NCBI GenBank assembly: GCA_012520945.1 | Contig: JAAYNH010000082.1 | Coordinates: forward strand, 1-64,000 | DNA from: Treponema sp. | Lineage (GTDB): Bacteria; Spirochaetota; Spirochaetia; Treponematales; Treponemataceae | Length of the DNA stretch: 64,000 nucleotides | Reading direction: 5' to 3' | Shown here: in pieces, positions 1 through 64,000 of the stretch | Numbering within the stretch: position 1 is the first letter of the stretch | How the letters are laid out: each line of letters opens with the position of its first letter | Position numbers and translations under genes: made by a program | The notes under the pieces: model-generated | What the model saw: only the letters and a program-made list of their open reading frames with translations | The model's database searches: none | Told to the model about the DNA's origin: nothing

Positions 1-285
1 CTCTTTAATAACTTTATTAGTGGAAGGGTCAACAATTTTGACAACCACTTTTCCAATTTCTTCATTGACATTAAAAAGCAATTTTCTGCCTAAAATATCC
101 GAGATATCTTCTAGATGCTGTACATTAGCTTGAGTTCTTTTAAGTATTTCTTTAATACTATTCAGTTCAAGAACTTCAGTTGGTTTCGTATCCGCTTGAG
201 GACTGACAGGAGGTTGAGCTTTTATGCTGATACGACGGCCATCCATTGCCATTGCTTGCCCAATGTTATTAATTACCATACTCAT
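1..285 (-). CDS. flaG: FlaG family flagellar protein (3' end outside window)
   Basis: The 95 visible codons read MSMVINNIGQAMAMDGRR at the N-terminus and end in the FlaG-type segment RKLLFNVNEEIGKVVVKI followed by DPSTNKVIKE, typical of the small FlaG proteins that sit next to flagellin and fliD and influence filament length. The start is fixed by a strong Shine-Dalgarno (GGAGGA) just upstream of ATG at 285; a second ATG two codons later is possible. It lies downstream of flaB on the same strand, separated by a hairpin at 317-352, so it may be expressed by read-through. The C-terminus is cut by the window edge. Confidence 0.85.
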   Translation of the reverse strand, partial: MSMVINNIGQAMAMDGRRISIKAQPPVSPQADTKPTEVLELNSIKEILKRTQANVQHLEDISDILGRKLLFNVNEEIGKVVVKIVDPSTNKVIKE

Positions 286-316
286 AGGGCTCCTCCATGT
301 TATAAAATACACTAGT

Positions 317-352
317 AATTAACCAAAAAGGGGCGCACCTCTTTGGTTAATT
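317..352 (-). terminator. hairpin between flaB and flaG
   Basis: The sequence attaaccaaa...tttggttaat forms a near-perfect stem of about 15 bp around a short GC-rich loop, 60 bases after the flaB stop. On the minus strand there is no clean run of U after it, so it may act as a partial terminator, or an mRNA-stabilising 3' end that lets some transcription continue into flaG. Confidence 0.6.
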
Positions 353-413
353 GCTTCAGTCATAAAAAAGATGACATCCAGTTTTCTCTTATATGACAAG
401 TGTATTATTTTTA

Positions 414-1271
414 CTAGCTAAGCAATCTCAAAACGTTTTGACTTTGAGAATTTGCTTGTGCAAGCATTGCTGAACCTGATTGTGTGAGAATCTGGTTCTT
501 TGTGTACTCAACCATTTGGTGTGCCATATCAGTGTCGCGAATACGTGATTCACTAGCCTGAATGTTTTCCGCTGCAACAGCAATGCCTTTTGCTGCAATT
601 TCAAAACGGTTTTGGTATGCACCAAGGTCTGCTCGTTGTCTGTTAACAGCTTTAAGAGCTTGATCAACTGATGAAATAGCCATATTAGCAGTATCCGGTG
701 ATTCAATTGAAAGCCTACCGTCTTCAGAACCTTGAGCTCCTGCAATTCCAAGTGCATGTGCTGTCATTGTTCCAATGAAAATACGAACATTTTGATCAAC
801 ATTTGCACCAACATGAAGTTGCATTACACGTGCATAATCGTTGTCAGAAGCAAAGCTACCCGTAAGCATATTCATACCGTTAAACTGAGCTTGGCTTGCA
901 ATTCGGTCAACTTCTGCAACCAATTGAGAAACTTCAACTTGAATTTGCATACGATCTTCGTCTGTATAAATACCGTTTGAAGACTGAACCGCAAGTTCAC
1001 GTATACGTTGAAGAATATCAGTTGTTTCTTGCAAATATCCTTCAGTTGTTTGAATAAAAGAAATTCCGTTTTGGATATTTCTTTCTGCTTGATTCAAACC
1101 GCGAATTTGGCTTCTCATTTTTTCAGAAACTGCCAAACCGGAAGCATCATCTCCAGCCTTGTTAATGCGTTGACCTGAGCTGAGTTTTTCAATGTTATTT
1201 GCAACTTGACCGTTTGAAATGCCAAGATTGCGATTTGCATACATTGAACTAATGTTGTGATTGATAATCAT
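414..1271 (-). CDS. flaB: FlaB-type flagellin, periplasmic flagellar core filament
   Basis: This 285-residue protein is a short flagellin made only of the conserved D0/D1 helices. The N-terminal segment contains [20 protein letters not shown] and the C-terminus ends [14 protein letters not shown], both hallmarks of spirochete FlaB proteins that form the core of the periplasmic flagellum. It closely resembles the flagellin at 1636-2496, especially in the first 100 and last 90 residues; the centre (about 140-200) differs. The ATG follows a GGAGGG Shine-Dalgarno. A candidate sigma70 promoter lies at 1398-1426, and a small hairpin precedes the ribosome site. Treponemes usually carry several FlaB paralogues; which numbered one this is cannot be decided here. 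Confidence 0.95.
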
Positions 1272-1296
1272 AGTTTACCCTCCATGATTTATTCAA

Positions 1297-1313
1297 AAAG
1301 CATTCCATGCTTT
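1297..1313 (-). other. small leader hairpin before flaB ribosome site
   Basis: aaagcat-tcc-atgcttt is a perfect 7-bp stem with a 3-nt loop in the 5' leader of the downstream flaB. It occupies the same place, just 5' of the GGAGG site, as the longer hairpin at 2521-2542 ahead of the other flaB. Confidence 0.4.
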
Positions 1314-1397
1314 AGGCTTGTTGCGTGATAATCTTTAAACAATTACGCGCCAATTGTTCAAAAATTACACACAGCAAGGACCATTATCATAATTTAA

Positions 1398-1426
1398 TTA
1401 TACATCATAAAATGCTAATCGTCCAC
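1398..1426 (-). promoter_or_regulatory. candidate sigma70 promoter of flaB (414-1271)
   Basis: On the minus strand TGGACG (-35) and a perfect TATAAT (-10) are separated by 17 bp, about 125 bp upstream of the flaB start. A weak sigma28-like GACGATTA overlaps the -35 side but has no TAAA partner at the right distance. Transcription of this flaB may therefore be independent of the sigma28 promoter upstream of the other flaB. Confidence 0.45.
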
Positions 1427-1511
1427 ACTGTTCACGCAAAAATCATGAATTTTTTTATAATTATCAATGAAATTTAAATAAATGGTTATTAAAAAACCAA
1501 ACCTACTGAGA

Positions 1512-1627
1512 AATAGCTTGGGGATAGAAGTCGAAGGAGGGTAAGTCCGCTACCAAGCTAGGGGTAGATATCAAACTTTGAAGATCAATCACAAACTTCA
1601 ATGTTTGAATCTATCCCACAAGCTATT
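1512..1627. repeat. long inverted repeat enclosing inner hairpins between the flaB genes
   Basis: The arms 1512-1527 and 1611-1627 form a 16-bp stem with one bulged base and enclose 83 nt. Inside, 1571-1583 pairs with 1596-1608 (12 of 13 bp) and 1550-1554 pairs with 1563-1567, so the RNA from either strand would fold as a branched structure. The insert is visibly richer in G and C than its surroundings. It begins 8 nt after the stop of the upstream flaB, so on the minus strand it would lie in that mRNA's 3' UTR. There is no U-run, so it is not an ordinary terminator. It could be a structured 3' UTR or small RNA, or a MITE-like element with 16-bp terminal repeats; no target duplication is evident. 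The rest of 1272-1635 is AT-rich promoter and leader sequence. Confidence 0.7.
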
Positions 1628-1635
1628 ATAGTACA

Positions 1636-2496
1636 CTATCTGAGCAATGACAAAACGTTTTGGCTTTGTGAATTTGCCTGAGCAAGCATAGCTGTTCCAG
1701 CTTGCATAAGTACTTGGTCTCTAGTAAAGTCAACCATTTGTTTAGCCATATCTGTGTCACGAATACGACTTTCTGCTGCTTGTAAATTTTCAGCAGCTAC
1801 GTCAATACCTTTCACAGCGTGGTCAAGACGGTTTTGGTATGCACCAAGATCTGCTCGTTGTTTGTTGATTTTTTTCAATGCCTCATCAAGAGTACCGATT
1901 GAGCGGTTGGCATCAGCCGGTGCTGCAAGAGTCATAATGGATTCAGAACCGATTTCACGAAGACCAAGAGCGATTGATGTCATTGTACCAATGAATACGC
2001 TCATTCTTTGGTCCATGTTTGAACCGATGTGGAACCACATTGATGAAGTAACAACATTTTCGCCGGTTTGTCTAGCGAAACGACCTGTAAGCATGTTCAT
2101 GCCGTTAAATTGGGCTTGAGATGCAATGCGATCAACTTCTGCAACAAGTTGTGAAACTTCAACCTGAATTTGCATACGATCTTCGTCTGTGTAAATACCG
2201 TTGGAAGCTTGAACTGCAAGTTCACGAATGCGTTGAATAACGTCTGTTGTTTCTTGCAAATATCCTTCTGTTGCTTGAATAAAACTAATTGCGTTTGAAG
2301 CATTTTGAGATGCCATATTCAAACCGCGAATTTGGCTTCTCATTTTTTCGGAAACTGCTAAACCAGATGCGTCATCGCCTGCACGATTGATTCTCATACC
2401 TGATGAGAGTTTTTCCATATCTCTTTGTGAAGCGAGATTTGAAATCCCTAGATTTCGGTTGGAATACATTGCTGACATGTTGTGGTTGATTACCAT
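1636..2496 (-). CDS. flaB: FlaB-type flagellin, periplasmic flagellar core filament
   Basis: This 286-residue FlaB paralogue has the N-terminal segment [20 protein letters not shown] and the C-terminal [14 protein letters not shown]. Like its neighbour it lacks the surface D2/D3 domains, as expected for filaments confined to the periplasm. The ATG is preceded by GGAGG. A good sigma28 promoter lies at 2663-2690, giving a leader of about 160 nt that ends in a 9-bp hairpin at 2521-2542. The 3' side carries the folded element at 1512-1627. Sequence drift from the other flaB is concentrated in the central variable segment, about residues 140-200. Confidence 0.95.
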
Positions 2497-2520
2497 ATTT
2501 TTCCTCCATGGAACATTTTA

Positions 2521-2542
2521 CAAACAGCATCCGTGCTGTTTG
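2521..2542 (-). other. leader hairpin before flaB ribosome site
   Basis: caaacagca-tccg-tgctgtttg is a perfect 9-bp stem with a tetraloop in the flaB leader, about 15 nt upstream of the GGAGG site. No U-run follows, so it looks like a 5' UTR stability or translation element and not a terminator. Confidence 0.5.
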
Positions 2543-2662
2543 GTTTGTGTAAGAAAACACGATGTAATTTTACAAGGGCTACACACGTGTTATCTTACAC
2601 AATTAAGTTAGACTCGAAAGAGTTTCAACGAAAATCTTTACTTCGAGTTCTCCTCCTTTTAC

Positions 2663-2690
2663 TTGTCGGCAAGTCAGAAAAAAAACTTTA
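2663..2690 (-). promoter_or_regulatory. sigma28 (FliA-type) promoter of flaB (1636-2496)
   Basis: On the minus strand TAAAGTTT at 2690-2683 and GCCGACAA at 2670-2663 match the flagellar sigma28 consensus (TAAA, 15-16 nt, GCCGATAA) at 11 or 12 of 12 key positions. The promoter is about 165 bp upstream of the flaB start. Its -35 overlaps the -35 of a sigma70 promoter on the other strand. Confidence 0.75.
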
Positions 2691-2715
2691 CTTTTTTATT
2701 TATTTTTTTTATAAT
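2687..2715 (+). promoter_or_regulatory. sigma70 promoter of the methyltransferase gene
   Basis: TTTACT and a perfect TATAAT are separated by 17 bp. The -10 ends 11 nt before the ATG at 2727, so the transcript has almost no leader; no Shine-Dalgarno is visible. The -35 overlaps that of the divergent flaB sigma28 promoter. Confidence 0.6.
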
Positions 2716-2726
2716 TTTTGAGTAAT

Positions 2727-3410
2727 ATGTTTGAATGTGTGTTTTGTTTAAAAAAAGATATTAATTTTTTTAATATTACAAATCGTAATTATTATTTTTG
2801 TAATAATTGTGGTGGTATTTTTGTAGGGAAAGAAAGTTTTGTGTGTGAAAATACACAAAAAGACAGATATTTATTTCATAAAAATACTCTTAAAAATGCA
2901 GGTTATAAAAAATTTTTACAAAATTTTATCGATCCTGTTTTAGAAAAAGTAATACATAAGGTAGATATAAATCAATATTTTTCTATTTTTGATTTTGGTA
3001 GTGGTCCGGAACCGTGTTTAATTCAACTTTTATATGAATATATTGATAATGGTCAATTACCTAAAAATACACAACTTTTTTATTATGATAAATTTTTCAC
3101 ATCTAAAAAAATATTTGTGCCTTCTAATTTGTGTGTTTGTTTGGAAGTTGTAGAGCATTTTGAAAATATTGATGATAGTTTTAATGAACTTTCACAATGT
3201 GTTATTTCCGGTGGTTTTTTGGCAATTGGAAGTGCCTTTGTACCTGAAAAATCGTTTAGCATTGAAGAATTTTCTAAATGGTGGTATAAGAATGATATTA
3301 CTCACGTTAGCTTTTATACAATTAAAGCGATTATAGAAGTATCAAAAAGAGCAGGTTTCAGTTTTTATGCTCAATTAAATGATAAATGTATTTTGCTTCA
3401 AAAAATATAA
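2727..3410 (+). CDS. zinc-finger-like class I SAM methyltransferase
   Basis: About 227 residues. The N-terminus carries two CxxC pairs (CVFC and CNNC) that could bind zinc. A Rossmann-type methyltransferase segment follows, with the SAM loop FDFGSGPEP, then EVVEHFENIDDSFNELSQCV and a GGFLAIG strand, as in the Methyltransf_23/11 family. The substrate cannot be told. ATG at 2727 is preferred; an in-frame TTG at 2718 would add three residues but falls within 3 nt of the -10 box. The gene is very AT-rich and lies divergent to flaB; its last 36 bases overlap the convergent pyrophosphatase gene. Confidence 0.75.
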   Translation: MFECVFCLKKDINFFNITNRNYYFCNNCGGIFVGKESFVCENTQKDRYLFHKNTLKNAGYKKFLQNFIDPVLEKVIHKVDINQYFSIFDFGSGPEPCLIQLLYEYIDNGQLPKNTQLFYYDKFFTSKKIFVPSNLCVCLEVVEHFENIDDSFNELSQCVISGGFLAIGSAFVPEKSFSIEEFSKWWYKNDITHVSFYTIKAIIEVSKRAGFSFYAQLNDKCILLQKI

Positions 3411-4028
3411 CATCTTTTTACAAGCTTTTCCACGATGAGAAATATCATTTTTTTCTTTTTCAGATAACTCCGCTACAGTTTTGTTGTCGTCTTTCAAATA
3501 TACAATAGGGTCGTATCCAAAACCACCACTGCCATTTGCATTTTCTATGGATGTTACAAGATAACCTTCTAATGTTTCTTGTACAGTAATAAATTTATCT
3601 TTACCATAATAAAAGGTTAGGGCGCAAACAAAACGACAGGTTCTATTGTGTAAGTCTGAAATTTTTTTACCTTGACTGTTAAGTATTTCATTAACTTCAT
3701 CAATAAGTAATTTGTTTCTTTCTTCAGATGAAAGATTTTCGTTATAATTTGTAATTAAATTTTTCCCTGCGTATCGGGCAGAATAAATTCCGGGCTTTCC
3801 ATCGATTGCATCAACACAAATACCGGAATCATCTGCTAAAACAGGACCATTAATAATATTAAATAATTGTTCAGCTTTTAAAAGAGAATTAGCCATAAAG
3901 GTATTACCGTTTTCAATCGGATTAAAATTAATACCTACTTCTTTTGGAATAATTATTTCAAAATCACGAAAAACTTCTTGCATTTCATATTTTTTGTGTA
4001 AATTGCCACTAGCTAAATAAATTTTCAT
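3375..4028 (-). CDS. rdgB: RdgB/HAM1 family XTP/dITP pyrophosphatase
   Basis: The 217-residue protein begins MKIYLASGNLHKKYEMQEV, carries LADDSGICVDAIDGKPGIYS and NGSGGFGYDPI, and has a SHRGKA segment near the end: the HAM1/RdgB family, which hydrolyses ITP, dITP and XTP to keep deaminated purines out of nucleic acid. The family is usually about 200 residues; this protein has a short insert around residues 115-130. No Shine-Dalgarno is seen: a TTGAAA-17-TAAAAT promoter ends 6 nt before the ATG, suggesting a leaderless mRNA. The 3' end overlaps the methyltransferase gene tail to tail. Confidence 0.93.
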   Translation of the reverse strand: MKIYLASGNLHKKYEMQEVFRDFEIIIPKEVGINFNPIENGNTFMANSLLKAEQLFNIINGPVLADDSGICVDAIDGKPGIYSARYAGKNLITNYNENLSSEERNKLLIDEVNEILNSQGKKISDLHNRTCRFVCALTFYYGKDKFITVQETLEGYLVTSIENANGSGGFGYDPIVYLKDDNKTVAELSEKEKNDISHRGKACKKMLYFLKQNTFII

Positions 4029-4034
4029 ATTATT

Positions 4035-4063
4035 ATTTTAACAAAAAAATGTATTATTTTCAA
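4035..4063 (-). promoter_or_regulatory. promoter of rdgB, likely leaderless
   Basis: TTGAAA (4063-4058), a 17-bp spacer and TAAAAT (4040-4035) lie just before the ATG at 4028, leaving 6 nt between the -10 and the start codon. The -35 overlaps the stop of the upstream gene. Confidence 0.6.
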
Positions 4064-4911
4064 TTTTGTTTTTCCAGATAATTTCGAATTTTTCGTAATT
4101 TAGTTTTTACTTGATATTCTGATAAATTTAATATTTGTGCAATTATACGATTACTTGTATATATTTTTATTTTATCTGAAAGAGTTTTTTTCCATAATTC
4201 ATCTTGGAATTTTTGAGAATATTTAGTTTGTATAAATTTTAAATTATTTTTTTCTAGATAATCAAGAGAATATTCGTGTCGAATTTTATAATAATATGCT
4301 TTACAGATTTTTGTTTTATATTTTTCAAGCTTTTTTATTTTACTGACAAGTGATTCATCTGCTTGTAATTTATATTGCCACAAAACATCCGGATTTATAT
4401 TTATTTTTTTTGCAAGTCTTTCAATTGATTTATCAGTTAAATAATAACTTATTTTTAATGCCAAAATTAATAAACAGTTTTTGTCTAATTTTTTATTGTC
4501 GATATATATGTCAGGAAGTTCTTCATTTTCATTTTCTAAATATGAACACTGAGGTTCATAAACATAATTTTGTAAACATATATATTCATTTTTCATATAT
4601 GATTCATCGAATTCATTATTAATTTTTTTTAAGCATTGATTTCTTTCCCATGATTTAATTTGAAATGCTATTGTATTATATACAAATGTTAAAATTGAAG
4701 ATTTTTCGGAATCATATCTCGAAAAAATATTTGATAAACTTTCATATGAATATATATAAAAATTATTGAATGTCTTTTTATTAAAATTTTTATTTTTAAA
4801 ATAACTTGTGTTAAAGTAAAGAATTTCAACTAATTTTTTTACAGCTTCTTTTTCCTCGATTTTGCTTTTGGAATAGTTTTCATAAACCTTTTTAATTTCC
4901 TCAAATTGCAT
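4060..4911 (-). CDS. sigma-factor-like DNA-binding protein of unknown role
   Basis: The 283-residue protein is not confidently assignable. Residues about 60-100 (ESLSNIFSRYDSEKSSILTF, then VYNTIAFQIKSWERN) look like the helices of sigma70 region 2. The C-terminus (SNRIIAQILNLSEYQVKTKL, then RKIRNYLE) looks like a region 4 helix-turn-helix. It is lysine- and asparagine-rich. The start has an AGGAG site 9 nt upstream and sits inside an inverted repeat (4903-4955). A consensus sigma54 promoter (4948-4964) precedes it, so it is probably made on demand by an NtrC-type activator such as the one at 13046. It could be a divergent ECF-like sigma factor or simply an HTH regulator. Confidence 0.55.
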   Translation of the reverse strand: MQFEEIKKVYENYSKSKIEEKEAVKKLVEILYFNTSYFKNKNFNKKTFNNFYIYSYESLSNIFSRYDSEKSSILTFVYNTIAFQIKSWERNQCLKKINNEFDESYMKNEYICLQNYVYEPQCSYLENENEELPDIYIDNKKLDKNCLLILALKISYYLTDKSIERLAKKININPDVLWQYKLQADESLVSKIKKLEKYKTKICKAYYYKIRHEYSLDYLEKNNLKFIQTKYSQKFQDELWKKTLSDKIKIYTSNRIIAQILNLSEYQVKTKLRKIRNYLEKQN

Positions 4912-4955
4912 AATATTTATCTCCTAATAAATTGATAAAAGATATTATGCAATTT
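4903..4955. repeat. perfect 14-bp inverted repeat across start codon and -12 element
   Basis: The sequence aaattgcataatat at 4903-4916 recurs as its exact reverse complement at 4942-4955, with 25 bp between. The left arm contains the ATG at 4911 of the sigma-like gene; the right arm contains the TTGCA of the sigma54 promoter; the AGGAG ribosome site is in the loop. If transcription starts 12 nt after the -12 element (about 4937) the upstream arm is not in the RNA, so the repeat more likely acts in DNA, for example as a repressor site. Confidence 0.7.
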
Positions 4956-4964
4956 GTGTGCCAA
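4948..4964 (-). promoter_or_regulatory. sigma54 (-24/-12) promoter
   Basis: On the minus strand TTGGCAC-ACAAA-TTGCA matches the RpoN consensus (TGGCAC, 5 nt, TTGCW) exactly, with GG and GC 10 bp apart. The predicted start, about 4937, gives a 26-nt leader with an AGGAG site correctly spaced from ATG at 4911. No enhancer site for an NtrC-type activator could be picked out in the AT-rich upstream DNA (4965-5100). Confidence 0.75.
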
Positions 4965-5103
4965 TTTTTAATTATAATTTTTTTCTTATTATTTATTTGT
5001 ATTATAACGAAATAAAAAAAATGAATTTTAAATTTAAGAAAAATCTTGGAAAATCTTGAAAAACTTAAAAAATCTCTAGTAAAAAAATTTTAAAAAAAGA
5101 CTA

Positions 5104-5139
5104 AAATAAAAAAAATCTTGGAAAAAATTCCAAGATTTT
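5104..5139 (-). terminator. intrinsic terminator after nrnA
   Basis: aaaatcttggaa-aaaa-ttccaagatttt is a perfect 12-bp stem with a 4-nt loop followed on the minus strand by a U-run, 25 bp after the nrnA stop. Shorter copies of aatcttggaaa occur just beyond it at about 5040-5060. The flanking A- and T-runs allow it to work in both directions. Confidence 0.85.
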
Positions 5140-5163
5140 AAAAGATTTACTGTTAAAATTATT

Positions 5164-6147
5164 TTAATTTTTAAAAAATTTTTCAAATTCTTTAAGAAGT
5201 TTTGGAAGAAGGTCTGTAATTGTACCTTCAATACTTAATCCGGCAGCATTTTTATGTCCGCCACCACCAAATTTAGCTGCAATTTTGCTAACATCAATTG
5301 AATCTTGAGAACGAAAACCTACGGTACATGAAGATGGTGTGTCTTGTCGCAAAAAAAGAGCTACTTCAACTTTTCCGATTGAAAGTAGCAATGAATATAA
5401 ACTGTCAGTATCACGACCATTTTTTCCGAATTTTAGCGTATCTTCTAAGGATTCTTGAGTGTAAACCAATTTTCCTCCAAAACATAATTCGGCTTTTTCA
5501 AGCATAATTGCTAAAAGTTTTCGTGTTGAAAAAGGTTTTCCATTTGTAATTTGTGTGAAAATATATTTTGGATTTACTCCCGCTTCAACTAAGCGTGAAA
5601 TTGCTAAAAAGAAATCGGAACTATTTTCATCTAAAAATCTGAAAAAGCCGGTGTCGGTACACATACCTAAAAACAAAATTTCAGCGGTTTTTTTGTCCGG
5701 TTTACCTACAAAATGTTCATAAAGTAACTGAACAAGATATGCAGATGCAGGTGCAGACGGAATTACAATACTTTTGCTTTTTGGAACGTTTGATGTTTTA
5801 TGATGGTCAATTATAAAATTATCATAATTAATCACTTGTTCTGCAATATCACCTAAGCGATGCATTTCCGAGCAATCTAAAATAATTACACCTATTTTTT
5901 CTTGTTGTATGAATTCCGGCTTTATTATTTGTGAAAAATATTTTGCAAATTTTTTAATTTCTGTTCGTTTAAAAGGACCGCTTGATAATAATTGATATGG
6001 AAGATTTAATTTTTTTAATATGGCAGCCATGCCCATACAACTTGTTAAACAATCACCATCTGGTTCTTTGTGGCCAACAATTAAAAAATGGGTATGGTTT
6101 TTGAGGAAATTTTCAAAATTATGGTACTGCTTTTCAGAAATAAGCAT
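5164..6147 (-). CDS. nrnA: DHH-DHHA1 phosphoesterase, NrnA-like nanoRNase/pAp phosphatase
   Basis: The 327-residue protein has the DHH-family motif series: GHKEPDGDCLTS near residue 25, DCSEMHR, the DHH motif in IDHHKTS, and the DHHA1 signature FGGGGHKNAAG near the C-terminus. This is the bacterial NrnA type that degrades 2-5 nt RNA and removes the 3' phosphate from pAp in the cytosol, using Mn ions held by the Asp and His residues. It is last in a probable operon after argF and a periplasmic protein (26-bp gap with an AAGGA site), followed by a strong terminator. Confidence 0.9.
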   Translation of the reverse strand: MLISEKQYHNFENFLKNHTHFLIVGHKEPDGDCLTSCMGMAAILKKLNLPYQLLSSGPFKRTEIKKFAKYFSQIIKPEFIQQEKIGVIILDCSEMHRLGDIAEQVINYDNFIIDHHKTSNVPKSKSIVIPSAPASAYLVQLLYEHFVGKPDKKTAEILFLGMCTDTGFFRFLDENSSDFFLAISRLVEAGVNPKYIFTQITNGKPFSTRKLLAIMLEKAELCFGGKLVYTQESLEDTLKFGKNGRDTDSLYSLLLSIGKVEVALFLRQDTPSSCTVGFRSQDSIDVSKIAAKFGGGGHKNAAGLSIEGTITDLLPKLLKEFEKFFKN

Positions 6148-6173
6148 ACATTTAATTTTCCTTTTAAATATTT

Positions 6174-6599
6174 TTAGTATGCTATTTCTAATGTTTCAGT
6201 GTTTAATTTGTTTGACAAATCCATATCGGGAACTATTACCGACCATGCAGGGTCATCACGTTTTAATGGCATATTTAACAAAACTTTGTGAAATTCATTA
6301 TTTTTATAAATAACAGTCATATATGGTGAAATCAATTTTGGTAATGTGCGTAAAATACCTTTTTTAGGTTCTCCGTCAACAGAATGAAACCAGGATTTAG
6401 GTAGTAAAACTTGACCAATTTTGTTATTGTTTTTTTGATACATAACCACATATGCTTGTTTTTGATCATATGCACGAAAAACTTGAACGTTTACATAAGT
6501 TAAATCACTTTTATATTCTTCTTTAACAATACTGTCTTGTGCAAATGCAGAAAAACAAATTGTTAACAATAAAATAGTGATGATAATTGATTTTTTCAT
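6174..6599 (-). CDS. conserved hypothetical exported protein
   Basis: The 141-residue protein has a clear signal peptide (KK, a hydrophobic stretch IIITILLLTICFSAFA, then AQ at the cleavage site) and a mature part of mixed strands rich in Tyr, Val and Asn with no domain I recognise. It has no cysteine near the cleavage site, so it is periplasmic and not a lipoprotein. A GGAG site precedes the ATG. It sits 9 bp after argF and 26 bp before nrnA on the same strand, probably one transcript, but nothing in the sequence ties it to either pathway. Confidence 0.75.
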   Translation of the reverse strand: MKKSIIITILLLTICFSAFAQDSIVKEEYKSDLTYVNVQVFRAYDQKQAYVVMYQKNNNKIGQVLLPKSWFHSVDGEPKKGILRTLPKLISPYMTVIYKNNEFHKVLLNMPLKRDDPAWSVIVPDMDLSNKLNTETLEIAY

Positions 6600-6608
6600 T
6601 TAAAACTC

Positions 6609-7571
6609 CTATTTAATCAATGCTAACATTATAGCTTTGATTGTGTGTTTTCTGTTTTCTGCTTGGTCCCATACTCTGCTTTGAGGTCCTTCAATTACAT
6701 CATATGTAACTTCTTCTCCCTTAATTGCCGGCAAGCAGTGCATGAAAATGCATTTTTCATTTTCAGTCATTTTCATAAGCTTGTCATTTACTTGGTAAGA
6801 ACTAAGCATTTTTATGCGAGTTTCTTTGATATTTTCTTCACCCATAGAAGCCCATACATCAGTATAAATCGAATTTGAGTCTTTTACAAGTGAAATTTCT
6901 TCAGAAATATGAATTTTTGCACCGGATTTTTCTGCAAAAGGTTTGCAAATATGAACAATTTCTTCAGATGGAAAAAGTTCTTTTGGAGTAATAATATTAA
7001 AATCGATTCCAAGTTTAGAACAAATAATCATTAAAGAACGTGCTACATTATTTCTACCATCTCCAACGAAACTTAATTTAAGACCATTAAGCGTGCCGAA
7101 ATTCTCTTTAAGTGTCATTATATCACCAAGTACTTGTGTCGGATGATATTCATCAGTTAAACCGTTAATAACGGGAACTCCGGAAAATTTTGCAAGTTTT
7201 TCACATGTTTTTTGAGAAAAACCGCGAAATTCAATGGCATTGAACATTCTTCCCATAACACGGGCAGAATCTTCTGTGCTTTCTTTACTTTCAAGATGTA
7301 TATCCGAGCTACTTAAAAAAACTGGATGTCCGCCTTCTTCTCCAAAAGCTGTTTCAAAAGAACAACGTGTTCTCATGGAACGTTTTTCAAAAATTAAAGC
7401 AATAGTTTTACCTAAAAAGCGTTGATGAATTTCACCGTTTTTTGCTTGGGCTTTAACTAAAAATGAATAATCAAGCATTTGTAAAATTTCTTCCGGTGTC
7501 CAACTTATCCAACTAAGAAGAGAACGACCTTTAAAAGGGGATTCAAATTTTTCAAATTCGTGGGTAACCAT
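6609..7571 (-). CDS. argF: ornithine carbamoyltransferase
   Basis: The 320-residue protein has the carbamoyl-phosphate loop SMRTR (residues 65-69; more often STRTR), HPTQ, the ornithine-binding DVWASMGEE and the catalytic MHCLPA. The region around SKESTEDSARVMGRMF resembles catabolic (ArcB-like) as well as biosynthetic enzymes, so the direction in vivo (arginine synthesis or the deiminase pathway) is open; no other arginine gene is present here. ATG at 7571 has a GGAGGA site. It is the first gene of a probable operon with the exported protein and nrnA and starts 31 bp after the terminator of tRNA-Met. Confidence 0.95.
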   Translation of the reverse strand: MVTHEFEKFESPFKGRSLLSWISWTPEEILQMLDYSFLVKAQAKNGEIHQRFLGKTIALIFEKRSMRTRCSFETAFGEEGGHPVFLSSSDIHLESKESTEDSARVMGRMFNAIEFRGFSQKTCEKLAKFSGVPVINGLTDEYHPTQVLGDIMTLKENFGTLNGLKLSFVGDGRNNVARSLMIICSKLGIDFNIITPKELFPSEEIVHICKPFAEKSGAKIHISEEISLVKDSNSIYTDVWASMGEENIKETRIKMLSSYQVNDKLMKMTENEKCIFMHCLPAIKGEEVTYDVIEGPQSRVWDQAENRKHTIKAIMLALIK

Positions 7572-7602
7572 GAAAAATCCTCCAAAAATAAAACAATTCG
7601 AT

Positions 7603-7650
7603 AAAAAAAAGGATTTGAATAACTCAATTAAGAAAGTTAATCAAATCCTT
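7603..7650 (-). terminator. intrinsic terminator after tRNA-Met
   Basis: aaggatttga and tcaaatcctt form a 10-bp outer stem extended by five more pairs after one mismatch, followed on the minus strand by eight U residues. It ends the tRNA transcript just ahead of argF. Confidence 0.9.
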
Positions 7651-7656
7651 CAAAAT

Positions 7657-7729
7657 TAGCGGCAATGGGACTTGAACCTATGACCGTTCGGATATGAGCC
7701 GAATGCTCTACCAACTGAGCTATACCGCC
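7657..7729 (-). tRNA. tRNA-Met (CAT)
   Basis: A complete cloverleaf is visible: acceptor GGCGGTA with TGCCGCT, D-arm GCTCAGTTGGTAGAGC, anticodon stem TTCGG/CCGAA with loop CTCATAT (anticodon CAT), T-loop TTCAAGT, discriminator A. CCA is not encoded. The first acceptor pair is G-U, unlike an initiator tRNA with its unpaired C1. A tRNA-Ile with a modified CAT anticodon is possible but less likely. The T-stem has one mismatch. Confidence 0.93.
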
Positions 7730-7742
7730 GAATATATTTTGA

Positions 7743-7776
7743 TAAAAAAACTGTAATCAGCTATTTGATTACAGTT
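7743..7776 (-). terminator. intrinsic terminator between tRNA-Phe and tRNA-Met
   Basis: aactgtaatca-gctatt-tgattacagtt is a perfect 11-bp stem followed on the minus strand by seven U residues. It starts 2 nt after tRNA-Phe and would stop most transcripts before tRNA-Met, for which only about 15 nt remain as a possible promoter. Confidence 0.85.
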
Positions 7777-7777
7777 A

Positions 7778-7850
7778 TGCCTTCGGACAGAATCGAACTG
7801 TCGACACAAGGATTTTCAGTCCTTTGCTCTACCGACTGAGCTACAAAGGC
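7778..7850 (-). tRNA. tRNA-Phe (GAA)
   Basis: Acceptor GCCTTTG pairs with CGAAGGC; D-arm GCTCAGTCGGTAGAGC; anticodon stem AAGGA/TCCTT with loop CTGAAAA (anticodon GAA); T-arm GACAG/CTGTC around TTCGATT; discriminator A; no encoded CCA. Confidence 0.96.
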
Positions 7851-7865
7851 ATTTTATGTATAAAC

Positions 7866-7894
7866 ACTATATTATATATGAAAAATAATGTCAA
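7866..7894 (-). promoter_or_regulatory. promoter of the tRNA-Phe transcript
   Basis: A perfect TTGACA (7894-7889), a 17-bp spacer and TATAGT (7871-7866) lie 15 bp upstream of the mature tRNA-Phe 5' end, the strongest sigma70 promoter on this side of the window. Confidence 0.8.
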
Positions 7895-7937
7895 CTACTA
7901 AATAATGGTAAAATGAAAAAAAAATTATGTTTTAATG

Positions 7938-7966
7938 TTGTTTTTTTAATATAAATAAATTATAAT
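7938..7966 (+). promoter_or_regulatory. promoter of ankyrin-murG operon, likely leaderless
   Basis: TTGTTT, 17 bp and a perfect TATAAT at 7961-7966. The in-frame ATG at 7975 is 8 nt after the -10, and the ATG at 7969 only 2 nt after it; no Shine-Dalgarno is present. Confidence 0.5.
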
Positions 7967-7968
7967 TT

Positions 7969-8889
7969 ATGAATATGAAATGGATAATCATTACACTAAA
8001 AGAAAATAAAAAAGTATTTAACGAATTAAATAACTTTTTTAGCCAAAATAATATATCTTTAAGTTATTATTTTATAACAAAAGAAATGACAGAAGAAACA
8101 AAAGAAAAATTGTTTGAAGATTTATTAACAGTAACAAATGTTCTTTTACTTGATGCGAATAAAGCACTGAATAATTCTCAAGTAATGTTCATTTGTGGTA
8201 TTATTGCAGGAAGACAGATACCGTTTTTCATAACCGGCTATAAAGATGAAAAAAATATACCCGTTGAATTTAAAAAATGCAATGTATTTGAAAATTTTGA
8301 TGATGTAATGAATAATTTAAAAATTAATCTTCCATATTATATTGATGAAGAAAATAAAAAATTTGCACTTAAACTTTTATACAAAAAAGATATTACTTTT
8401 AATGCAGACAATTTTGCAAAATTTATAGAAAAAAATAATTTAGAAATGTGCAATTTGTTTTTCCAAGCCGGCATGGACGTAAATATTTCCGATTCCCATG
8501 GCGTTCCGATGATTTGTCGTGCAGCTAGAAAATCTAATAAAAAAACAATGATATGGCTTTTGGATAACGGTGCCAAAATCGATGTAATTAGTGAAGATCG
8601 CGGTTATTCTGCCGTAATGGATGCTGTTTGGAAATCAAATGAGGATTTGGTTGAACTTTTATGTGAACGCGGTGCAAATTTGAGTTTTATAAGTCGTGAT
8701 GGACAGTCGGTTTTAGTACTTGCTATTGGCGGACCAAATTCACGAATTTGTGATATTTTAATAAAATATGGAGCTGATCCTTATATCAAGGATAAAATGG
8801 GAATGTCCGCTTTTGATTATGCAACGCTTTTCAAACAACAACATTTACTTGATTTAATTTATGCACAAAAAGAAAAAAATGAGGCCTAA
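7969..8889 (+). CDS. ankyrin-repeat protein with N-terminal Rossmann-like domain
   Basis: About 306 residues. The C-terminal half has several ankyrin repeats (for example GMDVNISDSHGVPMICRAAR, GAKIDVISEDRGYSAVMDAV, then GADPYIKDKMGMSAFDYA). The first 120 residues alternate strand and helix (WIIITLKENKK, VLLLDANKALNNSQVMFICG) and could be a nucleotide-binding or TIR-like fold, which I cannot confirm. The promoter geometry favours ATG at 7975 over 7969. It is the first gene of an operon; its stop is 1 nt before the ATG of murG, so it may be translationally coupled to murG. No signal peptide, so probably cytosolic. Confidence 0.8.
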   Translation: MNMKWIIITLKENKKVFNELNNFFSQNNISLSYYFITKEMTEETKEKLFEDLLTVTNVLLLDANKALNNSQVMFICGIIAGRQIPFFITGYKDEKNIPVEFKKCNVFENFDDVMNNLKINLPYYIDEENKKFALKLLYKKDITFNADNFAKFIEKNNLEMCNLFFQAGMDVNISDSHGVPMICRAARKSNKKTMIWLLDNGAKIDVISEDRGYSAVMDAVWKSNEDLVELLCERGANLSFISRDGQSVLVLAIGGPNSRICDILIKYGADPYIKDKMGMSAFDYATLFKQQHLLDLIYAQKEKNEA

Positions 8890-8890
8890 A

Positions 8891-10039
8891 ATGAAAACGT
8901 TCGTTTTTACAGGTGGTGGCACCGGCGGACATATATATCCAGGTGTTGCTGTTGTAGAAGAAATGCGTACCATTTTGAAAAAGAAAAATATTACCCGGCA
9001 TTTTCAATTTATATGGATAGGTTCTAATAACGGTTCCGATAAAAATATTGTTGAAAAATCCGGCTCAATAGATAAATTTTATGGTATACCTTCAGGAAAA
9101 TTTAGACGATATTTTTCTTTTAAAAATTTATTTGATATTTTTAAAATTATTTTTGGTTTTTTTTCAGCATTTTTTCTTTTATTAAAAATTAAGCCTGATT
9201 TTTTGTTTTCTAAAGGTGGCTTTGTTAGTGTACCTCCTTGTGTTGCCGCTAAATTACTAAAAATACCTGTTTATACACATGAATGTGATTTTTCTCCGGG
9301 ACTTGCAACAAAAATAAATAAAATTTTTGCAACGAAAATTATGCTTAGTTATGAAGATACAAAAAAATTTTTTGATGTTTCGTTTAATAATAAAATTATT
9401 GTAACGGGAAATCCTGTTCGTTCTGCTTTTTTTAATGCGAATGCAGAAGCGGGAAAAAATTTTTTACAAATTGCATCATTGTCAGAAAAAAAGAAAAAAT
9501 TACCCATTTTACTTGTAATAGGTGGAAGTCTAGGTTCGCGTCAAATAAATAATCTTGTTTGGGAAAATATTGAATGGTTGTGTGAAAATTTTATTGTAGT
9601 ACATCAGTGTGGAAATGATGACATTGAAATGGCAAACGCAAAAAAATCTGAAAAAGCTATAGAAAATTATTTAATTTATTCTTTTATATACACAGAAATG
9701 GCAGATGTTATGCAAGCTGCCGATGTTGTTCTATCTCGTGCGGGAGCAAATTTTTTGTGGGAATGTGCTGTATGTAAAAAACCGATGATTTTAGTTCCTC
9801 TTTCAAGGAGTGGTTCGCGTGGTGATCAAATTGAAAATGCAGATTTTTTTGCTAAAAATGGAGTAGCTTTTGTTTTGAATGGAAATGATGTAAATGCTGA
9901 AAATTTGCAAGATAAATTAACTAAACTTCTTAATGTTAACATTCGTAATGAGATGAGCGAAAATTATAATAAAATATGTGCAGAAATACGTAGTGCAGAA
10001 AAAATTGCACAAATTATTTTAGATGAGGTTTTAAAATGA
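8891..10039 (+). CDS. murG: UDP-GlcNAc:lipid I N-acetylglucosaminyltransferase
   Basis: The 382-residue protein starts MKTFVFTGGGTGGHIYPGVA with the GGGTGGH donor loop, has VSVPPCVAAKLLKIPVYTHE, the VIGGSLGSRQIN loop and the late SRAGANFLWECAVCKKPMI, all typical of MurG, which makes lipid II on the inner face of the membrane. A longer reading beginning at 8861 would overlap the previous gene; ATG at 8891 is chosen because GAGG precedes it and the family starts there. A hydrophobic helix around residues 85-110 is the membrane-docking patch. It overlaps the next gene by ATGA. Confidence 0.95.
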   Translation: MKTFVFTGGGTGGHIYPGVAVVEEMRTILKKKNITRHFQFIWIGSNNGSDKNIVEKSGSIDKFYGIPSGKFRRYFSFKNLFDIFKIIFGFFSAFFLLLKIKPDFLFSKGGFVSVPPCVAAKLLKIPVYTHECDFSPGLATKINKIFATKIMLSYEDTKKFFDVSFNNKIIVTGNPVRSAFFNANAEAGKNFLQIASLSEKKKKLPILLVIGGSLGSRQINNLVWENIEWLCENFIVVHQCGNDDIEMANAKKSEKAIENYLIYSFIYTEMADVMQAADVVLSRAGANFLWECAVCKKPMILVPLSRSGSRGDQIENADFFAKNGVAFVLNGNDVNAENLQDKLTKLLNVNIRNEMSENYNKICAEIRSAEKIAQIILDEVLK

Positions 10040-10596
10040 ATTTTGGTATTATTGATTTTGTATTTTGTTTGATTATATTAACTTGTGCAATTGTTGCTTC
10101 AATTAAAGGTTTTATTAATTCTGTTTTAAGTAAACTGGCGGTAGCACTTGGAATACTTTTTGCAGTATTATTTAACAATAATTTGGCACAAATTTTTGCC
10201 AATAGAATTTCCTCGTTTTTTTTATGTCGTTTTTTAGCCGCAGTTATTATTTTTATCGTTGTATTTTTGATTATAAAAGTTTTGCAAAAAATTTTAAGTA
10301 TTGTTTTTAGTGGTGAAATTTTGAAAAGTCTGGATAAAACTTTAGGATTTTTCTTCGGATTTGCAGGTGGTTTAATTATCGTTTTATTTATTTTAAAAAT
10401 TCTTTATATTCAACCATTTTTTAACTTGACAGAAATATTTGAAAATAGTTTTTTTCATAAAATATTTTCTCAATTCTTATGCTTTAACACAAATAATTGT
10501 AATTCACAAATTATTTTTCCGTTTATTAATGATGGAAAAAATAAGAAAGATTTAGTATCTTTATTATATAATTTTTTTTGGTTAAAAAATGTTTGA
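10036..10596 (+). CDS. CvpA family membrane protein
   Basis: The 186-residue protein starts NFGIIDFVFCLIILTCAIVA and has four predicted membrane segments with the CvpA-type pattern ASIKGFINSVLSKLAVALGI. CvpA proteins are small inner-membrane proteins linked to colicin V production in E. coli and to envelope stress; the function here is not known. The hydrophilic tail from about residue 135 is Asn- and Phe-rich. It overlaps murG by 4 nt and the next gene by 8 nt, so it is cotranscribed. Confidence 0.75.
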   Translation: MNFGIIDFVFCLIILTCAIVASIKGFINSVLSKLAVALGILFAVLFNNNLAQIFANRISSFFLCRFLAAVIIFIVVFLIIKVLQKILSIVFSGEILKSLDKTLGFFFGFAGGLIIVLFILKILYIQPFFNLTEIFENSFFHKIFSQFLCFNTNNCNSQIIFPFINDGKNKKDLVSLLYNFFWLKNV

Positions 10597-11791
10597 TAAT
10601 TTATTAAATCAAAAAGCTGAACAATTTCTCATTCAAGATATAAAAACCAATTCTTTACCAAATTCTCTTTTGTTTTCCGGACCGAAAAATTCCGGAAAAT
10701 TTACTTGTGCTTTAGAATTAGCACGTGTTTTATCTTGTCGTGAACAAATAAAGGGTCAATGGCTTTGCACATGTCCTTCGTGCTTAAAGCACAAGGCACT
10801 TCAAAGTACGGATGTTATAATTGCCGGTAATAAAGATACTGCTTTAGAAATTGCCGGAGCAAAACAATCGTTACTTGAAGCATCATATAACAATGCAAGT
10901 TATTTACAAGCTGTGCGTTATCTTTTTATTAGAAGCGTACGTAAACTTACAAATAGATTTAGTCCAATTATTTGGGAAGGTGAAAAAGATATCGCTAAAA
11001 TTTCCATTATTACCCAAACTATTGATGAATTACTTGAGGAAATGGATCCTTTGAGGCCGATATTACCAATGGAAAAACTAGAAAAAAATTGTGAAAAACT
11101 TTATGAGCAATGTTTAAAATTAGAAAGTAATTTTATGTATAACTCGTTACCGATTGCTCAAATAAGAAATATTTCTTCTTGGGCACGGTATACAATTGCT
11201 GAAGGTAAAAAATTAGTTATTTTAGAAAATGCTGATAAAATGCTTGAGAATGTTCGTAATGCAGTTTTAAAAATTTTAGAAGAGCCTCCTAAAGATTGTC
11301 TTTTTGTTTTGACAACAACGCGAAGAAGTGCAATAATTCCTACAATTTTATCACGTGTTCGAACATATAATTTTGTTGAAAGAACAGCCGAACAAAAAAA
11401 AGACTTGGTAGAAAGAATTTTTCATACTGATAATCCAAGCGTTGATGATTATTTATTGAGTTTTTTACCTGTTGAACCAACTGTTGTGCAAAATGTAGCA
11501 ATTAATTTTTGGAATAATATAACAAAAGGCAAAATTGTTAATATAAATACCCTAGTTAATGATTGTAATAATTTTAAACCAAGAGTTTTATTACGACTTT
11601 TCTTTAATATTCTTTATCAATATCAAAAAAAATATTTGTTAAATATTACTGATGCAACGAAAAGTGCGGGAATGATTGAAAAAATGGTAAATATTTCTGC
11701 AAAATTACGCGATACATATGATAAAATAACAATATATAATCAATCACCAGAGTCAGCATTGGAAAATTTAGCAACCGAATTAATGAGGTGA
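10589..11791 (+). CDS. DNA polymerase III delta-prime-like clamp-loader subunit
   Basis: The 400-residue protein has the clamp-loader AAA+ fold: LLFSGPKNSGKFTCALELAR (a Walker A-like loop lacking the usual Thr/Ser right after GK), a zinc module with cysteines in SCREQIKGQWLCTCPSC, VILENADKMLENVRNAVLKI with LEEPP, and the arginine-finger-like ILSRVRTYNF. The degenerate P-loop and short length point to delta prime (HolB) and not the gamma/tau motor. An insertion of about 80 residues (roughly 95-175) separates the zinc module from the sensor part. It sits between cvpA and atoS in one operon. Confidence 0.85.
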   Translation: MFDNLLNQKAEQFLIQDIKTNSLPNSLLFSGPKNSGKFTCALELARVLSCREQIKGQWLCTCPSCLKHKALQSTDVIIAGNKDTALEIAGAKQSLLEASYNNASYLQAVRYLFIRSVRKLTNRFSPIIWEGEKDIAKISIITQTIDELLEEMDPLRPILPMEKLEKNCEKLYEQCLKLESNFMYNSLPIAQIRNISSWARYTIAEGKKLVILENADKMLENVRNAVLKILEEPPKDCLFVLTTTRRSAIIPTILSRVRTYNFVERTAEQKKDLVERIFHTDNPSVDDYLLSFLPVEPTVVQNVAINFWNNITKGKIVNINTLVNDCNNFKPRVLLRLFFNILYQYQKKYLLNITDATKSAGMIEKMVNISAKLRDTYDKITIYNQSPESALENLATELMR

Positions 11792-11798
11792 ACATAAA

Positions 11799-12998
11799 AT
11801 GAGAGATTTTGTCAATATTGTTTCAAAAAAATTAGATAAACTTACTCAAAAGCAAATTGAAAATATTTTGGAAACAATGGCTGATGAAAATGACATGTTA
11901 CAATCCGTTTTTAATAGTTTGGCAACAGGCTTACTTATTTGTGATAAAGATTGGCAACTTTTATACAAAAATAAAGCCGTTGACAGATTTATAACTTTTA
12001 ATATTAGAAATGCAGAACTATTACATAATGACACAAAAGATATAATTCCAATTTGGAAAATTGTTGATGAAAAAAAAATTTCACTTTTTTTTCAGGAAGT
12101 TGCACAAAATAATAAAAATAATGTTTGTGAAGAATTTATAATTGATATGCCAAACGGTAATGCCCGGATAATAAATATTACAAATTTACCATTGGTTTTT
12201 AAAAGAAAATGGATAGGTTCAATATTTCAAATTGAAGATATTACTGAAAAGCGAAATCAAGAAATTTTGCTTCGTCGTATGGAAAATCTATCAAATCTTA
12301 CTAATTTGGCGGCAAGTGTTGCTCATGAAATTAAAAATCCGTTGGGTGCTATTTCAATACATGTGCAATTAATGCAAAAAGCTATGAGAAAAGCACGTAA
12401 AGAAGGGGTTTTTCCACAAGAAAAATTTTGCGAAAAATATTTAAGCGTTGTTAATGAAGAAATTGAACGATTAAATAAAATTATAGTTGATTTTTTGTAT
12501 GCTGTACGTCCAATTTCTGCTAATATTGAACCTGTTGATTTAGGTAAAGTGTTAGTAGAATTTAGACAGTTTTTGTTACCGCAGTGTAAAAGTAAAAATA
12601 TTGATTTTACACTTGAAGTTGAAGAAAATCTATGTGCTGTAATGATTGATGAAAAACTTTTTAGACAAGTTTTGATGAATCTTGCACAAAATTCAATTAA
12701 TGCATTAAAAAATGGCGGAAAATTTGGAATTAAGGTAACAAAAAAAGATGAATATATTTTAATTAGTGTTGCAGACAATGGTTGTGGTATGGACGAAGAA
12801 ACAACTTCAAAGATTTTTGAACCATATTTTACAACAAAAACTACAGGAACCGGTTTAGGTTTAACAATGGCATATAAAATAATACGTGAATTTGGTGGTA
12901 ATATTGAAGTTAAAAGTAAATTGGGTGAGGGGACTATTTTTATTATTACATTACCCGGTTGTCAAAGTAAAATGCCTAAGTTGGAATTTTTTGAGTAA
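11799..12998 (+). CDS. atoS: soluble PAS-type sensor histidine kinase, AtoS/NtrB-like
   Basis: The 399-residue kinase has a PAS-like domain (about 35-150), an H-box VAHEIKNPLGAI with the phospho-acceptor His at 176, an N-box NLAQNSINALKNGG (294-307), G1 VADNGCGMDEE and the F/G2 boxes FEPYFTTKTTGTGLGL. There is no membrane segment, so it senses a cytosolic signal, as NtrB does. GAGGTGA precedes the ATG. The neighbour 47 bp downstream is its likely partner, an NtrC-family activator. The input signal cannot be told from sequence. Confidence 0.92.
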   Translation: MRDFVNIVSKKLDKLTQKQIENILETMADENDMLQSVFNSLATGLLICDKDWQLLYKNKAVDRFITFNIRNAELLHNDTKDIIPIWKIVDEKKISLFFQEVAQNNKNNVCEEFIIDMPNGNARIINITNLPLVFKRKWIGSIFQIEDITEKRNQEILLRRMENLSNLTNLAASVAHEIKNPLGAISIHVQLMQKAMRKARKEGVFPQEKFCEKYLSVVNEEIERLNKIIVDFLYAVRPISANIEPVDLGKVLVEFRQFLLPQCKSKNIDFTLEVEENLCAVMIDEKLFRQVLMNLAQNSINALKNGGKFGIKVTKKDEYILISVADNGCGMDEETTSKIFEPYFTTKTTGTGLGLTMAYKIIREFGGNIEVKSKLGEGTIFIITLPGCQSKMPKLEFFE

Positions 12999-13045
12999 AA
13001 CTACTATATTTAGGTTTGATATAATCGGTTAAAGGATAAAATAAT

Positions 13046-14395
13046 ATGAAATTTAACATACTAATTATTGATGATGAAAAAAATATCCGCGAAGGTTTAT
13101 CCGAATCATTAGAACTTGAAGGTTATAATACTTTTTTGGCAGAAAATGGCAAAGAAGGTTTGGAACGCATTGCTAAGGGCGATATTGATTTAGTTATCAC
13201 CGATTTAAGAATGCCGGAAATATCCGGAGAAGAAGTTTTAGCTCAAGTTACAACTGAATCTCCCGGTCTTCCTGTAATTGTTCTCACAGGTCATGGCAGT
13301 ATAGATAATGCAGTTGAAGCAATGCGAAATGGTGCATATGATTTTTTGACAAAACCGTTAAATCTTGATCGCTTGACTTTGATTGTAAAGCGAGCGTTAC
13401 AACGTCGTGAATTAATTTTGGAACAAAGAGAATTACAAGCTGAGCTAAAAAGTAAAAAAACATTTGAAAATATTATTGGTACAAGTAATGAGATGCAAAA
13501 AGTTTTTCAAATGATAAAAAAAGTTGCTCCTTCAAAATCTTCTGTTTTAGTTACCGGTGAAAGCGGAGTTGGAAAAGAACTTGTCGTTAATGCCATTCAT
13601 GACCTGTCTCCTAGAAGTAAAAACAGACTTATTTCCGTAAATTGTTCGGCTCTTTCGAAAGATTTGCTTGAAAGTGAACTTTTTGGTCATGAAAAAGGTT
13701 CTTTCACCGGTGCTCAAGGTATGCGACGTGGACGCTTTGAATTAGCACATGAGAGTACACTTTTTTTAGATGAGATTGGTGAAATTGATCAAAATATACA
13801 AGTAAAAATATTGCGTGTTTTGCAAGAAAAGCAATTTGAACGAGTTGGCGGTGAACGAACAATTGACGTTGATGTAAGAGTTATAGCAGCAACGAATCGT
13901 GATTTGGAAAAAGAAATCGAAAAAGGTAATTTTCGTGAAGATTTGTATTATCGGTTAAATGTTGTACACATACACATTCCGCCACTTCGTGAACGAAAGG
14001 ACGATATTCCGCTTTTAGTATCTGCATTTTTACAAGAATTTGCAAAAGAAAACGGTAAAAAAATTGATGGCATCGATGTGAATGCTCGTGCTGCTTTATA
14101 TAAATTCGATTGGCCGGGAAACATTCGTCAACTTCGTAACAGCATTGAAAGTGCTGTAGTTATGTGTGACGGTAATGTTATAACTTTGGACGATTTACCC
14201 CCTAGTATTCGTAATACTCATGAAGTTGATACAATAAAAGTTCCTGCCGGAATTACAATTCAAGAAGCTGAAAAAATTATTATTATGCAAAATTTGGCAA
14301 TTCAAAAAGGTAATAAGTCAAAAACTGCAAATATATTAGGTATAGGCAGAAAAACATTACATAGAAAACTTGAAGAATATAAAGAAAAAAATTAA
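13046..14395 (+). CDS. atoC: sigma54-dependent response regulator, AtoC/NtrC family
   Basis: The 449-residue protein has a receiver domain (1-120) with acidic D9/D10, phospho-acceptor D53 and K103; an AAA+ domain with Walker A GESGVGKE (170-177) and the sigma54-contact loop GSFTGA (217-222, canonical GAFTGA); and a Fis-type HTH at the C-terminus (KTANILGIGRKTLHRKLEEY). It should hydrolyse ATP to open sigma54 promoters once phosphorylated by the adjacent kinase. The only strong sigma54 promoter seen in the window is at 4948-4964. AGGA precedes the ATG. Its stop shares TTAA with the stop of the convergent AraC-type gene. Confidence 0.95.
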   Translation: MKFNILIIDDEKNIREGLSESLELEGYNTFLAENGKEGLERIAKGDIDLVITDLRMPEISGEEVLAQVTTESPGLPVIVLTGHGSIDNAVEAMRNGAYDFLTKPLNLDRLTLIVKRALQRRELILEQRELQAELKSKKTFENIIGTSNEMQKVFQMIKKVAPSKSSVLVTGESGVGKELVVNAIHDLSPRSKNRLISVNCSALSKDLLESELFGHEKGSFTGAQGMRRGRFELAHESTLFLDEIGEIDQNIQVKILRVLQEKQFERVGGERTIDVDVRVIAATNRDLEKEIEKGNFREDLYYRLNVVHIHIPPLRERKDDIPLLVSAFLQEFAKENGKKIDGIDVNARAALYKFDWPGNIRQLRNSIESAVVMCDGNVITLDDLPPSIRNTHEVDTIKVPAGITIQEAEKIIIMQNLAIQKGNKSKTANILGIGRKTLHRKLEEYKEKN

Positions 14396-16593
14396 TTATT
14401 TTTAAGCCATTTGTTCGGACTTAATCCTGTATTCTTTTTAAAAACATTTGAAAAATAATTTTGATTTGAAAAGCCAAGTTTTTCTGAAATTTCACTCAAT
14501 TTAAAATTTCCGGTCAATAGCATCTTTTTTGCTTGTTCGATTTTTATTTTTTCATGTAAGGTTTGAATAGAAAGACCGGTAATTTCTTTAGTTTTTTTGC
14601 TTAAATAACTTTTGCTAACGGAAAAATATTTTGCCATTTTTTCAACATTTGTTGTCTGTCCAATTTCTTTTATCAAATAATTCGTAATTGATTCTGAAAG
14701 TAAAATATTTTTTTTTGAAGATATAGTTTTTTGTTGCGAATAAATTAATTTTGAAATTTCTTTGTCTGAAATAATGTCTTCATAATTATCTTCTTCATTT
14801 TTTTTATACATAGAATAAAATGCATTACTTAAAAGCATTCTTAAAACATCGTAATGAGCAATATTGCTTTTTTTCATTTCAAAAAAAGCATATCCAAAAT
14901 TATAATCGGCGTGATGTAAAATCTCCAAGGTAATTGAATATCTACGATTATTTGGAAAAGCCTTTTTGGGAAATAAATGCGGTTCGAAAATTGTTTCATT
15001 TATTAAGTTGTTACTTTCTTCATGTTGTTCAGGATAGATTAATTTTATTTTTGGTGCCGGAAAATTAAAACTCATTTTTTCACTTAGTGTTAATACAACA
15101 AAAGAAACATCAAAAATTGTCAATTGATTTACCAAAACTTTTAATATTTCTTCGAATGATGTCGAGTTTGTAAAAGAAATGGCATGTTGTGTAATGTTAT
15201 TTAATTCATATGGATTTTCTCTTGAAGCAATGCTTTCGTATTTTTGAAAAATAGAAACAAATGTTCTCATTTGATGAAATATATTTTCAATTTTTAGCAC
15301 AGCCTCAATTCCATCATTTTTTAAAATTGGAATTAAAATATTACGGAATAACGTAATTGAATTATGAATAGCCTCGCTGTCTAAATGTTTATTTTTGTAT
15401 TGATTCTGTAAAATATTTTGAAACCAATATAAAAGTTTACTTTCATCTTTTTGATTGTACATATCTTCGAAAAAATAATTAATTATTTTGTCAATTTCTT
15501 CATCACTATAATTTTGTAGAATATTTTTTGATTTTTCTTTTAGATATAGCCGTAGTTCCCTTTCTGAAATATCTTTAGAAAAAAAATTAATTGTTTCAAA
15601 ATTAGTTTTACCAACTTTGTTAATACTATGTTCAAAGCATCCGCAACTTTGGCGGATAATTAGTGTTGGCTCAAAATATATTGTTTCATCTTGTTCTGTG
15701 TTTTTAGCGGATTCCTCATTAGCAATTTTATCAATTAGAATTTCAATTGCTCTATATCCTCTTTGATAATATGCAAGGTCAATTGTTGTTAAAGGTGAAC
15801 GTGCAGAAATTCCTTCATACCAGTTATTAAATCCGGTAATAGCAATATCTTGAGGTACGGAAACTTTTTGTTCAGCAAGTTGTTCAATTACTTCAGCTGC
15901 AATAATATCAGTAGATGTAACAATAGCTTCAATTTCTTTTTTATCATGTATATTGTGATTTCTAATTAATTCATTAACTTTTTCTGAAATATGATTTTTG
16001 CCCATTGTTTTAGCCATATAAATTGAATTATCAATTTCTTTTAAACCATGTTTTTGTAATTCTTTTTTAAATGTTGCAAGTCTGTTCCAGTGTGGTGAAG
16101 AAGTGTCTGCACCAAAAAAAGCTAATTTTGTGTAACCGTGATCTTTGACTAAGTGATTAATTATTTGTTCAATTGCTGAAACACTGTTTATTTTTAAATG
16201 TGTAGAATTAGGAATATTCATATAACCAATGTCGACCATAGGGAGGGGAGAAAGTTCAGAAAAAGTTTTTATAATTTTATCTTCACTCATATAATCCCAA
16301 AAACTCGATGTCCAAGTTACAAGTCCATCAATGAAAGGTTTTTTCATAAATTTGAAATATTTTGTATAATTTTGAATAAAATTAATATCATCAAAAAGCG
16401 AATATTTTACAGCTTGTCCCATATTTATAAAATTAATATCATAATCTTCACATGCTTTCATCATGCCATTAATATATTCAAGCCCGATAAACGAACGTAA
16501 ATCTGCGATACCTGCAAATCCAATTGTAAGACGATTTCCTGTTGATTTTTTTTCAGAAAGAAACTGTCGACGTGTAGAAAATTTCAAATTCAT
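14392..16593 (-). CDS. hybrid LacI-like ligand-binding / AraC-type transcription regulator
   Basis: About 733 residues. After a short basic N-terminus, residues about 20-310 form a periplasmic-binding-protein-like sensor of the LacI family (RLTIGFAGIADLRSFIGLEY, LVTWTSSFWDYMS, IAITGFNNWYEGISARSPLT, then TIDLAYYQRGYRAIEIL). A poorly conserved middle region (about 330-620) follows, and the last 100 residues are a two-helix AraC HTH (MAKYFSVSKSYLSKKTKEIT and the segment SEKLGFSNQNYFSNVFKKNT). There is no signal peptide or N-terminal LacI HTH. It likely senses a sugar or metabolite. ATG at 16593 is chosen over an upstream TTG (16617) that lies in the promoter: TATAAT ends 6 nt before this ATG. 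Confidence 0.88.
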   Translation of the reverse strand: MNLKFSTRRQFLSEKKSTGNRLTIGFAGIADLRSFIGLEYINGMMKACEDYDINFINMGQAVKYSLFDDINFIQNYTKYFKFMKKPFIDGLVTWTSSFWDYMSEDKIIKTFSELSPLPMVDIGYMNIPNSTHLKINSVSAIEQIINHLVKDHGYTKLAFFGADTSSPHWNRLATFKKELQKHGLKEIDNSIYMAKTMGKNHISEKVNELIRNHNIHDKKEIEAIVTSTDIIAAEVIEQLAEQKVSVPQDIAITGFNNWYEGISARSPLTTIDLAYYQRGYRAIEILIDKIANEESAKNTEQDETIYFEPTLIIRQSCGCFEHSINKVGKTNFETINFFSKDISERELRLYLKEKSKNILQNYSDEEIDKIINYFFEDMYNQKDESKLLYWFQNILQNQYKNKHLDSEAIHNSITLFRNILIPILKNDGIEAVLKIENIFHQMRTFVSIFQKYESIASRENPYELNNITQHAISFTNSTSFEEILKVLVNQLTIFDVSFVVLTLSEKMSFNFPAPKIKLIYPEQHEESNNLINETIFEPHLFPKKAFPNNRRYSITLEILHHADYNFGYAFFEMKKSNIAHYDVLRMLLSNAFYSMYKKNEEDNYEDIISDKEISKLIYSQQKTISSKKNILLSESITNYLIKEIGQTTNVEKMAKYFSVSKSYLSKKTKEITGLSIQTLHEKIKIEQAKKMLLTGNFKLSEISEKLGFSNQNYFSNVFKKNTGLSPNKWLKNN

Positions 16594-16599
16594 GTATAA

Positions 16600-16627
16600 A
16601 TTATAACATATATACAAAAAATTACAA
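16600..16627 (-). promoter_or_regulatory. promoter of the AraC-type regulator, likely leaderless
   Basis: On the minus strand TTGTAA, 16 bp, and a perfect TATAAT (16605-16600) precede ATG 16593 by 6 nt, with no Shine-Dalgarno. The remaining intergenic DNA up to 16744 is almost pure A/T and shows no other clear signal. Confidence 0.55.
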
Positions 16628-16744
16628 TAAAAAACATTGAATATTGTAAAATTAATTGTTTTTTATAAAATATATACATTCTTAAAATATAAAATATTAT
16701 TATTAATATAAATATAATTTATATATTGATATTTGAAACAACTA

Positions 16745-16773
16745 TTGAAAATTTTTTTTTTTTAATATACAAT
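16745..16773 (+). promoter_or_regulatory. promoter of the ileS operon
   Basis: TTGAAA, a T-rich 17-bp spacer and TACAAT (5 of 6) lie about 35 bp upstream of the ileS start, which has its own GAGGG site. No T-box-like structure is seen in the short leader. Confidence 0.6.
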
Positions 16774-16807
16774 TTGTTAATTTATAGAAATTTTAGCGAG
16801 GGATATT

Positions 16808-19800
16808 TTGTACGAGTCAGTTGATCCTAAAGTAAATTTTGCGGAACAAGAAGAGAAAATCTTAAAGTTTTGGGAAGATAATGAAGTTTTTAAAAAATCC
16901 GTTGAAAATCGAGAAGGTTGTAAAGAGTATGTTTTTTATGACGGTCCTCCGTTTGCCACAGGATTACCACATTTTGGCCATTTTATTCCTAGTACAATTA
17001 AAGATATTATTCCACGTTATCAAACTATGAAAGGAAAAAAAGTTGAGCGTCGTTTTGGTTGGGATTGTCACGGTTTACCTGTTGAAAATTTGATAGAAAA
17101 TGAATTAGGCTTAAATAGCAAAACAGATATTGAAAACTATGGTGTAGCTAATTTTAATGAAAGTTGTCGTCATAGTGTTTTACGTTATACAAAAGAATGG
17201 CAACAAACAATTACACGATTAGGTCGTTGGGTTGATTTTCAGTATGATTATAAAACAATGGACCCTGATTACATGGAATCAATTTGGTGGGTTGTAAAAA
17301 GTTTGTGGGATAAAGGGCTCATTTATGAAGGATATTATATTTTACCGTTTTGCCCGCGTTGTTCAACAGTTCTTTCAAATCATGAACTTGCTCAAGGTGG
17401 TTATAAAGATGTTCATGATCCGGCAATTACTGTTCGTTTTAAAATAAAATCCGCTCCAAAAACTTTTTTCGATAATTCTGTTTCTGACGGTAAAACATAT
17501 TTTTTAAGTTGGACAACAACACCTTGGACATTACCTTCAAATCTTGGTTTGGTTGTTGGTCCGGATATCGATTATGTAAAAGTAAAAGACGCAGATGAAT
17601 ATTATATTTTAGCTGAAAGCCGTCTTAGTGCATATTATAAAAGTGCTGATGAATACAAAATTGTATGGCAAAAAAAGGGTAGCGAGCTATTAGATATAAC
17701 ATATGAACCATTGTTTTCATATTTTGAAGAATATGCCGAACTTGGAGCATTCCGTGTATTTAATGCAGATTTTGTTTCAACTGAAGATGGAACGGGAATT
17801 GTTCACGCAGCCCCGGGGTTTGGTGAAGAAGACAATAAGGTATTCAAGGGAAGTGGTATTCCTATTGTTTGTCCTATTGATAATGAATGTAAATTTACAG
17901 ATGAAGTTTCAGATTATATTGGACGTTTTGTTAAAGATTGTGACAAAGATATTATAGAACGTCTTAAAAACGAAGGAAAATTAGTTAAACGCGAACAAAT
18001 TTTACATGCTTACCCACACTGTTGGAGATGTTCTTCTCCTTTAATTTATCGTGGAGTTGGGAGCTGGTTTGTTAAAGTAGAAGAAAATCGTGACAAATTA
18101 ATTGAAGCTAATAATCAAATTACGTGGCAACCTGAACATATTAAAGCAGGTCGTTTTGGGAAATGGTTGGAAAACGCACGCGATTGGGCCATAAGTCGCA
18201 ATCGTTATTGGGGAAATCCTATTCCGATTTGGAAGTGTCAAGACTGTGCTAAGATGATTTGTGTTGGAAGCCGTCAGGAATTAGCAGATTTATCCGGAAC
18301 ATATCCTGAAGATTTGCATAAGCATTTTGTAGATAATATTTTTATAAAATGTGAATGTGGTGGTACTATGAGTCGTATTCCCGAAGTTTTAGACTGCTGG
18401 TTTGAATCCGGTTCAATGCCATATGCACAACAACATTATCCTTTTGAAAATAAACAATATTTTGAAGAACATTTTCCTGCAGATTTTATTTCAGAGGGAC
18501 TTGATCAAACTCGTGGTTGGTTTTATACATTGACTGTTTTAGCGGCTTTACTTTTTGAAAAACCTGCATTTAAAAATTGTATTGTAAGTGGACTGATTTT
18601 AGCTTCAGATGGAAAGAAGATGTCTAAATCCTTGCGTAACTATACTGATCCTGTCGTTGTTATGAATGAGTTTGGTGCTGATGCAATACGTCTTTTTTTG
18701 ATGCATTCAACCGCTGTAAAAGCTGATGATTTAAAATATTCAGATGAAGGAGTTAGAGATGTTCTTAAAGGCATTTTAATACCGTTTTGGAATTCATACA
18801 GTTTTTACATTACATATGCAAATATTGACGGTGTTAAAGCCACAGGAACTGCATTTGAAAACGATAATCCGACAAATCCTTTAGATCGCTGGATTTTATC
18901 CGTTACTCAAAAATTAATAAAAGATACTACAGAAGCAATGGATGTTTATGATTTATCTAAAGCTATTGATCCAATCGTTTCGTTTATAGATCAATTAAAT
19001 AATTGGTACATTCGGCGAAGTCGTCGTCGTTTTTGGAAAAGTGAAAGTGATACAGATAAAGCTGAAGCGTATGAATCATTATATTATGCATTAAAAACCT
19101 TTGTAAAAGTTGCTGCACCTGTTGTACCATTTATAACAGAAGCAGTTTGGCAAAATCTTCGTTGTACAGACGATCCTATTTCTGTTCATTTATGTGATTA
19201 TCCGGTTTATGATGAAAGTAAGCGAGATACAAGTCTTGAGTTTAAAATGGATACAGTGCAAAAAGCTATTTCCATGGGAAGAAGTTTACGATATCAATAT
19301 AATCTAAAAATTCGTCAACCTCTAAAAAGTGTCGAATTTGTAACTCTTAATCCTGAAGAAAAAGCCGTATTGTTTGAAATGGAAGAATCAATACGTGAAG
19401 AATTAAATGTTAAAAAAGTAGTTTTCCATGAAAGAGAAGACGAGCTTGTAGAATATTTAGCAAAAGCAAATTTTAGAACTTTGGGAAAAGAACTTGGTCC
19501 ACTGATGAAAGCTGCTTCTGAAATAATTACACAACTTGAGCAAGCAACAATTCAGTCAATTTTAGAAGGTTCTACAATTAGTGTTGATGTTGAAGGTAAA
19601 ACAATTGAATTAAATTCTGAAAAAATCATTGTAGATCGTTTGGAAAAAGCAAACTTAAAAGTTGTAAATGACGGAACACTGACAGTTGCTTTAGATTCTG
19701 AAATTACCGAAGAATTAAAACTTGAAGGATTTGTTCGTGACCTTGTTCGCGGAATTCAAAATCTTCGTAAAGAAATGGGCTTATCTGTAACAGACAGAAT

Positions 19801-19972
19801 TCGTATAGAACTATCCGGTAGTGGTATATTAAAGAATGCTTTTGAAATGTTTGCTGAATATATTAATGGAGAAACACTTTCTGTTGAAACCATATGGGTG
19901 TCGTCATTGGAAGACGGAAAGGATATTGAAGCAGGAAACGAAACCTGGAGGGCAAAGATTAGTCGTGAATAG
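16808..19972 (+). CDS. ileS: isoleucyl-tRNA synthetase, eukaryotic-type (type 2)
   Basis: The 1054-residue class I synthetase charges tRNA-Ile. It has the HIGH-equivalent LPHFGHF near residue 56 in the context YDGPPFATGLPHFGHF, CP1 editing-domain segments (SWTTTPWTLPSN, DGTGIVHAAPGFGEED), and KMSKS near residue 604. The context WDCHGLPVENLIENELGL is characteristic of the eukaryotic/archaeal clade that spirochetes carry and that is often mupirocin-insensitive. The start is TTG with GAGGG 7 nt upstream. It heads an operon of four genes; the next gene begins inside its last codons. Confidence 0.97.
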   Translation: MYESVDPKVNFAEQEEKILKFWEDNEVFKKSVENREGCKEYVFYDGPPFATGLPHFGHFIPSTIKDIIPRYQTMKGKKVERRFGWDCHGLPVENLIENELGLNSKTDIENYGVANFNESCRHSVLRYTKEWQQTITRLGRWVDFQYDYKTMDPDYMESIWWVVKSLWDKGLIYEGYYILPFCPRCSTVLSNHELAQGGYKDVHDPAITVRFKIKSAPKTFFDNSVSDGKTYFLSWTTTPWTLPSNLGLVVGPDIDYVKVKDADEYYILAESRLSAYYKSADEYKIVWQKKGSELLDITYEPLFSYFEEYAELGAFRVFNADFVSTEDGTGIVHAAPGFGEEDNKVFKGSGIPIVCPIDNECKFTDEVSDYIGRFVKDCDKDIIERLKNEGKLVKREQILHAYPHCWRCSSPLIYRGVGSWFVKVEENRDKLIEANNQITWQPEHIKAGRFGKWLENARDWAISRNRYWGNPIPIWKCQDCAKMICVGSRQELADLSGTYPEDLHKHFVDNIFIKCECGGTMSRIPEVLDCWFESGSMPYAQQHYPFENKQYFEEHFPADFISEGLDQTRGWFYTLTVLAALLFEKPAFKNCIVSGLILASDGKKMSKSLRNYTDPVVVMNEFGADAIRLFLMHSTAVKADDLKYSDEGVRDVLKGILIPFWNSYSFYITYANIDGVKATGTAFENDNPTNPLDRWILSVTQKLIKDTTEAMDVYDLSKAIDPIVSFIDQLNNWYIRRSRRRFWKSESDTDKAEAYESLYYALKTFVKVAAPVVPFITEAVWQNLRCTDDPISVHLCDYPVYDESKRDTSLEFKMDTVQKAISMGRSLRYQYNLKIRQPLKSVEFVTLNPEEKAVLFEMEESIREELNVKKVVFHEREDELVEYLAKANFRTLGKELGPLMKAASEIITQLEQATIQSILEGSTISVDVEGKTIELNSEKIIVDRLEKANLKVVNDGTLTVALDSEITEELKLEGFVRDLVRGIQNLRKEMGLSVTDRIRIELSGSGILKNAFEMFAEYINGETLSVETIWVSSLEDGKDIEAGNETWRAKISRE

Positions 19973-20762
19973 AAGAATTGCTTTTTTTGTAATTATTGTA
20001 ATTCTTCTACTTTTAGGATTTTCCGGCTGTGTTTCAGTATTGCCGGAACATCCTGAAAAAAATTATTTATCATATTTTTCATCTAATAATGATTTATATG
20101 TATATTTTCCTGTTAAAAATAATGAGACGTTTGTAAAGTCAGTTGCACAAAATTTATTTAAGCAACTGTCTGATTCCGATATTGAAAAAATTATAGCAAG
20201 AACAAATTATGTTTTTTTTGCTACTTCATCATTAGAAAAAAAAGATAATTTAACAAAAAATTTTCAATCAATTGTTGTTGGAAATTATCCAAAAATATTT
20301 GTAAAAAATTCATTAAATGAAAAAAATGGTTGGCAAAAAAAAGATAATTATTATGCACATAACTCAGGAATAAATTTATATTTTTCTCAAAGTGGAAATA
20401 TTTATATTTCAACTTCTAATCCTACAAATATAAATGAACAAAATAAAAATAATGCTCAAATTTATTTTTCGGATCAAATTAGTTATCTTGTGACAAATCC
20501 GTCTCTGTTTATTGATTTATTTTTGGGAAAAATTAATTTACCCATTTCAGAAATATTTGGTGTTTTAACAAAATTTAATAATGATGAATTTTACACTGAT
20601 GTTATTTTAAATTTTTCGGATAATCGTGCAATAAAACCGGCAACATTGATTTTAAAAATTGCAGGAATTGAAAATGAAATAATTGAAACAAATGAAAAAA
20701 AAATTAAACTTAAAAACATAAAAATAAAAAATGAGGTACTAAAAAACTTTTTTTATAAATAA
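19965..20762 (+). CDS. putative lipoprotein of unknown function
   Basis: The chosen GTG start overlaps the end of ileS and has GGAGG 13 nt upstream. It gives a 265-residue protein with a positive N-terminus (NRR), a hydrophobic core and a spirochete-style relaxed lipobox GFSG-Cys (Cys 22), so it is probably anchored in a membrane by lipid. The mature part is Asn/Lys-rich with no domain I know; a beta-rich stretch ([20 protein letters not shown]) is visible. An ATG further upstream (19836) lies inside ileS and would destroy the signal sequence. Confidence 0.7.
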
Positions 20763-20790
20763 TTTTTCACTGGAATTTAGGAGGAAATAT

Positions 20791-21861
20791 ATGAATTCAA
20801 GGATTGTTCTAAAAGCAGAAGATTTGGATGGTTATCTTACAGATAAAGATAATGAATATCTTGCACGTATGGATGCACTTTACGAAAGAGTAATGAAATC
20901 TTTTCAAATTATTCAGTCAGGAGGTTTTAGCTCAACAATAGCACAAGAGGAAAAAAAAGTCATTGATATATTCAATGAAATGGGGCATATTATGCAAGAA
21001 ATTTGCAACGAAGTTCCTTCATTAAAAGTTTTTTCTTTTGTGACAGAAGAAGAAAGCCATGCAGAAGCTAGTCGTGTAATTGCAAAACTCCGAGATATAA
21101 AAACGAGTCATGAAGAATTTATGTATTATTGTCAACGTGCATATGAAATGCTTTTTCGCTTGGCATATACAGGAAATCATAGTGCAAATAAAAATTATCT
21201 TGTAGTAAAAACACCGGTAACAGTTCCTGTACAAAATTATTCAGTTCACAAAATTCCCGATATAGATATTAAAATTGAAAATTCTGTAATGTGTGTAATG
21301 TTACGTGGTGCACTTTTACCATCAATGATTATGTCAAAAGAAATTGAAGAGTATTCTTCACATGGATATGTAACTCCTTTTGCTCTTTTTAAAATTAAAC
21401 GTGATGATACAAAAAAAGAAAAAAATATGGAATATATTTTAGATTTAAAAAATTCTTTTTATAATTTAGATGAGCTTGATGGTAAAGATTTAATTTTTGC
21501 TGATCCAATGAATGCAACAGGTGGTTCTCTTGTTACTGTTGTAAAATATATTCAAAATCAAGGTATTAAACCAAAGTCTATTAAATTTTTTAATGTTATT
21601 TCTGCATTAAAGGGAAGTTTACGTGTTGTTCGTGCTTTGAACAATTGTACATGTTACACATTGTGGATGGACCCTGTGTTAAATTCATCTGCATATATTA
21701 TGCCGGGGCTCGGTGATGCCGGTGATCGTCTAAACGGTCGTGACACTGAAGATTCATCACGTAATATTATTCAGCTAATTGCAGATTATGGTGTTCATAT
21801 AAATGGATTATATCGATCACAACTTAAAAAAATTGAACAAACAGTTTTAGGCACAATGTAA
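20791..21861 (+). CDS. uracil phosphoribosyltransferase-like protein with N-terminal extension
   Basis: The 356-residue protein has a UPRTase-like C-terminal half: [19 protein letters not shown] (PRPP loop) and [13 protein letters not shown] (the uracil-binding PGLGDAGDR motif). Upp proteins are about 210 residues; this one carries about 130 extra N-terminal residues that look helical ([17 protein letters not shown]) and match nothing I know. It could be a true salvage enzyme (uracil + PRPP to UMP) with an added domain, or a family member with a changed role. An AGGAGG site precedes the ATG. It is third in the ileS operon. Confidence 0.85.
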
Positions 21862-21871
21862 GGAAGTATAA

Positions 21872-22684
21872 ATGCGTCAGAATTTATCAAAAGTTTTGAT
21901 TAGTATTCTAATAATAATTAATTTATTATTAGGCTGTACATCTAATAATTTTTCTGCAGAAAAGCAAGCTGTTTTAGATAATATTGCCGGAGAGTATTAT
22001 CAAATTGCTGAAGAATATGTAAAATTAAAAAAATATCCTAAAGCAATTGAATATTATTTAAAAATTGAAAATATTACTGATTATACAAATTCTGTTCGCT
22101 ATAAACTAGCTCGTTGTTATGCTATGAATTCAGATTGGGATAATGCCACTAAGATGTATAATTTATTGCTTGAAAGCGATTCTGAAAATATTTCTCTTCT
22201 TTGTTCATTAGCTTACGTTTATGCAAAAAATGCTAAATTTGAAAATGCAAGTTTAATTTATGAAAAATTAATTTTAAAAAATGAATACGATCCAAATATT
22301 TTAAAAAATTATATTCTTGTTGAAATTGCTGCTGAAAATACTGAAAAGGTTGAACGTTTAAAAACTTTATTTCGTGAAAAATTTCCATTAGATGATTCAA
22401 TTAATAAACTTGCTGAAGATGCTCAAAAAATTGTTGATGATATAAAGAAAAAACAAGCAGATGAAAAAGCTAAAAAAGAAGCTGGAAAAAATAAAAAAAA
22501 TAAAAAAAATGAAACAAATGAAACAAATGAAAGTAATGAAAAAGTACAAAATACAAATCTTGAATTAAATAAATCAACAGAAAATACTGAACAAGAAAAT
22601 TTCGAAAAAGAAATTGAAGAAACATATTATTATGACGAAGAAAATACATCATCAAAACATTCTGATGATGCCGGAGAAACATAA
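21872..22684 (+). CDS. TPR-repeat lipoprotein
   Basis: The 270-residue protein has a lipoprotein signal (KVLISILIIINLLLGC, Cys 22) and three to four TPR-type helical pairs (YQIAEEYVKLKKYPKAIEYY, then CYAMNSDWDNATKMYNLLLE and ENASLIYEKLILKNEYDPN). The tail from about residue 195 is a low-complexity Lys/Asn/Glu stretch. TPR lipoproteins usually serve as envelope scaffolds; the partner is unknown. It is last of the ileS operon and ends 9 bp from a convergent gene. Confidence 0.8.
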   Translation: MRQNLSKVLISILIIINLLLGCTSNNFSAEKQAVLDNIAGEYYQIAEEYVKLKKYPKAIEYYLKIENITDYTNSVRYKLARCYAMNSDWDNATKMYNLLLESDSENISLLCSLAYVYAKNAKFENASLIYEKLILKNEYDPNILKNYILVEIAAENTEKVERLKTLFREKFPLDDSINKLAEDAQKIVDDIKKKQADEKAKKEAGKNKKNKKNETNETNESNEKVQNTNLELNKSTENTEQENFEKEIEETYYYDEENTSSKHSDDAGET

Positions 22685-22693
22685 TAATTAATT

Positions 22694-23866
22694 TTATTGT
22701 TCGGCTATAAACTGTCGGTATTTTTCAGGATTAACTTTGAACGCAACAATCGGAACTTTATTTTCATTAAAAGCTCTTATTACAGCTTGTTCAGCTTCAT
22801 TAATAATTCTTTGTGCAGGTACAAGTCTTAGACTCCGCGTTGAAATTCCAATGGCAATTTTATTTTCATTAATATTAAATGTTTTGTCAAATCTAATTTT
22901 GTTAAATAAATCTTCGCTTAAAGTCATTGCCTTATCAATATCTGAATTTTCTAAAATTATTGCAATAGAATTATCAATTAGTTCAAATATTTTTAGATCA
23001 TTATTAACATTATCATTTAAAAATAATTTTAAATGATTGATATTATTTAAATTCGGTTTTTCAAATTTAAATATAATAACTGCTAAATCTTGTTCAGATG
23101 CAATCGATTTTTCTAATTCAATACTAAGCTCATTTTCAAAACTAGAAACATTAGGTTCGATATTATTTTTATATGTATTCATAGTTTGAACAGGAATATA
23201 GTTTTCTTGAATTTCTTCTAATTGTTCAATTTGTTTATCTTCTTCAAAAGATAAAATATCATCAACATTATTTTTATAAATTGGTAGTTCTTCAACTATA
23301 TGTTCATCATCCTTAATATTTGATTTTTTTTCAATATAATTTTCGACTAATTGCGAATCATTTTTATTGTCAACAACTAAATTTTGTTTTTTAGTAAATA
23401 AAATTAAAATAAATGTTATTATGGTAGAAACTAAAATTAAAATAAAAAGTATTTTTGCATGATTAAAAATTATATTTCTGTTCATAACATAAATTGAACA
23501 AGAAAGAATTGCAATCGAATTATCATAAAAGTTTATAGATTTACTGAAAACTTGAGTTGTAATATTATAATTTATCAATGATTCGTCATGTGGATATGTA
23601 AAAAAAATTTCATTATTATTAGAAATTGATAATTTAGCAATTGAAGGATTTTCGTAAATAAGTAAATCCAAAGCCATTTGCATTTGCTTAAAATCATTGT
23701 TTTCAATAATAGATTCTATTTGTTTTATGATTATTTCAAACGAAAATGCAGCCTTAGATTTTTCTGTTTTTGCAGAAAGGGACAAGGAAACTACAAACCA
23801 TGCAACTGAGAGAATAAAAATTGATAAAATAATAATTGAAAAAAAATTAATACTTTTTCTTGTCAT
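22694..23866 (-). CDS. membrane protein with degenerate GGDEF-like domain
   Basis: The 390-residue protein has two membrane segments (about 8-30 and 136-158) flanking an extracytoplasmic domain, an acidic linker, then a C-terminal domain with the outline of a GGDEF fold (IASEQDLAVIIFKF, then FELIDNSIAIILENSDIDKA, KIAIGISTRSLRLVPAQRII and NEAEQAVIRAFNENK). The catalytic GGDEF residues are replaced by IDNSI, so diguanylate cyclase activity is unlikely and a sensing or scaffold role is more plausible. It overlaps the preceding Maf-like gene by ATGA and ends the minus-strand operon. Confidence 0.65.
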   Translation of the reverse strand: MTRKSINFFSIIILSIFILSVAWFVVSLSLSAKTEKSKAAFSFEIIIKQIESIIENNDFKQMQMALDLLIYENPSIAKLSISNNNEIFFTYPHDESLINYNITTQVFSKSINFYDNSIAILSCSIYVMNRNIIFNHAKILFILILVSTIITFILILFTKKQNLVVDNKNDSQLVENYIEKKSNIKDDEHIVEELPIYKNNVDDILSFEEDKQIEQLEEIQENYIPVQTMNTYKNNIEPNVSSFENELSIELEKSIASEQDLAVIIFKFEKPNLNNINHLKLFLNDNVNNDLKIFELIDNSIAIILENSDIDKAMTLSEDLFNKIRFDKTFNINENKIAIGISTRSLRLVPAQRIINEAEQAVIRAFNENKVPIVAFKVNPEKYRQFIAEQ

Positions 23867-25422
23867 AATATCTTAGTATAAAATGCAATCAAATTTTTTG
23901 CAATATTGTTCGCTAAAATCTTTGATTTTTTTTTATAACTCCATGTTAATAATGGTATTAATAAAAATGATTTTTCACATTTTAATTCATATTCAATTTT
24001 TTTTAAAAATTCAATTAAATGTCTTTTTAAAAAAATTCTTTTGTTTTTTTTAAATTTTATATTATTATTTGATATATCAATTTTTATATTTTTATTTATT
24101 TTATTTAAATTTAGTAAATTTTCTGTAAAACTATAAAAATTACAATTTGAACCTTCAATATAATTTATTAGAGAATTTTTATATGTTTGTAAAATTTTAG
24201 AGGTTTTTATTTCTATATTTTGATTACCGAATTTGACGTTAAAAAGTTCTGTTCTAAACATTAATTTAGAAAATTGTGTTTCAAAATTATTAAGTTTTGA
24301 TTCATTACTATGATATAATTCATCAAAATATGTTCCTTTTGCATAAGCTTTATTAAATGGATATGAAAAATCCGTGGCAATAAGCTCAATATTTTTAAAT
24401 TGTAATTTATTTGCTAAATCACATGCTGCAATTGTAACAGTTCCACTTCCTGAATTAATTTTTAAAAATTGTTCTAAATTATTTTCTTTTAAATAGTAAT
24501 TTAAGAAATTACAAAGAGGGTGGTTGCTTACAGTTAATAATATTTTACAATCGTTTTTAATAGCTTGTTTTAATATGCTTGAGTTTCCACAAATGTCAAC
24601 GCATATAATTGTATTTTTATTAAATCCTTCCATAGTATGATTACTTGAAAGATATTGTGCATCAAGAGAAATAAAAATATCGGGGATAATATTATTTTTT
24701 TTTAGGACTTGATATGCAGTGTCTGTTGAAATAATAAAAGAATTATTTTTATTTTGTTTTAAATATTCAATTGAAAAATCAAGTGTTGGACCAGCGGCAA
24801 TAATTTTTGTAGAGGTCTTATTATTTATTTCAATTTGATTTATAGAAATAAAATTATCTTGATTTTCAAAAAAAATAAATAAATTTTTTAAAAAATTATT
24901 AAACCATAGTTTTCCAAAATGACTTTGTACAGAAAAATCTGCTTTTACTTTTTCAATAGCATTATTTATTTTTAATTGAATTATTTCACTAATATCTGAA
25001 TTATAATTAATCCATGAACGTAAAGGTTTAAAAAAAATATTTCCGTCTAAAATAGGAATATAATTTTCTAATATCTTTTGTTCTAAATTTTCAACTGTTG
25101 ATAAAATTATATTTGCATTATCTTTAATTTTTAAGTATTCATTAGTAAACAATTTATTAAATAAATCTTCTTCATGTTTTTCAATAATTAAAATTTTATT
25201 TTCAGGAAATAATTTTATAAATTCAAAAATATGATAAGCATTTGCAAAACCTGTTGTAATAAAAAAATATTTTCCTGTTATGTTTAAATTTTTAATAAAA
25301 TTTTCTGCTTCAGTTTTTGGAGAATATTTTGAAAACATTGGCATATTATTTTTAAAACATACGACTTTATTATTATCTTTAGAAAAAATTAATTTATCAT
25401 AAATTGAATTGTTATTTTGCAT
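23863..25422 (-). CDS. Maf-like (MptE-like, DUF115) flagellin glycosylation protein
   Basis: The 519-residue protein has an N-terminal Maf-type Rossmann region (NITGKYFFITTGFANAYHIF) and a central MptE-like segment (STKIIAAGPTLDFSIEYLK, then FIISTDTAYQVLKKNNIIPD and IFISLDAQYLSS). Maf proteins in other bacteria transfer nonulosonic acids such as pseudaminic acid to flagellin or are otherwise needed for motility. No sugar-synthesis gene is in this window. It is asparagine- and isoleucine-rich, overlaps the other Maf-like gene by 11 nt, and resembles it moderately in sequence. Confidence 0.8.
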   Translation of the reverse strand: MQNNNSIYDKLIFSKDNNKVVCFKNNMPMFSKYSPKTEAENFIKNLNITGKYFFITTGFANAYHIFEFIKLFPENKILIIEKHEEDLFNKLFTNEYLKIKDNANIILSTVENLEQKILENYIPILDGNIFFKPLRSWINYNSDISEIIQLKINNAIEKVKADFSVQSHFGKLWFNNFLKNLFIFFENQDNFISINQIEINNKTSTKIIAAGPTLDFSIEYLKQNKNNSFIISTDTAYQVLKKNNIIPDIFISLDAQYLSSNHTMEGFNKNTIICVDICGNSSILKQAIKNDCKILLTVSNHPLCNFLNYYLKENNLEQFLKINSGSGTVTIAACDLANKLQFKNIELIATDFSYPFNKAYAKGTYFDELYHSNESKLNNFETQFSKLMFRTELFNVKFGNQNIEIKTSKILQTYKNSLINYIEGSNCNFYSFTENLLNLNKINKNIKIDISNNNIKFKKNKRIFLKRHLIEFLKKIEYELKCEKSFLLIPLLTWSYKKKSKILANNIAKNLIAFYTKIL

Positions 25423-26908
25423 TTTGTTTCACCATAAAAATTAATTTTTCAATAAATTTAATACTTTTTGATTTCATATTTTCAAAATATTTTTTTTCAT
25501 TATATTTTTTATAAAGAACATATTCTGCTGTTGCAATTTGTTCTAAAAGCAAATATGTTGATTCTGTTAATAAATTATTTTTTTCAATTTCATTTTTAGC
25601 ATATGATAAATAATCAAGTAAAATATTACATCTTTGTTTTTTTTCTAAACAAGAAGTTTTAAAAAAATAATTTTCATTATTTAAATTAAATTTATGAGAA
25701 TTATTTATATTCAAAAATTGTTCAAAATCAATGTCTCTTAAAGGAGATAAATCTATTTTAGAAATATTATTTTCAATAATTCGGTAAAATCTTTTATAAA
25801 AATCTTTATTTTGATTTTTAAACCATGAAGCATAAATATCTAATGAACCTGAATTTTTTTCAGAGTTAATTAATCTTGTTGGTAGATTTGAAATTCTATA
25901 ATCACTTTGTGAATTAATTTTTTCGAGTTCGTTCGGTTGAGTATGTTGAAAAGATTTTGATGAAGTTAAATCAAGTCCGATTATGCCTACGTTTTGTTTT
26001 GTTAAATTTAAAGCAAGCTCAACAGCAGTTCCCGAAACAGTTCCGTTTCTTTTTGTTTGTAAACAATTTATATTGCATCGTGATAAAATATCATATTCAA
26101 TTCCGTCATTATATGTTAAAGGAACAATAGAACAATTTGATAATGTTTTTTTGGGAATAGCACTTTCTGCAGAAATGGCAATAGGAATATTTTTAATCAT
26201 TTGAACATGTTTTTTAGCCCAATATCCTCCATCTGTTGATATGCATAAATCAGGAATTATATTATGATAAATAAGTGTATTTACACTTGATGAAACTGCT
26301 ATTAAAAAAAAATTTTCTCTGTATTTATTTAAATTATGTAAATTATTTTTCAAGCTTGGACCAGATGCTATAATAATTATCGGTTTAAAAATTTCATTTA
26401 GTGAAAATGTTTTTAAATCTGAAGAGCAAAAAATAAAAATATTTTTTATCCAACGTTGGTTGAAAAAATTTTTTGTTCCTAAAATATCGCGTGAAAAATT
26501 TACAATTTTTTTTATTCTATTCCAAGTTTCAAAATGTTTTTTTTCAAAAATTTTTTCACTTGGTTTCCATGATAAAAATAGAATTCTAGAAAAATTATTT
26601 TCATTGATAATTGAATCTAATTTTTCTATATTATAAATTACATAATCAAATAGTGAATCAAATTTTATAAAGTCATTTGAATAACGAATGGCAATTAATT
26701 GTGTGTTTGGAAATCTTTGTCTAAAAAAATCGGCACAATAGGAAATACCCGGTTCTGTAATTATTATCATTTCAGGTATAAAATTATATTCAATAGAATT
26801 GACAAATCTTTCTGCTTCTTTTATTGGATTATATGATGAGTGTAAATATATATTATTTATAGAATATGTTAACAAACCGTTTCGTGCAACAGAAAAATTT
26901 GCATTCAC
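25412..26908 (-). CDS. Maf-like (MptE-like, DUF115) flagellin glycosylation protein
   Basis: The 498-residue second Maf-like protein has the MptE-like core PIIIIASGPSLKNNLHNLNK with FLIAVSSSVNTLIYHNIIPD and LCISTDGGYWAKKHVQMIKN, then the late VGIIGLDLTSSKSFQHTQ. Start is GTG at 26908, 6 nt after the upstream gene ends. The two Maf-like proteins share the gene order and the central motif AxGPxLxxx but differ widely at the ends, so they may act on different flagellins or acceptor sites. Assignment to the flagellar class rests on family knowledge and not on nearby sugar genes. Confidence 0.8.
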   Translation of the reverse strand: MNANFSVARNGLLTYSINNIYLHSSYNPIKEAERFVNSIEYNFIPEMIIITEPGISYCADFFRQRFPNTQLIAIRYSNDFIKFDSLFDYVIYNIEKLDSIINENNFSRILFLSWKPSEKIFEKKHFETWNRIKKIVNFSRDILGTKNFFNQRWIKNIFIFCSSDLKTFSLNEIFKPIIIIASGPSLKNNLHNLNKYRENFFLIAVSSSVNTLIYHNIIPDLCISTDGGYWAKKHVQMIKNIPIAISAESAIPKKTLSNCSIVPLTYNDGIEYDILSRCNINCLQTKRNGTVSGTAVELALNLTKQNVGIIGLDLTSSKSFQHTQPNELEKINSQSDYRISNLPTRLINSEKNSGSLDIYASWFKNQNKDFYKRFYRIIENNISKIDLSPLRDIDFEQFLNINNSHKFNLNNENYFFKTSCLEKKQRCNILLDYLSYAKNEIEKNNLLTESTYLLLEQIATAEYVLYKKYNEKKYFENMKSKSIKFIEKLIFMVKQNAK

Positions 26909-26914
26909 TTTTTT

Positions 26915-27697
26915 TTAGTCCTTGCAAATAAAATTTTTGATATCATTCAATGTTGAACAAATTCCTACAAATTTTATTTCAATATCCGATTGTTTTGATT
27001 CCGGATAAATGTTTTTTAATGTTATTAATAATTGATATTTATATAATTCAATGTCAATTTCATCTTCTGTAAAAAGAACAAGTTTAATATTATTTTCGTC
27101 TTGAACAATTATATCTGAATTATTTACAGTTTGTTTAATATCATTAAATAGTTTTTTTTCTTTATCCGAAATTAATAGAAGTGTCGCAATTTTATTTGAC
27201 ATTAATGAGTGGATTATTTTTTCATCTATAATTTCATTTTTTATAAAATAAATAATATCTTTTTCAATTTCATTTAAATTTTTTGAAATGTTTTCATTAT
27301 TATTATATACAGGTAAAAACAAAATATATTTGTCAGAAAGTTTTTTTACATATATTTTTTTAATATCATTTTTGTCTTTATTACTTAATAATTGTAAAAC
27401 AGAAACTAATTCGTCATTTTCAAAACATATCCACGAATTTTTTTGTAAAGTTCCATTCCAAAAATCTGATGTGGAAATTGATGTGCTTTTTGTTTCATTA
27501 TCAAAGCCTGATTCAAATTCTAAAAAAAACTTTGAATTATTTTTAACAAATAAACCAATTTTATCTAGAAAATATTTTTTTTTAATTAAATCCATAGGGG
27601 AGAAATTCGTTTTTAAATATAATTCTGCTTTATTCAGAAGACCGTCAATTTGGCCTTCCGAATAATATTTTTGCATAACGTAACTTAATAGCCCCAT
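26915..27697 (-). CDS. hypothetical cytosolic protein, possible degenerate GGDEF-like fold
   Basis: The 260-residue protein is not recognised. It has no signal peptide or membrane segment. The last 70 residues (NNIKLVLFTEDEIDIELYKY, then IEIKFVGICSTLNDIKNFI) follow the same strand-helix order as the degenerate GGDEF domain two genes on, which is suggestive only. It starts 1 nt after the stop of the acidic protein and precedes the two Maf-like genes by 6 nt, so it belongs to the same transcript. Confidence 0.6.
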   Translation of the reverse strand: MGLLSYVMQKYYSEGQIDGLLNKAELYLKTNFSPMDLIKKKYFLDKIGLFVKNNSKFFLEFESGFDNETKSTSISTSDFWNGTLQKNSWICFENDELVSVLQLLSNKDKNDIKKIYVKKLSDKYILFLPVYNNNENISKNLNEIEKDIIYFIKNEIIDEKIIHSLMSNKIATLLLISDKEKKLFNDIKQTVNNSDIIVQDENNIKLVLFTEDEIDIELYKYQLLITLKNIYPESKQSDIEIKFVGICSTLNDIKNFICKD

Positions 27698-27698
27698 A

Positions 27699-29777
27699 TT
27701 AAGATAATCCTAATTCTTTGAAAAGTTTTTTATACGTTTCAAAGTGTTCAGATTTTGCAAATTCTGCAATTTTCTCTTCGGGCAAATCTTCTAGCAATTG
27801 ATCCATATATGAAAGAACTTGTTTTACTTCTTGTTTTAAGCTGTCATTCATATTATTTTGTGTAGTTAAAGTTTGAGATATATCTTTATGTTCAACGTCT
27901 TGAATTGTTTCTGAGTTTAATTCATCATCAAAGAAAAGTGATTCCGTTGTATCATCAAATTCCATATCGATATCTTCATCAAATGCTTGAATGTCTGAGT
28001 CATCAATTTCAATAAAGTCATTATTTTCATTGGAGTCTTCTATTAAATTTTCCGATGAAGATTCAACAATTATATTATCAATCGCTGCACTTTCTTGTGT
28101 ATCTGTTTCAACTTCGTCAGTGTCAAGTGAAAAATCCAAATCATCAAGTGTAGGTTCAACTAAATCATTATCGACAAAAGTAAGTGTATCATCTGTTGCA
28201 AAAGAATCTTGCTCATATTCGTCTGCTTGTTCAAAAAGCTCAGATGTTTCACCTATTGAGTCAATAATGCCTACTTCATTTTCATGTTCATCTATAATTT
28301 CTTCTGTAATTTCATTAAAGTCATCAGATGAAATTATTTGTGTTGACTCATCTTCAATATCTTCTTCTAAAGTATCCGCATTAAATTCTTCGACATCATC
28401 AAGACTAAATTCATCATCTTCTTGAGTTGTTTTATCAAAACTTGATTCATCTTCAGTAAAATTTTCTGTGATAAAATCTGCATTTTCAAGAATATTATTT
28501 AGTTCATCACCTGAAAGTGCAATTACTTCATCGTCAATGTCATCAAAAAAACCACTAGAACTTGATGAAGTATTATCTGTTGTTTCAATAATTGAATCAG
28601 TTGGAATTTCAGCAAAATTAGTTTCACTTGATTTTAATAAATTAAATTCATCACGTAAGCTAATAAATTCATTTCTAAGAGCAGAAATTTCATTGACAAT
28701 TTTATCAAGTAAAGCTCTGTTCATATCGTCCATTTGATTCTCCTGTGCAGTATCAATTTCATTGGAAATGTCTTCTGCTTGTTCAATAATTTCTTCAAGT
28801 TCATCATCTTCTTGAGCGTCTATGACATTTTTGTTGATAAAATTATAACTTGTATCTTCAGAATTTTCAAGTTCATTTTTTAATTGATCAATTTCAGGAG
28901 AATCAAATAGTGAAACATCTTCAAGTTCTAAATTATCCATTGTAGAGTTTTCGTTTGATTCTTCTTCGACAATATCATCATCTAATGAAACTGAAATATC
29001 AAAATCGGTTGTAGTTTTCATTGCTTTTTCTGTGGGCTTATTATCTATAGCCGGAGCTTCCGAATCTAATGAAGAAAGCAAATCATCATAATCTGATACA
29101 TCATCAAATTCAACAGAAAGAGTGTCATTTGATTCAGGATTTTTTTCTTCTATAACGGCAACATCTTCAAAGGTAACTTCTTTTTCCGGAATAGTTTCAT
29201 TTTCGTCAACAATATTATCAAAAAAATCATCAAAATCTTCAATGTCAATTGATTCTGAACTTTCATCAGATGATTCAATTTCTATATTGTAAATATCGTC
29301 CATCGGGTCGGTAATTGAAGAAACAGAAAGTGAATCATCAAATTCCAAATCAATATCAATTGGAGCTTCATCAATAATTTCATCATTTTTTTCTGCTTTT
29401 GGTGACTCATCATCACTCATAAATGCGTCTAAATCAATTTCTCCGTCTGAAAAATCACTAATTGAAATTTCTGTTGTTTCGCTTTTTGAATCTGAATTAA
29501 AATCATCGGAATCTAAAAATTCATCAATTGAAATTTCAGCGTCTTCTATTATTGTATCAGAAGATATTTCTTCTTTGACATTGGGGGTATCAACAAAAGA
29601 ATCGGCTGAAGTAATATTATTTAATTCATCTAATGAAAGTGTTGTTTCGTCATCAAAAAAATCTATATCTTCAAAGTCGCGAGGGGCATTTCTTACCCAT
29701 ATACCATAACGTTCCAACTCTGACGTGTCATCAATGGTTTTGTCCATTTCAAATTCATTATCAATATTAAAAGACAT
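27699..29777 (-). CDS. large, highly acidic low-complexity protein with conserved ends
   Basis: The 692-residue protein is extremely rich in Asp, Glu and Ser, with very few basic residues, and is probably largely unfolded. Three parts look structured: the start (ELERYGIWVRNAPRDFEDI), a coiled-coil near residues 345-380 (RALLDKIVNEISALRNEFIS), and the C-terminus (SYMDQLLEDLPEEKIAEFAK). In between, short motifs such as FDDI and LSLDEL recur. There is no signal peptide. A GGAG site precedes the ATG. It leads the Maf operon and could be a scaffold; I know no enzymatic role. Confidence 0.7.
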   Translation of the reverse strand: MSFNIDNEFEMDKTIDDTSELERYGIWVRNAPRDFEDIDFFDDETTLSLDELNNITSADSFVDTPNVKEEISSDTIIEDAEISIDEFLDSDDFNSDSKSETTEISISDFSDGEIDLDAFMSDDESPKAEKNDEIIDEAPIDIDLEFDDSLSVSSITDPMDDIYNIEIESSDESSESIDIEDFDDFFDNIVDENETIPEKEVTFEDVAVIEEKNPESNDTLSVEFDDVSDYDDLLSSLDSEAPAIDNKPTEKAMKTTTDFDISVSLDDDIVEEESNENSTMDNLELEDVSLFDSPEIDQLKNELENSEDTSYNFINKNVIDAQEDDELEEIIEQAEDISNEIDTAQENQMDDMNRALLDKIVNEISALRNEFISLRDEFNLLKSSETNFAEIPTDSIIETTDNTSSSSSGFFDDIDDEVIALSGDELNNILENADFITENFTEDESSFDKTTQEDDEFSLDDVEEFNADTLEEDIEDESTQIISSDDFNEITEEIIDEHENEVGIIDSIGETSELFEQADEYEQDSFATDDTLTFVDNDLVEPTLDDLDFSLDTDEVETDTQESAAIDNIIVESSSENLIEDSNENNDFIEIDDSDIQAFDEDIDMEFDDTTESLFFDDELNSETIQDVEHKDISQTLTTQNNMNDSLKQEVKQVLSYMDQLLEDLPEEKIAEFAKSEHFETYKKLFKELGLS

Positions 29778-29830
29778 AATATCTCCTTTTTAGTACTGCG
29801 AATGGCAAAATATTCTATTTGTTCACTACA

Positions 29831-29838
29831 TTATCGGC
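29831..29838 (-). promoter_or_regulatory. sigma28-like -10 element upstream of the acidic protein/Maf operon
   Basis: On the minus strand GCCGATAA at 29838-29831 is an exact match to the sigma28 -10 consensus, 54 bp before the ATG at 29777. The expected -35 TAAA is not found at 14-17 nt (TGTA at 16 nt is the closest). A sigma70-like TAGAAT lies a little downstream. Confidence 0.4.
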
Positions 29839-29929
29839 ACTTATAATAAAAAAGTACACAAATATTTTGTTAATTATATCACGTTCTTTTAATTCAGAAA
29901 ATAGCAAAATGGTCGATAATATAATTATT

Positions 29930-30394
29930 ATGAATAAATTTCACTTTTTGCTTTCAGTTTTTATTGGAACTTTTATTTATGTTATGATTTCATTTTGTTT
30001 TGGCTCTAATGGATTATGGGCAGAATCTCAATTAAAAGAACAACGTAATATTTTATCAATGCATATTAATGATTTGTCCAAACAGCAAGAAAGCTTAGCG
30101 GTAAGTTATAATGCAATTCAAAAGGATAAAGATGTAATTGCATCATATGCAAGAAAAATCGGTTATGTTGCCGATAATGAAAAGATTATTAAAATTTCAG
30201 GCTTACCGACAATTTATGACTTGAATGAAAAAGTTGAAAAGGGATATTTCAAAATTGCACCAAAATATTTTCCGGAATGGATATGTAAAGTTTGTGGATT
30301 TGTTGTTTTTTTTGTAATTAACTTATTATTAACATTAAAAAATATTTTAAAAAAATCATACAAAGTGATTAATACAAATGGTTCGAATATATAA
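29930..30394 (+). CDS. FtsB/DivIC-like septum formation protein
   Basis: With ATG at 29930 this is a 155-residue protein with an N-terminal membrane helix, a coiled coil (SQLKEQRNILSMHINDLSKQ) and the short conserved segment YARKIGYVADNEKIIKISG expected of FtsB/DivIC initiators of division septum assembly. A second hydrophobic helix near residues 118-138 is less usual for the family. A TATAAT lies 4 nt before the ATG and no Shine-Dalgarno is seen; longer in-frame starts (for example 29909) exist but put the membrane helix far from the N-terminus. It overlaps tsaC by 17 nt. Confidence 0.65.
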   Translation: MNKFHFLLSVFIGTFIYVMISFCFGSNGLWAESQLKEQRNILSMHINDLSKQQESLAVSYNAIQKDKDVIASYARKIGYVADNEKIIKISGLPTIYDLNEKVEKGYFKIAPKYFPEWICKVCGFVVFFVINLLLTLKNILKKSYKVINTNGSNI

Positions 30395-30932
30395 AAAAAA
30401 TTTTTTTAATATTCTTAAAATTGTTTCATTGTTAAAAAAAGGTAAGGTTGGGGTAATTCCGACAGATACTGTTTATGGAATCAGCGGAAAAGTGCCCGAT
30501 ACTGAAAAATTAATTTTCAAAATTAAAGGTAGAATTCCCGAAAAAGCATTTATTCAATTAATTGCAAAGAAAAAAGATATAAGTAATTATACAGATACTA
30601 TCATTCCTAATTCAATTCTAAAACATTGGCCGGGTCCTTTAACAATAATTGTAAAATTAAAATCATCCGAAAAAAGTGTAGCTTTTAGATGTCCTGCAGA
30701 TAGATGGCTTAGAATATTACTTAATTTTTGTAAATTTCCTCTTTATTCAACTTCAGTAAATAGAACAGGAAGTGAATTAAAAACAAATATAAAAGATATT
30801 GTTAGTGAATTTTCTAATGAATTAGATTTTATTGTTGATTCCGGCGAACTAAATAATTTACCATCGACAATTGTAGATTTGACAGGCAAAGAACCTAAAG
30901 TTTTGAGGCAGGGGATAATTAAAATAGATTAA
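30378..30932 (+). CDS. tsaC: threonylcarbamoyl-AMP synthase (Sua5/YciO/YrdC family)
   Basis: The 184-residue protein has the YrdC pattern KKGKVGVIPTDTVYGISG, FIQLIAKKKDIS, LKHWPGPLTIIVKL, FRCPADRWLR and STIVDLTGKEPKVLRQG. TsaC makes threonylcarbamoyl-AMP from Thr, bicarbonate and ATP for t6A37 on ANN-decoding tRNAs. It lacks the extra Sua5 domain, as expected from its length. It starts inside the FtsB-like gene and its stop shares TTAA with the convergent wecA-like stop. Confidence 0.9.
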   Translation: MVRIYKKNFFNILKIVSLLKKGKVGVIPTDTVYGISGKVPDTEKLIFKIKGRIPEKAFIQLIAKKKDISNYTDTIIPNSILKHWPGPLTIIVKLKSSEKSVAFRCPADRWLRILLNFCKFPLYSTSVNRTGSELKTNIKDIVSEFSNELDFIVDSGELNNLPSTIVDLTGKEPKVLRQGIIKID

Positions 30933-31975
30933 TCTTGTTTTCTTAGTGCTTGATTTTTTCCAAAGTGTATAATTGAAAAAAACAAAACACCCATTATGTA
31001 AACTGTAATTAATAAAGCCATAGATGTTAAACGTCCAAGCCATAAAGAAAAAATCAAAAAAGTGCAAATTAATATTTGTAATAATATTATAATTCCTAAA
31101 GTTATTCTTTTTGAAAATCCAAGTAAAAGTAATTTATGATGCAAATGAAATCTGTCCGGACTGTTTATTGGGCGATGTTCTCGCAAGCGACGCCAAATTG
31201 CCGCTATTGTGTCAAATATTGGAATAAGTAAAATAGCAATGGCATAAGGTAAAGAAACAAAAGATGAAGTTTTTGTAACAGTTAATGGAATAATTGCTAA
31301 AGCAAAACCTAAAAATTGACTTCCGCCATCACCCATAAATATTTTAGCATTTGGAATAGGTAAGTTATAAATTAAAAAACCACAAATAGCACAAGCTAAT
31401 GTAATGCATAAATAAAAGGCACTCATGTTAGCATCATAATAAGCAAAAATGCCAAATGTTAAAGCGGAAATTAAGGAAATGGATCCTGAAAGTCCATCAA
31501 GGCCGTCAATCAAATTTATGGCGTTTGTAATTCCGATTATCCAACAAAAAGTAAGAGGATATGTAAAATAACCGAGATTTATCGTCCAATAACCGATAGA
31601 AATGTCTTTAAATTTAAAGCCACCAATAATAACTAGAGATGCCGCAATAATTTGTGTTAAAAGTTTAATTCTGGCTTTTAGGTTTTTTATATCATCTATG
31701 ATACCCATAATTATAATTAAAAATGCGGCAGGTATTAAAAACCAAATATTCTGTTCCATTCCCTTGAAAACATCAGTTTCAAAAATTAAATAAATGATTG
31801 CTGAAGCAAAACCAAGTAAAATTCCTACTCCGCCAAGCCTTGAAATTTGTCCGCTATGAATTTTTCTGTCATCAATTTTATCATAAAGATTAAATTTTTT
31901 AGAAATTAAAATCATAAGTGGTACAATAATTGCAGAAACAAAAAAAGATATTAAAATAGGAATTAATTTTTTCAC
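30929..31975 (-). CDS. WecA/TagO-type undecaprenyl-phosphate N-acetylhexosamine-1-phosphate transferase
   Basis: The 348-residue polytopic protein of the MraY/WecA family has the cytosolic motifs DDRKIHSGQISRLGG, IDDIKNLKARIKL, NAINLIDGLDGLSGS, FMGDGGSQFLG and the His-rich HRPINSPDRFHLHHKLL. It attaches a sugar-1-phosphate to undecaprenyl phosphate at the inner membrane. The HLHH motif and length fit WecA/TagO more than MraY; the polymer it primes is unknown. Start is GTG with a GGAGA site. The gene is convergent with tsaC, so it is probably transcribed alone. Confidence 0.9.
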   Translation of the reverse strand: MKKLIPILISFFVSAIIVPLMILISKKFNLYDKIDDRKIHSGQISRLGGVGILLGFASAIIYLIFETDVFKGMEQNIWFLIPAAFLIIIMGIIDDIKNLKARIKLLTQIIAASLVIIGGFKFKDISIGYWTINLGYFTYPLTFCWIIGITNAINLIDGLDGLSGSISLISALTFGIFAYYDANMSAFYLCITLACAICGFLIYNLPIPNAKIFMGDGGSQFLGFALAIIPLTVTKTSSFVSLPYAIAILLIPIFDTIAAIWRRLREHRPINSPDRFHLHHKLLLLGFSKRITLGIIILLQILICTFLIFSLWLGRLTSMALLITVYIMGVLFFSIIHFGKNQALRKQD

Positions 31976-32046
31976 TAATTTTTCTCCGTTATTTTTTAAT
32001 CATTTAAACTATATCACAACATAATTAATAAAACAATATTTTAAGA

Positions 32047-32074
32047 TAAAAAATTATTATTTTTTTACCGATAA
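32047..32074 (+). promoter_or_regulatory. sigma28-like promoter of the zinc-ribbon gene, likely leaderless
   Basis: TAAA at 32047-32050, a 16-nt spacer and ACCGATAA at 32067-32074 repeat the geometry of the flaB promoter at 2663-2690. The ATG at 32082 is 7 nt after the -10, so there is no leader and no Shine-Dalgarno. Confidence 0.55.
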
Positions 32075-32081
32075 TATTTAT

Positions 32082-32402
32082 ATGAATAAAAAGAAGGCAA
32101 GATTTTTTTGTGAAAATTGTAAAAGTGAAGTAAAAAGTAATGCACGTTTTTGTAATAAATGTGGTAAATTTTTTGTTTCAGTTAGATGTCCTAAGTGTGG
32201 GAAATCCGGTCCTCAGAATATCTTTGTTAAAGGATGTCCTCAATGTGGTTATGCAACTACACAAAGAAAAACGCAAAAAGAACATAGTTTCGTTTTTCCT
32301 AAAACTGAAGTTTCAAATGACGGTTTGCCATATTGGATTTATGTAATTGTTATCGGTGTTCTTATTGGTTTGATTTGGTTTTTATTAAATTCAATAAATT
32401 AA
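32082..32402 (+). CDS. zinc-ribbon membrane protein
   Basis: The 106-residue protein carries four CxxC pairs (C10/C13, C24/C27, C36/C39, C52/C55), forming two zinc ribbons, and a single C-terminal membrane helix (WIYVIVIGVLIGLIWFLL). Such ribbon-TM proteins are usually regulatory or adaptor subunits; the partner is unknown. The upstream sigma28-like promoter suggests co-expression with flagellar genes. It abuts the stop of the next, convergent gene with no spacer. Confidence 0.8.
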   Translation: MNKKKARFFCENCKSEVKSNARFCNKCGKFFVSVRCPKCGKSGPQNIFVKGCPQCGYATTQRKTQKEHSFVFPKTEVSNDGLPYWIYVIVIGVLIGLIWFLLNSIN

Positions 32403-33161
32403 TTATTTTAGTAAACAAAGTTCTAAACATTGATTTGTGTTTCGAACTTGAGAACGCATTGTTTCAACAAATTTTCCTGTTTTTAATGTGCAATTTGGAA
32501 TGATTTGATCTATGTATAGTTTTGAAAGAACATTCATATCCGAAGGCACAAAAACCAAATCGGGATAGTCAAATTTAACAACTTTTCCTGTAACTATTTT
32601 GTTTGTATCAGGTTCTGTTAAAATAAATTTTATATCATCTAACGATGGAACATTAAGATAATCAATATTATTTTTTTCAGGTACTTTTACAACTAAAGTT
32701 TCAATTTTTTTCTCATAAGTATTTAAAGGTTTATTTTCTTTTGACTCATTAATTATTTGTGGAATTTTTAAATCTGTCTGTTCTTTTGTTTCTTGATTTT
32801 GTTCAATTGTTTTTTCATTTATTTCATTATCTATTTTTAATTCTTCTGTGGAGCGAACAATTTTTTTAATATTTAAAATTTGTGCTTTTTCTTTTTCTTC
32901 ATCTGTGAAATCTTCAGGTACTACAAGAATTATTTTGGGCTTATATTTTAAGACATTGCAAGAAACAAACTGTACAAAAGTTTTCCAGTGTCGAGGATAA
33001 TCAAGTGCACTTAAAACAACAATTTGCGGTTCAATTTCTTCAACATTGTCTAATGCCTTCATAAGCCAACGGTATTTTATTACTGAATAACCTTGTTTTG
33101 AAAAAAAATCTGAAAAATTTTCCATTATGAAATCTGTTTCTGCAACTATTAAAACTTTCAT
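32403..33161 (-). CDS. pseudo-receiver protein of unknown function
   Basis: About 252 residues. The first 115 residues resemble a response-regulator receiver (MKVLIVAETDFIMENFSDFF, IVVLSALDYPRHWKTFVQFV), but the acidic pocket is poor and no Asp stands where the phospho-acceptor should be, so it is likely a pseudo-receiver. An Asn/Glu-rich linker follows. The final 75 residues (GKVVKFDYPDLVFVPSDMNV) resemble a PilZ-type barrel, a weak guess. Its start overlaps the stop of the upstream exported protein (ATGA). Confidence 0.6.
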   Translation of the reverse strand: MKVLIVAETDFIMENFSDFFSKQGYSVIKYRWLMKALDNVEEIEPQIVVLSALDYPRHWKTFVQFVSCNVLKYKPKIILVVPEDFTDEEKEKAQILNIKKIVRSTEELKIDNEINEKTIEQNQETKEQTDLKIPQIINESKENKPLNTYEKKIETLVVKVPEKNNIDYLNVPSLDDIKFILTEPDTNKIVTGKVVKFDYPDLVFVPSDMNVLSKLYIDQIIPNCTLKTGKFVETMRSQVRNTNQCLELCLLK

Positions 33162-34126
33162 TCAGCCCCCAGATTTTCTACACTATAGTTATAAATGAGC
33201 CAAATGTCGTCGCGTTTTCTAACAAAGTAAGTATATCTTTTTTTTTCACGAAACGTATCATATTTAAACCATTGTATCACAGTTACTGTTCCTTCTGTTT
33301 TTGTATATGTTGTTCTTTCTACTTCAAAACTTTCAGGAATAGCAACAATATCGGAGTCAATGCGTTTTTGCATCAAGTCTATTTTATAGTTTGTAATCAT
33401 TCGTTGTCTTTCTTCCGCAGACAATGTTCTGTATTTTCTGTTACGCACAGGTTCATTCATGAGCATTTGTTCAATATCAAAATATAAAAAATACGGATCC
33501 CATTGATTATTTTGGCGTGCAATGATTGTACGTTCAACGACAATATCAGGGCTTACAGCTTCAGGTGTTAAGATGTTGTAATTTTTTCTTTCAACAGCAA
33601 TTGAACCGGCGGCAGTTGCATTTGGAGAAGGCTTTATGTCTAATGTTAATCTATTAGATGTTAATTTTGTCAATCGTGATTTATATAATTCAGGATAAAA
33701 TAAAACTTCAACATAATATAAGCTTGGAGATTCAATATTAATATAATCTTTTAAATTTTCAACAAATGAATATTCCTCATTACTTTCAAGAGCAATTTCA
33801 CGAAAATATACTGTGCGATTTGTGGTTCGTTTTCTAATAATTGTATCTGTTTTTTCTAAAGATGTATTTTTAGTAGTAAAAGCATTAAAATCGATGCTGA
33901 ACATTCTGTCATCTGCTAATTTAAAACGTAATGTTTGCGGACCTTTGTTTGCAACGGTTATATGTACAAAAATAGGATTGTCAACAGAACTTCCAGGATA
34001 GTACATAGTTTTATTGTAAAATTTTACACGAATTTCTGCACCTGCAAAATCATCATTTAAATTTTGAGCCATAACAGAACTTGAAATAATTACAAAAAGA
34101 AATATAATGAATGCAAGACGTTTCAT
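33158..34126 (-). CDS. conserved exported protein, unknown function
   Basis: The 322-residue protein has a signal peptide (KRLAFIIFLFVIISSSVMA) and a mature part of beta strands typical of an extracytoplasmic protein (AEIRVKFYNKTMYYPGSSVD, FVHITVANKGPQTLRFKLAD), possibly an immunoglobulin-like fold. No catalytic motif. It is not a lipoprotein. A GGAG site precedes the ATG. It is cotranscribed with the pseudo-receiver gene and divergent from mfd; a sigma28-like site lies in the shared upstream DNA. Confidence 0.7.
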   Translation of the reverse strand: MKRLAFIIFLFVIISSSVMAQNLNDDFAGAEIRVKFYNKTMYYPGSSVDNPIFVHITVANKGPQTLRFKLADDRMFSIDFNAFTTKNTSLEKTDTIIRKRTTNRTVYFREIALESNEEYSFVENLKDYINIESPSLYYVEVLFYPELYKSRLTKLTSNRLTLDIKPSPNATAAGSIAVERKNYNILTPEAVSPDIVVERTIIARQNNQWDPYFLYFDIEQMLMNEPVRNRKYRTLSAEERQRMITNYKIDLMQKRIDSDIVAIPESFEVERTTYTKTEGTVTVIQWFKYDTFREKKRYTYFVRKRDDIWLIYNYSVENLGAE

Positions 34127-34173
34127 AAGAATCTCCTTACGGTTTTTCTAATTTAGTTTAAAACTATATTACA

Positions 34174-34201
34174 TTATCGGACACTTTAAATGAATACCTT
34201 A
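34174..34201 (-). promoter_or_regulatory. candidate sigma28-like site ahead of the exported protein/pseudo-receiver operon
   Basis: On the minus strand TAAG, a 16-nt spacer and TCCGATAA (34181-34174) match the sigma28 pattern at most positions, about 50 bp before ATG 34126. The core TACATTATCGG...CACTT seen on the plus strand is nearly repeated at 29827-29843 ahead of the Maf operon. Confidence 0.35.
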
Positions 34202-37200
34202 CTTTCAAAATATTTGCAAGATATTTTTAATGAACTTAATACTAATAATGCAATATATCCTCGTGAAATTGAAGGCTTGACAGGAAGTTTACAAGGCTTT
34301 TTTTCCGCTAATTTTCTTTTACACTATATCAAAAAACAAAGTGGAAAAAAAGAGATTTGTGCAGATTTAATTGCAATTGTTCCAACAGAAAAAGATGCTC
34401 AAGACTTTGCCATAGATTTACGTACTGCAGGAATTGAAGAAATTCGTTATTTTCCGTGGTGGGGCATGGTTCCATACAGGAATGTACCAAAAGGAGCTGT
34501 TATTTTTGGTGAAAGAATTGCAGCATTATCTGATTTGGTAAAAACTAAAACAGGTAGAAGAGCTAATTCTAAACCACGTGTTTTTATTGTTACTCAAAGG
34601 GCGGCACTTTCTCCGGTGCCACCTCCGGAGTACGTTGAAAGTTTACTATTTTATTTGGAAAAAAAACAAACATTTGATAGTATACAATTGGCAAAAAAAT
34701 TAATTGAACATGGCTATATACGTGTGCCACGTGTAACTGTTCGTGGCGAATTTGCACTTCGCGGTGAAGTATTGGACATTTTTATGCCTGGCGAAGATGT
34801 TGCTCATCGTATTGTTTTTGATTTTGATGAAATAGCACAAATTAAGAAATTTGAAACTGAAACACAAGTTTCTTGCGGTGAAGTTGATTCATTACAGATT
34901 TATCCAATGAAAGAAGTTATATGGACAGATGAACTTATTGAAAAACTTGAAAATAATTTAAAAAAACATAGTGTTTTAAAAGAATATATAGAACACTTAA
35001 CTGAGGGACTTTTATCTGAATTATTAATCAATCGATGTAGTGACGGAGAAGAACTTTTTTATCCGTTAGTTTTTGACAAACAATATAGCATTCTTGATTA
35101 TATTGGTAAAGATGTACCTGTATTTTTTATTGATTATGACCGTCAGGATAATGCTCAGGAAAGTTTTGACAGAGAATTTTCCGGTATGTATAAACGCACT
35201 TTTCTTGAACGCCCCGTTCCATTACCTAATGACTTGCTTTTATCATTTAAAGATTTGGAAAATTCACATAATAAACGTCTTTTATTTCGTTCAATTCACG
35301 GAAAAGAAGTAACTGAAAATGAACGATTCTTTGTTGATAGTGAACAATCCACAAGTTTTTTTGGTAATATAAATTATTTAAAAGAAACACTATCTGATTT
35401 ATTTGCTGATAATTGGAAAGTTATAATTTATGCTGAAAGTGAAAATCAATCGTTACGTATTAAAGAAATTTTAAAGGATTTTTCACAACAAAAATATTTT
35501 CAAATTTTGCCTTTAGGAATATCAAGTGGATTTAAACTGCCGGAAATTAAAGTACTGATTATTCATGAAAATGAAATTTTTGGTAGAAGAAAGCATGCTC
35601 CGCGTTCCGTGAAACAAGTTAAAAGTGCAGTTATTGATACTTTTGTGGAGCTTAATCCGGGCGATTATGTAGTTCATGTAAATTATGGCATTGGACTTTT
35701 TAAGGGTATTGAGCGCGTAAAAACAAGTTCAAATGAAAGAGATTATATAAAACTTTTATATGCTGATGAAGAAACTGTATTTATTCCTATTGAACAAGTT
35801 AATCTTGTTCAGCGTTATATCGGTAATGAAGGTAATTCTACTTGCTTAGATAGAATAGGTTCAAAAAGTTGGGAAAATCGTAAAAATAAAGTTAAAAAAA
35901 GCGTAGAAGATATTGCACAAAAACTTATTGATTTATATTCAAAACGAAAAGCAGCTCGCGGTTTCCCTTTTCCTAAAGATGGTGAGTGGCAAATTGCTTT
36001 TGAGGCAGCTTTTCCATATACGGAAACTGATGATCAATTAATTGTTGCCAAAGAAATTAAAGATGATATGGAAAAAGATGTCCCGATGGACCGTCTCGTT
36101 TGCGGAGACGTTGGTTATGGAAAAACTGAAATGGCAATGAGAGGTGCTTTTAAGGCAGTAATGGGTGGTAAACAAGTTGCTTTTTTAGCACCTACAACTA
36201 TTTTAGCTGAACAGCATTATGAAACATGCAAAGAACGTTTTGAAAAATTTCCTGTAACAATTGCACAAATGTCAAGATTTGTCAGTAAAGCGGAGCAAAA
36301 AAAAATCCTGGATAAATTATCACGCGGTGAAATTGATATTCTTGTGGGCACTCATAGAATTATACAAAAAGATGTAATTTTCAAAGATTTGGGTTTAATG
36401 ATTATTGATGAAGAGCAACGTTTTGGTGTAAAAGATAAAGAACGTCTTAAACAGCTTAAGACAAATATTGACTCACTTGCAATGAGTGCCACACCTATTC
36501 CACGAACACTTCACATGAGTTTGCTTAAAATTCGTGATATGAGTCTTTTGTCTACTCCTCCGCAAAACCGTCAAAAAATTGAAACGGTAATTGATGAATA
36601 TAATGATGACAGAGTCGCCGAAGCAATTCGTCGTGAAGCTGAACGTGCAGGACAAGTTTTTTATTTGCACAATCGTGTTGAAAGTCTTGAAGAAGTGCAA
36701 AAAAAATTACAAAAACTAGTGCCGGAAATGCTTGTTGATATTGCTCATGGAAAAATGAATGCTTCTGAATTAGAAGATATTTTCCGCAGATTTAAGATGG
36801 GTGGCTTTCATGTCTTAGTTGCAACGACAATTATCGAAAACGGTATTGATATTCCTAACGTAAATACAATTATTATTGATCGTGCAGATATGTACGGAGT
36901 TTCACAACTATATCAATTACGCGGTCGTGTAGGTAGAAGTGACAGAAAAGCTTATGCGTATCTGCTTTATCCGAAAGGCAAAAGTTTATCCGAAATTGCC
37001 ATGAAACGCCTTCAAGTAATTAGTGATTTTACTGAATTAGGTAGTGGTTTTAAAATAGCCATGAAAGATATGGAAATTCGTGGTGCAGGAAATCTTTTGG
37101 GTAAAGATCAAAGTGGCGATGTTTATTCAGTAGGTTTTGATTTATATTTACGCCTTTTGGAAGATGCGGTAAAACGATTAAGTGATGAAAAATATGAAAC

Positions 37201-37645
37201 TGAAAATGATGTTTTACTTGATTTGGATTATACAGGATATATTCCTGAAACGTATATTATGAACCCACAAATTAAAATGGAAGTTTATAAAAAAATTGCT
37301 ACAATTTCTTCAAGTGATGAGTTAGAAATTTTATATGGAGAATTACTTGATCGCTTTGGTCCGTTACCTGAAGAAGTATCTAGTTTGCTTTCATTAGCTC
37401 AAATTCGTATAACGTGTAAAAAATTAAATATATCTTCTTTAAGAGAAAAAGCAGGGTATGTTTATATTGAATTTAGTCGAGTTTCGGAAATTTCTGTAGA
37501 TAAAGTTTTGCGTCTTATAAAATCATCAAGTGGAGTGGTAAAACTTGATGCTAAACAACCAAACGTTCTAATTCTTAATACAGGTAAAATCGGTTTAAAA
37601 GAAAAAAGCGAATATATAAAAGAAAAATTAGAGTCATTGAGTTAA
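34190..37645 (+). CDS. mfd: transcription-repair coupling factor
   Basis: The 1151-residue protein has the UvrB-like N-terminal region, the RNA-polymerase-interaction domain ([20 protein letters not shown]), a RecG-like SF2 motor with Walker [12 protein letters not shown] near residue 640 and the DEEQ box ([10 protein letters not shown]) near 740, motif [18 protein letters not shown], and a TRCF C-terminal domain. Mfd removes RNA polymerase stalled at lesions and recruits UvrA. It starts without a clear Shine-Dalgarno on a very short leader. Its 3' end overlaps the convergent protease gene by 12 nt. Length is normal for the family. Confidence 0.97.
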
Positions 37646-38329
37646 AAAAATTACTATAATATTGTATAAACTGTGAACTACAATGTTCCAAAGTAAATTA
37701 TCATTTGTTTTCCATATTAAAATGCGTAAATAAATTGCAGCAAAAAAAGCATTTAAAATAGCAAATATCCCAAGATATTTATGTGCTAAGGCAAAAAGGC
37801 AAATAGCGATAATTTCAGCAAAAATATTTAAAAATTTTGATAATTTTATATTTTGTACATAACTAATCATATATTTAAGACGATTGACTATATAAAATCT
37901 ATATAAAATTTCTTCATATGTTGCTTTTACAAATATGTTTATCACAAAAGGAAATAAACTTCGAAAAGTAAAATTTAAATTAATTGTAGGTACATGGATT
38001 AATTCTATTTTAAAAAAAGAAAAAGCATACTTAATTATAAGTGTAATAATAAACATAATTTTTAATGTATTAAAACTGTAAAAAAAGTGATAAAATTTAA
38101 AATATGAAAAATAATATTCTTTTATACTTTTTTTTTCAGGAAAAAAACATAGTAATAAAGCTAAAAGCAAGGAAGATGTTAAGATAAAAAAAATTGAGAC
38201 ATAATTATCAACTTCAAAATTATTATCAGAGTGAATTTGTAAACTTGGTAAGATTGGAGGAATTATGAAAAATATAGATATTAAAAAAAATTCAAATAAA
38301 ACGTAAGAAAAATAATGAAATTTTTTCAT
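37634..38329 (-). CDS. CPBP-family intramembrane metalloprotease
   Basis: The 231-residue protein has 5-7 hydrophobic segments and the CPBP (Abi/CAAX) pattern: EE139-140 with R144 (TYEEILYRF), LAHKYLG (H183) and NIVVHSLYN (H219), all facing the membrane interior. The glutamates and histidines are those that hold the metal in this family. Its substrate is unknown. It is divergent from the PilZ gene across a perfect palindrome (38333-38351). No clear Shine-Dalgarno. Confidence 0.8.
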   Translation of the reverse strand: MKKFHYFSYVLFEFFLISIFFIIPPILPSLQIHSDNNFEVDNYVSIFFILTSSLLLALLLCFFPEKKSIKEYYFSYFKFYHFFYSFNTLKIMFIITLIIKYAFSFFKIELIHVPTINLNFTFRSLFPFVINIFVKATYEEILYRFYIVNRLKYMISYVQNIKLSKFLNIFAEIIAICLFALAHKYLGIFAILNAFFAAIYLRILIWKTNDNLLWNIVVHSLYNIIVIFLTQ

Positions 38330-38332
38330 TGT

Positions 38333-38351
38333 TATGATATATTATATCATA
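38333..38351. promoter_or_regulatory. palindrome in the protease/PilZ divergent promoter
   Basis: tatgatata-t-tatatcata is a perfect 9-bp palindrome between two divergent genes, 3 bp from the protease ATG. It contains -10-like TATAAT/TATATT on both strands, so a regulator bound here could block both promoters; alternatively it is a chance result of TA-rich promoter DNA. Confidence 0.4.
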
Positions 38352-38362
38352 GAGGCTTTTTT

Positions 38363-39568
38363 GTGAACAGCATAATTCCGATTTTAATCATATTGATTAT
38401 TACGTTAGTAATAATTCGTTTAATAATTCTCTTTAGCGATAAAATTCGGTTTATTTCAAAAGGTTTAGATTCGCGATTTAAAATGAAAGAAATTTTACTT
38501 TTATGGAAACTTGCAAAAACATCCGGCTTGGAAGATCCTGCAAGTTTGTTTTTGTCAGTACATGCACTAAATAGAAGTATAGCTTATGTAATTTCAACTA
38601 CAAGGGCAAATCATACGGAGCACACAAAGGAAACACAAGAATTTTTATCTCGTCTTTATGAATACAGAACAAAAGTTGAACTAGATCCAAAGTTACGCAA
38701 AGGATTAAAATCTTCAAAAGGAATTGCAGTAGGACAAAAAATTCGTGTTGTTGTTAAAGGACATGGAATATTTTCATCAACTGTTTTAAATAATGGGCGT
38801 CATTTAATAATTATTTTACCTTTGAAAGATGGTTTAATTACAATTCCCGCTTTAGATTGGATTCATAAAACAATAACTGTATATTTATGGCGCTCAAATG
38901 ACGCGAGTTACGTTTTTGATGCATTTGTTATTGAATCAGGTGTTTTTAACGGAAAAGTTGTTCTTTATCTTCAACATACCGATGATTTACTTAGAGCTCA
39001 AAAAAGAAAATCCGTGCGTTGCCAATGCAAAATTCCTGCTCAAATGTTTTTAGTTAAATCAGAAACTACAGATTTAACGGCCCCTGAACATGGAGAAGGT
39101 TTAAGATGTATTATTGAGGATATTTCTGAAGGTGGTGCATTTGTGCACATTGGCGGTAAAGGTAAAAAAGGTATGCAAATTAAACTGCAATTTACTATTA
39201 ATGAATCACTGGTAGTAATGCACGGTTTTGTAAAAAGTGTTGAATTTGATATGGAAAATAATCAGTCAAGATTACATTTTGAATGTACAGATATTGAACC
39301 AAGAATGAAAAATGCTATACTCAGTTATGTTTACAATGTTTTGCCACAAGATGAAAAAGAAATGGTTGAAGCAATTAATCTAGCTGAACAAGATGAAATT
39401 GAAGCTGAAAAAATAATTCCGTTAAAAGGCCATAATGACTTTATTAATCTTGAAAAGATGACAGAAAGTGATATAATTTACGGAGAAACAAAACCTTTGA
39501 CAGAGTCGCCTTGGGAAGAAAATTCTGAAAACTATTATGTTATGGAGGATAATAATGAAAATAAATAA
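38363..39568 (+). CDS. PilZ-domain protein, YcgR-like
   Basis: With GTG at 38363 (AGAGG site 7 nt upstream) the protein has 401 residues: a short hydrophobic N-terminus (SIIPILIILIITLVIIRLII), a middle domain, and a PilZ domain from about residue 212 with the c-di-GMP motif RKSVR and DISEGGA. YcgR-like proteins slow or steer flagella when c-di-GMP is high, and this gene lies upstream of a HEAT protein and comEC. Its N-terminal membrane helix suggests it is tethered to the inner membrane. Confidence 0.85.
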   Translation: MNSIIPILIILIITLVIIRLIILFSDKIRFISKGLDSRFKMKEILLLWKLAKTSGLEDPASLFLSVHALNRSIAYVISTTRANHTEHTKETQEFLSRLYEYRTKVELDPKLRKGLKSSKGIAVGQKIRVVVKGHGIFSSTVLNNGRHLIIILPLKDGLITIPALDWIHKTITVYLWRSNDASYVFDAFVIESGVFNGKVVLYLQHTDDLLRAQKRKSVRCQCKIPAQMFLVKSETTDLTAPEHGEGLRCIIEDISEGGAFVHIGGKGKKGMQIKLQFTINESLVVMHGFVKSVEFDMENNQSRLHFECTDIEPRMKNAILSYVYNVLPQDEKEMVEAINLAEQDEIEAEKIIPLKGHNDFINLEKMTESDIIYGETKPLTESPWEENSENYYVMEDNNENK

Positions 39569-40718
39569 ATTATTTTTAACCTTTGTATTAGTTTTTTGTT
39601 TTTCATTTAATCTTTTTTCAGAACAATCTTCTGCATTATTAAAAGATTTTGTTGCAGGAAATTTAAATGATAAAATTCACATATTAAAAATTACAAAAAG
39701 CACACCTATTGAAAGTTTTGTAAATGAAAATTCTTTTAATTTTATTGAGTCTTATTATACTTTGCTTGAAAATGATGACACTTTTAAAGAATTGATTTGC
39801 CTCACTATTGAAGGATTGCCAAAAAAAAACACTCCTAGAAATGCAGATGCTTTACAAAGAGTTTTTTTACATTTTGAAGATGAAAAAATAAAAATAGCTG
39901 TAATTGAAAAAATACCACAATTTGAAGATAATACTGACGAACTTATTAATCTGTTAAATAATTTTGTAAAAAATTCTATTCAAGAAAATACATATGAATC
40001 AAAAATATTTTTAGCGGCTGTAAAATCACTTTCTGAATGTGCTCATCCATCATCTTTTCATGTTTTGTTTTCATGTTACGTAGCAAATATTTCAACACAA
40101 ATAAATGAAATTGTTGAAAAGTCATTAAAAACGATGGCTGAATCAAATAAAGCACAAATAATTGCCATAATTGCAAATAATCCACCTAAAGAAAAATTAC
40201 TTGCGTTACGAATATCAAACAAAAAACATACAAATAATGATTATTTTTCTGCAGAAATCGCTGAAAATGCTCTTGCAATTACTATAAATTTAACTGAGAG
40301 TAAGCAAGATATTTCAGAAGATTTGGTAACATTACAACTTGAAGCTATGAGAATAATTTCAGAATTTTCATGGACTAGGGCTTCATCATTAATTATTAGA
40401 TATTTTGACGTTGCAAAACAACAATTTAAAAACAATATTATTTCTAAAAATGATTTTATTGATGTTATTGTTTGTATGTCAAGATTAGCAACAGTAGAAA
40501 TAGGAAAAACATTAGCTTCATATCTTGGAACTCTCAATTTGGAAACAGAAAAAACTGGTTCCTACGACAAAGATATTATTCTTGCCGTTATTAATTCTTT
40601 GGGAGTTTTAGGTGAAAAATCTGCATTTGATTATTTACTTTATGTTATCTCTTTTTCAAATTATTCAGAAGAAATCATTTCAGCTTCCAGAGATGCTCTG
40701 TCGAGGTTGAAGTGGTAA
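39555..40718 (+). CDS. exported HEAT-like repeat protein
   Basis: The ATG at 39555 has GGAGG just upstream and overlaps the end of the PilZ gene; a longer reading (39537) would bury the signal peptide. The 387-residue protein starts with a signal peptide (KINKLFLTFVLVFCFSFNLF, then SEQ) and consists of about eight helical repeats of HEAT/Armadillo type (AVKSLSECAHPSSFHVLFSC, EIISASRDALSRLKW). It is probably a periplasmic scaffold. Cotranscribed with PilZ and comEC genes. Confidence 0.75.
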   Translation: MKINKLFLTFVLVFCFSFNLFSEQSSALLKDFVAGNLNDKIHILKITKSTPIESFVNENSFNFIESYYTLLENDDTFKELICLTIEGLPKKNTPRNADALQRVFLHFEDEKIKIAVIEKIPQFEDNTDELINLLNNFVKNSIQENTYESKIFLAAVKSLSECAHPSSFHVLFSCYVANISTQINEIVEKSLKTMAESNKAQIIAIIANNPPKEKLLALRISNKKHTNNDYFSAEIAENALAITINLTESKQDISEDLVTLQLEAMRIISEFSWTRASSLIIRYFDVAKQQFKNNIISKNDFIDVIVCMSRLATVEIGKTLASYLGTLNLETEKTGSYDKDIILAVINSLGVLGEKSAFDYLLYVISFSNYSEEIISASRDALSRLKW

Positions 40719-40719
40719 A

Positions 40720-41982
40720 ATGTTAAAAACAAAATTTCGATTTTTCTCGTCAATAGAAATTGCAGCATTTTTATGTGTTTTGTTAATTTATACAAAAATT
40801 GTTCCTGTTTATATAAGGCAACCTTTTTTGTGTGTATTTAAAAACGATGAAATTTCACAAATTACAGGTATTGTTTGTTCAAATCCGAATAAAACATCAA
40901 AAGGCAACGTTTATATTTTTAATGTAAAAACTAATAAAGCAATTTCAAAAAATGGTGACTTTTGTGATTCTTCCGGAATAATTTCTGTTATGGCTCCTAC
41001 AAATTTGATTGAAGCTCATTATCCCGGAAAATTATATCATGACTTTGGAAGTGTTATTGAAAATGGTGTAAAAATACAATTGAAAAATCTTAGAAACTTT
41101 AAATCATCCGAAAAGAAAAAAAATGAAACTCCTTTATTTTATTGTGAAAAAATAGAAACGAATGGCTGGAAAAATGCATTTGCAAAAATACGTGCTGTTT
41201 TTAGAATACAATTTAAACGTTTAATGTTTCAGTGGAGAGGTGCAGGCGGTTTGTTATTAGCTTTACTTTCAGGTTCTAGAGAATACACTGACACAAATCT
41301 TGCAAATGCATTTAGAAATGCAGGTTTGTCACATATCTTAGCACTGAGTGGAATGCATTTATCGTTTTTTTCGGGCATAGCAACAAAAACCGGTAAAGGT
41401 ATATTTGGAAAAAAATATGTTGGCATTTTTAGTTTATTTGCAATTTTTACTTTTGTTTGGTTTGCTGGTCTTTCTCCGTCACTTTTTAGAGCATTGATTT
41501 GTTCAATATTACTTTTATTTTTTAATACAATTAATTTAAAAGTATCAATGTTTACGATTTTATCTTGCAGTTTTATTATTCAAGCAATTATTTTTCCTCA
41601 AGATGTTAATGCAATTGCTTTTATTTTATCTTATGGTGCATTACTTGGAATAATTCTTTTTTCAAAACCTTTTCAAAAAATTATAAATCCTTTCTGTCCG
41701 AAAAAAATTGCAAATAGTTTAGCTGCTTCAGTTGGTGCTCAGTTTATTACTATGCCTGTTAGTTTGTCTGTTTTTGGCTCATTTGCATCAATAGGAATAA
41801 TTGCAACAGTTATTGTTTCACCATTAATAAGTTTGTTTTTGCTTTTAGGCTTTGCATTAGTTATTATTTCTCTTTTAATTCCTCCACTGTTGGAACCACT
41901 TGGAGTAATAATAAATATTGTGTATAATATCATTAATTATATGGTTTGCTTTTTTGCACAAGCACCGTCAATTTCAATTTAA
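40720..41982 (+). CDS. ComEC/Rec2-type competence membrane protein, N-terminal/channel part only
   Basis: The 420-residue protein has the ComEC competence domain: GLSHILALSGMHLSFFSGIA, LSPSLFRALICSILLLF and about eight membrane segments. The first 130 residues resemble the OB-like N-terminal domain. The C-terminal metallo-beta-lactamase domain of full ComEC (usually 700 or more residues) is absent; the next gene is rsmA, so it is not just split. It could still import DNA with help from other proteins. ATG starts 1 nt after the preceding stop. Confidence 0.85.
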   Translation: MLKTKFRFFSSIEIAAFLCVLLIYTKIVPVYIRQPFLCVFKNDEISQITGIVCSNPNKTSKGNVYIFNVKTNKAISKNGDFCDSSGIISVMAPTNLIEAHYPGKLYHDFGSVIENGVKIQLKNLRNFKSSEKKKNETPLFYCEKIETNGWKNAFAKIRAVFRIQFKRLMFQWRGAGGLLLALLSGSREYTDTNLANAFRNAGLSHILALSGMHLSFFSGIATKTGKGIFGKKYVGIFSLFAIFTFVWFAGLSPSLFRALICSILLLFFNTINLKVSMFTILSCSFIIQAIIFPQDVNAIAFILSYGALLGIILFSKPFQKIINPFCPKKIANSLAASVGAQFITMPVSLSVFGSFASIGIIATVIVSPLISLFLLLGFALVIISLLIPPLLEPLGVIINIVYNIINYMVCFFAQAPSISI

Positions 41983-42003
41983 TATCAAATAATTTGAGGA
42001 TAA

Positions 42004-42900
42004 ATGCTTTTAGTTGATTATAATTCACCAACAAGTTTAAAAAATTTTCTTGATGATAAAAATATGTCTATGCAAAAAAAATTCGGTCAAAATTTTTTAA
42101 TTAATTCAAGTGCAAGACAAAAGTTGGCAGATGTTTTAGATTTATCACCTGGAATGAAAGTGTGGGAAGTTGGTCCCGGACTTGGTGCTTTAACTCATGA
42201 AATTTTACAAAAAGGAGCACGTTTAACTGCTTTTGAAATTGACAAAGGTTTTTGTTCTATTTTGCCAACTTTTTTCGATTCTGAATATTTATCTCAAACT
42301 TCCGGTGCTGCTTTTAATCTAATTCCTGGAGATGTTTTAAAAACATGGAAAGATGAGTTTAAGAAAAATGGTGCACCGGAACGCTTTTTTGCTAATTTAC
42401 CATATAATGTTGCCACTGCAATTATAGTTGATATGATTAGTGAAGGGTTACGTTTTGATAAAGCTGTCATTACTGTGCAAAAAGAAGTTGCTATGCGTAT
42501 GACTGCAAAACCTGGAAATCAAAATTATTCATCATTTTCTGTGCTTTGTCAGTGGGCATATGATATTTCTAATGTAATTGATTTGTCAGGAGGTTCTTTT
42601 TGGCCTAGGCCGAACGTAGATTCACGTGCTGTTAAATTTGTAAAAAAAGAAAATTTTCCAAGATGTAAAAACGATAAATATTTTATGGAAATGTTACGTT
42701 CTTTATTTTTAACAAGAAGAAAAACCATTAAAAATAATTTGACACAATTTTATTCGAACACTGATTTAGCTTTTACTGTTTTGAATAAAGCAAATATTAA
42801 TCCACAGTTACGTGCAGAAAAATTAAGTGTTGATGAGCTTTTGGCACTTTCCGATATAAGTTTTGAAATACATAGTCAATATTTAGTAGAGGAAAAATAA
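42004..42900 (+). CDS. rsmA: 16S rRNA dimethyltransferase (A1518/A1519)
   Basis: The 298-residue protein contains KKFGQNFLINSSARQKLADV, the SAM loop VWEVGPGLGALTHEIL, the NLPYN motif of N6-adenine methyltransferases, and FLTRRKTIKNNLTQF. RsmA (KsgA) dimethylates two adjacent adenines near the 3' end of 16S rRNA during small-subunit assembly. It has a GAGGA site before ATG 42004; a later in-frame ATG is possible. The next gene starts immediately after its stop. Confidence 0.95.
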   Translation: MLLVDYNSPTSLKNFLDDKNMSMQKKFGQNFLINSSARQKLADVLDLSPGMKVWEVGPGLGALTHEILQKGARLTAFEIDKGFCSILPTFFDSEYLSQTSGAAFNLIPGDVLKTWKDEFKKNGAPERFFANLPYNVATAIIVDMISEGLRFDKAVITVQKEVAMRMTAKPGNQNYSSFSVLCQWAYDISNVIDLSGGSFWPRPNVDSRAVKFVKKENFPRCKNDKYFMEMLRSLFLTRRKTIKNNLTQFYSNTDLAFTVLNKANINPQLRAEKLSVDELLALSDISFEIHSQYLVEEK

Positions 42901-43590
42901 TTGATTAAGGAAAATATTAAAAATATACAAAAAAAAATAGATGAATATATTTTGAAAAGTGATAGAAAAAACTCTAACGTAAAACTTATGGTTGTGAGCA
43001 AATTTCAAACTATTGAAAAAATTGAATGTGCTATAAATGCAGGACAGTTTTTATTTGGTGAAAATCGTGTACAAGAAATAGTACAAAAATTCCCTGAAAT
43101 TTTAAAAAAATATCCAAATGTTGAGCTTCATATGATTGGTAATTTGCAGCGTAACAAAGTAAAACAAGTTTTACCTTTTATTAGTGCTATTCAATCGGTA
43201 GATAGAATTTCTTTACTTGATGAAATAATAATACAAGCAGAAAAATTACAATTAAAAAAACGTGTACAAATATATTTTGAAATTCATACAGCTGAAGAAA
43301 CTAAAAGCGGTTTTCAAAATATTGAAGATTTGATTGAGGTAATTGAAAAATCTGCAAAAAGTTCATATATTAAACCTGTAGGTTTTATGACAATGGCACC
43401 TTTTATTGATGATGAAAAAGTTGTACGTGCTTCATTCCAAAAATTGAAAGATATTGCAAAAAAATGTCAAGAAAAATTTCCTGAGCTGGAATTAAATGAA
43501 CTTTCAATGGGAATGAGTGGCGATTTTCATATTGCCATAGAAGAAGGTTCTACTTTAATACGTATTGGAACTGCAATATTTGGCCAATGA
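42901..43590 (+). CDS. YggS-family PLP homeostasis protein
   Basis: The 229-residue protein has the fold and motifs of alanine-racemase-like PLP proteins without catalytic activity: LMVVSKFQTIEKIECAINAG (PLP lysine K34), FGENRVQEI, ELHMIGNLQRNKVKQVLPF, IQSVDR and MGMSGDFHIAIEEGSTLIRI near the end. These proteins bind PLP and help balance vitamin B6 and amino-acid pools. The start is TTG directly after the rsmA stop, with an AGAGGA site. Confidence 0.9.
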   Translation: MIKENIKNIQKKIDEYILKSDRKNSNVKLMVVSKFQTIEKIECAINAGQFLFGENRVQEIVQKFPEILKKYPNVELHMIGNLQRNKVKQVLPFISAIQSVDRISLLDEIIIQAEKLQLKKRVQIYFEIHTAEETKSGFQNIEDLIEVIEKSAKSSYIKPVGFMTMAPFIDDEKVVRASFQKLKDIAKKCQEKFPELELNELSMGMSGDFHIAIEEGSTLIRIGTAIFGQ

Positions 43591-43611
43591 TAATTTAACT
43601 AGGAAAATATT

Positions 43612-44181
43612 TTGAAAAAAATAATTTCATTAATTTTGATTTTTAGTTTAATTTTTGTTCCTCTTTTTTCTGTTGAAAATAATTCTAATGAAATTATTAC
43701 AATTAATAGTGTTGACTGGCGAAAAGATTTACGCCGTGCAGAAATTGTTACATTAGGTTCATTGCCTTTTACAACACTACTTGCAACATTAGGTTATCAA
43801 GTTTATAGATATATAGATAGTGGATTTAATTCAAAATATTTTCCAAACCCTCTTGCAAAATCTTCAAGTGATGCACAATTAAATATGGATGAACAATTAG
43901 GTATTTTAATTGCAGCCTCAAGTTTAAGTTTGTGTGTTGGTGTAACAGATATCATAGTAAATACTGTAAAAAGAAATAAAGAAATTAAAAGACAGCGAAA
44001 TTTAAAATTACCGGATGGAATGGAAATTTCTAATGAACCAAGAACGTTACCAAAAATTAAAACAGAAGTTGAATATTCGGAAACTGCAGAAAATATTGAC
44101 TTAGAAATAAATCAACTACACGAAAATTCACAGTTACAAGAAAATTTATCTGAAGAAAATTTTAAGGAAAATTATGAATAA
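43612..44181 (+). CDS. conserved hypothetical exported/membrane protein
   Basis: The 189-residue protein begins TTG (AGGA site) and has a signal peptide or anchor (KKIISLILIFSLIFVPLFS), then a second hydrophobic helix around residues 98-116 (LGILIAASSLSLCVGVTDII). The last 70 residues are charged and low-complexity. No domain recognised. Its stop overlaps the start of the RluA-family gene by 8 nt, so it is part of the rsmA transcript. Confidence 0.65.
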   Translation: MKKIISLILIFSLIFVPLFSVENNSNEIITINSVDWRKDLRRAEIVTLGSLPFTTLLATLGYQVYRYIDSGFNSKYFPNPLAKSSSDAQLNMDEQLGILIAASSLSLCVGVTDIIVNTVKRNKEIKRQRNLKLPDGMEISNEPRTLPKIKTEVEYSETAENIDLEINQLHENSQLQENLSEENFKENYE

Positions 44182-45157
44182 TCTTTCACTTGTTGTATCA
44201 CTTTCTAATGAATTAATTCGTCTTGATAAATATATTGGTTCACTTGAAATTACTGAACTTTCTCGTTCAAGATTAAAAACAGGTTTAAAAAAATTATCTG
44301 TTAACGGAAAAAATGTAAAACTTTCTACTAAAGTAAAAAATGGTGATAAAATAGAACTTGCCTGGGAAAATGCAATTCCAACCGATATTGAAGCGGAAAA
44401 TATTCCTTTAGAAATTTTATATGATGATGCAAATGTTACAGTTGTTAATAAAGAGCAGGGAATGGTAACTCATCCGGCAAGCGGAAATTGGAACGGTACA
44501 TTAGTCAATGCACTTTTATATTTTTGGTCTGAACAAAATAAATTAATTGAAACTAAAGTAAAGGTTAATAAAGAAAATTTACAAGCAAATTCTCTTAGAC
44601 CTGGAATTATTCATCGATTAGATAAGGATACTTCCGGTTTAATAATTACTGCTAAAAATCCTGAAACAGAAACATATTTACAAAATCAATTTAGAAATCA
44701 TCGCGTAAAAAAAGAATATATTTGTATTGTTCATGGTACTCCGGAAAATAATCATGGAAATATAAAAACACAAATTATTCGTGATCCTAAAAATCGTAAA
44801 CGTTTTACTACAACTGAAAATAAAAATCAGGGTAAATTTGCTCATACAGTTTATTCATGTTTTGCATACTATGGACCTTATTCTCTTATGCATGTTAGAC
44901 TAAAAACAGGGCGGACACATCAAATTCGTGTTCATATGAAAAGTATAGGTTGTCCGATTGTAGGAGATCCAATTTATAATAATAAAAATGATAAACTTTT
45001 TTCAAGTGCAAAATTAATGCTACATTCAAGACATCTATCTATTCGTTTACCAAATTGTGATGAATTTACTAAATTTAGTGCTCCTGTTCCGCGTCGATTT
45101 AAAAAAGTTTTGAAAACATTACATGAAAAATATGAAAAGATTACAATAAGAAATTAA
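44174..45157 (+). CDS. RluA-family 23S rRNA pseudouridine synthase
   Basis: The 327-residue protein has an S4-like RNA-binding N-terminus (IRLDKYIGSLEITELSRSRL) and the RluA catalytic motif HRLDKDTSGLIITAK, with Asp 150 as the catalytic residue, followed by GRTHQIRVHMKSIGCPIVGD. It converts one or more uridines in rRNA to pseudouridine; the size and S4 domain favour the RluD type (1911/1915/1917), but the target cannot be proven. The gene overlaps the preceding one and is last in the operon. Confidence 0.92.
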   Translation: MNNLSLVVSLSNELIRLDKYIGSLEITELSRSRLKTGLKKLSVNGKNVKLSTKVKNGDKIELAWENAIPTDIEAENIPLEILYDDANVTVVNKEQGMVTHPASGNWNGTLVNALLYFWSEQNKLIETKVKVNKENLQANSLRPGIIHRLDKDTSGLIITAKNPETETYLQNQFRNHRVKKEYICIVHGTPENNHGNIKTQIIRDPKNRKRFTTTENKNQGKFAHTVYSCFAYYGPYSLMHVRLKTGRTHQIRVHMKSIGCPIVGDPIYNNKNDKLFSSAKLMLHSRHLSIRLPNCDEFTKFSAPVPRRFKKVLKTLHEKYEKITIRN

Positions 45158-45166
45158 AACAAAATA

Positions 45167-46537
45167 TTAAATATCATAAAAATATTTTTTTACTTCACTA
45201 ATTAAATAAAATGAACCGATTACAAGCAATGTTGAATTATTTTTTAATGATTCTTTTGTTGCAAAATTTATTGCAGTTTTACAATCTTCTTCAAAAACAA
45301 ATTTTTGAAAGCTTTTTTTAGATTTATCAATTTCCTTATTAAAATATTTTTTTAAATTTGAAAAATCTCCTGGTCGAACATAACCGGGATTTGTAAAAGT
45401 AAAATTTGAAAATTCTACTTTATCATTAAAAAATAATGAAGCAATTTTTGAAACATTTTTGTCTGCAGCACATGCAAAAAGTAAATCGATGTTTTTTATG
45501 TTCATTTCATGAATAGTTTCTAATGTAAAATTAATTGAATTAACAGTATGTGCACCATCTAAAATCATTTTAGGTAAATTATTTTTTTCATTTTTTTCAA
45601 TGATTTCGAATCTTGCAGGCAAAAATGCATTTTGTAATCCTTTTTCAATTGTTGATTCACAAATATGTGGAAAAATATTTTTTATAACAAGGGCTGCAAG
45701 AGCAGCATTTTCAACTTGAAATTTTCCGTATAATTTTAATGTTGTTTTTATTGGTCGTGAAAAAAAAGAATAAAAATCAAGTTCAATTTCCATTCCTTGT
45801 GTGTTATATTTCAATGTGGATTTTTTCAAAATATCATCAAGAAAAATTACATTTGTTTGTTTGTGTTTTGCAGTTTTATTAAAAATTTCACTTACAATAG
45901 GATCTTGATTTGCTGAAAAAACCGGAGTTTTATATTTAATTATGCCTGCTTTTTCAGTTGAAATTTTTTCTAATGTATCACCTAAAAACTGTGTATGTTC
46001 TAATTCAATAGGAGTTAAAACACAAACATCAGGAGATAAAACATTAGTTGCGTCAAGTTTTCCTCCTAAGCCTGTTTCAAAAACCGCCCAATTAATTTTT
46101 GCATATTTAAAAACTAAAAAAGCATAAAGTGTTACTAATTCAAACCATGTTATTTGTCTGTTTCCAGGTAACTGTTCGGGAATAAGAGCATTGATTGAAT
46201 TCATAAGTTCTTTACCGGCAATTTCATAAATTTCATTTGAGAAAAATTTACCGCATTGAGTAATTCTTTCCGCAAAAGATAAAATATGTGGGGAGGTGTA
46301 AAGACCGCAAGATAAATTCGCTTCATTTAAAATTGAAGCAATCATTGTGGAAACAGAACCCTTTCCTTTTGAGCCGGCAATGTGAATTGAATGATAATTA
46401 TCTTGCGGATAATGGAATCTTTTGCATAAAAATTCCATGGTGTCTAGCCAAAATATATTTTTTTTAGGTAATTTTTCGAAATCTAAAAAATTATTTAACC
46501 ATGATTCAATATTTGAAATAGCATTAATATCATTCAT
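45167..46537 (-). CDS. folC: folylpolyglutamate synthase / dihydrofolate synthase
   Basis: The 456-residue Mur-ligase-fold protein has the ATP loop HIAGSKGKGSVSTMIA (residues 55-61 core), the second motif LYTSPHILSFAERI, ETGLGGKLDATNVL and DGAHTVNSINFTLETI. FolC adds glutamate to dihydropteroate and to folates. The GSKGKGS loop identifies FolC and not Mur ligases. It is the last of a three-gene minus-strand set (smpB, an exported protein, folC) with an 8-bp gap. It ends 9 bp from the convergent pseudouridine synthase. Confidence 0.93.
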   Translation of the reverse strand: MNDINAISNIESWLNNFLDFEKLPKKNIFWLDTMEFLCKRFHYPQDNYHSIHIAGSKGKGSVSTMIASILNEANLSCGLYTSPHILSFAERITQCGKFFSNEIYEIAGKELMNSINALIPEQLPGNRQITWFELVTLYAFLVFKYAKINWAVFETGLGGKLDATNVLSPDVCVLTPIELEHTQFLGDTLEKISTEKAGIIKYKTPVFSANQDPIVSEIFNKTAKHKQTNVIFLDDILKKSTLKYNTQGMEIELDFYSFFSRPIKTTLKLYGKFQVENAALAALVIKNIFPHICESTIEKGLQNAFLPARFEIIEKNEKNNLPKMILDGAHTVNSINFTLETIHEMNIKNIDLLFACAADKNVSKIASLFFNDKVEFSNFTFTNPGYVRPGDFSNLKKYFNKEIDKSKKSFQKFVFEEDCKTAINFATKESLKNNSTLLVIGSFYLISEVKKYFYDI

Positions 46538-46544
46538 ATTTAAT

Positions 46545-47432
46545 TTATTGCCTAATCCATTTTACAGGCAAAATTGCTCCTTCTGCTGAGTCTGATGAAG
46601 ATAATTTTAATGTAGATTTTTCGCCACTAAGAGTATTTGTGTCAATAATTTTTAACTGCCACTCGATTGGAGCCGCAGTAGGTGCTGCACTTAATGCAAC
46701 ATTTCTTGGTAATTCAGGAAAATATGAAGCATTTGTTTTGCTTGTCTGTTTTACAATAACAGTATTTTTTTCAATTGATAAACTTATATTCATTGATGCA
46801 CCATTTTTAAAAATAACAAAACCGCGTCCACCACGTAAAATTAAAATTTTTTCAATAAAATCTTCGCCTTTCCATGTTCCTGAAAGTTGCTCCAAGGAAA
46901 TTTCTGGAACAGAAGTTGCAATCGAACCGATTTGCGTTGAAGATGAATCAAAATTTTCTGAAACATATGCTTTTGCTAATAAATCATTGATTGTAACTTT
47001 TGCATCCATAAGAATTTTATAGTATGATTCATATCGATTTGTTTCAGAAAACGATTTTCCGATTTTGTGATTTATTGCAACTAATGTACATTCCCAGCCG
47101 TCATTTTTTTCATTTATTTCAGGATAAAATGAAATACTTTCTGAGTTTTTATAATTGTCAACATTAATTGCATTATATTTTTCATTTCTTTTATCAATAA
47201 TTTGAAAATCCTGTCGTGCAGAGATTTGAGAAAAATATAAATCCTCTGTCATTTTTATAGTAATATTATCTGAAGATGAAGAAACTGCACCATAAAAAGC
47301 TAAAATAGGTTTAATCTTTACAACACTATCACTTTGAGCAAAAATTAAATTATGAGAAAAGATAAAAAATGTTTGAAAAGCATAACAAATAAAAGTAAAG
47401 TATGCTTTTTTTAATAATGTTTTATCCGTCAA
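46545..47432 (-). CDS. conserved hypothetical exported protein
   Basis: The 295-residue protein starts TTG (AGGAAGAG site) overlapping smpB by 11 nt. An N-terminal hydrophobic stretch (FTFICYAFQTFFIFSHNLIF) ends in AQSD, so it is probably exported. The last 100 residues contain a beta-rich segment (LEQLSGTWKGEDFIEKILIL then RGGRGFVIFKNG) that resembles a lipocalin-like or META-type barrel start, a weak guess. No catalytic motif is seen. Confidence 0.6.
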   Translation of the reverse strand: MTDKTLLKKAYFTFICYAFQTFFIFSHNLIFAQSDSVVKIKPILAFYGAVSSSSDNITIKMTEDLYFSQISARQDFQIIDKRNEKYNAINVDNYKNSESISFYPEINEKNDGWECTLVAINHKIGKSFSETNRYESYYKILMDAKVTINDLLAKAYVSENFDSSSTQIGSIATSVPEISLEQLSGTWKGEDFIEKILILRGGRGFVIFKNGASMNISLSIEKNTVIVKQTSKTNASYFPELPRNVALSAAPTAAPIEWQLKIIDTNTLSGEKSTLKLSSSDSAEGAILPVKWIRQ

Positions 47433-47889
47433 GTCTCTTCCTAAATTCCCTTTGCATTTCGCGTTTTACATCGCGTTCCCGAATGTCTGCGCGTTTGTCA
47501 TACAATTTTTTACCTTTACAAATGCCCAAGTTTACTTTAACACGACCATTTTTCAGATAAAAATCCAAAGGTATTAATGTATATCCTTTTTCTTCAACTT
47601 TTCTGGCAAGTCTTTTAATTTCCGATGCATGAAGTAACAGTTTTTTAGGCCTGTCAGGGTTGTGATTAAAAACTGAAGAATATACATACTCTGTAATATG
47701 AAACCCTTTTAGCCACACTTCGTTACGAATAATTTCAGCATAAGCATCAGGAAAAGATATATTTCCGTTTTTTACGGATTTTACTTCCGTTCCTTTTAAT
47801 TCAATTCCACATTCAATGGATTCATCCACATGGTAATCAAAACGAGCTCGTCTATTTTGTGCAATAAGTTTTGTGCCTTCTTTACCCAT
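47422..47889 (-). CDS. smpB: SsrA-binding protein
   Basis: The 155-residue protein starts MGKEGTKLIAQNRRARFDYH and contains ELKGTEVKSVKNGNISFPDA, LLLHASEIKRLARKVEEKGY and LGICKGKKLYDKRADIRERD, the SmpB tmRNA-binding family for rescue of stalled ribosomes. ATG at 47889 is chosen because TATAAT ends 6 nt upstream, implying a leaderless mRNA; an in-frame ATG at 47907 would lie upstream of the predicted start site. The tmRNA gene itself is not in this window. Confidence 0.96.
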   Translation of the reverse strand: MGKEGTKLIAQNRRARFDYHVDESIECGIELKGTEVKSVKNGNISFPDAYAEIIRNEVWLKGFHITEYVYSSVFNHNPDRPKKLLLHASEIKRLARKVEEKGYTLIPLDFYLKNGRVKVNLGICKGKKLYDKRADIRERDVKREMQREFRKRLDG

Positions 47890-47895
47890 ACTAGC

Positions 47896-47924
47896 ATTAT
47901 AAAACATCTTGTGAAAGACTGCAA
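47896..47924 (-). promoter_or_regulatory. promoter of smpB, likely leaderless
   Basis: TTGCAG (47924-47919), 17 bp and a perfect TATAAT (47901-47896) precede ATG 47889 by 6 nt. It interlocks with the divergent lepB promoter. Confidence 0.6.
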
Positions 47925-47937
47925 GATATGTTATTAT
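47909..47937 (+). promoter_or_regulatory. promoter of lepB, likely leaderless
   Basis: TTGTGA (47909-47914), 17 bp and TATTAT (47932-47937) precede ATG 47944 by exactly 6 nt, with no Shine-Dalgarno. Confidence 0.55.
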
Positions 47938-47943
47938 GTAATT

Positions 47944-48642
47944 ATGAGAAATAAAATTACCGATTTCGATTATAGTCTTAAAAGACGTTATCAAAGACAA
48001 GTTTTGACCGGCGTTTTTTATGTGATATTATTATATATAATTCTTGCTTTACTTTTAAAATTTATTATTTTTCCCGTATATTCAATTTCCGACTCTATGT
48101 TTCCTACAATTGAAAAAGGAAATTGTATTTTTTTTACTCCTCTTAAGGTTGAAAAAAATATTAAAGCAGGTGATATTGTTTATGTTTCAAAATCAAATAT
48201 ACCTAAAGCAAATATTTGGAAAAGAGCAGTTGATTCTGTTGTTAGTTTTGTTACTTTACAAAAAGTATTTCCTTTTAAAACAAAAAATGTTGAACAATGT
48301 TTTTTGCGACGTGTAATAGGTACGCCCGGAGACACTGCATATGTTAAAGATTATATGGTTTACATAAAATCAAAAGATTCATCGCATTTTTTAACCGAAC
48401 ATGAAATTATTCAGTCATCATATGAAACTATTACTAAAAATCAAGCGGAAAATATAGATGTTGACTTGGGAACTCCCGGTAATGTTTCAGAGATTGTTTT
48501 AGGTGAAGATGAGTATTTTTTGCTTTGCGACAATAGAATCGAAGGCATAGATTCAAGGCTTTGGGGTGTTGTTTCTAAAAAACAAATTAAAGGTTGTGCA
48601 TTTTTGCGTTATTTTCCATTCAAACAAATAAGAAGTTTTTAG
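47944..48642 (+). CDS. lepB: type I signal peptidase with Arg in place of the catalytic Lys
   Basis: The 232-residue protein has one N-terminal membrane helix (about 20-43), the box B serine S51 in YSISDSMFPTIEKG, box D LRRVIGTPGD and box E CDNRIEGIDSRLWG. In ordinary signal peptidases box D reads K-R-V/I; here residue 122, which should be the catalytic base, is arginine (codon CGA). The enzyme may be inactive, unusual, or one of several paralogues. A longer reading from 47830 would run through both divergent promoters. The start of hemW follows 4 bp after its stop. Confidence 0.88.
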   Translation: MRNKITDFDYSLKRRYQRQVLTGVFYVILLYIILALLLKFIIFPVYSISDSMFPTIEKGNCIFFTPLKVEKNIKAGDIVYVSKSNIPKANIWKRAVDSVVSFVTLQKVFPFKTKNVEQCFLRRVIGTPGDTAYVKDYMVYIKSKDSSHFLTEHEIIQSSYETITKNQAENIDVDLGTPGNVSEIVLGEDEYFLLCDNRIEGIDSRLWGVVSKKQIKGCAFLRYFPFKQIRSF

Positions 48643-48645
48643 ATT

Positions 48646-49788
48646 GTGAATATCGTATCTGTTTATGTTCACATTCCTTATTGCCTAACAAAATGTACAT
48701 ATTGCGATTTTTATTCAATTGCATTAAATAATTCTAATTGTAATTGTAAAAATCATTTTATTTCAGATAAATATATTGACAATTTGATTGAAGAATTAAA
48801 AGAACGAAAAAAACAATTTAAAATTGATAAATTTAAAACAGTTTATGTTGGAGGCGGAACTCCAAGTCTTTTATCAAAAAATCAAATTCAAAAATTGTTT
48901 CAATATATTAATCAATTTAAAATTGAAAATGCTGAAGTAAGTTTTGAATGTAATCCTGATGATATTAATTTTGATTTTTTGCAAACTTTGTATGATAATG
49001 GTGTAAACAGAATTTCTTTGGGTATTCAATCCTTAAATGATGAAGTTTTGGCATTTGTAAAAAGAAGAGCTGATAAAAAAACAAATCTTCATGCTATTGA
49101 ATGTATAAAAAAATTTAGAAAATCAATAAATAAAAAAGAAGATTTTTTATTATCAATTGATTTAATTTCAGGCTTGCCAAAACTTTCTTGTGAAAATTTT
49201 TTACAAGATTTGGAAACAATTGTAAAAAGTGGAGCAGAACATATTTCTTTATACAGTTTAATAATTGATGAAAAAACGGAATTATCAAAAAATCTTACAT
49301 TTTATGATGAAAATGAAAATGAAAATCAATGGCTTTTAGGCTCAAAATTTTTAATCGATGCAGGATTTTCACATTATGAAGTTTCAAATTTTGCAAAAAA
49401 AGGTTTTGAAAGTAAACATAATTTAACATATTGGAAAAAAAATGATTATATAGGTATAGGTTCCGGTGCAACAGGTTCAGTAAAAAATTATCGGTATACA
49501 AATAGCAAACTACTAAATGATACATTTTCATATAATTTGAATGAACAAGTAGAAATTATTGAAAATAAAGATTTAGAATTTGAATTTTTGATGATGGGTT
49601 TTAGACTCTTAGAAGGCATAAATAAAAATGAATATAAAAAAAGATTTGGAAAAAGTCTTCATTCCCGGCTTGGAAATATTTGGTTAAAATGGAAGGAAAA
49701 AAATCTAGCATTTGAAAATGGAGATTATTTTACATTAGGTGAACAAGGTATTTTATACTTGAACATATTTCTTAGTGAAATTATGTAA
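48646..49788 (+). CDS. hemW: HemW-type radical SAM heme chaperone
   Basis: The 380-residue protein has the radical SAM cluster motif YCLTKCTYCDFY (C13, C17, C20), YVGGGTPSLL, NRISLGIQSLNDEVLAFVKR, LYSLIIDEKTEL and the GIGSGATGS loop. These features fit HemW, which inserts heme into respiratory proteins, better than the true coproporphyrinogen oxidase HemN. The GTG start comes 4 bp after lepB with a weak AGAAG site, so the two are cotranscribed. Confidence 0.9.
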   Translation: MNIVSVYVHIPYCLTKCTYCDFYSIALNNSNCNCKNHFISDKYIDNLIEELKERKKQFKIDKFKTVYVGGGTPSLLSKNQIQKLFQYINQFKIENAEVSFECNPDDINFDFLQTLYDNGVNRISLGIQSLNDEVLAFVKRRADKKTNLHAIECIKKFRKSINKKEDFLLSIDLISGLPKLSCENFLQDLETIVKSGAEHISLYSLIIDEKTELSKNLTFYDENENENQWLLGSKFLIDAGFSHYEVSNFAKKGFESKHNLTYWKKNDYIGIGSGATGSVKNYRYTNSKLLNDTFSYNLNEQVEIIENKDLEFEFLMMGFRLLEGINKNEYKKRFGKSLHSRLGNIWLKWKEKNLAFENGDYFTLGEQGILYLNIFLSEIM

Positions 49789-49812
49789 AAAAATACAAAA
49801 TTTTCAAAAATG

Positions 49813-52368
49813 TTATAAATTTTCATACATGTTATTAAGTTTTCTATATATATCATTTATATGCATTTTTTGTTTTGCATCAACAACATTGCTTGCTTCA
49901 TCTATTAATGTTTCTAAACTTGCTAGGCTTTCATTTAGTGCTGTTGCAAAACCACGAGATACTTTAAACCAATAAGCTCCGTTATTATCTGTAAACATAC
50001 AAATAAAGCCAAGTTCTTTGCTTTTTTGTTTTGCAACGGTAACACTTAAAATATGCTGTAAAGAGTTAATGAGTTTTTCTGAGTTTTCTTGAAAACGCAA
50101 GTTTAATTTTCGATTCCAAGATTTTTCATCGATAGGTTTAAGCTCAAGTTCTCTCATTAGGGTAATAATTAGTTCAAGTTTTTCGCCGGATAAAAGTTCC
50201 ATCTTATTTTCAAAAATAATTTTACCTTTTAATCCTCCAAGTACTTTAAGTTTTTCTTTGTCAGTTTCCAATTCAAGAGCTTGCTTGAATTTATCAAAAG
50301 GTAATATTGCAGTTTTTTTTCCTTTTATTTTTACTAGTGTAAATATTGTGTTTCCAATTTTTATAGTATTTTCTACATCGGAAGTTTTGACTTTTTTGCT
50401 TTTTTTATCTTTAAGTGTAGTTATTTCATTATTTTCTAAAGTTTTTTTATTTTTTCGTTTTAATGCATTAAGAGATATTTCTAAAGTTGGATCAATTTTT
50501 TGTAAAATATTTTTAGTCAATGGTGAAACGGACATTGCAAACATTCTGGAAGTTCGTACAATTTCACCTGCAACTATGTAAAGTGGTTCTTGACGAAACA
50601 TATTTGAACCGGGGTGAATTTGAATATTTTCTGCGGTTAAACTACGATAATTATCTTTACCTTCACGAATACAAACAAATTGAATCATTCCACAAGCAAT
50701 ACATTGTAAATATTTTTCTACACTTCCGCCGGATGAAATCGGTATGCCAATGTCAGAAACAATTTGTTGTAATTGTTCTTTTATATTTGCTATTTCATTC
50801 ATTATACGATAATCAAGATAAAATTTTGTACAAAAATTTTCACCGTTTTTTGCATTTGTAAATGCATTAAAAAGACGAACATATGATAAAAAGTCACCAA
50901 AAATTTCACGAAAAGAGTGATGAGCTTGCCGTGCATCGGTTTCTTCTCCGGGTGGTAAAATGAATGGACTTTGTGCCGAAAGAAAACCTGAAGCAATCAA
51001 TACTTCTTCCATAACTTCAGGATAATGCATAATTGATTCAACAATAATTCGGGAAATGCGTGGCATAAGTGGAAATAAAATCATAAGTTTACCAATTTCA
51101 CTTAGTGTATGGTCATCGTTAATAGCTTTTAGCATTTTAAGAGTTTCTACAGCACCACGAATTCCATCTTTGCCGGGTGTTGAAATAAAATCAAATTGTT
51201 CAAAGTCTATAATATTGAGTTCAGCCATTCTAAGAACAACTTCACTTAAATCGGTTCGATAAATTTCTTCAGTTGTATAAAGCGCACGCGTGTCAAAATC
51301 TTTTTTGCTATAAAGTCTATAACAAATACCCGGTTGTGTTCGTCCCGCTCGGCCTTTACGTTGATTGCACGATGCTTTTGAAACTGTTGTTTCATTTAAA
51401 CTTGATGTAAATGTTCTTGGATTATAAAAATTTAGTTTTGCCAACCCGCAATCAATAACAATTGTAATACCGGGAATTGTCACACTCGTTTCTGCAATGT
51501 TTGTCGCTATAACAAGTTTTTTTTTGCCAAATGGTGCACTATCAAAAACGCGTTCTTGTTCTTCTTTTGCAAGTCTGCCGTAAAGAGGAATTATGTGCAA
51601 GCGTCGTCCTAATGGAGAATGCATAAGACGCCACATACAATCTTTTATGGTTTTTTCGCCCGGTAAAAAGCACAAAATATCGCCATGTTCTCTATTTGTC
51701 AAAACTCTGTCTATAATATTTTCAATTTTTGCTAAAAGTGCATCCGTTGATGCAATTGTGGACGTGCTTGCAGGAATGGAAGGCGGATCATATACAACAG
51801 TAACAGGAAAAGTTATTGTGTCAATTGTAACAATTGAGCAATTATCAAAATAAACGGAAAAGGCTTCTACATTCATAGTAGCGGAAGAAACAATAATTTT
51901 AAAATCGCTTCTTGTTTGTAAGACACGTTTGAGTAAACCAAGAATAAAATCAATGTTTAAACTTCGCTCGTGTGCTTCATCCACAATAACAACTGAATAT
52001 TTTGAAAGCCACGGATCTAGTTTCATTTCTTGAAGTAAAATACCATCCGTCATAATTTTTATTTTTGTTGAAACATTAGTTTTGTCTTCAAAACGCATTT
52101 TATAACCGACTAAACCCGGGAATTCAGTGCCTAATTGTTTTGCAATGAATTCACTAACAGAAACTGCAGCAATACGACGTGGTTGAGTTACAGCAATAAT
52201 TCCTTTGTCTGAAAAACCTGCTTCATGTAAAATTACAGGTAATTGAGTTGTTTTTCCGGAACCTGTTGGACTTTGTACAACTATAACTTGATTATTTTTT
52301 ATATATTCAAGGATTTTGTCTTTTTGTTCATAAACGGGCAATTTTTTATAATCTATTTTATTCGCCAT
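49813..52368 (-). CDS. DEAH-box ATP-dependent RNA helicase, HrpA-like
   Basis: The 851-residue SF2 helicase has the P-loop SPTGSGKT (34-41), DEAH (130-133), SAT, GRAGRTQPGICYRLY (motif VI) and the HA2/OB-fold C-terminal half typical of HrpA/HrpB and DEAH RNA helicases. An extra region around residues 640-800 replaces the usual tail, partly Lys-rich. HrpA/B helicases act on mRNA or rRNA; the exact role here is unknown. Its ATG overlaps the CapA-like gene's end (16 nt), so it is translated from the same message. Confidence 0.88.
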   Translation of the reverse strand: MANKIDYKKLPVYEQKDKILEYIKNNQVIVVQSPTGSGKTTQLPVILHEAGFSDKGIIAVTQPRRIAAVSVSEFIAKQLGTEFPGLVGYKMRFEDKTNVSTKIKIMTDGILLQEMKLDPWLSKYSVVIVDEAHERSLNIDFILGLLKRVLQTRSDFKIIVSSATMNVEAFSVYFDNCSIVTIDTITFPVTVVYDPPSIPASTSTIASTDALLAKIENIIDRVLTNREHGDILCFLPGEKTIKDCMWRLMHSPLGRRLHIIPLYGRLAKEEQERVFDSAPFGKKKLVIATNIAETSVTIPGITIVIDCGLAKLNFYNPRTFTSSLNETTVSKASCNQRKGRAGRTQPGICYRLYSKKDFDTRALYTTEEIYRTDLSEVVLRMAELNIIDFEQFDFISTPGKDGIRGAVETLKMLKAINDDHTLSEIGKLMILFPLMPRISRIIVESIMHYPEVMEEVLIASGFLSAQSPFILPPGEETDARQAHHSFREIFGDFLSYVRLFNAFTNAKNGENFCTKFYLDYRIMNEIANIKEQLQQIVSDIGIPISSGGSVEKYLQCIACGMIQFVCIREGKDNYRSLTAENIQIHPGSNMFRQEPLYIVAGEIVRTSRMFAMSVSPLTKNILQKIDPTLEISLNALKRKNKKTLENNEITTLKDKKSKKVKTSDVENTIKIGNTIFTLVKIKGKKTAILPFDKFKQALELETDKEKLKVLGGLKGKIIFENKMELLSGEKLELIITLMRELELKPIDEKSWNRKLNLRFQENSEKLINSLQHILSVTVAKQKSKELGFICMFTDNNGAYWFKVSRGFATALNESLASLETLIDEASNVVDAKQKMHINDIYRKLNNMYENL

Positions 52369-53489
52369 ACTGTTTTTCCTTTAATTTGTTGCATAAGCTC
52401 AAGGCGTTTTTTGTAATAATTTCCCTGAACTTTATTTTGTTTTTCGATTTTTTTTATAAAACTCTCACTTAAATGCTTTACAAGAAAATTTCTTTCATTT
52501 GTTTTTTCATCAATATCGATATGTGTTGTAATATAAACCGGAACAACTCGTGAAAATTCTTTTTTATCATTAATTGTTATTTGTAACAAATAACTGTCAC
52601 CTGTATAATCGTTAATTCTGTTTGGATTATTATATTGAGGACTTCTTCTCTGTCCTGAAACAAAGTTTCCAATACAATACATTATCAATTTTTCATTTTC
52701 AATTCCATCTTGATTTACGCTTTTAACAATTTCCCATTCTTGGCTTACATGTTGATGATTTGCCCAAATAATGTTTACACCACAATCAAGTAGTTCATAA
52801 TACCAGTTTTTTCTATTTTGTGAAACCTCTAAAACGTATTCAGGTTCATTTGTATGAATTCCTAAAATAAAAAGATCATATTTATGTGCATCTGTTACAT
52901 TTTTAATAGCTTTTTTTAATTTATCATGACCTTTCTTTGTTGAAGGGAAATAATCTAAACGTTCTAAATTGATATATTCATTAAAAATTTCAGAAATAGA
53001 ACAAAATAAAATTCGCCAATCATTAATTTCAATAAGATCATAAGAGATTTCATCACTAGGTTTTACTTTTATACCTGCTGAATAAATTTCTTGACTTCTT
53101 TGTTTTGTGAAAAATTGAAAAGTTGACTCAATTCCTTTTTTACCATTGTCATTTGTATGATTATTAATAATTGAAAAAACATCAAAACCGGCTTTTATTG
53201 CTGCATTTGCATATGGACGGTGAACATTAAAACGCGGATAATTTGCATAAGGTAAATCATCACATACAGTTACTTCAAAATTTGCAAATGTTAAATCATC
53301 ATTTTGTAAAAAAGGTAAAACATCTTCATATATTATGTCATAATCATTCATTAAAAAATTTTGTTCATGAGCCATAATATCGCCTGCAAATGTTAAATTT
53401 AAGGGGAGTTTTGTGGCATAAAGAAATGAATGATTAGAGAACACAGGAAGAAAAATAAATAAAACCAAAAAATAATTAATTTTTTTCAT
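52353..53489 (-). CDS. CapA-family exported phosphoesterase
   Basis: The 378-residue protein has a signal peptide (INYFLVLFIFLPVFSNHSF) and the CapA/PgsA metallophosphatase-like signature: LTFAGDIMAHEQNF, FANFEVTVCD, IINNHTNDNGKKGIEST, HTNEPEY and WANHQHVSQEWE. In other species CapA helps make poly-glutamate or capsule; nothing else for capsule is here, so the substrate is open. It shares divergent promoters with ppdK; the transcript has a short leader without a Shine-Dalgarno. Confidence 0.85.
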   Translation of the reverse strand: MKKINYFLVLFIFLPVFSNHSFLYATKLPLNLTFAGDIMAHEQNFLMNDYDIIYEDVLPFLQNDDLTFANFEVTVCDDLPYANYPRFNVHRPYANAAIKAGFDVFSIINNHTNDNGKKGIESTFQFFTKQRSQEIYSAGIKVKPSDEISYDLIEINDWRILFCSISEIFNEYINLERLDYFPSTKKGHDKLKKAIKNVTDAHKYDLFILGIHTNEPEYVLEVSQNRKNWYYELLDCGVNIIWANHQHVSQEWEIVKSVNQDGIENEKLIMYCIGNFVSGQRRSPQYNNPNRINDYTGDSYLLQITINDKKEFSRVVPVYITTHIDIDEKTNERNFLVKHLSESFIKKIEKQNKVQGNYYKKRLELMQQIKGKTVWRIK

Positions 53490-53503
53490 ATATATATGTA
53501 CTT

Positions 53504-53532
53504 ATTATACATTGACATTAAATTATCTTCAA
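53504..53532 (-). promoter_or_regulatory. promoter of the capA-like/helicase operon
   Basis: TTGAAG, 17 bp and a perfect TATAAT (53509-53504) on the minus strand, ending 14 nt before ATG 53489. It interlocks with the ppdK promoter on the other strand. Confidence 0.6.
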
Positions 53533-53540
53533 TGTAAATT
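53512..53540 (+). promoter_or_regulatory. promoter of ppdK
   Basis: A perfect TTGACA (53512-53517), 17 bp and TAAATT (53535-53540). The ppdK start follows with an AAGGAG site at 53566-53571. It shares about 20 bp with the opposite promoter. Confidence 0.6.
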
Positions 53541-53582
53541 AGTATTATTAAGCCATATAATTATAAAGGAGTTGAAAACTAA

Positions 53583-56240
53583 ATGGCCAAAACGCAATTT
53601 GTTTATTTCTTTGGTGATGGAAAAGCCGAAGGGGATGCCAAGATGAAAAATATTCTTGGTGGTAAAGGAGCTAATCTTGCAGAAATGACAAACCTTGGAA
53701 TACCCGTTCCTCCCGGATTTACTATTTCTACGGAAGTGTGTAAACTTTTTTATGAAAATGATAGAAAATATCCTGATGGATTAAAAGAAGAAGTTGCAAA
53801 AAATCTTGCTAAACTTGAAAAACTTATGGGTAAAAAATTAGGTGATGCTGAAGATCCTCTTTTGGTTTCTGTTCGTTCAGGTGCTGCTGCTTCAATGCCG
53901 GGAATGATGGATACAATTTTGAACCTAGGAATGAATGATAAGGCTGTTGTTGGCATTTTTGAAAAAACAGGTAATGCTCGTTTTGCTTGGGATGCGTATC
54001 GTCGTTTTATTCAAATGTATGGCGATGTTGTGATGAATATTCCTTCAGAACTTTTTGAAGAAGCACTTGATAAAATTAAACAAGAAAAAGATGTTTCTTT
54101 GGATACGGACTTAGATGCAAAAGATTTGGAAAAACTTGTTTTAGAATATAAAAAAATTTGTAAAAAGATTAAAAAAATAGATTTTCCTCAAGACCCTATT
54201 GAACAAATGTGGGGAGCAATTAATGCTGTATTCGGTTCTTGGATGAATGAACGTGCTATTGTTTATCGTGAGTTGAATGGTATTAAAGGTTTAGCAGGAA
54301 CTGCCGTTAATATTCAATCAATGGTTTTTGGTAACTTTGGTGAAGATTCCGGAACCGGTGTATGTTTTAGTCGTGATCCGTCAACAGGTGAAAATAAATT
54401 TTATGGTGAATATTTAATGAATGCACAAGGAGAAGACGTTGTTGCAGGAATTAGAACACCATCTCCAATTCAAAAATTTGAAAAAGAAAATAAAAAGCTT
54501 TACGATGAACTTGTTGAAATTCGTGATCGTTTAGAAAAACACTATCGTGATATGCAAGATATGGAATTTACCGTTCAGCAAGGAAAGCTTTTTATTCTTC
54601 AAACACGTAATGGAAAACGAACTGGTCCTGCAGCGGTAAAATGTGCAGTTGATATGGTTGATGAAAAACTTATTTCAAAAGAAGAAGCAATTATGCGAGT
54701 TTCTCCTGAACAATTAGATCAACTTTTACATCCAATGATTAGTCCTGTGGCAATCAAAACAACAAAAGCATTAACAAAAGGATTAAATGCTTCACCGGGA
54801 GCAGGATGCGGTCAAATAGTTACAAGTGCCGAAGAAGCCGCCGCTTGGGCTAAAGAAGGCAAAAAAGTAATTTTAGTTCGTAAAGAAACCAGTCCGGAAG
54901 ATATAACAGGCATGGTTGTTTCTGACGGTATTTTAACATCTACCGGTGGTATGACATCTCATGCTGCAGTTGTTGCACGCGGTATGGGACGTGCTTGTGT
55001 TTGTGGAGCAAGTGATGTAGTTATTACAGAAAATAAAATTACAATTAACGGCAAAAAATTTAACAAAGGTGATTTTATTACAATTGACGGTACAACCGGT
55101 AATGTTTATGAAGGAAAACTTGAACTTATTAAACCAAAAATTTCAAAAGAATTGGATACTTTTTTGCATTGGTGTGATGAAGTACGTAATTCTTCTGTAC
55201 GTGGTTCCATTAAAGGCTTTCGTGTACGTGCCAATGCCGATCAACCAAATGATGCAAAAATAGCCTTTAGTTTTGGTGCGGAAGGCATAGGTCTTTGTCG
55301 TACTGAGCATATGTTTTTTGATAAAGACAAACTCATTCACTTTCGTGCTATGATTGCGTCCGACACAGAAGAACAAAGACGTGTTGCATTGAAAAAAATA
55401 TTGCCTTTACAAAAAAAAGACTTTTTAGGAATTTTTAAGGCAATGAACGGAAAACCGGTTACAATTCGTTTGTTAGATCCACCTTTGCACGAATTTATTC
55501 CGCACACAAAAGAAGAAACTGCAGAGCTTGCTACATATATGGGTGTTGATGCAAAAAAACTTTCAGTAAAATTAGATGCATTAAAAGAGATGAACCCAAT
55601 GTTAGGACATCGTGGTTGTCGCTTAGCAATTACATATCCGGAAATTTATGAAATGCAAGTTGAAGCTATTTCATTGGCTGCAGCAGAATGTATAAAGAAA
55701 AATATTGATGTTCATCCGGAAATTATGATTCCAATTGTATGTGATGATGATGAGTTGGAAATGATTCGTAAATCATGTGAAAAAATCATCAAAGATGTAT
55801 TTATAGCAAAAAAAATAGAGTTTAACATTCGAATCGGTTCGATGATTGAAGTTCCTCGTGCAGCACTCTTGGCTGATAAACTTGCAAAACATGCTGATTT
55901 TTTCAGCTTTGGAACAAATGACTTAACACAGATGACATTTGCATTTAGCCGTGATGATTCCGGAAAGTTTTTACCTGCATATCTTGATAATAAATTGCTT
56001 GAATTTGATCCGTTTAAATCGATTGATGAAGAAGGCGTTGGTCAACTTATTAATATTGCATGTGAAAATGCTCGTAAGGTTATGCCTGAAATAAAACTTG
56101 GAATTTGCGGTGAACACGGTGGTGACCCTGCAACAATAGATTTTTGTTACCGTGCAGGATTAAATTATGTTTCATGTTCTCCATATCGCGTTCCAATTGC
56201 ACGACTTGCATGTGCACAAGCAGTTTTGAATAATAAATAA
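53583..56240 (+). CDS. ppdK: pyruvate, phosphate dikinase
   Basis: The 885-residue enzyme interconverts pyruvate + ATP + Pi with PEP + AMP + PPi. The N-terminal ATP-grasp part is recognisable (GKGANLAEMTNLGIPVPPGF, MDTILNLGMND), the swivelling His domain has GGMTSHAAVVARGMGRACV with phospho-His H460, and the PEP-binding barrel contains GIGLCRTEHMFF and GTNDLTQMTFAFSRDD. Length matches the family. It is monocistronic, with its own promoter and a strong terminator, as expected for a highly expressed glycolytic enzyme in PPi-using anaerobes. Confidence 0.98.
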   Translation: MAKTQFVYFFGDGKAEGDAKMKNILGGKGANLAEMTNLGIPVPPGFTISTEVCKLFYENDRKYPDGLKEEVAKNLAKLEKLMGKKLGDAEDPLLVSVRSGAAASMPGMMDTILNLGMNDKAVVGIFEKTGNARFAWDAYRRFIQMYGDVVMNIPSELFEEALDKIKQEKDVSLDTDLDAKDLEKLVLEYKKICKKIKKIDFPQDPIEQMWGAINAVFGSWMNERAIVYRELNGIKGLAGTAVNIQSMVFGNFGEDSGTGVCFSRDPSTGENKFYGEYLMNAQGEDVVAGIRTPSPIQKFEKENKKLYDELVEIRDRLEKHYRDMQDMEFTVQQGKLFILQTRNGKRTGPAAVKCAVDMVDEKLISKEEAIMRVSPEQLDQLLHPMISPVAIKTTKALTKGLNASPGAGCGQIVTSAEEAAAWAKEGKKVILVRKETSPEDITGMVVSDGILTSTGGMTSHAAVVARGMGRACVCGASDVVITENKITINGKKFNKGDFITIDGTTGNVYEGKLELIKPKISKELDTFLHWCDEVRNSSVRGSIKGFRVRANADQPNDAKIAFSFGAEGIGLCRTEHMFFDKDKLIHFRAMIASDTEEQRRVALKKILPLQKKDFLGIFKAMNGKPVTIRLLDPPLHEFIPHTKEETAELATYMGVDAKKLSVKLDALKEMNPMLGHRGCRLAITYPEIYEMQVEAISLAAAECIKKNIDVHPEIMIPIVCDDDELEMIRKSCEKIIKDVFIAKKIEFNIRIGSMIEVPRAALLADKLAKHADFFSFGTNDLTQMTFAFSRDDSGKFLPAYLDNKLLEFDPFKSIDEEGVGQLINIACENARKVMPEIKLGICGEHGGDPATIDFCYRAGLNYVSCSPYRVPIARLACAQAVLNNK

Positions 56241-56265
56241 TAATTATTAATAAAATTTTTTAATT

Positions 56266-56304
56266 GCACACAGATGGATAAATAATTCATTTGTGTGCTT
56301 TTTT
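56266..56304 (+). terminator. intrinsic terminator of ppdK
   Basis: gcacacagatg pairs with catttgtgtgc (11 pairs, one G-U), loop of 11 nt, followed by TTTTTT, 25 bp after the ppdK stop. Confidence 0.92.
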
Positions 56305-56368
56305 GATGTTAACATAAAAAAACACATAATTAAAAACTGTTTAATTTTTTTTTTATTTGTGCTAAACT

Positions 56369-56398
56369 TTGTTACAAAATAGAGTGCTATTGTATAAA
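56369..56398 (+). promoter_or_regulatory. promoter of the murC-yicC genes
   Basis: TTGTTA, 18 bp and TATAAA lie just before the AGGAT ribosome site and ATG 56412. Confidence 0.5.
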
Positions 56399-56411
56399 AA
56401 AAGGATAAAAT

Positions 56412-57950
56412 ATGGTTTTTCCTGAAAATTTAAGTGAGTTTCATATACATTTTGTTGGAATTAAAGGTACGGGAATGTGTGCATTAGTTGAAATTTGTAT
56501 TTCACGCGGTGCTATTATTTCAGGAAGTGATGTTCCTGACACATTTTATACTGATAAAATTCTTAAAGATTTGAATATCGTGCCGTATGAAAATTTTTCC
56601 GCTCAAAATATAACCGATGATATTAAATTAGTTATATATTCTTCTGCATATAAATTAGAAAATAATGAAGAATTAATTGAAGCTACAAGGAGAGGTATTC
56701 CAACAATTTTATATAGCGAAGCACTTGGTGAAATTTCTAAGTCAAGTTATAGTTGCGGAATTTCCGGTGTTCATGGAAAAACTACAACAACAGGAATAAC
56801 CGGCACTTTAATTAAAGCATTGAAATTAGAAGCACAAGTTTTAGCAGGTAGTGTTATACCAACTTTTAATACACAAAATGAGGGAAGTTGTACTTTCAGC
56901 AATGGGCATAAATATTTTGTGGCTGAAACTTGTGAATATCAAAGACATTTTATGAGTTTTGCACCTAAAAAAATTATTCTTACAAGTGTAGAAAGTGATC
57001 ATCAAGATTATTATCCTACATTTAAGGATATTCAAAATGCATTTGTTGACTATATTTGTTTGTTACCAAAAAACGGTGAGTTAATTTATTGTAACGATGA
57101 TGTTGGTGCAACAGAAACTGCATGTTTGGCAAAATTAAAGCGACCGGATATTAAACTTTGTCCTTATGGTCAAAGTGCTCACGAAAACGGTAACAGCATG
57201 AAAAATTCAGATTTTACGGTAATTTTTGAAAATTGTGTTGATGGTGAGCAATTTTTTAGACTTGCAGGATTAAATACAATTTTTTCAATAAAGGTTCCTG
57301 GAAAACATATGGTTTTAAATGCCTCAGCCGCAATTGCTCTTGTATTAAGCTTAGTTTGTGAAGATAACGCAGTTGACCATTTTTCAAAATTAACTGAAAA
57401 AGTACTTTTTGAAACATTGCAAAAAATAAAAGAAGCATTAACCACTTTTTCCGGAGCCAAACGTCGAAGTGAATTGGTTGCCACTGTAAAAAATGAATTT
57501 ACCGACACAATTTTTGTTGATGATTATGCTCATCATCCAACTGCATTAAAGACAACGATTGAAGGATTTCGTAAATTTTATCCTAATAGATATATAATCG
57601 TTGATTTTATGAGTCATACATATTCAAGAACTAAGGCTTTGCTTGAACAATTTTCTCAAAGCTTTAATTTTGCAGATGAGGTTATTTTGCATAAAATTTA
57701 TGGCTCTGCACGTGAAAAACAAGAAAATAAAGGAAATACAGGTAAAACTTTGGATGAGGAGTTTTTTATTTTAACACAAAAAAATCATAAAAATGTAAAA
57801 TATTTTTCTGAAATATTTGATGCTAAAGAATATGTTGTTAATCGATTACAAAAAAAACTCCCTGAAGATAAAAAAGGTTATTTATTTTTAACTATGGGAG
57901 CAGGCGATAACTGGAAACTTACGGGAGAAGTTTTGAAAATTATTAATTAA
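56412..57950 (+). CDS. murC: UDP-N-acetylmuramate--L-alanine ligase
   Basis: The 512-residue Mur ligase has HFVGIKGTGMCALVEICISR at the N-terminus, the ATP loop GISGVHGKTTTTG (residues 117-127), the EsDHQDYYPTF segment, and DDYAHHPTALKTTIEGFRKF. These fit MurC, which adds L-Ala to UDP-MurNAc in the cytosol. The related Mpl recycling ligase is the alternative; the spirochete MurC pattern and length favour MurC. Some inserts (about 450-480) are atypical. Confidence 0.85.
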   Translation: MVFPENLSEFHIHFVGIKGTGMCALVEICISRGAIISGSDVPDTFYTDKILKDLNIVPYENFSAQNITDDIKLVIYSSAYKLENNEELIEATRRGIPTILYSEALGEISKSSYSCGISGVHGKTTTTGITGTLIKALKLEAQVLAGSVIPTFNTQNEGSCTFSNGHKYFVAETCEYQRHFMSFAPKKIILTSVESDHQDYYPTFKDIQNAFVDYICLLPKNGELIYCNDDVGATETACLAKLKRPDIKLCPYGQSAHENGNSMKNSDFTVIFENCVDGEQFFRLAGLNTIFSIKVPGKHMVLNASAAIALVLSLVCEDNAVDHFSKLTEKVLFETLQKIKEALTTFSGAKRRSELVATVKNEFTDTIFVDDYAHHPTALKTTIEGFRKFYPNRYIIVDFMSHTYSRTKALLEQFSQSFNFADEVILHKIYGSAREKQENKGNTGKTLDEEFFILTQKNHKNVKYFSEIFDAKEYVVNRLQKKLPEDKKGYLFLTMGAGDNWKLTGEVLKIIN

Positions 57951-57986
57951 TAATTTTTTTGATATTTAGAATAAAAGGATAAAACA

Positions 57987-58853
57987 ATGAAAAGCATGAC
58001 CGGCTATGCATATGAAGAAAGTGCAGAAGAAAACTATAATTTATCAGTTGAAATAAAATCTGTTAATTCACGTTTTTTAGATTTAAATATTAATATGCCT
58101 TTTTTTATGAGTCGCTTGGAAAATAGATTTAAAGATAAAATTACAAATGCTATTTTAAGAGGTAAAGTTGATATTTACTTAAAAATAAAAGAAATTAATC
58201 AAGCAATGAATGTTGAAGTAAATACAGAAGCCGCTATTTCATATGCAAAAGCATTTAATGAAGTTGCAAAAGCAATTGGAGATAAAACGGAAGTTCCATT
58301 ATCTTTAGTAATTCAACAAGAAGGTGTCATATTATATCAAAAAGAAGTTGATATAGAATATTATTGGTCAATTTTTGAAAAACCTTTTGAAAAAGCATTA
58401 AGTGATTTTATTATTGATAGAGAACGTGAGGGAGAAGTTCTTAAAAATGATTTATTAAAAAATTTGTCAGTAATTGAAAAAAACTATAAAATAATTTGTG
58501 AATGGCAACCAAAAATGGAAAACATTTTTAAGGAAAATATATTAAATCGGTTTAATGAAATGCTTGGTGATAACGTAGATATTAATCGAGTTATGAGTGA
58601 AACTGCAAGCCTTTTAGTTAAATATACAATAAATGAAGAAATTGTACGGTTGAATAGTCATATAAATGCACTAAAAAAAGAAATAGAAACAAATGTAGCT
58701 CCCGGTAGAAAAATTGATTTTATTTGTCAAGAGATGAATAGAGAAATTAATACAATTGGTTCAAAAAATCAGCTTGTTGAAGTGGGTGAAGCAGTTATAG
58801 CAACAAAAGAAGCATTGGAAAACTTGCGTGAACAAGCACGAAATATAGAATAA
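57987..58853 (+). CDS. yicC: YicC-family endoribonuclease-like protein
   Basis: The 288-residue protein has the YicC start KSMTGYAYEESAEENYNLSV, EIKSVNSRFLDLNINMP, and the C-terminal DFICQEMNREINTIGSK (DUF1732). E. coli YicC is reported to act as an RNase in small-RNA turnover; this homologue has the same motif layout and a normal length. An AGGAT site precedes the ATG. It lies 36 bp after murC and ends 4 bp before the convergent J-domain gene. Confidence 0.9.
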   Translation: MKSMTGYAYEESAEENYNLSVEIKSVNSRFLDLNINMPFFMSRLENRFKDKITNAILRGKVDIYLKIKEINQAMNVEVNTEAAISYAKAFNEVAKAIGDKTEVPLSLVIQQEGVILYQKEVDIEYYWSIFEKPFEKALSDFIIDREREGEVLKNDLLKNLSVIEKNYKIICEWQPKMENIFKENILNRFNEMLGDNVDINRVMSETASLLVKYTINEEIVRLNSHINALKKEIETNVAPGRKIDFICQEMNREINTIGSKNQLVEVGEAVIATKEALENLREQARNIE

Positions 58854-58857
58854 TTTT

Positions 58858-59439
58858 TTAGTTACCGACTTTTCCTGTTTCATACCATGACTTTATTCGT
58901 GTAAAAGACTCATTTACTAATGAACACATAATATTTGCTTTTACTTTTTCAAGTTCAGATGAATTTTCCATTTTATCAGGATGAAAAGTTTTTAAAAGTT
59001 TTATTTGGGCTGTTTTGCAAACCTCAATTGAAGAACCAGGCGTAACACCTAATTTTAAAAAATCTCTTTCTAAAATTTTCGGATACGGTTTTAATCTTTC
59101 AGTGGAAAATGTTTTTTTTTCTTGATTTTGATGTTTTGAAAATTGTTGACTAAATTTTTGCGTAAATGCATTTTGATATGCTTGCCATTCTTCTGAAGTT
59201 AAAGGCTTTTCATCTGTTTGTTTTTCTTTTTTTTCATTTTGAAAACTATTTCCCGGTGTATAATGCCATCCACTTTCTACCGGTTTTTCTTCGCCATCAT
59301 CAAATAAATCATCTATTATATCATCATTATCAAAACCGTCATTAAAATTTGAGTTTTGTATATTTGAGAAAATATCATCATTTGCATTGTCAAGATAGGA
59401 GCGTAATTTTTCTCCTAATCTATCAAACATACTATTCAT
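58858..59439 (-). CDS. J-domain protein with acidic N-terminus
   Basis: The 193-residue protein has a C-terminal J-domain (about 122-190) containing the HPDK tetrad in KLLKTFHPDKMENSSELEKV, preceded by an Asp/Asn-rich low-complexity region with coil-like stretches. J-domains activate DnaK-type Hsp70s; this short form lacks the Gly-rich and zinc regions of DnaJ and so is a specialised co-chaperone. TATAAT lies 8 nt before the ATG, suggesting no leader. Confidence 0.8.
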   Translation of the reverse strand: MNSMFDRLGEKLRSYLDNANDDIFSNIQNSNFNDGFDNDDIIDDLFDDGEEKPVESGWHYTPGNSFQNEKKEKQTDEKPLTSEEWQAYQNAFTQKFSQQFSKHQNQEKKTFSTERLKPYPKILERDFLKLGVTPGSSIEVCKTAQIKLLKTFHPDKMENSSELEKVKANIMCSLVNESFTRIKSWYETGKVGN

Positions 59440-59447
59440 TTTTATTA

Positions 59448-59476
59448 ATTATATTATTAATTTTTAGTGATTGCAA
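59448..59476 (-). promoter_or_regulatory. promoter of the J-domain gene, likely leaderless
   Basis: TTGCAA, 17 bp and a perfect TATAAT (59453-59448) end 8 nt before ATG 59439, without a Shine-Dalgarno. Confidence 0.55.
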
Positions 59477-59511
59477 TACATTTATTTTTATTTATAAGGT
59501 AATTAAAGGTA

Positions 59512-59540
59512 TTGAAGTTTTAGAGAATTTTTATTAGAAT
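59512..59540 (+). promoter_or_regulatory. promoter of the V-type ATPase operon
   Basis: TTGAAG (59512-59517), 17 bp and TAGAAT (59535-59540) lie 41 bp before the first ATPase gene, which has a GAGG site. Confidence 0.6.
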
Positions 59541-59581
59541 AGCATTATTATGCATATCATATGGGTAAATTGTGAGGTTAT

Positions 59582-60208
59582 ATGGATATCCAGTTACAGG
59601 AATTGATTGAAAAAATCAAAAGTGATGGTGTAGCTGCTTCTGAAACAGCTGCGTCACAAATTATTGCAGAAGCTGAAAAAAAAGCGGCTTCGATTGTGGC
59701 AGATGCAGAAAGAAAAGCTGAATCTATTATTAATAATGCTAAAACTGAAACTCAACGCTTGGAAAAAGTGAGCGTTGATGCTATCGGTCAAGCAGGTCGC
59801 AACTTGCTCATATCTTTCCGTGATGGAATTAATGCAAGTTTAAATGCAATTATTAAAACAGAAACTGAAAAAGCATATTCTGTAGATTTATTAAAAACAT
59901 TAGTACCTGAAGTTGTTAAATCATGGGTTTCAAAACCTAATGCAGAAACTATTTCTGTTCTTTTGAGTGAAAAAGATGTTAAATTGTTGGAAAGTAATTT
60001 TATTTCAGCACTTAAAGCAGAAATTGAAAAAGGATGCGAAATAAAAATTGATGATTCTTTATCAAGTGGTTTTAGGATTGGCAAAAAAGATGGAAGTGCT
60101 TTCTATGATTTCTCTGCAGATTCAGTGGCAGAACTTTTTTCTTCTTATTTAAATCCGAAAATTTCAGAAATCTTAAAAAATGCTGCAAATTCAATTGAAG
60201 GAAAATAA
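59582..60208 (+). CDS. atpE: V/A-type ATPase subunit E
   Basis: The 208-residue protein is a peripheral-stalk E subunit: an Ala-rich coiled coil (AASQIIAEAEKKAASIVADA) in the N-terminal half and an E-type globular end (FRIGKKDGSAFYDFSADSVA). It anchors the A3B3 head. It is the first gene of the operon and GAGG precedes its ATG. Gene order places it ahead of A and B, as in other spirochetes. Confidence 0.9.
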   Translation: MDIQLQELIEKIKSDGVAASETAASQIIAEAEKKAASIVADAERKAESIINNAKTETQRLEKVSVDAIGQAGRNLLISFRDGINASLNAIIKTETEKAYSVDLLKTLVPEVVKSWVSKPNAETISVLLSEKDVKLLESNFISALKAEIEKGCEIKIDDSLSSGFRIGKKDGSAFYDFSADSVAELFSSYLNPKISEILKNAANSIEGK

Positions 60209-60210
60209 TA

Positions 60211-60747
60211 GTGGCAAATTGGTATTACTTAATGTCACAGCTTCCTGCAATTTCTGAAAGTGCAAAAGAGCTACCCATTACGGAAAATGATTTCATTAAT
60301 TTATGTAGTCGTTTTTTGGATAAAAAAACATTTAATGCTATAAAATCTATTTCTCTTATGCCACCTTTGACTAAAAAAACTACAGGTTTTGATTTTTTAG
60401 ATAAATGGTATGATTATGAAAGAAAATTAAGAATTGCACTTGGTCAAATTCGTGCATTAAAAATGAAAAAAGATTTTCCAATTTATGACAATATTTCTAT
60501 ATCTATTGTTCAAATGGCTAGAACTGCAACCGGCTTTGACAGTCCGCTGGAAGCAGAAATATATCTTAATAAAGTTCGTATGAATATTTTAAATGATATT
60601 TCCCCTTTGGATAATTTTTCTACTGAAGCCTTATTTGCTTATACATTAAAATTAAAACTTATCTGCCGAATGAATTTATTTACAGAAAAGGCAGGATTAG
60701 AATCTTATCGTAAAATATATGACCAAATACTTGGAGAAACAATATGA
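60211..60747 (+). CDS. DUF2764 protein of the V-type ATPase operon
   Basis: The 178-residue protein belongs to a family (DUF2764) found between subunits E and A in Bacteroidota and spirochete V-ATPase operons. It starts GTG (AAGGA site), begins ANWYYLMSQLPAISES and contains WYDYERKLRIALGQIRALKM, all-helical in outline. It takes the place of the C subunit in archaeal-type operons, so a rotor-to-ring linker role is a guess. It overlaps atpA by ATGA. Confidence 0.85.
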   Translation: MANWYYLMSQLPAISESAKELPITENDFINLCSRFLDKKTFNAIKSISLMPPLTKKTTGFDFLDKWYDYERKLRIALGQIRALKMKKDFPIYDNISISIVQMARTATGFDSPLEAEIYLNKVRMNILNDISPLDNFSTEALFAYTLKLKLICRMNLFTEKAGLESYRKIYDQILGETI

Positions 60748-62513
60748 CGGAAACTAAAGGAAAAGTAGTTGCCATAAATGGAAACATGATAAGTGTTAAA
60801 TTTGATGACAATGTTACTCTTAACGAAGTAGGTTACGTAAAAGTTGCCGGCAAAAGCTTGAAAAGTGAAGTAATTCGTATTCGTGACGGTGAAGCTCAAA
60901 TGCAAGTTTTTGAAATTACAAAAGGTATTCAAACAGGTGATGAAGTTGAATTTACCCATGAAATGCTTTCTGTTGAATTAGGGCCCGGACTTTTAGGGCA
61001 AGTTTTCGATGGTCTGCAAAATCCATTACCACAACTTGCTGAAAAAGCCGGTTATTTTTTGGAAAGAGGCATTTATGTAGATCCACTTCCTAGTGCAGTA
61101 GAATGGGATTTTTCTCCGATTGCAAAAGTTGGTGATATTGTTCGTCGCGGTGATTTTTTGGGCTCTGTTCCTGAAGGATCTTTTACACATAAAATTATGT
61201 TGCCTTTTACTATGCTTGGAAAATTTGCAATAAAGACTATTGTTGCAAGTGGTAAATATAAACTAAAAGATACAATTGCAGTTGTAACCGATGAAAAAGG
61301 TAAAGAATATAATATTACTATGAGTTTTAACTGGCCTATTAAACGTGCAATTGATTGTTATGCTGAAAGAATGAAAGCTGAAGAAACAATGGTAACAAAG
61401 GTTCGTTTAATAGATACATTTTTTCCTGTTGCAAAAGGTGGAACATATTGTATACCCGGTCCTTTTGGTGCGGGAAAAACCGTTTTACAACATACAACAA
61501 GCCGTAATGCTGACGTTGACGTTGTAATTGTTGCAGCATGTGGAGAACGTGCAGGTGAAGTTGTTGAAATTTTGAAAGAATTCCCTGAATTAACTGACCC
61601 GCGTACAGGTCGTTCATTAATGGAAAGAACGATAATAATATGTAATACTTCTTCAATGCCTGTTGCAAGTCGTGAAGCTTCTGTTTACACTGGTGTTACA
61701 TTGGCAGAATATTATCGACAAATGGGATTGCATGTTTTACTTTTGGCAGACTCAACATCGCGTTGGGCACAAGCTCTGCGTGAAATGTCCGGTCGTTTGG
61801 AAGAAATTCCGGGCGAAGAAGCATTTCCTGCATATTTGGAAAGCTATATCGCCGCTTTTTATGAAAGAGCCGGTATTGTAAAATTAAATGACGGTTCAAT
61901 TGGTTCTGTAACTATTGGCGGTACGGTTTCTCCTGCCGGAGGTAACTTTGAAGAACCTGTTACACAAGCAACATTGAAAGTTGTTGGTGCATTTCACGGA
62001 TTAAGTCGTGAACGTTCGGACGCACGAAAATATCCTGCTATTCATCCTTTAGATTCTTGGTCAAAATATGACAGTGTTATTCATGAAAACAAAGTAAATT
62101 TTGCACGTTCATATATACGACGTGGAACTGAAGTTGAACAAATGATGAAAGTAGTTGGTGAAGAAGGAACAAGCCTTGATGATTTTATTGTATATTTGAA
62201 AGGTGATTTTCTTGATGCCGTATACTTGCAACAAAACTCGTTTGATGACGTTGATGCAGCATGTGAAGTTGAAAGACAAAAATATGTTTTTAATAAAATT
62301 CTGAATATTTTAGGTTCAAAATTTAACGTTGCAAACAAAGATGAAGCTCGAACATTCTTAAATCAATTGCGTCAAAAATTTATAGACTGGAACTATAGTG
62401 AATGGCAAGGCGACAACTTCAAAAAAATTGAAGACGATATTAATAGATTATATGCTGAAAAAGAAGGCAAACTTGAAGCAATTGCTGCACAGCTCTTAAA
62501 GGACGGTGAATAA
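60744..62513 (+). CDS. atpA: V/A-type ATPase catalytic subunit A
   Basis: The 589-residue catalytic subunit has the Walker A loop GPFGAGKT (239-246), the [20 protein letters not shown] segment, the A-subunit non-homologous insertion (about 110-200) and [20 protein letters not shown]. It couples ATP synthesis or hydrolysis to ion flow across the inner membrane; whether H+ or Na+ is carried depends on subunits outside the window. It overlaps the next gene by one base (TAATG). Confidence 0.98.
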
Positions 62514-63808
62514 TGAACAAGGTTTATAGTAAAATTGAATCTATTAACGGTAGTGTTATTACCGTAAGAGCTGATGGAATTAAATATGGAGAACTGGCAG
62601 AAATTGAAACATCCTTTGGTACTTCCTTGGCTGAAGTTAATAAAATAAATGGTGATTTAGTTTCATTGCAAGTTTTTGCCGGTGGTCGTGGTGTTTCAAC
62701 CGGAGATAAAATTCGCTTTTTAGGTCAAGATATGCGCGTAAGTTTTTCAGAAAATCTACTTGGTCGCATTTTTAACGGTTCAGGTGATCCGCGTGATAAA
62801 GGACCTGCATTAAAAGACAATCTTGTTCCAATAGGAGGACCTTCCGTTAATCCTTCAAAGCGCATAATTGCAAAACGCATGATTCGCACCGGAATTCCAA
62901 TGATTGATATGTTTAATACATTGGTTGTTTCTCAAAAATTGCCTATTTTTTCAATTTCAGGTGAACCTTATAACCAACTTTTAGCACGAATTGCTATGCA
63001 AGCTGAAGTTGACGTTATTATTCTTGGCGGAATGGGATTAAAATATGATGATTATCTTTATTTTAAAGATGAATTGGAAAACGGTGGTGCCTTAAGTCGA
63101 ACTGTCATGTTTATTCATACTGCAGCAGATCCAACTGTTGAATGTTTGATGATACCCGATATGTCTGTAGCTGTTGCAGAACAATTTGCACTTCAAGGTA
63201 AAGATGTTTTAGTTCTCCTTACGGATATGACAAACTTTGCCGACTCATTAAAAGAAATTGCCATTACTCAAGAACAAGTTCCTTCAAATCGTGGATATCC
63301 TGGAGATTTATATTCACAATTAGCAGCACGTTATGAAAAAGCTGTTGATTTCGATGATGCAGGTTCTGTTACGATTTTAGCCGTTACAACTATGCCCGGT
63401 GATGACGTTACACATCCTGTCCCCGATAATACAGGTTATATTACTGAAGGTCAATATTATCTTAAAGGTGGACGTATCGAACCGTTTGGTAGCCTCTCGC
63501 GATTGAAACAAAATGTTAATGGTAAAACTAGAAGTGATCACCGTACTTTAATGGATGCAATGATTCGTCTTTATTCATCATTTAAAGATACATTGGAAAA
63601 AAAGTCCATGGGCTTTATGATGAGTGAGTGGGACGAAAAGCTTTTAAAATACGGAGGGCTTTTTGAAAAAGAAATGATGGACCTTTCTGTGAATATTTCT
63701 CTGGAAGGAGCATTAGATATGGGTTGGAAAATTTTATCGGACTGTTTTAATAGTGAAGAAACCGGTATTAAAACAGAACTTATTGCTCAATATTGGCCAA
63801 AAAATTAA
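62513..63808 (+). CDS. atpB: V/A-type ATPase subunit B
   Basis: The 431-residue non-catalytic B subunit has no P-loop ([20 protein letters not shown] in its place) and the conserved [20 protein letters not shown] and [19 protein letters not shown]-type segments. It alternates with A in the hexamer. It starts at the TAATG overlap and ends 12 nt before atpD. Confidence 0.97.
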
Positions 63809-63820
63809 AAGGACCTTTTC

Positions 63821-64000
63821 ATGGCAAAAGTTAAGCTGACAAAAAACGAACTGAAAAATCAAAAAGATTCTCTTAAAATGTATCAAAGATATCTTCCGAC
63901 TTTACAGCTTAAAAAACAGCAGTTACAAATGGAAATTCGTTCTATTGATGAAAGAGCAAAACAAGTTCGTGCAAAAAAAATTGAGTTGGAAAATGAATTC
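63821..64000 (+). CDS. atpD: V/A-type ATPase subunit D (3' end outside window)
   Basis: The 60 visible codons read [20 protein letters not shown] followed by a long coiled-coil start, as expected of the central rotor subunit D. AGGA precedes the ATG. The gene is cut by the window edge, so later subunits (I, K) cannot be seen. Confidence 0.9.

Follow-up and report, generated by a model that had tools for sequence, protein, structure and literature searches.

The gene of a sigma-like protein in the window, the 64,000-nucleotide stretch of Treponema sp. DNA that we analysed, almost certainly has a real sigma54 promoter, judged by sequence comparison across orthologous loci. The core of this promoter (-26 to +1) can pair with the ribosome site or start codon of the gene, and this complementarity was retained among orthologues in which the arm sequences vary freely. 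As the role of the resulting repeat we lean towards a translation lock, in which RNA started upstream would hide the start and RNA started at the sigma54 promoter would leave it open. The fuller reading, to which we give about an even chance, is that the gene encodes a fast-evolving sigma-like regulator of an order-wide sigma54 regulon and that its promoter has been selected to serve also as an anti-ribosome 5' arm, giving a double lock on a core treponemal regulator.

The promoter, TTGGCACACAAATTGCA (4948-4964, minus strand), reads TTGGCAC-N5-TTGCA, with the -24 element at 4964-4958 and the -12 element at 4952-4948, and lies 53 to 37 bases 5' of the ATG of the sigma-like gene. The first-pass annotation had described it as a sigma54 promoter with ideal GG/GC spacing, and this was borne out: it agreed with 12 of 13 consensus positions, and a sigma54 site preceded 94 of the 100 further orthologue copies fetched, including loci at 20-28% protein identity. 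Because the C at -12 is position 4949, the start of transcription was placed at 4937. In the orthologues 10-65 bases and a Shine-Dalgarno typically separated the site from the start codon, these start codons having been set by a simple Shine-Dalgarno rule that may be wrong in a few cases, and three other families of the order also showed a sigma54 site at the sigma-like gene. The source genome has one RpoN, and the pattern TGGCAC-N5-TTGCW with at most one mismatch occurred at 103 sites in it, against 29 for the reversed pattern. By its sequence (GG-N10-GC, the TGGCAC/TTGC consensus, a position 5' of a gene, and a genome with rpoN) the site belongs with sigma54 promoters, but it is the comparative evidence, the sites at orthologues, that we regard as decisive for its being real.

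Loss of RpoN was ruled out as the cause of missing promoter sites, as rpoN was present in 35 of 35 genomes. In three loci of one genus (L139, L159, and L161) the site lay 164-259 nt 5' of the start, and the leader contained inverted repeats of considerable length, suggestive of inserted elements. In L164, L082, and L083, which we take to be T. denticola-type loci, the sigma-like gene has a -24 element that is short of one G (TTTGCAC). T. putidum (L218) retains TTGGCAC at this gene.

The sigma-like gene (4060-4911, minus strand) encodes 283 aa, with a diverged sigma70 region-2-like N-terminus, a middle without assignment, and a C-terminal helix-turn-helix. The protein has 20-28% identity to its relatives and belongs to no Pfam family. 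The sigma70-ECF model TIGR02937 matched 19 of 30 relatives with a best E of 4.5e-9 (only 0.02 for the window protein), and we find the label sigma-like, as first assigned, reasonable on this sequence evidence; we do not claim a working sigma factor. Pfam matches among the relatives were weak, with region 2 in 3 members and region 4 in 2-3. In a profile comparison with canonical sigmas the helix-turn-helix alone aligned, at 26% probability, and a structure prediction from two sequences gave a pLDDT of 43.

By profile search, 249 of the family's 274 genomes, and 125 of the 128 good ones, had the gene, which occurred in further families of the order as well. A 1.1-Mb genome that retains rpoN gave no match. 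Scans of named genomes gave no match for the window protein, and the T. denticola-type protein matched T. putidum only. In the open-access literature, to which our search was confined, we met no account of this gene, nor of a lock of this kind at a sigma54 promoter.

The gene order nrnA, sigma-like gene, rdgB was kept in nearly all of these loci despite the low protein identity, and the loci are therefore orthologous. In the window, rdgB (XTP/dITP pyrophosphatase; 3375-4028, minus strand; Ham1p_like E 4.7e-49) begins 31 nt downstream of the sigma-like gene and is probably the second gene of its operon. The upstream neighbour, adjacent in nearly all orthologous loci, is an nrnA-like DHH/DHHA1 gene (5164-6147, minus strand), which we infer to be the natural source of read-through RNA. 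It is followed by an intrinsic terminator with a 12-bp stem and a U tract (5112-5139, minus strand; z -5.0). The genome has three strong sigma54 activator genes, and one of these lies in the window about 7 kb from the sigma-like gene, where an AtoS-like histidine kinase and an AtoC/NtrC-like sigma54 activator are encoded together (11799-14395, plus strand; activator 13046-14395). This protein is a possible candidate for the activator of the promoter. The window also contains two flagellin (flaB-like) genes in tandem at 414-2496 on the minus strand.

The promoter lies partly within a perfect inverted repeat. The first-pass annotation had given this repeat as 14 bp long and as covering the -12 element and the ATG; its perfection and placement stood, and its length was corrected to 15 bp. 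The upstream arm, CAAATTGCATAATAT (4942-4956, minus strand), contains the -12 element, and the downstream arm, ATATTATGCAATTTG (4902-4916, minus strand), contains the start codon (4911-4909); the 25 nt between them hold the Shine-Dalgarno AGGAG (4925-4921). The claim that RNA from 4937 keeps one arm only also held, on the start as we place it, with the upstream arm at -19 to -5 and so outside that RNA. A perfect repeat as long as this one was reached in 1 of 2000 dinucleotide shuffles of the surrounding 140 bp. No other perfect repeat in the 64-kb window combined arms of 14 nt or longer with a spacer of at most 60, and six shuffled windows had none.

The predicted fold of a read-through RNA (5000-4875) had an energy of -19.5 kcal/mol, compared with -9.8 for shuffles (z -4.0). 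In this fold the downstream arm was paired and the AUG with it, fully, and in the minimum-energy structure an inner 7-bp stem (4920-4942, minus strand; 4942-4936 with 4926-4920) also paired the Shine-Dalgarno. In the sigma54 RNA of the window the Shine-Dalgarno was predicted to be 96-98% unpaired. The folds thus resemble those of T4-type locks in that the read-through structure covers the Shine-Dalgarno and AUG, and a start at the inner promoter drops the 5' arm.

To measure the complementarity we exchanged partners between species, a control that keeps the TTGC, GGAG, and ATG constraints. Across 25 non-redundant loci the own pairing averaged -11.7 kcal/mol and the swapped pairing -8.4 kcal/mol (z -6.5). 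The excess persisted when this window was left out (z -6.3), when each genus contributed a single locus (median z about -4.6), and inside one genus (z -7.9). It vanished when the arm was reversed (z 0.06), and replacement of the core by the region from -60 to -33 gave a z of -1.6. Strong stems (score at least 8) were present in 32 of 111 loci compared with 6.5 expected, so that pairing is kept in relatives beyond chance and is strong in about 30% of loci; many very short leaders have no strong stem. Examples of different arms joining promoter core and ribosome site or start codon are CATAAAAACCTC/GAGGTTTTTATG in L078, ATCAGTTTTCAA/TTGAAAACTGAT in L031, and GTATCTCCTTATA/TATAAGGAGATAC in L118, and L105 has a 16-bp stem when G-U pairs are included. 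Recurrence of the repeat at orthologues had been proposed as a check; its sequence was not conserved, and what recurred beyond swapped controls was the complementarity. The supposition that such a switch was not known from other spirochetes had to be given up, as the pattern turned out to be common to many treponemes.

Predicted accessibility of the ribosome site was 0.60 in the sigma54 RNA and 0.37 in the read-through RNA; exchange of the upstream sequence gave 0.46 (p 1.4e-7 for 111 loci; 0.01 for the 25 non-redundant). Across 111 loci the sense strand gained more pairing than the antisense strand (p 0.005), and this difference was not significant among the 25 non-redundant loci (p 0.31). 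Counts of G-U versus A-C within stems did not tell RNA and DNA readings apart.

In the mechanism that we propose, RpoN holoenzyme and an enhancer-binding activator would start transcription at about 4937. The product would have a leader of 26 nt in which the ribosome site is open, and sigma-like protein, probably with RdgB, would be made from it. RNA arriving from upstream, by nrnA read-through or from stray starts, would contain the promoter sequence, which would serve as a 5' arm. Because the complementary arm lies mostly 5' of the presumed start, the sigma54 RNA would lack it and the read-through RNA would contain it. The latter would fold into a 14+7-bp hairpin, and since this would pair the Shine-Dalgarno and the start codon, the RNA is proposed to go untranslated. 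With transcription controlled by sigma54 and translation by the promoter-encoded arm, the gene would thus be locked twice. Against this lock stands that a strong stem is confined to about a third of the orthologues. A guard on read-through might also predict a link between pairing and the nrnA terminator or the gap to nrnA, and we saw none; the expectation of stronger hairpins where nrnA has no terminator found no support, as pairing was independent of both. In the window itself, the good nrnA terminator already limits read-through.

The first-pass annotation had preferred to see the repeat as a DNA operator for autorepression. On this reading the sigma-like protein or another dimer would bind both arms, block RpoN and early elongation, and so repress the gene. 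The perfect two-fold symmetry across the -12 element and start codon suits this, and there is a precedent in the T4 endonuclease I-TevI, which binds at its own late promoter and represses it (PMC2988022). However, at one mismatch or fewer the arm motif occurred at 12 places only in the genome, with the exact copy only here, and the arms differ between orthologous promoters, which share no operator motif, yet their pairing persists. We consider an operator unlikely, though for this one species it keeps some chance, and less supported than the annotation's second choice, a hairpin in upstream-started RNA hiding the start codon, because the arm sequence is not common to the orthologues, complementarity alone is, and the gain is larger on the sense strand, if modestly so. 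A third view takes this hairpin as a regulated switch, for example an RNA thermometer or a leader that responds to a ligand, in a transcript whose normal start lies upstream. An AU-rich 14+7-bp stem covering the Shine-Dalgarno and AUG would fit such a switch, as would the sigma54 control of hsp20 and of a sigma factor in these genomes. It is nevertheless very improbable: promoter-like sites upstream did not clearly exceed what shuffles gave, a search against Rfam matched no family, and the sigma54 start removes the arm.

It may also be that only the sigma54 promoter matters and that the complementarity is functionless, having arisen through local inversions or template switching in AT-rich sequence together with shared constraints (TTGC, CTCC against GGAG). 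The missing link with terminators speaks for this, as does the fact that about two thirds of the orthologues are without strong stems. However, swapped partners keep all of the shared constraints and pair worse, and the single perfect repeat in 64 kb sits at the sigma-like gene. In the same order, 21 further sigma54 promoters, in front of hsp20, sigma-factor, and nifH-like genes, showed no excess either: none had a shuffle z below -2, and the mean was +0.5, compared with -1.64 at the 25 orthologues (p 3e-5). We leave a functionless repeat a small but real chance, and hold to the translation lock as the reading that we prefer.

To our knowledge the role of RpoN in Treponematales is largely unstudied, and the present results indicate a near-universal, uncharacterised sigma54-controlled regulator in this order. 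If the lock is true, the promoter of this regulator would act through translation to shut out every other start. The same genome has perfect sigma54 sites 5' of an hsp20 gene and of a canonical sigma70-family gene (273 aa), at L043 (G000:C46:20739) and L045 (G000:C56:25142), and in relatives, too, sigma54 sites precede these two kinds of gene. Many of these hsp20 and sigma-gene promoters (L188-L217) have a TTAATGT/TAGTGT-like stretch near +1, which the sigma-like gene does not have. In T. denticola, the core stress genes include the sigma70-family gene TDE0937 and the hsp20 gene TDE1029 (PMC2965109). Since sigma54 drives hsp20 and sigma genes here and the T. denticola counterparts, which are only putatively the same genes, take part in stress, the stress response of treponemes may have sigma54 at its head.

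In IS10/IS50, read-through RNA folds over the ribosome site of the transposase gene and the native RNA does not; unlike the sigma-like gene, these are transposons with a sigma70 promoter, and the purpose is to avoid activation after insertion. In phage T4, the genes e (lysozyme), soc, and I-TevI have a late promoter within a ribosome-site hairpin, and for e and I-TevI the early RNA is locked by a hairpin over the Shine-Dalgarno and AUG, while the late-promoter RNA, without the 5' part, is translated (PMC3014915, PMC2988022). The likeness is close, as in both systems the long upstream RNA hairpins over the Shine-Dalgarno and AUG (in treponemes by prediction) and RNA from the inner promoter is without the 5' part. 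In T4, however, the promoter is a phage late promoter, and the effect at gene e was measured at about 100-fold (PMC3014915, PMC2988022), whereas in treponemes a regulator gene on the chromosome has a sigma54 promoter, the arms have changed many times over with pairing kept, and the effect is a predicted one. A parallel among spirochetes is the RpoN-RpoS cascade of Borrelia, in which sigma54 directly drives the gene for a sigma-type protein (PMC3037356). Both arrangements place a gene for another sigma-type protein under sigma54, but RpoS is a canonical sigma70-family member, whereas the treponeme protein is highly diverged and encoded in the nrnA-rdgB locus.
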